29,748 nt of DNA. Origin: a virus. The stretch lies in IMG/VR virus record IMGVR_UViG_3300042868_006454, positions 1 to 29,748 of that record. One strand, given 5' to 3'. The first letter of the stretch is position 1, and each line of letters opens with the position of its first letter. The position numbers and the translations under genes are program-made. Positions 1 to 29,748 of the stretch are shown one piece after another. The notes beneath the pieces are model-generated. The model had not been told where the DNA came from and did no database searches. It worked only from the letters and a program-made list of their open reading frames with translations.

Positions 1-147
1 GGCTCTATTGAACAGCGTCAATACGACGCGCTCCAACAGAAGACTGCAGTAGCAAACGCTGTTATAGACGGGCTAGGCATTAACGAGCGTGGCGGGGTTG
101 ACCTGACGGTCGGCAGTCTGCTAACGTTTCTTACGTCAACCATCTAG
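1..147 (+). CDS. C-terminal fragment of an unrecognised protein (cut by window edge)
   Basis: The reading frame is open from base 1 to a TAG stop at 145-147 and gives 48 residues ending in LLTFLTSTI. The N-terminus lies outside the window, so neither start nor length is known. The visible part is a helical, glutamine-rich stretch followed by a hydrophobic tail. The stop codon runs directly into the AGGAGG that serves the next gene, which suggests the two are cotranscribed. No family is recognisable from so short a tail. Confidence 0.6.
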   Translation, partial: GSIEQRQYDALQQKTAVANAVIDGLGINERGGVDLTVGSLLTFLTSTI

Positions 148-155
148 GAGGGAAA

Positions 156-599
156 ATGGCAAACTTAATTCCGGAAGAAGTAGCCCGGTTCGAGGACCCA
201 GACAGTTTTGAGTCGCAAGTACGTGAGTACGTCAAAGTAAAATCAACGCTTGATTTCATGGACTCTCGCCGCGAAGAGCTTCGTAAGAAGATTTTTGCTC
301 ACATTGAGCAGGCTGGGTTCGAGGACTCAGACGGCAATTTTTTGGTAGATTTTGACTCTCCAATTGACGGGGTTTCTCGCGTAGAAAAGTCCCGCCGAAA
401 CTCACGCAAGTTGGACGAGCAAGCTGCTGACGCCATTATCGCCGAAAAGGGTCTCGAGGATGAGGCGTACAAAACAGTGCGCGTCATTGACGAAGACGCC
501 CTTATGGCAATGGTTTATCAAGACAAGATTACTGAGGAAGAACTTGAACTAATGTTTCCCGTAAAAGTAACTTGGGCATTGAACGTCCGAAAGAAGTAA
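156..599 (+). CDS. hypothetical phage protein, acidic and helical
   Basis: This 147-residue protein starts at an ATG placed 3 bases after a near-perfect AGGAGGG ribosome-binding site. It is soluble, charged and mostly helical by composition, with a basic middle patch (SRRNSRKL) and an acidic C-terminal half. I see no cysteine pairs, membrane segments or enzyme motifs. It is followed after one base by a MerR-like DNA-binding gene and lies upstream of the ssDNA-binding protein and polymerase genes, so a role in replication is possible by context only. I do not recognise the family. Confidence 0.85.
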   Translation: MANLIPEEVARFEDPDSFESQVREYVKVKSTLDFMDSRREELRKKIFAHIEQAGFEDSDGNFLVDFDSPIDGVSRVEKSRRNSRKLDEQAADAIIAEKGLEDEAYKTVRVIDEDALMAMVYQDKITEEELELMFPVKVTWALNVRKK

Positions 600-600
600 C

Positions 601-1083
601 GTGCCCGGATTGCGCAGTGACGAAGATATCCTCAGAGCTTTTGAGGGTCTCGACAAGGTCCCCGGTTCAAAGAAACAACGCCGTGATACGACCGACGCTT
701 CCGAAAAACGCCGCTCTAGAATTCTTGGAGAGTCTAACGGGTGGGACGCAAACCCCATCTTAAAGACGCTTCAGGGAAAAGAGGTAGAAGTGTTTACCAT
801 CAGCGCCATTGCAGATGCTTTGGAAAAGAAGGTAGTCACCATTCGCCTTTGGGAAAAAAAGGGTTACATTCCTATTGCCCCTTACCGTCTGCGCTCCAAA
901 ACCATCAATGGTAAAAAAGTGAATGGAAACCGCGTTTACACGCGTGACCTCATTGAAATTACTATTGAAGAGTTTGGTAAGCGGGGGCTGCTTGGTTCTT
1001 CGCGTGTCGAGTGGAACCAACTTAGTGACTTGACTGATACGCTAGTGCGTAGATGGCGAGAAGCTATGAACCGAGAGTCGTAA
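601..1083 (+). CDS. MerR-like helix-turn-helix DNA-binding protein
   Basis: This 160-residue protein uses a GTG start one base after the preceding stop; no ATG exists in frame until the last few codons. Residues about 64-115 form a winged-helix, MerR-type reading head: the helix-turn-helix reads FTISAIADALEKKVVTIRLW, followed by EKKGYIP and a wing ending in NRVYTRD. The first 60 residues are charged and probably disordered. A MerR fold in this position usually means a regulator or an accessory DNA-binding factor of replication. No effector-binding domain follows, so it is not a classical ligand-responsive MerR protein. The exact role is unknown. Confidence 0.75.
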   Translation: MPGLRSDEDILRAFEGLDKVPGSKKQRRDTTDASEKRRSRILGESNGWDANPILKTLQGKEVEVFTISAIADALEKKVVTIRLWEKKGYIPIAPYRLRSKTINGKKVNGNRVYTRDLIEITIEEFGKRGLLGSSRVEWNQLSDLTDTLVRRWREAMNRES

Positions 1084-1131
1084 GACCTCACATCCAATAG
1101 AGTGCGAAAGCCTCACTACCGAAAGATACAC

Positions 1132-1797
1132 ATGCAAACACCAGCAGTAAATGCCGAGGACTATGCCCTCGACACAAACGACCTTGTGGCGGATGCTCCC
1201 GAAGCAACGCCCAAGCACGGCACCTCCGTTCAGGCGGGTTGGGGTGCCGCAGACGCTCTTTTGAAGCCGAAGGCTTCGGGCGACTACCCCAATGATTTCC
1301 GCTTCGTTGAGCAGATGCAGTTGGTTAAGTTCCTTGAGAACGAACCGTTTTCGGTTTACCAGCAGCACTGGATTGAGCGCGAGGGAAAGAAGTCTTTCGT
1401 CTGCATTGGAGACGACTGCCCCTTGTGTGTTCAGCTCGGGGATAGCCCCCGTAGTAAGTTTGCTTTCAACGTCCTTGTCCTTACGGACGAGGCGCCCACT
1501 GTGCAGATTCTGACTGCGCCTCCCACGTTTGCTCGCCAGCTCCGCGCTGCGAACGACGATGAGAAGCGTGGTCCGTTGACCAAGCACTACTGGGCAATTT
1601 CTCGGCAGGGTTCCGGACCACAGACCACGTATTCCCTCGAACGTGTCCGTGCCACCGACCTTGCCGAGGAGTGGGACATCGACCCCGTAAAGGTCGACGA
1701 AATGGCAGCCTCCGCTGTCCTGTACGGACCTGAGTCGGTCTACATCACCCCCCGTGAAGAACTGCACTCAGTAGCCCGTACGCTCATTTCGGCGTAA
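1132..1797 (+). CDS. probable phage single-stranded DNA-binding protein
   Basis: I start this 221-residue protein at the ATG at 1132, preceded by a weak GAAAG site; an in-frame GTG at 1102 would add ten basic residues. The core contains a zinc-knuckle-like CIGDDCPLC (C91, C96, C99) followed by a beta-rich stretch (FAFNVLVL, TVQILTAPP) and a C-terminal region with acidic residues. This arrangement resembles the zinc-containing ssDNA-binding proteins of tailed phages and actinophages, which coat ssDNA during replication. Its position directly before the DNA polymerase fits. A strong stem-loop follows the stop. The call is by resemblance, and the fourth zinc ligand is not obvious. Confidence 0.6.
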   Translation: MQTPAVNAEDYALDTNDLVADAPEATPKHGTSVQAGWGAADALLKPKASGDYPNDFRFVEQMQLVKFLENEPFSVYQQHWIEREGKKSFVCIGDDCPLCVQLGDSPRSKFAFNVLVLTDEAPTVQILTAPPTFARQLRAANDDEKRGPLTKHYWAISRQGSGPQTTYSLERVRATDLAEEWDIDPVKVDEMAASAVLYGPESVYITPREELHSVARTLISA

Positions 1798-1814
1798 CCC
1801 ACTCCACCCCCCAT

Positions 1815-1850
1815 GGGGCTAGGACGATTATGGTTGGTCGTCCTAGCCCC
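1815..1850 (+). terminator. 13-bp perfect stem-loop between ssDNA-binding protein and polymerase genes
   Basis: A perfect inverted repeat, GGGGCTAGGACGA (1815-1827) and TCGTCCTAGCCCC (1838-1850), flanks a 10-base loop. It lies in the 75-base gap between two co-directional genes. There is no immediate U-tract (only TGTTTTG about 8 bases later). It could be a partial terminator, an mRNA processing or stability element that raises expression of the upstream ssDNA-binding gene relative to the polymerase, or a DNA-protein site. Confidence 0.6.
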
Positions 1851-1872
1851 CATCTAGTGTTTTGAGGGAAAC

Positions 1873-3873
1873 ATGAACATCATCACTACACAGGAACAGC
1901 TTGCCGAGTTTGTAGCCGCGTATGATTCCGTCGAGGCATTTGCTTTTGACGTCGAAACCATCGGCGAAGACCGGCTTTACCCCGTCATCAATGATGTGTG
2001 CTGGATTTCTTTTGCTACCGATAGTCGAGTAGACGTTATCCCAATGGGTCACCCCAACGGTGACTTTGCCCATTGGGACAAGCCCTTACTCTTGGCTGGA
2101 CAACGTCGTCTGACCGAGGGTAAGCCCCTTTTGGATACCAGTTACTCAAAAGACCAACGTAAGTGGAACCCAGTATTTGGTGACCCCCCAGCACAGTTGA
2201 GCCCTGCGGAAGTCTTTCGGGCTATTCGCCCCATCATGTTCTCCGACAAACTGAAGGTCGGGCATAACCTTAAGTTTGACTTGAAATCTGTTGCCAAGTA
2301 CTTTGGCGGAACGATTCCTAGCAAGCCCTACTTTGACACAATGATGGCATCATTCATCACCAACAACTTAAATAAGAACAACTTGAACCTTGCCGCCTGC
2401 GCCAAACGAGAACTAGGCATTGACGTAGAAAAGGGCGTTGGAAATAACGTAGCCGAGCACGCGTTTATGGATGTAGCCACCTACTCCGGGATTGACTCAG
2501 ACGTGACGTGGAAACTGTACAAGACCCTTGCCCCAAAGTTGGAAGGCAACCTACGCCGTGTTTGGCGGCTCGAGATGGACGTTCTTGCCGCAATTTGCGA
2601 CATGGAATTAGCAGGAGCACCAATAGACGAGGCTCAGCTGGACGTCTTGGCAGAGCAAATTGGTCACGACAAAATGATGGCAGAAGCGGCAGCCTACAAG
2701 ATTGCTGGAAAAGCGTTTTCTATCAACTCGGTCCCAACCAAACAGCAACTACTTTTTGTTGGGCAAGACGGGAAGAAGCCCCGCATTGTTCCTAACCCAA
2801 AAATAACTATCGCGCTTACACCCAAAGGGAAAGACGCCCAGCGAAATCGCGAAGAACTTACGCCCTCCCACTTCTCAGTTGGCGCAGAAGCCTTGGAGTT
2901 TTATCGGGGCAAGGACGAGCTCGTGGACGCTCTGCTCGCCTATCAAGACCTCAACAAACTGATGACCACATACGTAACTCCGTATAAGGGCGGTGCGGTG
3001 AAGCACGTCACCAACGGCAAGGAAAAGATTACCGAGAAGAAGAGCCTCCTTATCAATGGTCGGGTCCACACAAACTTCAAAGCCCATGGCGCAGAGACGG
3101 GTCGGTTCTCATCTACTGAGCCCAACCTCCAGAACATCCCATCGTCAGGAGAATACGGAAAGCTTATCCGAAACCTCTTTATTGCCCCACCGGGCTACAA
3201 GTTGGTTGTGGCTGACTACTCGCAGATTGAGCCGCGTGTAATTGCGGCGTTTTCTCAAGACCCACTTATGGTGGAGAACTATCGAACCGGCAGGGACATC
3301 TACACCACCATTGGAGAGACCATGGGCGTAGACCGCAAGGCGGGTAAGGTTTTGGTTCTTGCTATCTCGTACGGCGTGGGTCCCGACAAGATTGCTTCTA
3401 GTATCGGGTGTACGGTACAAGCCGCCAAGACCCTGCTCAATGACTTTGAAAAAGAGTTTTCTAGCATTGCTAAATACAAAGCAAAGGTAGTTCGCCTTGC
3501 TAAGCAAACTACGCCTATGCCCTATGTTGAAACCATCTTGGGTCGCCGAAGGTATATCCCAGACCTCTTAAGCAGAGAACAGCGGTTCGTCTCTCGCGCC
3601 GAACGGCAGGCATTCAATACCGTTATTCAAGGTTCAGCCGCCGACATTATGAAGCTGGCAATTGTTCGAGCCCATTCCTGTTTCCTTGATGAGCCGGACA
3701 TCAATGTGCTCCTTACCGTTCACGATGAGTTGGTCACAGTATGCCCCGAAGACCGTACTAAAGAGGTTGTTGAGGCTATCCGCGTGTCAATGGAGGGCGT
3801 ACAGCTTAAGGGGATTACAATTCCACTTGAGGCAGAAGTTTACGTCGTTGATAAGTGGGGACAGGCAAAGTGA
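1873..3873 (+). CDS. polA: family A DNA polymerase (Pol I type, exonuclease plus polymerase domains)
   Basis: This 666-residue replicative polymerase starts at an ATG preceded by GAGGG. The N-terminal 3'-5' proofreading domain has all three exonuclease motifs: FDVET (D26, E28), GHNLKFD (D136) and YSGID (Y204, D208). The polymerase domain has motif A VADYSQIEPR (D448), motif B starting at R488 with K492 and YG at 500-501, and motif C HDE (617-619). The 5'-3' nuclease domain of bacterial Pol I is absent, as in phage replicative enzymes such as T7 gp5. The motif B position equivalent to E. coli F762 is leucine (L496), a variant described in viral PolA and associated with temperate phages. The next gene overlaps its stop. 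Confidence 0.97.
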   Translation: MNIITTQEQLAEFVAAYDSVEAFAFDVETIGEDRLYPVINDVCWISFATDSRVDVIPMGHPNGDFAHWDKPLLLAGQRRLTEGKPLLDTSYSKDQRKWNPVFGDPPAQLSPAEVFRAIRPIMFSDKLKVGHNLKFDLKSVAKYFGGTIPSKPYFDTMMASFITNNLNKNNLNLAACAKRELGIDVEKGVGNNVAEHAFMDVATYSGIDSDVTWKLYKTLAPKLEGNLRRVWRLEMDVLAAICDMELAGAPIDEAQLDVLAEQIGHDKMMAEAAAYKIAGKAFSINSVPTKQQLLFVGQDGKKPRIVPNPKITIALTPKGKDAQRNREELTPSHFSVGAEALEFYRGKDELVDALLAYQDLNKLMTTYVTPYKGGAVKHVTNGKEKITEKKSLLINGRVHTNFKAHGAETGRFSSTEPNLQNIPSSGEYGKLIRNLFIAPPGYKLVVADYSQIEPRVIAAFSQDPLMVENYRTGRDIYTTIGETMGVDRKAGKVLVLAISYGVGPDKIASSIGCTVQAAKTLLNDFEKEFSSIAKYKAKVVRLAKQTTPMPYVETILGRRRYIPDLLSREQRFVSRAERQAFNTVIQGSAADIMKLAIVRAHSCFLDEPDINVLLTVHDELVTVCPEDRTKEVVEAIRVSMEGVQLKGITIPLEAEVYVVDKWGQAK

Positions 3874-4310
3874 TGACTAGACAATTTAAAAAAGACGTCA
3901 GTCTGCACGGCATTGTTTCTCGTATTAAGGGATTCATCCTTGACTCCCAAGTAGAAAACTACGAACACATCATTGAGATGTTGTCAGGGAATCCCATGAG
4001 CGAAGACGTTGCTCAACGCGAATTTGAAGAATCTAACATTAGAACAGAGCGCGTAAAGCACCTTGCTCCTCTTCTGTATCTTTTTTCCAATTCAATGGCA
4101 GAAGGTCTTGTGGAACATCAAAGAGCACACCTTGAGGAAACAGAAGACGAAGAAGTTGAAGAAGAGCTTACCGAGAAGATGTGGAACGCAACCGAGCGCG
4201 TCTTTGCTGAGATAGCGTTTACAACAACGGTAGGGGCGGTGTCTCAACTTTTGGATATGGGGCTTATTAGTACCTCAAAAAAACGGAGATGGTTTTGGAA
4301 AACCCGATAA
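3873..4310 (+). CDS. hypothetical protein, 145 residues
   Basis: The start chosen is the ATG of the TGATG junction with the polymerase stop, giving MTRQFKKDVSLHG; an upstream GTG at 3855 would lie inside the polymerase frame. The protein is helical and strongly acidic in the middle (EETEDEEVEEELTEKM), and ends in a basic aromatic tail (KKRRWFWKTR). The tail could touch DNA or another protein. Translational coupling to the polymerase suggests a replication accessory role, but no family is recognised. Confidence 0.8.
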   Translation: MTRQFKKDVSLHGIVSRIKGFILDSQVENYEHIIEMLSGNPMSEDVAQREFEESNIRTERVKHLAPLLYLFSNSMAEGLVEHQRAHLEETEDEEVEEELTEKMWNATERVFAEIAFTTTVGAVSQLLDMGLISTSKKRRWFWKTR

Positions 4311-4338
4311 ACCGACACAAATTACCCCATGGAGAAGC

Positions 4339-4581
4339 ATGACTTACGACGAAAAGTTTGACCTTGCAATTGCCAAATTGACAAAAATGGCGGATAAGCA
4401 CCCTTCCATGGTTTGGTACTCGGAAGCAAAGTTTCTGTACTCCTTGCTTCCCGAATTGATTGCCTTTTTGGAATTGGGAAAACAGTTTGGTATTGACAAG
4501 TTTACTCACGAAGAAGACCTTGCCGCCCACTTGGAGTACATGCAGTTCGTAGACAAAGTCCTAGGAGTAAAAGATGAATAG
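4339..4581 (+). CDS. small hypothetical protein, 80 residues
   Basis: An ATG follows GGAGAAGC at a good distance. The product is a small, soluble, all-helical protein rich in aromatic and acidic residues, with no cysteines and no motif that I recognise. Its end overlaps the start of the zinc-ribbon gene by 8 bases, which places it in the replication operon. Confidence 0.8.
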   Translation: MTYDEKFDLAIAKLTKMADKHPSMVWYSEAKFLYSLLPELIAFLELGKQFGIDKFTHEEDLAAHLEYMQFVDKVLGVKDE

Positions 4582-4957
4582 CGCAGATTGGTGGGCAAAA
4601 AAGCTGGCTCAACAAGAGCCCTCCTCCAACCCGCAGCCCCGGCAAGACCCCGCCCCACAAATGCCTATGAGCCAACAGCCCATGGCGCAATTGCCTCAAC
4701 TCCAACGACCTGCAAGTGAAAGGGCACAAAGTGCAGCACAAACGGTCTCATGTCCTGATTGTGGGTCTGGTAACTACATGTCAGTGGCTAATGCTGCTCC
4801 CCGCTGTTTTGATTGCGGGTATCCTTTGGAGCAGTCTGGTTCTCGTTACGGTTCCCTTGCTGGCGCTCACGTCGAGGGTGCAGCAAAGTCGGCAAAAGGC
4901 AACGACACGGTCAGCAATTGGAACCCGCAGGGAATTATCGGAAGGATTGGCGAGTGA
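4574..4957 (+). CDS. zinc-ribbon protein with disordered proline/glutamine-rich N-terminus
   Basis: This 127-residue protein starts at an ATG after AGGAG. Residues about 15-55 are low-complexity (P, Q, A, S, M). A single zinc ribbon follows, made of CPDC and CFDC about 20 residues apart. The C-terminus ends in NPQGIIGRIGE. Zinc ribbons of this kind usually bind nucleic acid or protein partners. Its stop overlaps the GTG start of the RecA-like gene, so the two are likely coupled; a loader or partner of the recombinase is conceivable but not shown. Confidence 0.8.
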   Translation: MNSADWWAKKLAQQEPSSNPQPRQDPAPQMPMSQQPMAQLPQLQRPASERAQSAAQTVSCPDCGSGNYMSVANAAPRCFDCGYPLEQSGSRYGSLAGAHVEGAAKSAKGNDTVSNWNPQGIIGRIGE

Positions 4958-6000
4958 TTAATGCCGAAGCCCGTAAAATTATGCTCGCCATTAACAAACG
5001 TTTTGGCGAAAACGTTGTAGTAGTTGGTGAGGACATTCGAGCAGGTCTTATCTCAAAAATTACAACCGGGTCCACAACTTTTGATTACGTCCTCGGCGGC
5101 GGGTTCCCCGGCAATCAGTGGAACGAACTCATCGGAGAAGCCAGCCACGGAAAGACTGCCATTGCGCTCAAGTGTATTGCCGCCAATCAAGAACTTAACC
5201 CAGAGCACACCACGGTGTGGGTTGCCGCAGAGCAGTGGGTTCCGGAGTACGCCGCAATGTGCGGGGTAGACACCAGCCGCGTAATTGTGGTGGAGACCAA
5301 CATCATGGAAGAGGCGTACCAAGCAGTCATTGAGTTTGCTAAGTCGAGGTCGGTTGACGCCATTGTCATTGACTCACTTCCAGCGTTGGTACCCCAGCCC
5401 GAGATGGACAAAACTATGGACGAGATGACCGTTGGTCGTGGAGCTTTGCTTACCAACAAGTTTTTTCGTGTGGTGGGCGATGCCATGAAGCGAAGTCTTA
5501 TTGAGGCAGAGCGCCCGGTTTTAGGACTCATCATCAATCAGTACCGTATGAAGATTGGCGTCATGCACGGCGACCCTCGCACGACACCCGGTGGACAGGG
5601 CAAAGACTACGCCTTCTTCACTCGTTCTGAGATTCGTCGGGATGAGTGGATTGAAACGGGGTCCGGAAACAACAAAGTCCGCGTAGGGCAGCGCATCAAA
5701 ATACGCACCATTAAAAACAAGGTAGCCCCTCCACAACAAGTTGCTTACATCGACTACTACTTCAAAGACCACAGCATTTACTCTGCCGGTGACTACGACT
5801 TTGCCAAAGAAATTGCGGCAATGGTTATTGTTAAGGGAATTGTAGACCGCAAAGGCGGTTGGATTTACTACGGGGAACGCAAGTGGAATGGACAAGAAGC
5901 GCTGGTGTCGTCTATCCGCGAAGAGGTAGACTTTATGGAGGAGCTTCGTGACAAAGTTCTAACAACCCCCGACAACATTATGGAGGCAGCAAATGATTAA
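4954..6000 (+). CDS. recA: RecA/UvsX-family recombinase
   Basis: I place the start at the GTG at 4954, overlapping the preceding stop and preceded by AGGA; the frame is open further upstream but there lies inside the zinc-ribbon gene. The 348-residue product has Walker A GEASHGKT (61-68), Walker B VDAIVIDS, and a clear L2 DNA-binding loop, INQYRMKIGVMHG followed by TTPGG. It would form filaments on ssDNA and catalyse strand exchange in recombination-dependent replication and repair. It is about as long as bacterial RecA, but the C-terminus is divergent. Neighbouring genes encode the resolvases and the exonuclease this pathway needs. Confidence 0.95.
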   Translation: MINAEARKIMLAINKRFGENVVVVGEDIRAGLISKITTGSTTFDYVLGGGFPGNQWNELIGEASHGKTAIALKCIAANQELNPEHTTVWVAAEQWVPEYAAMCGVDTSRVIVVETNIMEEAYQAVIEFAKSRSVDAIVIDSLPALVPQPEMDKTMDEMTVGRGALLTNKFFRVVGDAMKRSLIEAERPVLGLIINQYRMKIGVMHGDPRTTPGGQGKDYAFFTRSEIRRDEWIETGSGNNKVRVGQRIKIRTIKNKVAPPQQVAYIDYYFKDHSIYSAGDYDFAKEIAAMVIVKGIVDRKGGWIYYGERKWNGQEALVSSIREEVDFMEELRDKVLTTPDNIMEAAND

Positions 6001-6238
6001 CCCCGAGTTTGTTATTCACGATACTGAGTGGGCAAAGGCGCTTGAGTTCCAGTACGAAGTGTACATGGAAGCTTGCTTTGAGTCCGTAGACGCAGACGAA
6101 GAGGACGAGCCGTTTGAAACCTTGTCTGGAGAACCGTTCTGCGGCTGTAGTACGTGCCACACCCGTGAGACGCTGTTCTTTTACACGCCTCGTTTGATGA
6201 GAGCAGCTGAACAGGGAAAGGTGGAGCTTCTTGCGTAG
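5993..6238 (+). CDS. small acidic protein with CGCSTCH motif
   Basis: An ATG overlapping the recA end by 8 bases follows GGAGG at a good distance. The 81-residue product is acidic (DADEEDEP) and has a compact cysteine/histidine cluster, CGCSTCH, about residues 50-56, that could bind a metal. I do not recognise it. The 8-base overlaps on both sides point to tight translational coupling with the recombinase and the nuclease gene. Confidence 0.75.
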   Translation: MINPEFVIHDTEWAKALEFQYEVYMEACFESVDADEEDEPFETLSGEPFCGCSTCHTRETLFFYTPRLMRAAEQGKVELLA

Positions 6239-6548
6239 CGAGGGGCAAAAGCAATCGCAGGCGCACGAAAAACGCCTTGCCAAAGCCGTCGGGGGCAGCA
6301 CTACCGCTGCCTCCGGCGCTTTTTGGAGCCGAAAAGGCGACGTCCGTAATAACGACTTACTTATAGAGCACAAGTGGACCGGAAAAAAAACAAAGACAAT
6401 AAGTTCCGCCGAACTTCAAAAGATTACAACGGAAGCCATCATGGATGGGCGGCTGCCTGTATTTGGCATCCATCTAGATGGCGAAGACTACGTCGTTCTT
6501 TTAGAGACTGACTTTTTAGAGATGTGGTACAAGACTCATGATGCGTGA
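6231..6548 (+). CDS. PD-(D/E)XK nuclease-like protein, Holliday-junction-resolvase type
   Basis: The start is a TTG with GTGGAG five bases upstream. The 105-residue product begins with the helix SQAHEKRLAKAVGG, then a glycine/serine loop, then GDVRNNDLLIEHKWT, which supplies the acid and the E-x-K signature of a PD-(D/E)XK active site, and ends with beta strands (VFGIHLDGEDYVVLL). Size and order match small archaeal Hjc-like and phage resolvases. It sits between recA and a WhiB gene. A second resolvase of the RuvC type is encoded 2 kb downstream. Nuclease superfamily is fairly clear; the precise substrate is inferred. Confidence 0.7.
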   Translation: MRSEGQKQSQAHEKRLAKAVGGSTTAASGAFWSRKGDVRNNDLLIEHKWTGKKTKTISSAELQKITTEAIMDGRLPVFGIHLDGEDYVVLLETDFLEMWYKTHDA

Positions 6549-6885
6549 TGAGTCATGGCGAGAAAAAGCCGCATGTATGGGGGAAGACACCGAGATGTTT
6601 TTCCCTCCTCGCGATAAAAATAAATATAAGCCCATAGCATTAGAGGCAAAGACCCATTGCTTTGGTGCAAACGGGAACACACCGTGCCCCGTACGTTTAG
6701 ACTGTCTGTGGTATGCAATAGACTCTGATGAAGTGCACGGAATATGGGGTGGAATGAGCCACCGAGAACGAAACGCTTTAGTCCGGAAATGGCGTAAAAC
6801 CCATAAAAACCAGATGACTCTAGAAGAGTTTGTGTTTCAACAGAAAGAGGGAAAAAATGGTAGACCCAAAGTCGGACCTGCGTAA
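6538..6885 (+). CDS. whiB: WhiB-family regulator with an expanded cysteine spacing
   Basis: This 115-residue protein overlaps the nuclease gene and starts at tandem ATGs. It has the four cysteines of a WhiB [4Fe-4S] protein (C13, C41, C50, C56) and the signature turn GIWGG (68-72), followed by a basic C-terminal tail for DNA binding. The usual central CX2C is CX8C here, because the segment FGANGNTP separates C41 and C50. WhiB proteins bind the primary sigma factor and alter host or phage transcription; phage copies are known to modulate host cell division or superinfection. The insertion may alter the cluster environment. Confidence 0.88.
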   Translation: MMRDESWREKAACMGEDTEMFFPPRDKNKYKPIALEAKTHCFGANGNTPCPVRLDCLWYAIDSDEVHGIWGGMSHRERNALVRKWRKTHKNQMTLEEFVFQQKEGKNGRPKVGPA

Positions 6886-7732
6886 ATATCTTGACGTAAA
6901 AACCAAGCCAACTAGGCTTATTGGGGACCTCGAGCGCCACTTGATGGCTCGCCCTGTCGGGGACCGGTCTACCACCGTGCTGCACCCCTCAGAAATTATT
7001 AAAAGGGACTGGTGTCTTCGGGCTTCGTACTTCTTGCTCAAAGGAGTGCCTAAGGTTGCGGAAAAACCCAACCTTCGCCTGCAAAGCATTTTTGATGAAG
7101 GTCACGCTATCCACGCTAAGTGGCAACGTTGGTTTCAGGAGATGGGTGTCCTTCACGGGCAGTTTCTCTGCTCGGTATGCGACAAGGTAACTTTGGGCAC
7201 TTCTCCCAAGGAGTGTGCGCACTGCAACGCCCCGTGGGACAAGCTCACATATAACGAGGTAACCCTACGCGACGATTCTCTGCGTATTGCGGGGCACACA
7301 GACGGCTGGCTCAAAGGTATTGGCAATGAGACCTTGATTGAGATTAAATCAGTTGGACCCGGCACTATCCGCGTTGAAGCTCCCGGTCTTATGAAAGACG
7401 CAGACGGAGACTTTATGAAGGCGTGGACTCAAGTGCGTCGCCCCTTTTCGCCACACATTCTGCAGGGTCAGATGTACCTTGAGCTAATGAAGCGCACGGG
7501 TAACCCGGTGGACGAGATTGTGTTTCTCTACGAGTTAAAAGCAGACCAGTCCTACAAGGAGTTCAGCATTAAGGCTGACTACTCATATGTTGAGCCCATC
7601 TTTGACAATTGCGCATTGGTGGTAAAAGCCGTTGAAGAGAACAAGCTACCCGCGTGCAACAACAACCCCCAGAAGGGGTGCAAGCAATGCTCCCCCTACA
7701 CCGAAGACATGCTGCTTGAGGTGACCGCGTGA
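6857..7732 (+). CDS. Cas4/RecB-like PD-(D/E)XK exonuclease with Fe-S cysteines and an inserted zinc ribbon
   Basis: I start at the ATG at 6857, preceded by GAGGGAAAAA; the start is nested in the end of the whiB gene. The 291-residue protein has the Cas4-type motif order: HPSE (43-46), an N-terminal cysteine C53, GHTDG with D149, IEIK (E162, K164), QGQMYL with Q203, and a C-terminal cysteine trio C267, C275, C278. These four cysteines would bind a [4Fe-4S] cluster. An extra CSVC...CAHC ribbon (105-123) lies between the N-terminal helix and the active site. The enzyme is likely to resect DNA ends for the RecA-like protein. No CRISPR locus is nearby, so a phage recombination role is preferred. 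Confidence 0.88.
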   Translation: MVDPKSDLRKYLDVKTKPTRLIGDLERHLMARPVGDRSTTVLHPSEIIKRDWCLRASYFLLKGVPKVAEKPNLRLQSIFDEGHAIHAKWQRWFQEMGVLHGQFLCSVCDKVTLGTSPKECAHCNAPWDKLTYNEVTLRDDSLRIAGHTDGWLKGIGNETLIEIKSVGPGTIRVEAPGLMKDADGDFMKAWTQVRRPFSPHILQGQMYLELMKRTGNPVDEIVFLYELKADQSYKEFSIKADYSYVEPIFDNCALVVKAVEENKLPACNNNPQKGCKQCSPYTEDMLLEVTA

Positions 7733-8193
7733 ATACTGCCGTAAGTAAGTTTGCAGACCTTGGGCTGACTTTCAACAAACCTGAAATTGAGCAGGTTAAA
7801 CTCCCCGCAGACATCACGTTGCTCAGCAGTGAGCAGTTGGCGGAAAAGTTTACGGCACTAACCGCATGGGCAGATTACATTGCCTCCCAGCTAGCGCTTG
7901 CTCAAATCGATGAGCGAGACGCTCAGCGGAAGATGGACTACGCAGAGAATAAGTTGCTGGTCACCAAGATGGGTAATGCCGCTCGAGGCGAGCGAGTGAC
8001 GCTCGTCAAGGCGCAGGTATCGGTGGACGACAACGTTGTGGCGCTGTCTCAGCGGTATGAGGAAAAGTACGCTTACCGCAAGTTAATGGAAATGCTTCTC
8101 AATAACCATGAGCGCGACCTCACCCTTGTCAGCCGTGAGATTACCCGCCGAGGCAGCGACCAGCGTGCTATGCGTAAGGACTGGGGCGTCTGA
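7729..8193 (+). CDS. hypothetical protein, 154 residues, helical
   Basis: The GTG start overlaps the preceding stop by 4 bases and is preceded by GAGGTGA. The product is a helical, charged protein with probable coiled-coil stretches (residues about 55-80 and 105-140) and no cysteines. It ends in a basic segment (REITRRGSDQRAMRKDWGV). Its place between an exonuclease and a resolvase suggests a recombination or replication accessory factor. I do not recognise the family. Confidence 0.8.
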   Translation: MNTAVSKFADLGLTFNKPEIEQVKLPADITLLSSEQLAEKFTALTAWADYIASQLALAQIDERDAQRKMDYAENKLLVTKMGNAARGERVTLVKAQVSVDDNVVALSQRYEEKYAYRKLMEMLLNNHERDLTLVSREITRRGSDQRAMRKDWGV

Positions 8194-8498
8194 TGAGTGA
8201 CCGTAAACTTACAGACGCTTACTGGATGGAGCTGGGCGCAATCAAAGAACGCGCAAGGATACTTGAGAGTTTGCACCAGCTATTGTCAGACGAAGTTAAA
8301 GATGTAGCAGGAGACATGGACCGCGCACGCGGTATTGAAATGGCTATTGCGCTCATCAGGGGAGACCCACTTAAAGAGTTGCAGCGTTTGGCTGAGGAAA
8401 CAGGAGAACACGAAAACTTTGACAACCCGCTCATTGATGAAAAGCAAAAACAAAAAGTTCAGGATTACATTGACTTGCTAGGAATCATAGGAAAATGA
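8193..8498 (+). CDS. small hypothetical protein, 101 residues, helical
   Basis: The start is the ATG of a TGATG overlap with the preceding gene. The product is acidic and fully helical by composition, with a leucine-rich segment (ARILESLHQLLSDEV) and no recognisable catalytic motif. It ends in an ATGA overlap with the RuvC-like gene. Its place in an operon of recombination genes is the only functional clue. Confidence 0.8.
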   Translation: MSDRKLTDAYWMELGAIKERARILESLHQLLSDEVKDVAGDMDRARGIEMAIALIRGDPLKELQRLAEETGEHENFDNPLIDEKQKQKVQDYIDLLGIIGK

Positions 8499-9082
8499 CT
8501 GCCGGTAAAGAGAAGCACTTTGGTCCCGGAGTATCCAAGACCAAGTTCATTGCCATTGGCATTGACCAGTCACTGACTGGGTTTGCCCTGTCAGCGGTTA
8601 GTTTAGATGACCCTAGCCACCACGACACATGGGTGTACAAGTCCCCGTACAACGGCGTACAGAGGCTGTACGACATCTCTCAGTGGATTCGTGGAAAGCT
8701 CATGCTGATGTCTGGTCACAAGATTGTAGACGTTGCCATGGAAGGCACGGTTCTGGCATCGCAGTCCGCCTTGGTGTTGGGAGAATTGTCTGCCGTTGTA
8801 AAGATGACGCTATGGGTAATGTACGGCAATCAGCCGGAACTACGTACGCCCTTGCAAATTCCGCCAATGACACTCAAGAAGTACGCGTCAGGTAAAGGCA
8901 CCTCCAAGAAACAAGAAATGCTCCTTCAGATTTACAAACGGTGGGGCATTGAGTTCAACGATGACAACGCCGCAGATGCGTATGCCCTTGCCAGATTGGC
9001 TGGAAGCGTGCAAATTGACGCTATCGAGAAGGCAGTTGTCGAGCAGGTTTCCGACCCCAAATACCGTGACACGGTTCAATAA
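8495..9082 (+). CDS. ruvC: RuvC-like Holliday junction resolvase
   Basis: This 195-residue RNase H-fold nuclease starts at the ATG of an ATGA overlap. It has the RuvC acidic set in order: IGIDQSLTGFA (D24), VAMEGT (E83), and FNDDNAADAYALA (D157, D161). The lysine-rich segment KKYASGKGTSKK fits the junction-binding region of the family. It would cleave branched DNA produced by recombination or replication, including before packaging. It is the last gene of the replication and recombination group and is followed by a promoter-like element. Confidence 0.9.
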   Translation: MTAGKEKHFGPGVSKTKFIAIGIDQSLTGFALSAVSLDDPSHHDTWVYKSPYNGVQRLYDISQWIRGKLMLMSGHKIVDVAMEGTVLASQSALVLGELSAVVKMTLWVMYGNQPELRTPLQIPPMTLKKYASGKGTSKKQEMLLQIYKRWGIEFNDDNAADAYALARLAGSVQIDAIEKAVVEQVSDPKYRDTVQ

Positions 9083-9103
9083 CCTCTGTACCCTGATAGT
9101 AGG
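9078..9103 (+). promoter_or_regulatory. promoter-like element A upstream of spoVS
   Basis: The block begins with AATAACCTCT (9078-9087) and continues with a short dyad, CCCT-GATAGT-AGGG, ending near 9103. Overlapping it, ATAGTAG (9096-9102) pairs with CTACTAT (9116-9122). The same layout recurs at 9431-9456, downstream of spoVS. The TGATAGTAG part resembles a weak extended -10. It may be a promoter, an operator or both. Confidence 0.4.
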
Positions 9104-9137
9104 GACGGGCACCGACTACTATTAAGGAACACTACCT

Positions 9138-9431
9138 GTGTCAGAAGACATCGTTATCAACTCGTCAGAAGAGCCATTCCTCCGAGTGAGTGCAGGCTCT
9201 AACCCCCAATCCGTAGCATCCGCAATCGCCCACGCAATTTACGACACTCACAGCGTAAAGCTTCGAGCAGTCGGCGCGGGAGCCGTTAATCAGGCGTGTA
9301 AAGCCATGGCAATCGCCCGTGGGTACGCCGCTCCCCGAGGGTTTGACCTTACTTTTAAGGTTGGGTTCACAACGATTGAGTCGCGAGATGGCGAGATTTC
9401 TGCTCTTGTTTTTACTGTTACAGGAACCTAA
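9138..9431 (+). CDS. spoVS: SpoVS-family (Alba-like) protein
   Basis: This 97-residue protein has a GTG start with AAGGA nine bases upstream. It matches the SpoVS family along its length: FLRVSAGSNPQSVASAIAHA, then AVGAGAVNQACKAMAIARG, then APRGFDL and a closing beta strand. SpoVS is a small Alba-like, probably nucleic-acid-binding protein; in Bacillus it affects septation and spore coat formation, and homologues are widespread in non-sporulating bacteria. A phage copy could bind DNA or RNA or alter host development or division. The gene is flanked on both sides by similar promoter-like elements, which suggests a separately expressed or mobile unit. Confidence 0.92.
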   Translation: MSEDIVINSSEEPFLRVSAGSNPQSVASAIAHAIYDTHSVKLRAVGAGAVNQACKAMAIARGYAAPRGFDLTFKVGFTTIESRDGEISALVFTVTGT

Positions 9432-9456
9432 ATAACCTCTACTCTTGATATAAGAG
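9431..9456 (+). promoter_or_regulatory. promoter-like element B upstream of the 9470 gene
   Basis: AATAACCTCT (9431-9440) is identical to element A and is followed by CTCTT-GATAT-AAGAG (9442-9456), a perfect 5-bp dyad. TGATATAAG (9446-9454) is a good extended -10 (TGn-TATAAG). The gene it would serve starts at 9470 with a strong AAGGAG site. This is the best single promoter candidate on the + strand. Confidence 0.5.
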
Positions 9457-9469
9457 CTAAGGAGTTCTC

Positions 9470-9889
9470 ATGGCAAAATTTTCCGACATGGGTCACGGTA
9501 TGCGCCGTCGCATGGGCGCGCCATCAAACCACCACGAATCGGCAGGTCACGAAATGGCAGAACGCAATCACATGACCTCTGACGAGGCAATGGAGCAGCA
9601 CGCAAACGAAGGAAGCGCACGCGCTTACATGGGAGCCGTTGTTCGCCCCGCTTTGCAGGGCACGTTGATGCCCCGCAAGAACACCCAGTCAGCTGACCCC
9701 AGCAACCCGGGTTCAAAGCAAAATCGAGTGAACATTGAGCGTATTGGCGCGACTTACCGCGTAACCGCTCGCCACTCATTTCAGCTTGACCCTGCCGCGG
9801 GCGCAACCATGGCAAGCGCACGTATCGTTCCGTCGATTCAGGGTCGCGAGAACCCGAACTTCGAGTCCGGTATGCAGTCAAGCTACTAA
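9470..9889 (+). CDS. hypothetical protein, 139 residues
   Basis: An ATG follows AAGGAG at good spacing, just after the promoter-like element. The first half is rich in His, Met, Glu and Arg (MRRRMG, HHESAGHEMAERNHM); the second half carries proline/asparagine-rich linkers and a probable beta region (NIERIGATYRVTARHSFQL). There are no cysteines or membrane segments. I do not recognise it. It opens the run of unknown genes from 9.5 to 17 kb. Confidence 0.8.
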   Translation: MAKFSDMGHGMRRRMGAPSNHHESAGHEMAERNHMTSDEAMEQHANEGSARAYMGAVVRPALQGTLMPRKNTQSADPSNPGSKQNRVNIERIGATYRVTARHSFQLDPAAGATMASARIVPSIQGRENPNFESGMQSSY

Positions 9890-9898
9890 GGGGGAGTC

Positions 9899-10174
9899 AT
9901 GGACAACTCGTCCACACCTAGCTCTTCGGCTAGTGGTGCTCAGTTTGGCAACATGCACATGGAACCACCGCCGATTCCTAAATCTGACCCCGGAGCGTCG
10001 TTTGGTAAGCAAATGGCGCCCATTCACGTTGCTCCGATGTCAAAGAGCAACTACGGTCTTAGCAGGTACACGGCTTGGAACGTTGGCTCTGGAGAGTCTT
10101 TGGGTAGTCAAAACATGGGTAGCTTCCGCAACCTTGATGGACCTTCCCAGCAACAGCCGGTAGAGATTAAGTAA
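9899..10174 (+). CDS. hypothetical protein, 91 residues, probably disordered
   Basis: The ATG follows AAGGGGGAG. The product is low in hydrophobic residues and rich in Ser, Pro, Gly, Asn and Met, so it is probably intrinsically disordered. It ends in a TAATG junction with the next gene. No motif or family is recognised. The strong ribosome-binding site and co-linear neighbours support that it is real. Confidence 0.75.
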   Translation: MDNSSTPSSSASGAQFGNMHMEPPPIPKSDPGASFGKQMAPIHVAPMSKSNYGLSRYTAWNVGSGESLGSQNMGSFRNLDGPSQQQPVEIK

Positions 10175-10965
10175 TGGCACGGAGCTTCGGTGAAATGATT
10201 ACCGGCGCAAACGTCGGTCGTGATTTCCACGTAGAGTCTGCCTCACAAGGCGCTAATGACTATGCCCGTCAAATGGGGCTAGTCCGTCCCCAACGGTTTG
10301 ACAATGTGCTGGTAAATATCCCTCAAGCCAGACGTATTGCAGGGGACTACATGGCTGCTCCCGAGTACGATAAAGCAGCTGAGCCCAACTATCGTGCAAT
10401 GGCAGACGAAACAAGTAAGCAGTTTGAGTTTATGACGCGCCCTCGCCGCAAAGGCGGTATGGGAATGAGCGCCGAGGTCACTAAAGAAGACCCCTACACC
10501 AAGCCGTCTACCGTTCCCGGGTCTAAGTATGCTGCTCCTGACCCCTCCGCAATGATTCGCGATGTAAGGGAAAACAACCGAATTAAAGTTCTTTCCACGG
10601 AAACCACAGGTGGGCATCCTTACTTCACAAACGAAGAAAACGACATGTTTCGAGCAGTGCATGACGTGTTTGGTCACGCTGCAACTGGTCGTGCGTTTGA
10701 CCCTCACGGCGAAGAAGCCGCTTTCCGTAGCCACTACGCCATGTTTAGCCCTCAAGCTCGTCCTGCTATGGCGTCCGAAACCCGCGGACAAAACTCCGCC
10801 AACAATTACGCCGGACTAGCCCAAGGAGAGTTTGCTACGCAAAAGGTGGTAACATTACCCTCGACACAACTAATTACGCCGTATGGTCGTCGTGCCGTTT
10901 TCCACACAGCACTGGCGCAAGCCAAACGGGCACATGAGAGGGCATTTGGACCAGTAAATGAGTGA
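10174..10965 (+). CDS. phage protein with HDVFGH motif (possible metal site)
   Basis: This 263-residue protein is coupled through a TAATG junction. The N-terminal third has IPQARRIAGDYMAAPEYDKA, a pattern I recognise from uncharacterised phage proteins. The core is FRAVHDVFGHAATG (H163, H168), E180/E181 and SETRGQNSANNY (E202). This is a conserved block in proteins of several phage groups, to my recollection without an assigned function. The spacing HDxxGH followed by a glutamate about 34 residues later recalls the two-His-one-Glu iron site of aromatic amino acid hydroxylases, but that is inference only. No signal peptide or membrane segment is present. Confidence 0.8.
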   Translation: MARSFGEMITGANVGRDFHVESASQGANDYARQMGLVRPQRFDNVLVNIPQARRIAGDYMAAPEYDKAAEPNYRAMADETSKQFEFMTRPRRKGGMGMSAEVTKEDPYTKPSTVPGSKYAAPDPSAMIRDVRENNRIKVLSTETTGGHPYFTNEENDMFRAVHDVFGHAATGRAFDPHGEEAAFRSHYAMFSPQARPAMASETRGQNSANNYAGLAQGEFATQKVVTLPSTQLITPYGRRAVFHTALAQAKRAHERAFGPVNE

Positions 10966-11161
10966 AACAACCGTAGGAATTGACGTTATTACTGCAGAAT
11001 TTATGCTTGACCTTCCCGAAGGAACAAAGATTCTTTCCGCCGCCGTCTCTAACGATAAGCTCCTGCTTACACTTGAGACCGCCGAAGACTTCCCCGAAGG
11101 AAGCACGCTGGTATATGAGAGCGATGACTACGGAAACGTGGCATTGACCGGAGCTAACTGA
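10958..11161 (+). CDS. small hypothetical protein, 67 residues
   Basis: The ATG overlaps the previous gene's end by 8 bases. The product is acidic, beta-rich by composition (KILSAAVSNDKLLLTLETA), without cysteines. It looks like a small all-beta fold. The family is not recognised. Confidence 0.7.
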   Translation: MSETTVGIDVITAEFMLDLPEGTKILSAAVSNDKLLLTLETAEDFPEGSTLVYESDDYGNVALTGAN

Positions 11162-11168
11162 CCCTAGG

Positions 11169-11200
11169 TTTACTGTGATATTCCCCGTTTTATAGGGGAA
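11169..11200 (+). promoter_or_regulatory. promoter-like sequence with embedded dyad
   Basis: TTTACT (11169-11174) and TATAGG (11191-11196) are separated by 16 bases, a plausible weak -35/-10 pair. A dyad TTCCCC (11181-11186) / GGGGAA (11195-11200) spans the spacer and the -10, so a bound protein there could block it. The AGGGGA of the right arm could also act as ribosome-binding site for the gene at 11210. Promoter and operator readings are both inference. Confidence 0.35.
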
Positions 11201-11209
11201 CATGGGTAT

Positions 11210-11695
11210 ATGACCCGTCATCCCGTTGCCCCTGCAGTATGGGACAAGGCGTTGTCGGACGCAAAGAGTTCCGCCAACTCTTTGGGGAACCCCGTGCTTA
11301 GTGCGGTGGCGTTTGGTAATTCTGTGCGAAATACCGGTGGTGCCTCTATTAACTTGAGCACACGAAAGTTTTTAGATAATAACGAGCCTGCCTACATGGT
11401 TGGTGGCGAAGAGGGAGTTTCTCCCGCTAAAGTTGCCCCAATTGCCGGGTCTTCTGAGCCAGCATTAGACGATATTATTCGACAGATGCACCGAGTTAAG
11501 AACTCCGTTGGAGACTCTAAAGACGTTTACTTAGGGGCATGGGACGACAATACGGGAAACATAGTCTTTGACGCGTCGCGTAAATACGGCAATAAAGGCA
11601 AAGCCATGAATGTGGCTCGAGAACGCCGCGAAGACGCTATTTACGACGTAAAAAAACAACAAGATATTCCCGTAGATTACCCGGGAGGTAAGTAA
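11210..11695 (+). CDS. hypothetical protein, 161 residues
   Basis: The ATG lies 10 bases after AGGGGA and after the promoter-like dyad. The C-terminal half (DVYLGAWDDNTGNIVFDASRKY followed by a helix with AMNVARERREDAIYDV) looks like a small alpha/beta domain. I recall similar 'lGgWvd...vDvS..y' segments in large phage polyvalent proteins, without a known function. No catalytic residues can be named. It ends in a TAATG junction. Confidence 0.78.
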   Translation: MTRHPVAPAVWDKALSDAKSSANSLGNPVLSAVAFGNSVRNTGGASINLSTRKFLDNNEPAYMVGGEEGVSPAKVAPIAGSSEPALDDIIRQMHRVKNSVGDSKDVYLGAWDDNTGNIVFDASRKYGNKGKAMNVARERREDAIYDVKKQQDIPVDYPGGK

Positions 11696-12228
11696 TGGCT
11701 GGTGGAACAAGCAACTTTTCCCCGTCACAGAACTGGCAGTCTCTAGGGGCTGGAGGGCTAAACGGGTATAACAACCAAGGTGGTTCTGGAACGCCAATTG
11801 CGCGGTCAGACCTAGATGCCATCCGCATCGGTACGGGACGTGTACCCAGTGCAGAATACCCCGATGGATACCTAGGGACAATCCGCAGCCGTCGTGACGA
11901 CCGGCTCCTTGACAGCATCAAGAATCGCGTCAACCAGAAAGCGTATCAGCGAGGCGTTCACAAGGGTGAACGCATCGAGCCCTCCTCCTACTTTTGGGCA
12001 CCAGAGTTTGGTGCAGAAGACGGTTTAAAACGTCAAATGAAAGCGAAGCAAGTAAGTATCAACGGAGTTACGTTGTACCGGATTCCTCGCGCCGCACCGG
12101 ACATTCGGCTTACTCCCGCCCCACATCTGGTTAACGATGGAAAGACAAACATGCGGGCAGGCGAACCCGGCACCATCAACATGCGTCGTGCCGACCAGTT
12201 GAACTACCTCAAGCCTGTTTGGAGATAG
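11695..12228 (+). CDS. hypothetical protein, 177 residues
   Basis: This gene is coupled through TAATG. The product is rich in Gly, Asn and Arg, with a flexible N-terminus and a probable beta segment (VSINGVTLYRIP). There are no cysteines or membrane segments. The composition would suit a minor structural or DNA-associated protein, but no family is recognised. Confidence 0.78.
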   Translation: MAGGTSNFSPSQNWQSLGAGGLNGYNNQGGSGTPIARSDLDAIRIGTGRVPSAEYPDGYLGTIRSRRDDRLLDSIKNRVNQKAYQRGVHKGERIEPSSYFWAPEFGAEDGLKRQMKAKQVSINGVTLYRIPRAAPDIRLTPAPHLVNDGKTNMRAGEPGTINMRRADQLNYLKPVWR

Positions 12229-12231
12229 CTC

Positions 12232-13134
12232 ATGGCGGAGAGAGTTATTCCGGGACCTACAGCCCGTTTCATTCCGTTGGTTGCTAATAGGGGCGCGCTT
12301 AGTCAAAAAGCCTACTCAGACGTCGGTATTCAGCCCGTAAATTTTGGACCAAAAAGCACAACTAACACCATCCCCGGAGCAGCCGCTGAAAACGCACTTG
12401 TTGGTCGTAGGACAACCGCGCACCTTGGGCGTCAGTTTGACGCTATGGTGCAAAATACCCGCGCACTTATGGAGCACGCACAAAGTACGGGCAACCTTCA
12501 TAGCTGGAGTCAGTTTTACCCCAAAGCGCACGAATTTGCTGCCCAATTGGAGCGGGAACATGGGGGGCTAACCCACCTACAGGCATCGGGCGTCGTGGCG
12601 TCTCTATCCGGAGGTGGCGGAGAGTGGGAAAAGAATCAAGAGAACGCACTTCGTGTTATGCGCGCCCACCAATCTGGAACAGACATTATTCACAGTGACC
12701 TTATGGGAGTCGAAGGTTCGCGCCTAAACAACGCCCATAGAATTCTCCGTGGAGCAAACCCCCGCGAAGTTCTTGGAAACTTGAAAGAACGAAACTTTAT
12801 GGAGAACATCCATAACCCTGAAGGGGACCAAGTCACCGTTGATACTCACATGTATCACGGAATGACTGGTTGGAAACGCCCATGGCGAGGCTCGGGCGGA
12901 GGTGCCCCCGGTCTACAGGACTCCCGCGTGTACCACTTCATGGCGGGCGCTCTTACTGACGTGGCGCACGAGTACGGGCTGAACCCGAATGAGGGTCAGT
13001 CAACCGCGTGGTATGCCGCTAAAGACATCGCGGGTGGAAAGCACGGGTATGTACCTCCACATCACTCCCGTTTTGCAGAGTACTTTGACCCTAAAGTCGT
13101 TACCCCCGGCAAGCGGTACCGGAGTGAGCCATGA
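12232..13134 (+). CDS. hypothetical phage protein with weak HhH-glycosylase-like pattern
   Basis: The ATG follows GGAG in TGGAGATAGCTC. The 300-residue product has, in order, FYPKAHEFAAQLEREHGGLT, SGGGGEWEKNQENALRV, a helix-rich region with LNNAHRILRGANPREVLGN, VTVDTHMYHGMTGW (D204) and QSTAWYAAKDIAGG. This order is familiar from uncharacterised phage proteins. The VDTH segment recalls the catalytic-Asp segment of HhH-GPD DNA glycosylases (VDTHIFR in endonuclease III), preceded by a helical region, but no clear HhH hairpin (LPGVG) is visible. I therefore call it hypothetical and mention DNA glycosylase-like as a possibility. Confidence 0.75.
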   Translation: MAERVIPGPTARFIPLVANRGALSQKAYSDVGIQPVNFGPKSTTNTIPGAAAENALVGRRTTAHLGRQFDAMVQNTRALMEHAQSTGNLHSWSQFYPKAHEFAAQLEREHGGLTHLQASGVVASLSGGGGEWEKNQENALRVMRAHQSGTDIIHSDLMGVEGSRLNNAHRILRGANPREVLGNLKERNFMENIHNPEGDQVTVDTHMYHGMTGWKRPWRGSGGGAPGLQDSRVYHFMAGALTDVAHEYGLNPNEGQSTAWYAAKDIAGGKHGYVPPHHSRFAEYFDPKVVTPGKRYRSEP

Positions 13135-13523
13135 CATCACGTTTTGACGGAAATTACGACCAGACTAAGCCGTGGGCAGGTCCGGGAGACAGTGGCGCAA
13201 ACGCCACTAATCGTCATGCTCCGACTTCAGCGGAGAAGTCTTGGACGTATTTAGGTCCGTGGGCATCCAACGAAGAGCGGTTGGTCCAACAGGCGTTGGT
13301 TGTGGCAATGATTCCGGGAGCCAAGATTCGCGACATGGTCAAGCCTCCACTGCCCCAAATCAGGCTCTTTCCCGACCGTTTTGGGTACGGACCGCGGACT
13401 CAGCCGGAGATTGAAGACATTGTGAGTATTGACCGCGTTTACACAGAGCCCCGCGTATCATGGTATTCAGGGGGAGTTGGAAGCTACTCAGGTTCTTCCC
13501 GTAACAGTTTGGCAGGAGACTAA
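13131..13523 (+). CDS. hypothetical protein, 130 residues
   Basis: The gene starts in an ATGA overlap and ends in a TAATG junction. The product has a polar N-terminus (NYDQTKPWAGPGDSGANATN), a single amphipathic helix (ASNEERLVQQALVVAMIPGAKI) and a tyrosine/glycine-rich end. No motif is recognised. Confidence 0.75.
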   Translation: MTSRFDGNYDQTKPWAGPGDSGANATNRHAPTSAEKSWTYLGPWASNEERLVQQALVVAMIPGAKIRDMVKPPLPQIRLFPDRFGYGPRTQPEIEDIVSIDRVYTEPRVSWYSGGVGSYSGSSRNSLAGD

Positions 13524-13723
13524 TGGACGACGGCGACGGCGCATATACCCTCGAGTTGCAGGCAGCCCAATACGCAAAAAACGCCGCACTGTACCCGGGG
13601 TCTTCCCCGTGCCCACAGTGTGGAATCATCATGAACCCTGTGGAGTACATGTACAGCCGTGGGCTGTGCCCGTCGTGCCACGAAAACCGCATGTCACACC
13701 GTATAAAGAATAGGCTCGCGTAA
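13523..13723 (+). CDS. small zinc-ribbon protein
   Basis: This 66-residue gene is joined by TAATG on both sides. The product is a short helix followed by a zinc ribbon with CPQC and CPSC about 20 residues apart and a basic tail (HENRMSHRIKNRLA). Such proteins bind nucleic acids or act as protein adaptors. It is the second of several cysteine-pair proteins in this block. Confidence 0.8.
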   Translation: MDDGDGAYTLELQAAQYAKNAALYPGSSPCPQCGIIMNPVEYMYSRGLCPSCHENRMSHRIKNRLA

Positions 13724-14589
13724 TGGCAGACAACGTTATTTATGGTAAAAACGGGCTTCCGTATGAACCGGAGATTCAAGAAGCTATAAAGATTGCCAAA
13801 CGAGATGGCAAGCGTATCCCCGCCGCAGTGAAGCGCGCCATGGATTCTCACGACGCCCCCGAAGGCATGGGGAGCACCGTAAAGCCTAAGGCTGTGGCTC
13901 CGTACAACCCCCCGGCACCAGAGGTCCCTGAGGCAAAGCCGCAGATGATGGGTGACCCCAAGAAGAACACAAAGCCCAAGGGAGCCGCCAACCCCACGCC
14001 CCGCAGCGAGCGGGCATACCCGCCCAGTGGTCCTCGCGGTTCGGGAAACGCTAAGCGTACCCAGTCGGACTCCAGCCTCCGCGTGGATAGTGGAGACCTC
14101 ACCGACCTTGGCGTTGCTGACGCCCAGCGTGGTGGAAAGGTCAAGACAGTAGGGTTTGTAACGCCTCTTCGTAAAACGGCACCCAAAGGACCCTCCGCCG
14201 CAGATGCTCCAACGGAAGCATTCCGCGTTAGGCAGTCCGGTCCATCGGTATCCATTAGCCTCCCTGAGCACCATCAAGACATATCTAACGTAGTGCGGTA
14301 CTTGCGAGACGCAACGCGTGGTCTTTCCGGAGACCAAACCCATCAGACAATGGTCCGGAGTATGCTTGACCACGCAGAGACCCGGCTGCAGTCTTCTGCA
14401 AAGTTCCACAACGAGGGCGACCACCAAAGCGCAGTGGCTGAGCTCACGGCAACCGTAAGCGGAATCGCTACGGCAACAGGCAGCCTTGCTCGACACCCAG
14501 CAATCTCGTCTAATCCCGGCTTTAATCCCGAGATTGGCATGGGCGCTAAAAACACCCTGCAAAACTACCGAAACAGTTTAGGAGCATAG
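13723..14589 (+). CDS. hypothetical protein, 288 residues, long disordered centre
   Basis: The gene starts in a TAATG overlap. Residues about 45-170 are rich in Pro, Lys, Ser, Gly and Ala and likely disordered. The C-terminal 100 residues look like a helical bundle (HHQDISNVVRYLRDATRGLS, then two more long helices ending ATGSLARHP). The N-terminal 40 residues are basic and helical. The design, a basic head plus linker plus bundle, suits a DNA-associated or scaffolding protein, but I recognise no family. Confidence 0.78.
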   Translation: MADNVIYGKNGLPYEPEIQEAIKIAKRDGKRIPAAVKRAMDSHDAPEGMGSTVKPKAVAPYNPPAPEVPEAKPQMMGDPKKNTKPKGAANPTPRSERAYPPSGPRGSGNAKRTQSDSSLRVDSGDLTDLGVADAQRGGKVKTVGFVTPLRKTAPKGPSAADAPTEAFRVRQSGPSVSISLPEHHQDISNVVRYLRDATRGLSGDQTHQTMVRSMLDHAETRLQSSAKFHNEGDHQSAVAELTATVSGIATATGSLARHPAISSNPGFNPEIGMGAKNTLQNYRNSLGA

Positions 14590-14591
14590 CC

Positions 14592-14741
14592 GTGGAACCA
14601 GTACCAAATCGCGCCAAAGGAACTTCACGCGGAACCGACTACCAGCACCCACACGGCGTTGTGTACTCTCACGAGAACTGCTCTACTTGTGCAGCATGGG
14701 AAGACGCCGATGCCGCAAAGAATGAGTCTCGCGGACGCTAA
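14592..14741 (+). CDS. 49-residue protein with MEPVPNRAK tag
   Basis: A GTG start two bases after the preceding stop opens a 49-codon frame ending TAA at 14739-14741. The product starts MEPVPNRAK and contains YSHENCSTCAAW, with a CxxC and a nearby histidine that could bind zinc. The gene at 14800 starts with the same nine residues, encoded with different third-codon bases, which strongly supports that this short frame is translated. There is no strong ribosome-binding site; coupling to the upstream gene is likely. Confidence 0.75.
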   Translation: MEPVPNRAKGTSRGTDYQHPHGVVYSHENCSTCAAWEDADAAKNESRGR

Positions 14742-14757
14742 GCGTGCGCGCTGTAAT

Positions 14758-14791
14758 ACCAACTGAGATACTAGAAGTAACCTTTTAGGAG
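14758..14791 (+). promoter_or_regulatory. possible promoter and ribosome-binding site before the 14800 gene
   Basis: The gap contains ACTGAGATACTAGAAG, in which TGAGATACT resembles an extended -10 like the TGATA elements near 9.1 and 9.45 kb. AGGAG at 14787-14791 is 8 bases before the ATG at 14800 but only 2 before the ATG at 14794, which decides the start. Promoter function is inferred. Confidence 0.35.
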
Positions 14792-14799
14792 AAATGACC

Positions 14800-15057
14800 A
14801 TGGAACCCGTACCTAACCGAGCTAAGGACCCAAGCCGCCAAGCGCTCGTGCATTTCTATGTAGGTGAAGCGGACGAGGTAGGGAACACGCCCTATTCTCA
14901 CAGCGCGTATATCCGACGCAACGCCCGAGACGGAAGCTTCCACAAGGGTGACATTGCAAAGAACACTGATTTCATGCCTCCTTACGAGTACACGTCCGAC
15001 CGTGAGGTTCCCGAAGACCAAATCAACTTTGTTAAGCCAATGAAAAAGGACAAGTAA
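14800..15057 (+). CDS. 85-residue protein with MEPVPNRAK tag
   Basis: I start at the ATG at 14800, giving MEPVPNRAKDPSR, because of ribosome-binding spacing and identity with the start of the 14592 product. The rest (ALVHFYVGEADEVGNTPYSH, then a basic stretch SAYIRRNARDG) looks like a small beta-rich domain with an acidic, then lysine-rich end. No cysteines are present. The function is unknown. The shared N-terminal tag with the neighbour is the notable feature. It abuts the next gene with no gap. Confidence 0.8.
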   Translation: MEPVPNRAKDPSRQALVHFYVGEADEVGNTPYSHSAYIRRNARDGSFHKGDIAKNTDFMPPYEYTSDREVPEDQINFVKPMKKDK

Positions 15058-15270
15058 ATGGCAGTCAACACATCACGCTCAATGAACCTGAGCCTTGCCG
15101 AAGGCGCAACCGACGGTAAGTACCGCAAGGTTCGCCCCAACACCGAGGTAGTGCCCGGGCTGGGCAACGAGCAGACGCTCAACAACAAGCAGACGCTGCA
15201 CCCCTTCTATGGTTACGGGTTTGCCAGCTCTGAGTACCCAGACACCGCAAAAGTAAACCCCGGTAAGTAA
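15058..15270 (+). CDS. small hypothetical protein, 70 residues
   Basis: The ATG follows the preceding TAA directly. The product is polar, with Asn, Gly, Lys and Tyr, and has no motif that I recognise (KVRPNTEVVPGLGNEQTLNN in the middle). It is probably a small, partly disordered protein. Support comes from its place in a tightly packed operon and the near absence of alternatives in this stretch. Confidence 0.7.
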   Translation: MAVNTSRSMNLSLAEGATDGKYRKVRPNTEVVPGLGNEQTLNNKQTLHPFYGYGFASSEYPDTAKVNPGK

Positions 15271-15271
15271 T

Positions 15272-15445
15272 ATGTGGGGAGCCGTTCTTGGCGCTATAGG
15301 ACGCGTAGGGGCAGGCGCTGCCGTCAAAGCCGAAGCGTCAGTCGCCTCTCGAGTTGCTACTCAAGTGGGTCACACCGCCATATCCGCGGCACAGCACGCG
15401 GCTTCCCAACCACGCAAAGAAAACGCCCAGCAACAAGCCTATTGA
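15272..15445 (+). CDS. small alanine-rich protein, 57 residues
   Basis: An ATG one base after the preceding stop opens a 57-codon frame ending TGA at 15443-15445. The product, MWGAVLGAIGRVGAGAAVKA onward, is an alanine/glycine-rich amphipathic helix with a polar tail (QPRKENAQQQAY). It could associate with a membrane surface or with virions. The ribosome-binding site is weak (GGTAAG). A frame shifted by two bases in the same place gives an arginine-rich sequence and looks like a shadow. Confidence 0.65.
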   Translation: MWGAVLGAIGRVGAGAAVKAEASVASRVATQVGHTAISAAQHAASQPRKENAQQQAY

Positions 15446-15511
15446 CAATTTTTGTTGTTTAGAGGTAAGCTTCCCTTAGAAGATGTTGAGGGACATCTCA
15501 GGGAGGAAATA

Positions 15512-16093
15512 ATGGACGAATCAATCTGCCCCGTATGCGGAGCAAATGATGCTGTACAGCACGTATCTACCATCGTAGACAGCGGTACGCAGACCACTAT
15601 GGGAGGCGGACTAATTTTTGCAGGAATGGGGCAAGGCGGTATTGCGCCAATGCTCACAGCATCTCGCACGACAAACAATCTTGCAAAACGACTCAGCCCC
15701 CACACCCTTACCCCGGGCAACGTAAGTTGGGGCGGTGTACTCGGCATCTTTGGCTTGCTAGCCTTAGTTTTTGCGTTTATTCTTCGGGAAATGGTGTTTG
15801 GAGAGACCCCCAACGAAACTCTTGGCGGAGTTGTTGTGACAACAATAGTGTTCATTATTCCGGGAATACTTTTGTCCTTGGCAATTTCTCTCGTGCTAGT
15901 CATCATTTACCGGTATTCGCGTCCCATTGCACGACGCAGGTGGTTTAAGAAAGCGACGCTGCTGTACAACGCTCGGTACTGCTTCCGTGACGATGTTGTT
16001 TTTGATGATTACCAGTTTGCAAATCCTGAAACTTATCTGAACTATCTGTTTGCCAACAACCGTCCGTTGACCCTGAACATTAGTAATAATTAG
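15512..16093 (+). CDS. membrane protein with N-terminal zinc knuckle
   Basis: I start at the ATG at 15512, seven bases after a strong GGGAGG site; the frame is open 20 codons further upstream without one. The 193-residue product has CPVCG at residues 6-10, a glycine-rich segment, and two hydrophobic stretches: about 73-92 (GVLGIFGLLALVFAFIL) and about 105-132 (two-part, with IIPGILLSLAISLVLVIIY). A basic RRRWFKK segment and a polar C-terminus follow. Two membrane passes with a cytoplasmic zinc knuckle are likely. It could be a superinfection-exclusion or envelope-acting protein; it lacks the usual small-holin layout. Confidence 0.8.
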   Translation: MDESICPVCGANDAVQHVSTIVDSGTQTTMGGGLIFAGMGQGGIAPMLTASRTTNNLAKRLSPHTLTPGNVSWGGVLGIFGLLALVFAFILREMVFGETPNETLGGVVVTTIVFIIPGILLSLAISLVLVIIYRYSRPIARRRWFKKATLLYNARYCFRDDVVFDDYQFANPETYLNYLFANNRPLTLNISNN

Positions 16094-16105
16094 GTAGACT
16101 ACCTA
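16091..16105 (+). promoter_or_regulatory. interrupted palindrome, operator-like
   Basis: TAGGTAG-A-CTACCTA is a perfect 7-bp dyad around a single central base, overlapping the stop of the membrane-protein gene and lying 23 bases before the ATG at 16129. The one-base centre disfavours an RNA hairpin and favours a dimeric DNA-binding protein. I saw no second exact copy in the window. Confidence 0.35.
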
Positions 16106-16128
16106 CAAGAAAGCACAGGGAGCACAAT

Positions 16129-16692
16129 ATGGGTGACGCACCACTTATCGGTAAACGAGAGTTTGAACACGACGGACCAGTCATTCGACTGTTGATGTGT
16201 TTTGTGTGCAACTCTATCGAGGAGCTCCCTTCGTACACGGGACCTTCCGACCAAGACTACTTGCTGCAAATTTCCGTTGAGAAGCACGTATTCCCGTCAG
16301 GAGAGCCGCACAAGGGCAAGCTGTTTATCCTGCCGGTAAAAACGTGGGCAAACGAAGGTTCTCGAAAAGAGATTATTCAACAATTGCGTGGCGGAGGGTC
16401 AGCCGGTCTTGACGCGTTGTCTCCCGAGGGAAACTACTACGCCACCAAGAGCCAGTTTGCAGAAGATGCCATGACTTGTTACGAACGGCACAACCGCCCC
16501 CAAGTGGGCTGCCCTGACTACGGGACTCCTGAAAAGCGCCTGCTTCCTAACACCGCCAAGGAGCGTAAAGACGCCGGGATTGAAAGCCCTGAGAATGCTC
16601 CCGGTCCAAAGATTTACCTATGCAACTTTTGCCCCATGCACAGCATCGTAACCAGTAATAAGAGAATGGCTAAAGGACTATACAATGCCTAA
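16129..16692 (+). CDS. hypothetical cysteine-pair (zinc-binding) protein
   Basis: The ATG follows GGGAGC at good spacing. The 187-residue product has MCFVC near residue 25, single cysteines in TCYERH and VGCPDYG in the middle, and LCNFCPMH near the C-terminus, so one or two zinc sites built from distant CxxC pairs are likely. The region between is mixed alpha/beta (DYLLQISVEKHVF, KLFILPVKTWAN). I have the impression that similar proteins occur in actinophages, but no function is known to me. Confidence 0.78.
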   Translation: MGDAPLIGKREFEHDGPVIRLLMCFVCNSIEELPSYTGPSDQDYLLQISVEKHVFPSGEPHKGKLFILPVKTWANEGSRKEIIQQLRGGGSAGLDALSPEGNYYATKSQFAEDAMTCYERHNRPQVGCPDYGTPEKRLLPNTAKERKDAGIESPENAPGPKIYLCNFCPMHSIVTSNKRMAKGLYNA

Positions 16693-16978
16693 AACACGTT
16701 TCCAGTACACAGTGTCGGTTGAGGAAACCGGAGCAGTCAGCATTGACCCAAAGATTCCTGAAGACTTGAAAGACAGCATTGAACGCGAAGCAACTGTTGT
16801 AGACATTATTGATGCTTCAAGGAAGCTGATTGCTGACCTCGAGCGGCAAATGATTTTTGACGGAATGAACAGCACGGTGAGCACCATCCTCGGAGCCCTA
16901 ATTCCAGAGGAGCCTGCAACCGTTCCAGAGACTGTCAAGGGGGCTCTCAAGGAGCGGGGAATTACTCCTGCGGAGTAG
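16685..16978 (+). CDS. hypothetical protein, 97 residues
   Basis: The ATG overlaps the previous gene by 8 bases and follows AAGGA. The product starts with a beta hairpin (FQYTVSVEETGAVSI) followed by helices (VVDIIDASRKLIADLERQM) and a proline-rich acidic end. No motif is recognised. It ends 25 bases before the nucleotidyltransferase-like gene. Confidence 0.75.
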   Translation: MPKTRFQYTVSVEETGAVSIDPKIPEDLKDSIEREATVVDIIDASRKLIADLERQMIFDGMNSTVSTILGALIPEEPATVPETVKGALKERGITPAE

Positions 16979-17003
16979 CCCTATCACCCCGTAAACTGGA
17001 GGT

Positions 17004-17909
17004 ATGGCTAACTCTTCGGCGCAATATCCAACGTCGTATTTTAGCGCCCCCGCGACAGCTTTAGACCCCACTCTCTTTGATGGGCGAACCATTAAGCCGT
17101 GGGTCCGGCAGGGAATCACGTCCCTGCTAAACGACTTTTTGGGCAAAACTTACCGAAACGCAGAGACATGGGCACACCCTTGGTTAGCAGGGTCTGGAGT
17201 CTCTTACCAGTGGGCAGCGGCTCGGCAACCCGGTGACCTTGACTGCTTGGTCGGAGTCGACTACATTAATTTTCGAAAAGCTAACCCTGAGTACGTTGGG
17301 CTGTCTGACAGTGAAATTAGCAACCAAATAAACGAAGAGTTCCGTAAAGGACTCCAGCCCGGTACTGAAAACTGGAACGGCTATGAGTTAACTTTTTACG
17401 TCAACTCAGGTGCCACAGACATACGCTCAATTAAGCCATACGCCGCATACGACCTCAAGTATGACAACTGGACGGTTACACCTGACCCTAATGCTGCACC
17501 GCCCCAGAACCCTGATTGGGAGCGTGCGGTGTCTGTTGACCGCGCTCAAGCCACACAGGCGTTGACGCGGTTTACGCAGGCTCTACAGGACGTACAGCAA
17601 TCCCAAGGAGAGGCTGTACGTCGTAACGCCGAGGCTCGGCTCAATGCTTCCCTGCAATCTGGAACAGCACTGTTTGATGAGATTCATGGAAACCGGGGTC
17701 AAGCGTTCTCCTCCACCGGAGAAGGGTACCTTGATTTCAGCAATTACCGCTGGCAGGCGGGCAAACGTGAGGGCACCATCCAAGACCTACGCAAAATTGC
17801 GGAGTACTCCAAAGGACTCCAACAGTCTCAAGCAGCTTCTTACGGGGTAGAACTACCCTCAGCAGATGTATTGATTCGCCGCGCGGCTCTTGCCCGAGTT
17901 ACTTACTAA
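17004..17909 (+). CDS. putative nucleotidyltransferase-fold protein
   Basis: The ATG follows GGAGG at close spacing (CTGGAGGT). The 301-residue product has a pattern typical of the Pol-beta nucleotidyltransferase fold: AGSG (62-65), then GDLDCLVGVD with D78 and D80 as the D-x-D metal ligands, and a later beta strand YELTFYV with E128 as a candidate third acid. The C-terminal 130 residues are helical and glutamine-rich, perhaps binding the substrate. Such enzymes transfer nucleotides to RNA, proteins or antibiotics; the substrate cannot be told here. It opens the cluster that ends with the transglycosylase-like gene. Confidence 0.65.
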   Translation: MANSSAQYPTSYFSAPATALDPTLFDGRTIKPWVRQGITSLLNDFLGKTYRNAETWAHPWLAGSGVSYQWAAARQPGDLDCLVGVDYINFRKANPEYVGLSDSEISNQINEEFRKGLQPGTENWNGYELTFYVNSGATDIRSIKPYAAYDLKYDNWTVTPDPNAAPPQNPDWERAVSVDRAQATQALTRFTQALQDVQQSQGEAVRRNAEARLNASLQSGTALFDEIHGNRGQAFSSTGEGYLDFSNYRWQAGKREGTIQDLRKIAEYSKGLQQSQAASYGVELPSADVLIRRAALARVTY

Positions 17910-17921
17910 AGAAAGTGAACC

Positions 17922-18485
17922 ATGTTATTTAACGACCCAATGTACCTAGGGCTTACAACCAGCCAAATGGCTCCCATTAAAGTTGGTAATCCGCTTCCTA
18001 CGCGCGATACTCGGGTGGGCGTTCCCGGACCCGTCCTTAAAAGCAATCAAGAACCCGCCGCTGAAGACTCCCGTAGAATTAGCCAACGACCCAGTGAGTC
18101 AAGACTTGTTCTTGCCAAGGTAATCCCCACTACAAACGTACTTCAGTTCGGCACTCAAGCCAGCGCACATCTCACTGCAATTGATGAGTTTCATGACCGA
18201 GTAAATGAGGACTTGAAAAACGCAGAAGCGGAAGCAGTCGCTAAGGGTATGCCCGCTATGGAAGCCGTTAGAAAACGTGACCAAATAGTCAAGGCTATGC
18301 GCCAAAGAGTTATCCCCCCTATTAAGCAGGCGACTACCGCCGCAAAACTTGGTGGATATGACGCTTTAGTTGACCACACTACGGAATTAGCCATGCCTCT
18401 AAGTTCTAAAGGCAGCGTAACCACCGGAGTTATGCGTATTAATGATTCTGGAGAATGGGAACGAATTCCGGACCCTCGGCAGTAG
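17922..18485 (+). CDS. hypothetical protein, 187 residues
   Basis: The ATG lies 12 bases after the preceding stop, with AAAGAAAGTG upstream as a weak ribosome-binding site. The N-terminal 60 residues are polar and probably disordered; residues about 75-145 form long charged helices (VNEDLKNAEAEAVAKG). No cysteines or catalytic motif are visible. It sits between the nucleotidyltransferase-like and HAD-like genes, so it may be a partner in that module; this is context only. Confidence 0.75.
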   Translation: MLFNDPMYLGLTTSQMAPIKVGNPLPTRDTRVGVPGPVLKSNQEPAAEDSRRISQRPSESRLVLAKVIPTTNVLQFGTQASAHLTAIDEFHDRVNEDLKNAEAEAVAKGMPAMEAVRKRDQIVKAMRQRVIPPIKQATTAAKLGGYDALVDHTTELAMPLSSKGSVTTGVMRINDSGEWERIPDPRQ

Positions 18486-18494
18486 TATTACCCC

Positions 18495-18980
18495 ATGTAC
18501 ATATTTGTAGAACTAGACGGAGTAGTAAAAGACCAAAATGATACGCCCATACCCACGGGCGTGCTTATGGTTTCTACTTTAACGGTGTACAACAGGCTCA
18601 CTTACCTCACTTCGGGTACGAGAGAAGACGCACAACGGTGGCTCAACGTCAATAAGATTGTTGATTTTGACAACATCATAGACAAGCGGGTGTCTCTCGT
18701 TGAGGAGCCTTTGTCAGAACGGCAAATTAAGTATGCCCGTAGCCAAGGACCTATCGAACTTCTAATTACGGCTAATCCAGCCACATGGAAGTTTGCCTTT
18801 GAACTAGGCATTCCTGTCGTTTTGTTTGCTTCTCCGGACTACACCCGACCTGAGTTTCGTCCGGATGCCCCTAAGCGCCAACGGTCATGGGATGAAATTG
18901 AGCGGGCTATTAAAGCTCAAAATGAACTCCGCACCCAAGACGCGCGGCTAAGTCGAGCCGAGGTCACTAACTTTGAGTGA
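18495..18980 (+). CDS. HAD-like protein with altered nucleophile position
   Basis: The ATG lacks a clear ribosome-binding site and may depend on coupling. The 161-residue product opens with IFVELDGVVKD, which aligns with HAD motif I (hhhDxDGhh) but has Glu where the nucleophilic Asp should be. LTSGTREDAQRWL follows as motif II (T/S). Later strands (ELLITANPATWKFAFELGIPVVLFASPDY) fit the Rossmannoid core. The cap is minimal. If the alignment is right, phosphatase activity would be lost or altered. The stop overlaps the TTG start of the transglycosylase-like gene. Confidence 0.6.
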   Translation: MYIFVELDGVVKDQNDTPIPTGVLMVSTLTVYNRLTYLTSGTREDAQRWLNVNKIVDFDNIIDKRVSLVEEPLSERQIKYARSQGPIELLITANPATWKFAFELGIPVVLFASPDYTRPEFRPDAPKRQRSWDEIERAIKAQNELRTQDARLSRAEVTNFE

Positions 18981-20487
18981 CGTTATTTTTGGCGGCGTAG
19001 AAGTTCCAAGCAACCGTACGCTGTTGGAGCGTAATGGAGTCGAACGGGTTATGTTGAACTACTGGGGGCTGCGTAAGCGCGGGCTCCCTAAGACTAAGCT
19101 GTATCTTATTGACGAGCACTTCTTCCCCGGCATGAAAGTCTGGGTCGACTCAGGCGCTACTCAAGCCGATAAGTCTGACTTATCAGAGCGTGAACTTGAA
19201 GAGTACGCCGCAGATTACGAAGACTTCATTGCTCTAAACCATGACCGCATTGAGGGCTGGGTTGAGTTTGATAGCCAGAAATTTGGGTTGCCTAAGATAC
19301 AGCAGAACCGAGCCGCCTTTGAACATGACCCCAAGATGTGGGTGGTCTGGCACGAGGAATACAACACCATGGTTCTGCAGCGATGGGCGGCGGAGTACCA
19401 GAACATCGCTATTCCGCACTCTGCTATCGAATCGGTAACCTCGCTCGCGGGCATCACTCGAGGTCTAGCATCAAAGTACCCCGTGCAGTTTCATGCCCTT
19501 GCCACCGCCAAGCCCGAAAACCTCCGTAGGATTCCGTTTGCATCCGCCAGCACTTTATCGTGGCTGTCTCCTATGCGCCGCGGAGAAACCATCGTCTGGG
19601 ACGGCACAAAGCTGGCTCGTTATCCCAAAAAAATGAAAGACCAAGCCCGACTGCGATACAAGTCGGTGGTTGAGAAGGCGGGGCTAGACTTTGACAAGTT
19701 TGTATCAGACGACACGCTGGAGGCGACCAAAGTCGCTATCTGGTCATTCCTACAGTTGGAGAAAATGATGGACAAGGATAAGCCCGACCTCAAAGCAATC
19801 AAGGGGGGGAAAGTAGTTGATAACAGCGAGGACACCCTATACACGGGTTTGATGGATTTGCTAGGGGGGTCTTCTGATAACAGTGCTTTAGAGACGCGGC
19901 ACGACGAGCCCACCACAGTGGTCAAACGAGACCCCGAAGACGTCCAGAACCTGCCTGTATTTGGGTATCAGATGAAGACCATTGTGGACTCCGACGAGGA
20001 CGGCAATGACGTTCTTAAGCAGGTTCCTGTTGCGCACTCTACAGGGGCTTCGTTACGCCAATGCAACACCTGTTTTGTAGCGGCAAACTGCCCCGCATTC
20101 AAGCCTGATAACGAATGCGCGTTCAACCTCCCGGTGGAGGTAAAGACCCCCGAACAACTTAAGGGGCTGCTCACCGCAATGGTTGAGATGCAGGCTTCCC
20201 GTGTAGCGTTTATGCGGTATGCAGAGGAATTGAACTCCGGATATGTAGACCCAAATACCTCTCAGGAGATTGACCGTCTGTTCAAGTTGGTGGCTAACGT
20301 AAAGGACTTGGAAAGCAACAAAGAGTACATCAGCATCCGTGCCGAAAGGCAGTCTGCTGGCGGCGTTCTAAGTGCCATCTTTGGAGACCGAGCACAGGCT
20401 CTGCGCGACATGGAGCCGCCCGCTCAACCCGCTTTAACCGAGGAGCAAACTACGTTAATTATTCGAGAAAGCCTCGAAGACAAGTAG
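18973..20487 (+). CDS. tRNA-guanine transglycosylase/DpdA-like TIM-barrel protein with C-terminal four-cysteine module
   Basis: This 504-residue protein starts at a TTG that overlaps the previous stop; the next frame has no alternative. Residues 1-230 follow the pattern of queuine/archaeosine transglycosylases and phage DpdA enzymes: VWVDSGATQAD (D59-S60-G61), WVEFDSQKFG (E98, D100), MWVVWHEE, HALATAKPENLRR (174-186) and FASASTLSWLSP (189-200). Such enzymes exchange guanine for a 7-deazaguanine in tRNA or phage DNA. A linker of about 120 residues leads to C364-x2-C367-x5-C373-x8-C382, a zinc or Fe-S site, and then a helical C-terminus. No preQ0 biosynthesis genes (folE, queC/D/E) are in the window. 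The family call is good; substrate is unknown. Confidence 0.72.
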   Translation: MSDVIFGGVEVPSNRTLLERNGVERVMLNYWGLRKRGLPKTKLYLIDEHFFPGMKVWVDSGATQADKSDLSERELEEYAADYEDFIALNHDRIEGWVEFDSQKFGLPKIQQNRAAFEHDPKMWVVWHEEYNTMVLQRWAAEYQNIAIPHSAIESVTSLAGITRGLASKYPVQFHALATAKPENLRRIPFASASTLSWLSPMRRGETIVWDGTKLARYPKKMKDQARLRYKSVVEKAGLDFDKFVSDDTLEATKVAIWSFLQLEKMMDKDKPDLKAIKGGKVVDNSEDTLYTGLMDLLGGSSDNSALETRHDEPTTVVKRDPEDVQNLPVFGYQMKTIVDSDEDGNDVLKQVPVAHSTGASLRQCNTCFVAANCPAFKPDNECAFNLPVEVKTPEQLKGLLTAMVEMQASRVAFMRYAEELNSGYVDPNTSQEIDRLFKLVANVKDLESNKEYISIRAERQSAGGVLSAIFGDRAQALRDMEPPAQPALTEEQTTLIIRESLEDK

Positions 20488-20528
20488 TTACTAACAGTGC
20501 AATGCACCCCCCGAATCGTGGTGGGCAC

Positions 20529-20566
20529 AAAAAAACCCCCCTGACTATCCAGTCAGGGGGGTTTTT
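20529..20566. terminator. strong bidirectional intrinsic terminator between convergent blocks
   Basis: A perfect 16-bp stem (20531-20546 with 20551-20566) with loop ATCC has six G-C pairs then TGACT pairs, flanked by A-runs on the left and T-runs on the right. The + strand blocks ends here after the transglycosylase-like gene; on the - strand the same hairpin with its A/T tails terminates the integrase transcript. It is the clearest terminator in the window. Confidence 0.95.
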
Positions 20567-20594
20567 ATTAGGAGGCAAATCATGAACGAATGAT

Positions 20595-21854
20595 TCACAT
20601 GAACTCTACCACAGATTCCGCTGCTTTGGAATTCTGGTGGCGCAAACGGTGCAGGTACTTCTCCGTGGTTTGCACCGAGGAATGCCCGAGCCGTTCTTTG
20701 ACCTCATGCAAGTCAACCCCGTTCTTGAGGAGCAGGGTTGCGTTAGCGTGCCGCAGGTCGTGTGTACGAGGCACCCACGTCATTCCGGACTTGAGTACCG
20801 CCTCGACCCATATTTTGCGCCACACGTCACGAGGCAGGTGGTCGCTGCCCAAGCCAAACATTTCACGGTTGCTGGGGTGGCGGTGCATTGCACGCTGTTG
20901 CTGTCGGTACTCCGCGTTAGCACGTCGGCAGTCATCGCACCGACATCCCTGCCGAGTGTACGCATACCGAGTCCCATGAGCGTCAACGTAATCGAGAGGC
21001 TTCTCGCTCTTACGTTTCTGCTCCGGCTTAGCCGCAACGAGGCTCTTGGGGAAGAGCAGGTCGCGACCACTCAGCGAGTGCGCCTTGACGTGCGCGGTCA
21101 CTTCACTTACCAGTCCTGTACTCAACGTGACCATCCGTCCATCCCCCGACTTGGTGCCGGGGACTACGAGGAATCGTTGTCCGTTGTTGTACTCATGCCC
21201 AAGGTCGTTGACTCGTCTTTCGACGTAGACATCTCCAGAGGTAAAGTCAATGTCGTCTGCGCGCAATTCGGTGGCTTCACCAAAGCGGCATCCGGACATC
21301 ACCAGAAACTGGGCAAACAATTGCGCTGTTGTATTCGGAAGATGCTGTTGGATGTTCTTGAACTCCGTAGGCTCGAGAACATTGAGTATCTTGCGTCCAC
21401 GTTTTTTGACAGTAATCTTGTGCGTGGGGTTGTTCTCAAGCAGGTCGGACTCAACCAACTCCCGGAAGGCTGAACCAAGCGCGGACTTTGCATGAGCGCG
21501 AACCTCCGCGCTAACGCCATCCATTGCAAGCCGACGCATTAGGTCACGGACTTGCGGACGAGTTACTTCTCCCACCTTTCGCTTACCCATGATGGGCAAG
21601 ACGTGCTTAGCCAACACGGACTCATAGCCCTTCTTGGTCAACGGCAGTAAGTCCGCTGTCTTGAGCCAGACTCCAACGTACTCCCGCAGGGTCATAGACA
21701 TGCGGTACCCACCGAGCCCACCGCGGCTCTCAGCGTTCTCGGCGCGTGCAAGCGCCTCCTGCTTTGAGTCAAACGTACCGGCAGAATACCGCAGACCGTT
21801 TTTGTCACGGTAATACCCCGTAAACCGCTTTCCTCGTTTCGTAACGTACGCCAC
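20595..21854 (-). CDS. int: tyrosine-family phage integrase with cysteine-motif insertion
   Basis: I start at a GTG at 21854 that overlaps the preceding TAG and has AGGAGG seven bases upstream, giving 419 residues. There is an N-terminal arm-binding region (VTKRGKRFTGYYRDKNG), a SAM-like core-binding domain (about 55-140), and a catalytic domain with R190 (SGCRFGEATEL), K235 (GTKSGDGR), H365/R368 (HDLRH), H391 (LGHSS) and nucleophile Y400. Between K235 and HDLRH lies an extra segment (about 290-335) with HGTRYAYTRQGCRCDDCR (C304, C306, C309), absent from ordinary integrases. It would integrate and excise the phage genome with the excisionase-like protein encoded just upstream. Confidence 0.96.
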   Translation of the reverse strand: MAYVTKRGKRFTGYYRDKNGLRYSAGTFDSKQEALARAENAESRGGLGGYRMSMTLREYVGVWLKTADLLPLTKKGYESVLAKHVLPIMGKRKVGEVTRPQVRDLMRRLAMDGVSAEVRAHAKSALGSAFRELVESDLLENNPTHKITVKKRGRKILNVLEPTEFKNIQQHLPNTTAQLFAQFLVMSGCRFGEATELRADDIDFTSGDVYVERRVNDLGHEYNNGQRFLVVPGTKSGDGRMVTLSTGLVSEVTAHVKAHSLSGRDLLFPKSLVAAKPEQKRKSEKPLDYVDAHGTRYAYTRQGCRCDDCRRANAEYRQQQRAMHRHPSNREMFGLGSDHLPRDVWRKIWVEAVLKSGMTWVPRTHDLRHANATLLLKNGVDLHEVKERLGHSSVQTTEKYLHRLRHQNSKAAESVVEFM

Positions 21855-22078
21855 TACACGACCTCCTCTGCGGGCAGAGCCTTTGTGCTCCATTTTCGTC
21901 GGGAGTTGTCCCACTCTTCAATGGTCGCTCTCTTCCACAAGGGCTTGTTGCCAATGTAGTCGTCGGGCGTAGGTAACACCCCGCGTTTCTTATACGTCCA
22001 TAGGTGGTTGTACTTGATGCCTGTAAGCACAGACACGTCATGCGTAGTCAGCCATTGGTTAGACGGTACTGTCGACAT
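21854..22078 (-). CDS. xis: excisionase-like helix-turn-helix protein
   Basis: The ATG at 22078 follows AAGGAG. The 74-residue product is a small winged-helix protein: WLTTHDVSVLTGIKYNHLW (helix-turn-helix), TYKKRGVLPTPD, then KPLWKRATIEEWDNSRRKW as the wing and closing helix. This is the MerR/Xis architecture of recombination directionality factors and small regulators. The position directly before the integrase, with its stop overlapping the integrase start, supports excisionase, though a regulator of int cannot be excluded. Confidence 0.75.
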   Translation of the reverse strand: MSTVPSNQWLTTHDVSVLTGIKYNHLWTYKKRGVLPTPDDYIGNKPLWKRATIEEWDNSRRKWSTKALPAEEVV

Positions 22079-22418
22079 AGTTGCGCTCCTTCGGGTAGTA
22101 GTTTCGGGTTCGTTTGTTTGTTTGTTTTTTTGCAGGTTCTTCCTCGGTCTCGGAGACGCCGTATTGTTCCCGCAACCTGTCGAGGTATACGGTCCGAAGC
22201 GCCGAACTCTTTCGGATACGCACTCGGTCTGCAGGTGATGTGCCGCCCCATACGCCGTAGTCCATGACTCGGGGTATCGACAGCGCTTCGTCAAGGCACT
22301 CCTCTACCACGGGGCACCGCGCGCACACAGCGTAGGCTTGCTTAGGCACTTGGTTCGCCGACAATGGGAAAAACATATCAGGGTCAGTCTGGGCACATAA
22401 CGCGTCGTCTTTGTTCAT
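22059..22418 (-). CDS. whiB: WhiB-family regulator (canonical cysteine spacing)
   Basis: The ATG at 22418 lies in an ATGA overlap with the HicA-like gene. The 119-residue product has C8, then C32-x2-C35-x5-C41 (VCARCPVVEEC) and the GVWGG turn (55-59), followed by a basic SPADRVRIRK segment and a lysine-rich tail. It is a typical [4Fe-4S] WhiB protein, expected to bind the host primary sigma factor. It sits two genes before the integrase and may regulate lysogeny or host genes. Its end overlaps the xis start by 20 bases. Confidence 0.93.
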   Translation of the reverse strand: MNKDDALCAQTDPDMFFPLSANQVPKQAYAVCARCPVVEECLDEALSIPRVMDYGVWGGTSPADRVRIRKSSALRTVYLDRLREQYGVSETEEEPAKKQTNKRTRNYYPKERNYVDSTV

Positions 22419-22639
22419 TTGCTTTCCGTGAGTACAAAGCCAGCCCGCTTGAGGCGGCTTATGATGTTGCTGGTGGCTCTCCAGTCCGACGGCGTCAGAC
22501 CTGATACGACGAGCGCCCCTTCGGGCGACCGCCATTTGAGGTGGCATGACCGGGAGACGGTTACCTCCCAGCCCTGTTTTTCGGCTTGCTTGATGAGAAC
22601 CTTGAGTTCTTTGCTGGTGCCTATTCGTTGCTTTCCCAT
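22415..22639 (-). CDS. HicA-like (dsRBD-fold) small protein
   Basis: I start at the ATG at 22639, giving 74 residues; an ATG about eight codons upstream is possible. The sequence KELKVLIKQAEKQGWEVTVS, then SCHLKW with the candidate catalytic H33, RSPEGALVVSG, and a C-terminal helix ATSNIISRLKRAGF, follows the alpha-beta-beta-beta-alpha HicA toxin pattern. HicA proteins are ribosome-independent mRNA interferases normally paired with HicB antitoxins. No HicB is recognisable next door, so this may be a phage variant with another role. Confidence 0.7.
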   Translation of the reverse strand: MGKQRIGTSKELKVLIKQAEKQGWEVTVSRSCHLKWRSPEGALVVSGLTPSDWRATSNIISRLKRAGFVLTESK

Positions 22640-23145
22640 ATCTTCTTTCCCATCTCCCATAGGTAGGTGTACGACTCGGGCTGATGTCCGGGGTCTTCTG
22701 CCCAACCAAACTGGCTGTACCACCCGTAGTCTTTGCACAACAATGCCGTGCGGTGGCTCGAGGCAATGGCTTCAAACCGAGGCTGGTCGTCTGCCCACTC
22801 AGGAACCGTGCCAGCCTCATCGAGGATGCCCCGAGTCCGTGCGGCATCGAGCGTGGCGTGTGCTTTGGTGTCAATGGTGGTCTTGAACCCACGCTCGCGC
22901 CACTCGCCGCACATCCAGTCGATGTAGTGACCCAGCGCAACCTCATACCCACGCCACATTTTGGTGGCAGGGTGGTTGTACCAGCCCTTGGGCTCCCGGT
23001 GGTTGCCCTCGGGGTCGAGTTTGAGGTTGGTCATCATAATCTGCCAAGCCTCGAGCGCCTGTTTGTTGAGGCGCTTGTTGTCCAACTGCTGTGCTGTTGT
23101 TTCAAACGCGTAGCGACCGTTGGTTGATGTAATGAAAGTTTGCAT
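22621..23145 (-). CDS. pyrimidine-dimer DNA glycosylase (endonuclease V-type family)
   Basis: The ATG at 23145 follows GAGGAG and the stop of the preceding gene. The 174-residue protein matches the bacterial pyrimidine-dimer excision family: MQTFITS, LDNKRLNKQALEAWQI, a helix with WYNHPATKMWRGYEVAL, the middle WMCGEWRERG, and the strongly conserved SHRTALLCKDYGWYSQFGW near the C-terminus. Members cut the glycosidic bond at cyclobutane pyrimidine dimers and nick the strand. A phage copy would repair UV damage to its genome in sunlit habitats. It sits in the integrase operon. Confidence 0.8.
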   Translation of the reverse strand: MQTFITSTNGRYAFETTAQQLDNKRLNKQALEAWQIMMTNLKLDPEGNHREPKGWYNHPATKMWRGYEVALGHYIDWMCGEWRERGFKTTIDTKAHATLDAARTRGILDEAGTVPEWADDQPRFEAIASSHRTALLCKDYGWYSQFGWAEDPGHQPESYTYLWEMGKKIWESNE

Positions 23146-23149
23146 AAGA

Positions 23150-23407
23150 TTACTCCTCAAAAGTCCATGTGTGGCTGACGCCGATGTACGGCAACTCGCT
23201 GTATTTGTTAGCCCACACACCGTCTTCGCGGCGTGTAAACGTGTGGGTGTTCCAGTCGTACTCAAGTTGGGTCTTCACAGTTACCTGAACTGCTTTCCCG
23301 TCCTCGATAACGACGTCGGTAATTGTGGCTGGGTGCAACTCGAACATGAAATCCCATGTTGCGCCCATACCCACCTCGGGCTCTGGTTGTGGTTCATACT
23401 CCAACAT
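23150..23407 (-). CDS. small hypothetical protein, 85 residues
   Basis: I start at the ATG at 23407, preceded by GAGGAGG; five upstream codons in frame lack a site. The product is beta-rich (ITDVVIEDGKAVQVTVKTQL, TFTRREDGVWAN) and acidic, with a tryptophan-rich end. It looks like a small all-beta fold. No family is recognised. The start overlaps the preceding 43-residue gene by 14 bases. Confidence 0.8.
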   Translation of the reverse strand: MLEYEPQPEPEVGMGATWDFMFELHPATITDVVIEDGKAVQVTVKTQLEYDWNTHTFTRREDGVWANKYSELPYIGVSHTWTFEE

Positions 23408-23525
23408 AAATAGCCTCCTCATGGCAAGTGCATACGCACTTTACCTCTTCGTTGTTCCAGTCGTATGCGGCTGGGCATTCTTTGTGATGCCCGGTTACGC
23501 ACCAACTAAATGGTTGTTTGCTCAT
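23394..23525 (-). CDS. 43-residue cysteine-rich protein
   Basis: An ATG at 23525 after GGAGG opens a 43-codon frame to a TGA at 23394-23396. The product has WCVTGHHKECP, then VKCVCTCHEE, so four or five cysteines with three histidines in 30 residues, which makes a zinc site very likely. Small actinophage proteins with a similar 'C-TG-H--CP...C-C-CH' layout exist to my memory, without known function. The good ribosome-binding site and overlaps with both neighbours support translation. Confidence 0.72.
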   Translation of the reverse strand: MSKQPFSWCVTGHHKECPAAYDWNNEEVKCVCTCHEEAIYVGV

Positions 23526-23690
23526 TTAATCCTCCAACGGAATCTTTGGCAAGTCAGTCAGGATAAGGTGAACCTGCTCCATTGCGACCTCAGCCGTGAT
23601 GCTCCCGCTCTTCCATGAGGTTGTGACCTGCACAATGCTAGTCAGGTCAATCAGTGCTTCTGCGACGGCTTTCATGGCTTCTGGGGTCAT
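23526..23690 (-). CDS. small helical protein, 54 residues
   Basis: The ATG at 23690 lies in an ATGA overlap with the preceding gene, and the stop TAA (23526-23528) precedes the next ATG directly. The product MTPEAMKAVAEALIDL onward is a pair of amphipathic helices with no cysteines. It could be a small adaptor or dimerising protein. No family is recognised. Confidence 0.68.
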   Translation of the reverse strand: MTPEAMKAVAEALIDLTSIVQVTTSWKSGSITAEVAMEQVHLILTDLPKIPLED

Positions 23691-23929
23691 GAGTAGTACC
23701 TCTTCACAATCTCTTCTTGGGTCATCTTGGTGAGTCGAACAGGGATGTGGTCAACTACCTCGTCTGGGGTAACCCCGTACCTCATCTGCAGGTCAACTAC
23801 AAGGTCGTCTAACGGGTCGTTGGCAAACAGGGCGGCGTAAGACTCGTCGTACTCCCCGGACTGCGAGAGGAGGAATCTCCGTAGAGGTTCCTCCTCCCAG
23901 ACCTCGCCGCAGTATTTCCAGAGAGCCAT
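23687..23929 (-). CDS. hypothetical acidic protein, 80 residues
   Basis: The ATG at 23929 lies in a TAATG junction. The product begins MALWKYCGEVWEEEPLRRFL, is rich in acidic and aromatic residues, and ends with a helix (MTQEEIVKRYYS). No motif is recognised. It is one of ten tiny genes between the 213-residue protein and the glycosylase. Confidence 0.75.
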   Translation of the reverse strand: MALWKYCGEVWEEEPLRRFLLSQSGEYDESYAALFANDPLDDLVVDLQMRYGVTPDEVVDHIPVRLTKMTQEEIVKRYYS

Positions 23930-24102
23930 TACTTGACCTCAGGCTTGAGGTCGGCACCGAGTTTGTACACAGCCCATTTCACGCCTGCCTCAAAGGCTTC
24001 CTGTCGCCCCTGCTGGAACGTGGCAAGCGTAACCACTACTTCGTCGTCGGGGCTCATGTAGTCGTACGCCTCGACTGGATACATGGGGGGTATTTTAAGC
24101 AT
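23929..24102 (-). CDS. small hypothetical protein, 57 residues
   Basis: An ATG at 24102 follows AGGAG and overlaps the preceding gene's stop region; the TAA (23929-23931) overlaps the next ATG. The product MLKIPPMYPVEAYDYMSPDD has a helical C-terminal half (TFQQGRQEAFEAGVKWAVYK). The segment resembling QxGrqeAfeAG suggests distant kinship to the other small helical proteins of this cluster. The function is unknown. Confidence 0.7.
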   Translation of the reverse strand: MLKIPPMYPVEAYDYMSPDDEVVVTLATFQQGRQEAFEAGVKWAVYKLGADLKPEVK

Positions 24103-24280
24103 TGTGCTCTCCTTTGGCTACAACTTGAATGACGGATGGGGATTGTTTGCTCAAGACCCTTGTCTTGAGTTTGGTGTGGCATCCGTTCTTGAACGCCTCC
24201 ATAGCCTCTTCTCGTGTGGTTCCCATTACGGTTACGCTTCTGACTATTGTTTCCTGCCAATTTATTTCGTAGGTGTTCAT
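24095..24280 (-). CDS. small protein resembling DpnD/PcfM-like beta-alpha domain
   Basis: The ATG at 24280 lies in an ATGA overlap. The 61-residue product reads YEINWQETIVRSVTVMGTTREEAMEAFKNG: a beta strand pair followed by the helix of the 'v.v.A.s.eeA...' type seen in small DpnD/PcfM-like proteins. A similar layout occurs in the 29191-29403 product (FEVEYHSATDRMIVVEANDKDAARQIA). Function in phages is unknown. The fold-level call is tentative. Confidence 0.65.
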   Translation of the reverse strand: MNTYEINWQETIVRSVTVMGTTREEAMEAFKNGCHTKLKTRVLSKQSPSVIQVVAKGEHNA

Positions 24281-24408
24281 TTGTTTTCTCCTTCAATGTC
24301 CACAATCATTTGGGCTATCAGTTCTTTGATACGCGCCTTCTCATACTCACGACCGAGTATGAAGTTGCGGTCAGCAAGCAGGTCGTCTCGCTCGTCGTCA
24401 CTCAGCAT
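24277..24408 (-). CDS. 43-residue helical protein with RNFILG motif
   Basis: An ATG at 24408 follows AAAGGAG; the frame closes at TGA 24277-24279 in an overlap with the next ATG. The product, MLSDDERDDLLADRNFILGR onward, continues EYEKARIKELIAQMIVD. The piece RNFILGR..EKARI closely mirrors RNYVLGQ..ERERI in the product encoded just upstream, so the two look like tandem paralogues. It is probably a helical dimer. The function is unknown. Confidence 0.68.
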   Translation of the reverse strand: MLSDDERDDLLADRNFILGREYEKARIKELIAQMIVDIEGENK

Positions 24409-24553
24409 TGCGTTCTCCTTTGATAATCGTAATCATGCGATGATATGTACAACGGTGGTCGTGTTCACACTCACACTCGGTTTCGAGCAGAGCGATAATG
24501 CGCTCGCGCTCGGTGTCTTGCCCAAGCACATAGTTGCGTTGCGCCGCGTTCAC
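24398..24553 (-). CDS. 51-residue protein with RNYVLG motif and Cys/His cluster
   Basis: A GTG at 24553 overlapping the preceding stop opens 51 codons to a TGA at 24398-24400. The product begins MNAAQRNYVLGQDTERERII and then has CECEHDHRCTYH, a likely metal site, before a short helix. The first part is shared with the neighbouring 43-residue protein; the cysteine/histidine tail is not. No ATG start exists, and the ribosome-binding site is GGGAG about 12 bases upstream. Confidence 0.65.
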   Translation of the reverse strand: MNAAQRNYVLGQDTERERIIALLETECECEHDHRCTYHRMITIIKGERNAE

Positions 24554-24744
24554 GCTTTGTACTCTCCCTTGACAAGTCCAATGAAAGAGTCTTGCAGTGC
24601 CCCGAACCAGATGGGGTGGGTGTCGTCCTCCACGACCTCGAGCAGCCGAGCACGTTCGCTGGCAATGCCAGCCTCAAACGCCTCCGCAGACAGTCTGCGT
24701 ACCTGCTCAAGGGTGAGTTTTACTTCCATATCTTCTGGTGCCAT
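24550..24744 (-). CDS. small helical protein, 64 residues
   Basis: The ATG at 24744 follows GGAGG. The product MAPEDMEVKLTLEQVRRLSA is helical, with AEAFEAGIASERARLLEVVED and a short C-terminal part. The 'ASERARLLE' helix is similar in style to the ERERI/EKARI helices of the next two genes, which suggests a loose family of short helical proteins. No function is known. Confidence 0.72.
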   Translation of the reverse strand: MAPEDMEVKLTLEQVRRLSAEAFEAGIASERARLLEVVEDDTHPIWFGALQDSFIGLVKGEYKA

Positions 24745-24757
24745 GTTGTCCTCCGAT

Positions 24758-24770
24758 TGTTTGGCTTGGG
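24758..24770 (-). repeat. intercistronic 13-bp repeat, copy 1
   Basis: CCCAAGCCAAACA on the - strand lies between the stop of the 55-residue gene and the start of the 64-residue gene. The identical 13 bases occur at 27744-27756 and 29137-29149. All copies are between genes in the same orientation. Confidence 0.75.
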
Positions 24771-24774
24771 ACGC

Positions 24775-24942
24775 TTATTCGGCGTCGTCGTCGTTGTCGT
24801 CTGGGTAATCGACCAACGTGCTCTGGTCGTCTCCGAGAGTCTTCATCAGCACAATGACGATGGTGCCGTCACTCTGCTCGTCTACTACGGCTTTGGGGCA
24901 GAACGGAAGAACCGCCCGATATACCTCGTCGAGTGTTGCCAT
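24775..24942 (-). CDS. small acidic-tailed protein, 55 residues
   Basis: The ATG at 24942 has AGGAGG inside a small hairpin upstream, and the frame ends TAA at 24775-24777. The product MATLDEVYRAVLPFCPKAVV, then GTIVIVLMKTL, ends in the acidic tail DDNDDDAE. A beta strand and helix layout is likely. The tail could mimic nucleic acid or dock to a basic partner. No family is recognised. Confidence 0.72.
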   Translation of the reverse strand: MATLDEVYRAVLPFCPKAVVDEQSDGTIVIVLMKTLGDDQSTLVDYPDDNDDDAE

Positions 24943-24945
24943 GAT

Positions 24946-24957
24946 GCCTCCTTAGGC
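24946..24957 (-). promoter_or_regulatory. ribosome-binding site in a mini-hairpin (copy 1)
   Basis: On the - strand GCCT-AAGG-AGGC places the AGGAGG ribosome-binding sequence in the loop and 3' arm of a 4-bp hairpin, 3 bases before the ATG of the 55-residue gene. The same design precedes three other genes at 25666, 27724 and 29082. It may lower or gate translation start, or be a DNA palindrome for a protein. Confidence 0.6.
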
Positions 24958-24965
24958 TGTTGTGT

Positions 24966-24985
24966 GAGTACCTACAGTACCATAC
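24966..24985 (-). promoter_or_regulatory. candidate promoter upstream of the 24942 gene
   Basis: On the - strand TATGGTACTGTAGGTAC contains TACTGT, which fits TAnnnT, followed by AGG. The region before the MoxR-like gene has CATAGTGTAGGATG with the same TAnTGTAGG core. Both lie about 20-35 bases before similar leaders. No good -35 is visible at either site. Promoter function is inferred from this conservation. Confidence 0.4.
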
Positions 24986-25019
24986 GCCGAGGACAGGGAG
25001 GTAACCCTGCCCCCGGCGT
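24984..25019 (-). terminator. hairpin after the 213-residue gene
   Basis: ACGCCG (24984-24989) pairs with CGGCGT (25014-25019), and CAGGG (24994-24998) pairs with CCCTG (25005-25009), with two symmetric A-C mismatches between and a 6-base loop. It begins six bases after the stop of the 25025-25666 gene on the - strand. There is no U-tract, so it may be a weak terminator or an mRNA 3'-end stabiliser. Confidence 0.55.
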
Positions 25020-25024
25020 GTGGA

Positions 25025-25666
25025 CTACGCGAGGGCGTCTTGCGCCTCGAGGATGACCTCCAGCAGGCGCTGGAAGGTGTTGATGGGGATGGACACGTTG
25101 CCACCGACCTTGGTCGTGTAGACAGGCTTCGCGTTCATGTCGGAGCGGTCGTGCGTCCAGTCACCGTCGACCGAGGTGTACACGCTGACTTCTTCGAACT
25201 CCTTTGCAGGCAACAGCGATTTGAGCACCCGCTGAGTAGATTCCTTGAGCGCGTCGGCTTGACCCTGCACGGTGGCGTGAGCGTCCCGACGAATCTCTTC
25301 GAGGACAAGTGCCTGAGCCCGTTCGTTCTGAGCCTTTGCCTCTTGGTCTGCCCACAGGGACTCCATGTCCGAGTAGACAGCCACGAAGGCACCCGCACGG
25401 CGCACGCTGTACCGGTTGTTCTCATCGACAACAAGGAACCCCTTGCCGCCTTTCTGTCCGGCAGGAGACTTGGTGAACGAGTCCTTGTCAAGTGAGTTTG
25501 AGTTCCAGCCGTCGACGTCGTAGTAGTCGGTGTTGACCAGCGTTACCTCGTCGGTGTGGTGGCGCATGACGGACTGTGCCGCAATCGCCTTGGCTGACAC
25601 ACGGTAGTTCGTCTTGACTACCGCAAAGGTGACGCCAGCGTTCTGGATGATGTCTTTAGCAATCAT
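25025..25666 (-). CDS. unrecognised protein, 213 residues, next to MoxR-VWA pair
   Basis: The ATG at 25666 has its ribosome-binding sequence in a 5-bp hairpin. The product has an N-terminal alpha/beta part (AGVTFAVVKTNYRVSAKAI), a mixed region with GKGFLVVDENNRYSVRRAG, a long helical segment about residues 100-150, and a beta-rich end (KPVYTTKVGGNVSIPINTFQ). There are no cysteines or membrane segments. It lies directly downstream of the VWA gene with the same style of leader, so it may be the third member of the MoxR-VWA unit or its substrate. I do not recognise the family. Confidence 0.88.
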   Translation of the reverse strand: MIAKDIIQNAGVTFAVVKTNYRVSAKAIAAQSVMRHHTDEVTLVNTDYYDVDGWNSNSLDKDSFTKSPAGQKGGKGFLVVDENNRYSVRRAGAFVAVYSDMESLWADQEAKAQNERAQALVLEEIRRDAHATVQGQADALKESTQRVLKSLLPAKEFEEVSVYTSVDGDWTHDRSDMNAKPVYTTKVGGNVSIPINTFQRLLEVILEAQDALA

Positions 25667-25671
25667 GAGGT

Positions 25672-25685
25672 GACCTCCTAAGGTC
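25672..25685 (-). promoter_or_regulatory. ribosome-binding site in a mini-hairpin (copy 2, 5-bp stem)
   Basis: On the - strand GACCT-TAGG-AGGTC encloses the AGGAGG sequence of the 25666 gene, five bases before its ATG. Compared with GCCT/AGGC at the other sites, both arms have changed together (GACCT/AGGTC), a compensatory change that argues for selection on pairing. Confidence 0.62.
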
Positions 25686-25700
25686 TGTTGGTTGGGGGGT

Positions 25701-25722
25701 ACGGGGGGCTTGCGCCCCCCGT
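25701..25722 (-). terminator. GNRA-loop hairpin just after the VWA gene
   Basis: A perfect 9-bp stem, ACGGGGGGC and GCCCCCCGT, has the loop GCAA on the - strand, a GNRA tetraloop. It begins four bases after the VWA stop codon. No U-tract follows, so the structure suits an intercistronic stabiliser or processing site, or a Rho-independent-like pause, more than a complete terminator. Confidence 0.65.
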
Positions 25723-25726
25723 TGTA

Positions 25727-27724
25727 CTACGGGTTGAGGTTGCGGTTAGTAGCAACCTTCACAAGGTTCCTGCCAAGGAACAGCAGGTCTCGTGCGTTAG
25801 TGATGTGAGACACTACCTCACTGTTGTGAGGGTCGATGACCTCCATGGGGCTCTCGTTGATGAATGCGAGAGCGGTGACGACACCAGCGGTGCGGAGCAC
25901 CTTGATGGTCTCGTCTGCTTCGTTGCCCGACCATGCGCCATCGGTGATGGTGAACAGCACCTTGACGGCGCGGTCGGAGTCAGCGAAGACACGCTGGGCG
26001 TACTTGAGCGCCTTGGTCGGGTCGGTACCGCCGCGAGGCTGAGTGCGCTTCACGGTGATGCCTGCCTGCTCCTGCGCCGGGTACAGCATGTGTACAGCCT
26101 CGCTGAACGTCAGCACGGTGCACGATGCGTTGACCTTGTCAAGGGCTCGCTTGAGCCCCCACATGGCGTTGCTTGCGTGCACGGAGCGGTCGCCATCCAT
26201 GGAGCCGGAGTTATCCAGCAGGATGACAGCCTCGATGTCCACAGCGTCGTCGCGACCGTTGCGCCACTTGTCGAATGCCTCGTCGAGTTCACAGCCACGC
26301 AACAGGCGCGAGGCGTTGATGCGACCAGATTTGACTTCGCGCTCCCACTCCGGGTCGTACTGAGCCTTGAGCCGCTCCAACTCGATGCCGAAGGCACGAG
26401 AGGCGCTGGCTGTCTCAGGGTCAACCGTTCGCGAGACGCTGTTGGCGGTCGGAGGCGTCGCCGACTTGTTGCTCTCGAGGTCGACCTCGCCACCCATGGA
26501 GCGGATGTCTTTGTTGAGGTCGTCTCCGAGGCGCTCGATGACGTCGTTGATGATGTCGTTGAGCAGGTCGGTGATAGCGGGCGACTCAGGGGCACTGGTG
26601 TTGCCAGCCTTGTCGCCGCCCTGCTTGTCCGCAGGAGCGTCGTCGGAGTCCGTTGGCTCTCCATCGGCGTCCGTAGGCTCGTCGCCGGACTTGCCGTAGT
26701 CGTCGCTCTCGTCGAAGTCATCGACGTCGGCGTCGTCCCAGCCGGGGTTGCCGAAGTCGTCACCGTCGTCGTCACCGTCGTCGTCACCGTCGTCGTCACC
26801 GTCGTCGTCAGCATCGCTGTCGCCGTCGCTGTCGTCTCCGTCGGAGTCTGTTGGCTCTCCGTCGGAGTCCGTGGGCTCGTCGTCAGCCTCGTCCGGCTCA
26901 TCGGCAGGGTCACCGAAGTCGAAGGGGTCGGCATCAGCCTCGTCCTCTTCGTCGCGCTCCTCAGCCTTGCTCTTGGCGCGAGCCTGCTCACGAGGCTTCA
27001 GGGGACGCGAGTCCGGCGTGGACTCGTGAGAGTCGGCAGGCTTCTTGCCGCAACCGCCCTCGGGCTCTTCGGGCAGGTTCTTGACCAACTCGGCGTAGCG
27101 CTCGATGAGAGGCTTGGCACGCTCGATGTCCGTGGGGAACGTGAGCGTGCGGTACTCGTCGATGACACTCGAGAGTTCGTCGATGTCGTCCTGCACCGTG
27201 TAGAGGTCACGAGCCATCCGGCGCAACTGCACCGGCAGGTACTTGCGACCGCGGATGAGCGGGAACGCCGAGGTCAACTGCTGGAGGTTGCCAGCGATGT
27301 GCTGGACGATTACAGCGGTCAGCCATGGGACGATGGGGTCACCGAAGCGACCGACCATGAGCGTTTCGATGCGCTGGTCTTCGAGCGCATTGAACGCACG
27401 CCCGAGTTTGTTGCTCATGACCCAGCGCACGACCTCGGTGCCGGAGCGGGGCGTGAAGAGGATGTGGGCTATCTCGTGGAGCGAGAGCCCCTTGAACGAC
27501 AGCACGCCCTCGGCGGTCGACAGGTCAGCGAGGTCAGCCTCAGAGAACGTGATGGTGTTGCTTGTCGACCATGCGGGAGCCACGCCGTGGGGCACGACTC
27601 GGGTGCGCACCTCACGCAGGGTGAGCGTGCTGGCAAAGCGCTGGATGACCTGAGCGCCGCGAAGGGCACGCTCGTGTTGCAGGTCAGCCGTGGTGACCGT
27701 GTTGATGACGGTTTGAATGGTCAT
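25727..27724 (-). CDS. VWA-domain protein with HExxH site (CobT-like partner of MoxR ATPase)
   Basis: The 665-residue product starts at the ATG at 27724. The N-terminal domain has LSLHEIAHILFT (H83, E84, H87) and FNALEDQRIE (E115), a likely zinc site also seen in bacterial VWA partners of MoxR ATPases. Residues about 240-370 are a very acidic, repetitive linker with four GDDD units and several EPTDSDG units. The C-terminal VWA domain has the metal-dependent adhesion site DNSGSM (D504, S506, S508), GGTDPT and FTITDGAW. CobT, which works with the AAA+ CobS in cobalt insertion, has the same acidic-linker plus VWA plan; phage pairs are thought to act as chaperone-like remodellers. Confidence 0.92.
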   Translation of the reverse strand: MTIQTVINTVTTADLQHERALRGAQVIQRFASTLTLREVRTRVVPHGVAPAWSTSNTITFSEADLADLSTAEGVLSFKGLSLHEIAHILFTPRSGTEVVRWVMSNKLGRAFNALEDQRIETLMVGRFGDPIVPWLTAVIVQHIAGNLQQLTSAFPLIRGRKYLPVQLRRMARDLYTVQDDIDELSSVIDEYRTLTFPTDIERAKPLIERYAELVKNLPEEPEGGCGKKPADSHESTPDSRPLKPREQARAKSKAEERDEEDEADADPFDFGDPADEPDEADDEPTDSDGEPTDSDGDDSDGDSDADDDGDDDGDDDGDDDGDDFGNPGWDDADVDDFDESDDYGKSGDEPTDADGEPTDSDDAPADKQGGDKAGNTSAPESPAITDLLNDIINDVIERLGDDLNKDIRSMGGEVDLESNKSATPPTANSVSRTVDPETASASRAFGIELERLKAQYDPEWEREVKSGRINASRLLRGCELDEAFDKWRNGRDDAVDIEAVILLDNSGSMDGDRSVHASNAMWGLKRALDKVNASCTVLTFSEAVHMLYPAQEQAGITVKRTQPRGGTDPTKALKYAQRVFADSDRAVKVLFTITDGAWSGNEADETIKVLRTAGVVTALAFINESPMEVIDPHNSEVVSHITNARDLLFLGRNLVKVATNRNLNP
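26760..26807 (-). repeat. four perfect 12-bp tandem repeats in the VWA acidic linker
   Basis: On the + strand TCACCGTCGTCG is repeated four times without mismatch; on the coding strand each unit encodes GDDD (in-frame Gly-Asp-Asp-Asp). This is a slippage-prone coding microsatellite and probably varies in copy number between related phages without breaking the frame. Confidence 0.95.
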
Positions 27725-27728
27725 GCTT

Positions 27729-27740
27729 GCCTCCTCAGGC
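27729..27740 (-). promoter_or_regulatory. ribosome-binding site in a mini-hairpin (copy 3)
   Basis: On the - strand GCCT-GAGG-AGGC carries the ribosome-binding site of the VWA gene, four bases before its ATG. The loop base differs from copy 1 (GAGG against AAGG) while the stem is unchanged. Confidence 0.6.
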
Positions 27741-27743
27741 GAA

Positions 27744-27756
27744 TGTTTGGCTTGGG
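27744..27756 (-). repeat. intercistronic 13-bp repeat, copy 2
   Basis: CCCAAGCCAAACA on the - strand lies between the MoxR-like stop and the VWA start; the identity with copy 3 extends to 16 bases (27741-27756 and 29134-29149). Confidence 0.8.
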
Positions 27757-27771
27757 GCTGGGGCTGAGAGC

Positions 27772-27787
27772 CACCGCTTACGCGGTG
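27772..27787 (-). terminator. GNRA-loop hairpin containing the MoxR-like stop codon
   Basis: On the - strand CACCGC-GTAA-GCGGTG forms a 6-bp stem with a GUAA tetraloop in RNA, and the UAA of that loop is the stop codon of the 27778-29082 gene. Such placement would be opened by terminating ribosomes. No U-tract follows. Confidence 0.55.
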
Positions 27788-29082
27788 ACCCCCAACTCCT
27801 CAGCGATGATGGCGCTGTTCGCTTCGAACAACAGCCGGAGTGCCGAGCGCTCCTCGTCCGATGGGAACGAGGTGACGAAGGCGTCGACAGCGAACGCGAG
27901 GCTGAGCCCGCGTGTCTGCTCCACAAAGTTCTTGAGCAGACGGGTCGAGATGGGCACGCCCCACTTGTCTTCCATGTCGTTCTCGGCACGCATCTGCGTG
28001 GCGAGGTCGAGCAGGGTCGGCGAAGGGATGAAGTGCTTCTCGATGTCCCGGTCGTACTTGAACTCGATGGGAACCGACAGCCGGTCGAGCAGGGCTTGGT
28101 CGGGCTGACGGGTACCGCGGTAGCCGGGGTTGGCGTCCACGATGATGAGGCAATCGGGGTGAATCTCGATGACCTCGGACTTGTGACGCGTGATGCACAA
28201 CTGGCGCTCTTCGAGCGGGCGCAAGAAGAGTGCGGCAGATGGCTGGCGCATACGGTTGACCTCGTTGAGGAGGACAACACCGGGCTGGCGAAGGATGGTC
28301 GCCAACTCGCTGTACTGCCACACGAGAGGCTGACTCGGGTCACCGGTCGGGGTGTAGGAACCCTGCACCGACTCTTCGTCAATCTGCTCGTTGCACTCGA
28401 ACTGCAGGAACGGGAGACCACGCTTGTGGGCGTAGTACCGAGCCTCGGAGGTCTTGCCGGTTCCGGCGTGACCCCAGATGGCGACCGTGCGCTGGTTCTT
28501 GCGCGCGAAGTCGAACACCTTGGTGGTGGACTCGCCCGAGGGCAAGGTGCGCTCGATGTGACCCTCGACCTGCTTGTCGGTGGGCACGACTAGCGTCGCC
28601 CACTCAGCGAGTTCGCTGGACACCGTTGGAGCCGGAGCCGATACAACGGGAGCCGACGGGGCGGTCTCGCGCACGACCTCGATGACCGGTGCGCTTGAGC
28701 CGCGGACGGGAACCCACTGCTCGAGTTGCTCAGGGGCGTTCTTGGCAATCGCAACGAACTCACCGAGCACGTCGGCAAGGGTACGGGTGGACTGCGTGGC
28801 ACCGTCCGGAATGGCGCGCTGTAACTTCTGGAACAGCGTGCTGGGCGCGAGCCCGGACTTCATGGTGGCGAAGTCGTTGGCGGTCATAGCGACCGCCGTG
28901 GGGGTGCCCCAGACGGGCTCATCGACACCGGGCGTCGGTGCTCCGATAGACCAAGCACCGTTGATGCCTCGACCGCCGGACAGGCGCGTGTAGTGAATCA
29001 CGTCGCCGGACATTGGCACGACGACGGTCTGGCGAATGGAACCAGCCGCGAGCGTGCTTTGGATGATTACTGCGTAGTTCAT
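27778..29082 (-). CDS. MoxR/CobS-like AAA+ ATPase
   Basis: The ATG at 29082 has its ribosome-binding site in a mini-hairpin. The N-terminal 150 residues hold a beta-rich part and an alanine/proline linker. The AAA+ domain has Walker A GHAGTGKT (204-211), Walker B VVLLNEVNR (Asn273 in place of the usual Asp, Glu274 kept), sensor 1 IIVDANPG and the arginine-finger region QALLDRLS. The insertion style and the neighbouring VWA gene match MoxR/CobS ATPases, which remodel or activate protein complexes together with VWA partners. The first 200 residues have no counterpart that I recognise. Confidence 0.92.
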   Translation of the reverse strand: MNYAVIIQSTLAAGSIRQTVVVPMSGDVIHYTRLSGGRGINGAWSIGAPTPGVDEPVWGTPTAVAMTANDFATMKSGLAPSTLFQKLQRAIPDGATQSTRTLADVLGEFVAIAKNAPEQLEQWVPVRGSSAPVIEVVRETAPSAPVVSAPAPTVSSELAEWATLVVPTDKQVEGHIERTLPSGESTTKVFDFARKNQRTVAIWGHAGTGKTSEARYYAHKRGLPFLQFECNEQIDEESVQGSYTPTGDPSQPLVWQYSELATILRQPGVVLLNEVNRMRQPSAALFLRPLEERQLCITRHKSEVIEIHPDCLIIVDANPGYRGTRQPDQALLDRLSVPIEFKYDRDIEKHFIPSPTLLDLATQMRAENDMEDKWGVPISTRLLKNFVEQTRGLSLAFAVDAFVTSFPSDEERSALRLLFEANSAIIAEELGVTA

Positions 29083-29086
29083 TGTT

Positions 29087-29098
29087 GCCTCCTCAGGC
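29087..29098 (-). promoter_or_regulatory. ribosome-binding site in a mini-hairpin (copy 4)
   Basis: On the - strand GCCT-GAGG-AGGC precedes the ATG of the MoxR-like gene by four bases. It is identical to copy 3 in the hairpin, and the preceding CAACA is shared with copy 1. Confidence 0.6.
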
Positions 29099-29103
29099 TG
29101 TTG

Positions 29104-29122
29104 GGATACATCCTACACTATG
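29104..29122 (-). promoter_or_regulatory. candidate promoter upstream of the MoxR-like gene
   Basis: On the - strand CATAGTGTAGGATG contains TAGTGT (fits TAnnnT) and AGG, the same core as the candidate at 24966-24985. It lies about 25-40 bases before the MoxR-like ATG. No -35 consensus is visible. This would give the MoxR-VWA unit its own promoter. Confidence 0.4.
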
Positions 29123-29136
29123 TGTGGGACAGGGAA

Positions 29137-29149
29137 TGTTTGGCTTGGG
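29137..29149 (-). repeat. intercistronic 13-bp repeat, copy 3
   Basis: CCCAAGCCAAACA on the - strand lies directly next to the hairpin at 29150-29176 and before the promoter-like sequence of the MoxR-like gene. Confidence 0.8.
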
Positions 29150-29176
29150 AGCCGGGGGCGTGAGCCGCCCCCGGCT
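29150..29176 (-). terminator. 11-bp GC-rich hairpin after the 70-residue gene
   Basis: AGCCGGGGGCG (29150-29160) and CGCCCCCGGCT (29166-29176) form a perfect 11-bp stem with a 5-base loop. It lies 14 bases after the stop of the 29191-29403 gene on the - strand. It is followed by the 13-bp repeat, not by a U-tract. A terminator isolating the MoxR-VWA unit is the likeliest reading. Confidence 0.65.
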
Positions 29177-29190
29177 GGGTAGCGTGGGCG

Positions 29191-29403
29191 TCAGCCCACC
29201 ACCACCGACTTGATGTCGACGTGGATGTTCTCCGTGTAGGTGCCGTAGGACACGACGCCTTCCACGGTCTCGCCATCGGCGTCAAGGTCAGGGTTGACTG
29301 AGATGAACTCGTCGGCAATCTGCCGAGCCGCATCCTTGTCATTTGCTTCGACCACAATCATGCGGTCGGTTGCTGAGTGGTACTCAACCTCGAACGTTGC
29401 CAT
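29191..29403 (-). CDS. small protein, 70 residues, DpnD/PcfM-like style
   Basis: I start at the ATG at 29403, preceded by GAGGAGG at good spacing; the frame is open further upstream through a structured non-coding stretch. The product FEVEYHSATDRMIVVEANDK then a helix (DAARQIADEFISVNPDL) and a second beta part resembles the small strand-helix proteins of the DpnD/PcfM style, like the 24095-24280 product. The function is unknown. Confidence 0.8.
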   Translation of the reverse strand: MATFEVEYHSATDRMIVVEANDKDAARQIADEFISVNPDLDADGETVEGVVSYGTYTENIHVDIKSVVVG

Positions 29404-29427
29404 GTTGCCTCCTCTTGTTGATGAACA

Positions 29428-29473
29428 GGGCGTGCCTGCCCCGGGCTCGAACCGGGGTGCCTGCCAGTCAGGC
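29428..29473 (-). other. structured intercistronic RNA with tRNA T-arm-like hairpin
   Basis: On the - strand CCCCGG-TTCGAGC-CCGGGG (29457-29439) is a perfect 6-bp stem with the 7-base TTCRANY loop typical of a tRNA T-arm. A second hairpin GCCTG-ACTGG-CAGGC (29473-29459) lies before it, and GGGC/GCCC (29428-29441) could pair instead of the T-arm stem. TGCCTGCC is directly repeated on both sides. No acceptor or D-arm partner is found, so it is not a full tRNA. Confidence 0.5.
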
Positions 29474-29480
29474 TGTGGTG

Positions 29481-29723
29481 CTAGTCTTCTTCGTTCCATT
29501 CGCCCGTGGTCTCGTCGTACTCAAAGCGAATCCATTCGTTGTTGATGAGTCGCTCTTGGTGTATCGAGCCGTGTTGCTGGATTACCCACAGAATCACATC
29601 GGTGTCGTCTGCGGTGTAGACGTACACGGCGACGTCGACTCGAAGACATTCGTCCGCGAGGTCGTGGACGGACAGGGCGTGGTACTGGGCATCCGTGAAG
29701 GTCACGGTGGTAGTTACGGTCAT
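29481..29723 (-). CDS. hypothetical protein, 80 residues
   Basis: The ATG at 29723 follows AAGGAG. The product starts MTVTTTVTFTDAQYHALSVH, has an alternating hydrophobic region (RVDVAVYVYTADDTDVILWV) and an acidic end (YDETTGEWNEED). It looks like a small beta-rich protein. No family is recognised. Its stop is followed by the structured RNA segment. Confidence 0.75.
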   Translation of the reverse strand: MTVTTTVTFTDAQYHALSVHDLADECLRVDVAVYVYTADDTDVILWVIQQHGSIHQERLINNEWIRFEYDETTGEWNEED

Positions 29724-29748
29724 GTTGCTCTCCTTCTTGTTACGGCGG

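Follow-up and report, generated by a model that had tools for sequence, protein, structure and literature searches.

The locus and its gene family

The window, that is the whole stretch of DNA that was analysed, is one entire IMG/VR record of 29,748 bases and probably a piece of a larger phage. The gene of interest (18973-20487, + strand) starts with a TTG codon, shares 8 bp with the gene upstream and encodes a protein of 504 amino acids. This ORF and every motif named in the original prediction, DSGA (residues 59-62), EFDS (98-101), LATAKPE (176-182) and ASTLSWL (192-198), were found in this frame. The main features of the gene and of its conserved neighbours are the following:

16129-16692, + strand: six-cysteine protein (C24xxC27, C117, C128, C165xxC168), zinc-protein-like in sequence
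17004-17909, + strand: nucleotidyltransferase-fold protein (GSGxSYQW...DLD, E128) with a C-terminal helical bundle
18495-18980, + strand: conserved neighbour directly upstream, HAD/Rossmann-like by eye
18973-20487, + strand: protein with a tRNA-guanine transglycosylase (TGT)/DpdA fold fused to a four-cysteine and helical module
18973-19776, + strand: complete (beta/alpha)8 barrel of the TGT superfamily (residues 1-268), from the AlphaFold2 model (pLDDT ~93) and structural matches
19549-19551, + strand: codon of Ser193, aligned with the nucleophile Asp of DpdA (9g D215, BS162P1 D230)
19777-20061, + strand: variable linker (residues 269-363), modelled mostly with low confidence
20062-20118, + strand: CX2CX5CX8C motif (C364, C367, C373, C382), putative zinc site from sequence
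20149-20316, + strand: two conserved helices (residues 393-448) of the four-cysteine module, from the model and conservation

Elsewhere in the window, a long ORF of the - strand (22059-22952) carries a WhiB-type regulator domain (residues 182-244), which fits an actinobacterial host. In a tyrosine integrase (20595-21914, - strand), residues ~294-347 contain cysteines and match HNH-endonuclease PHROGs, which looks like the insertion of a zinc/HNH-like piece in the catalytic domain.

The 504-residue protein matches phrog_887, named "queuine tRNA-ribosyltransferase", over its full length (E 1.1e-56) and has full-length homologues in BRock-like Streptomyces phages (31-33% identity). Relatives are encoded by 113 stretches of IMG/VR and, in a later scan, by at least 578. 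These three lines of evidence show that the fused family is real and abundant. Searches of Pfam, NCBIfam, PADLOC and PDB sequences with the window protein gave nothing significant, and the literature found holds no biochemistry on any fused member. In databases, hundreds of relatives are filed as queuine/DpdA base-exchange enzymes, a name that is probably misleading for the fused family. The closest annotated proteins, phrog_887 and gp181 of the BRock-like phage GiJojo ("dpdA-like tRNA-guanine transglycosylase"), are fused in the same way over their full length and likewise lack the Asp (see below), but differ from the window member by their identity (31-33%) and gene background; their own sequences do not support their functional names.

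A TGT-type barrel devoid of the nucleophile

An AlphaFold2 model based on a 55-sequence family alignment shows a confident eight-stranded barrel (residues 1-268), followed by regions of low confidence. When residues 1-288 of this model were compared to known structures with VIA-align, the top matches were TGTs (Z 16.5-17.7), including the archaeosine TGT 1j2b (Z 17.7, rmsd 3.4, 262 residues aligned) and 1wkd (Z 17.1). Cap10 of type IV CBASS (9ntn_A) was also matched (Z 16.8, 246 residues aligned). Foldseek alone ranked non-TGT TIM barrels first; their superposition was poor, and VIA-align put TGTs on top. Furthermore, the family profile matches that of bona fide phage DpdAs (probability 97.9%, E 5.6e-13). 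The predicted structure thus upholds the TGT/DpdA-type barrel initially proposed from motifs, and the barrel is, according to this model, of the TGT superfamily fold.

The nucleophile of TGTs is Asp280 (PMC3660597). DpdAs encoded beside preQ0 genes carry the motif S[CV]DS, with W or F two residues further on, and the Asp is present in all seven that were aligned (9g, BcepGomr, RHEph04, R7M, 83AMN, phiSM and BS162P1). Where these working DpdAs read S[CV]DS-x-x-W, the window protein reads S-A-S-T-L-S-W. In the seven DpdAs, 19 residues separate the nucleophile position from a conserved upstream His, which is the published His196 in 9g; H174 and S193 have equal spacing in the window protein. The alignment of the family and DpdA profiles pairs D59 with D72, H174 with H196 and S193 with D215 of 9g. 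Position 193 is occupied by Ser (n = 131), Ala (n = 3) or Thr (n = 2) in the 136 aligned fused homologues, and by Asp or Glu in none. A single change separates SVDSTSWLS of an Asp-type DpdA (IMG/VR contig L155) from SVSSTSWLS of BRock. Since strand 8 of the model spans residues 189-194, S193 lies at its C-terminal end. The equivalence of Ser193 and Asp280 of TGT rests on the DpdA alignments and on this position, the direct profile alignment of the window family with E. coli TGT being confined to the DSG region. The original prediction rightly listed ASTLSWL as a motif but overlooked that the nucleophile position inside it is a Ser. The DpdA-like gene of the human gut phage MT835482 (L005:2557-4755) is interrupted precisely within its nucleophile motif by an intein-like insert of ~430 amino acids (FFSSDS / ... 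VVHN / TTWLGG).

Of the base-exchange aspartates, whose absence was initially taken to speak against the predicted enzyme, the nucleophile is thus missing while the DSG aspartate (Asp102 of TGT) is retained in the window as Asp59; in the family, the latter is replaced by Glu in 73 and by His in four of the 136 members. Other residues of the barrel are near-invariant or invariant (E98, H174, K180, P181) or strongly conserved at its mouth (D/E59, D100, D182). By established TGT chemistry, covalent exchange would not be possible with a Ser at position 193. Ser193 might still serve another reaction, and D/E59, E98, D100, H174, K180 and D182 might support a non-covalent hydrolysis. Compared to the DpdA of 9g (DpdA1 type, His196), the window protein shares the barrel, DSGA, the His (H196 = H174) and S-x-(D/S)-S-x-x-W with identical spacing, but differs by (i) Ser193 instead of Asp215, (ii) the absence of FolE, QueD, QueE and QueC, and (iii) an additional C-terminal module.

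At their C-terminal ends, the strands of the barrel are more conserved (mean entropy 0.83) than at their N-terminal ends (1.70) and than the rest of the barrel (1.32). Only four of 10,000 random position sets were as conserved, a figure that is only a guide because positions are not independent. Judging from this conservation, the binding pocket is maintained despite the loss of the nucleophile. In the barrel tree, Asp-type proteins and the Asp-less family lie on the two sides of one branch (support 100/99), and the order within the tree is unsure because of long branches. Fusion, nucleophile loss and pathway loss coincide among the sampled members.

The four-cysteine module and its stand-alone relatives

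All four cysteines are kept in the 136 aligned fused members. In TGTs, zinc is bound by three Cys and one His that belong to the barrel region. In the window protein, the four cysteines are located after residue 360, beyond the barrel, where AlphaFold2 confidence is low; this position supports, as originally stated, a module distinct from the TGT site. By eye, the aligned DpdAs also lack a TGT-type zinc site.

The module was initially left unassigned. It appears indeed unlike the zinc site of TGTs, but it can now be linked to DpdA, since three phages encode it next to DpdA as a gene of its own. Residues 363-491 of the window protein have their match in a distinct protein of Bacteroides phage BS162P1; this protein itself matches positions 365-486 of phrog_887 (E 8e-20). 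Residues 350-503 match a separate protein of MT835482. In BS162P1 (L001), MT835482 (L005) and contig L155, the four-cysteine gene directly follows an Asp-containing DpdA gene; QueC lies closely upstream and QueE closely downstream. Both halves are homologous to those of the window protein, including CX2CX5CX8C and the helical tail; the split pairs differ from it by their two genes, the Asp, the preQ0 genes and the lack of a cassette-type nucleotidyltransferase. The module therefore looks like a DpdA partner that was fused in actinophages. No close relative of the BS162P1 barrel was found in the IMG/VR scan. In the split gut phages, a small basic protein without library match is conserved directly after the four-cysteine gene (L001:4480-4800, L005:5503-5820). 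The module (window 20062-20118; L001:3728-4483) also gives repeated weak matches to phrog_6902 and phrog_16015, "terminase small subunit", always in the Cys region.

In four copies from Streptomyces genomes (L144, L145, L147 and L148; match near 6000-7280), all four cysteines are gone whereas barrel and helical tail persist; one branch can thus do without the metal site. These four copies lie close to large serine-recombinase-like ORFs, suggesting integrated elements.

A conserved upstream cassette

Three upstream neighbours keep their order with the TGT-like gene in 62 to >120 loci each; BRock-like phages and the majority of bacterial copies have them (22-45% identity). This cassette belongs to actinobacterial phages and their probably integrated relatives. 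None of the three gave a significant Pfam or PHROG match, and the gene located at 17922-18485 is not conserved. The six-cysteine protein (16129-16692) is found in >100 loci and in actinobacterial genomes. The product of 18495-18980, HAD-like by eye, seems devoid of a conserved catalytic Asp, and a relative in GiJojo is annotated "hydrolase".

In the family of the third neighbour (17004-17909), G63, S64, D78, D80 and E128 are invariant, a nucleotidyltransferase signature, and the model is confident (pLDDT 92.6). The best-scoring structural matches cover only the helical part; those covering the N-terminal domain are all nucleotidyltransferases, with modest Z values below 8 (1ylq, Z 6.8; 1no5, Z 6.2), and no CD-NTase is among the fold matches listed. 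Motif and fold together thus argue for a nucleotidyltransferase, although the Z values are modest. This gene is syntenic with the TGT-like gene in >100 loci. Its family is present in the five Streptomyces phage genomes and in four of six bacterial genomes (the Terracoccus and Saccharothrix copies lack it), and in none of the three Asp-type phages.

Absence of the preQ0 pathway and alternative functions

The absence of preQ0 genes from the window, already noted from the sequence, was corroborated by searches confined to QueC, QueD, QueE and FolE and made in part on IMG/VR contigs that may be incomplete. Profiles of QueC, QueE and QueD had no match in the window, nor in the five complete genomes of BRock-like Streptomyces phages (112-116 kb) and 19 contigs that range from 60 to 98 kb; the same profiles found all three in two gut-phage records with split genes. 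Likewise, FolE was absent from the window, the five complete phage relatives and 24 contigs, and was found in BS162P1. The use of a host precursor had been proposed. However, tgt is missing from all nine actinobacterial genomes in which the cassette occurs wholly or partly (control 14/14), only two of them have a full QueC, and no QueC lies beside the bacterial genome copies.

The protein could nonetheless be a working DpdA-type enzyme that uses 7-deazaguanine from the host or the environment, with another nucleophile or a non-covalent exchange. Its pocket is strongly conserved and the DSG and FD motifs are largely kept. Moreover, 76 "group three" phages encode DpdA without preQ0 genes (PMC6884629). 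Among these, Salmonella phage 7-11 carries a little dADG; the DNA of Orion, another phage of this group, is unmodified. The complete lack of the nucleophile Asp in the 136 members, the replacement of the DSG aspartate in about half of them and the absence of tgt and scarcity of QueC in the cassette-carrying genomes make this unlikely, and the originally predicted insertion of 7-deazaguanine into phage DNA or host tRNA does not fit these data.

The TGT fold is a tRNA-binding fold. The cassette might thus service tRNAs (end repair, addition or protection), the barrel and the zinc module binding tRNA and the nucleotidyltransferase acting on it. This would agree with the 29 tRNAs encoded by BRock (PMC7453282) and with neighbours that include a nucleotidyltransferase and a possible phosphatase-like gene. 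It is nevertheless improbable: no tRNA was found in the window, the gene also occurs in bacterial genome copies and the link between the nucleotidyltransferase and tRNA is hypothetical.

TGT folds have been reused elsewhere. Cap10 binds the modified N-terminus of a nucleotidyltransferase (PMC11996544), and QTRT2 is a non-catalytic TGT (PMC6165067). The likeness to Cap10, based on fold and gene neighbourhood, lies in a TGT fold, probably reused for binding here too, and in a nucleotidyltransferase as likely partner. However, Cap10 works with a QueC-like Cap9, whereas QueC is absent from the phages of the window family that were searched and from the surroundings of its genome copies, and the cassette nucleotidyltransferases have no conserved N-terminal glycine. 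The DpdA profile did not reach Cap10 among PDB sequences. QTRT2 likewise has a TGT fold without functional catalytic site, but it retains the zinc site of TGTs and forms a pair with the catalytic QTRT1, whereas the window protein has another putative metal motif and is not known to have a catalytic subunit. The window family thus seems to resemble Cap10 and QTRT2 in fold reuse, without being placed in the Cap10 family. That it is a phage counterpart of the Cap10-nucleotidyltransferase pair devoid of QueC, in which the TGT fold would read a nucleotide- or base-modified nucleotidyltransferase, its own or that of host immunity, is doubtful.

TIM-barrel pockets often switch chemistry. The remaining acidic residues could activate water in a base-releasing or otherwise hydrolytic (glycosylase-like) enzyme, as the conservation of E98, H174, K180, P181, D/E59, D100 and D182 would allow. 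We consider this quite unlikely, since no family of that kind was matched, no product or pathway context was found and Cap10 and QTRT2, by analogy, speak for binding. Finally, a role in DNA packaging or DNA recognition, suggested by the likeness of the four-cysteine/helical module to terminase small subunits (phrog_6902 positions 280-378, E 0.006; 3e-4 to 7e-3 per genome), is very improbable, because this short match mostly reflects Cys spacing, the PHROG label itself is putative and the match to phrog_887 is overwhelmingly stronger.

A probable binder or adaptor

The loss of the nucleophile and the presence of a nucleotidyltransferase-like gene in place of base-making genes suggest that the window protein is probably a binder rather than a modifier of DNA or tRNA. 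We thus favour, as the probable reading, a remodelled TGT/DpdA-fold binder or adaptor with a nucleotidyltransferase partner, and not a 7-deazaguanine transglycosylase. An ancestral DpdA and its separate four-cysteine partner would have been fused, and the nucleophile and the pathway lost. The base-exchange chemistry would be gone and the conserved pocket used to bind a ligand; candidates are a base or nucleotide, a protein end bearing a nucleotide, and a base within tRNA or DNA. The fused four-cysteine/helical module probably contacts nucleic acid or a partner. The protein would most likely work, as binder or adaptor, with the nucleotidyltransferase-fold protein encoded ~1 kb upstream, a physical partnership that the synteny suggests.

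Hundreds of phage genes bearing the name queuine tRNA-ribosyltransferase or DpdA are taken as evidence of DNA or tRNA modification. Our analysis suggests that a large actinophage branch filed as queuine tRNA-ribosyltransferase/DpdA is unlikely to use the known chemistry, and it offers a test of such annotations based on one residue, the nucleophile. The loss of the latter may help to explain the unmodified DNA of some phages that encode DpdA but no precursor genes. Furthermore, the four-cysteine protein is a candidate partner of true DpdAs. Should the protein and the neighbouring nucleotidyltransferase prove to act as a pair, CBASS would not be the only setting in which TGT folds became binders beside nucleotidyltransferases. 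If the Cap10-like reading were true, the cassette would amount to a signalling or counter-defence module of a new kind that is common among actinobacterial phages and masked by the name of a tRNA enzyme.
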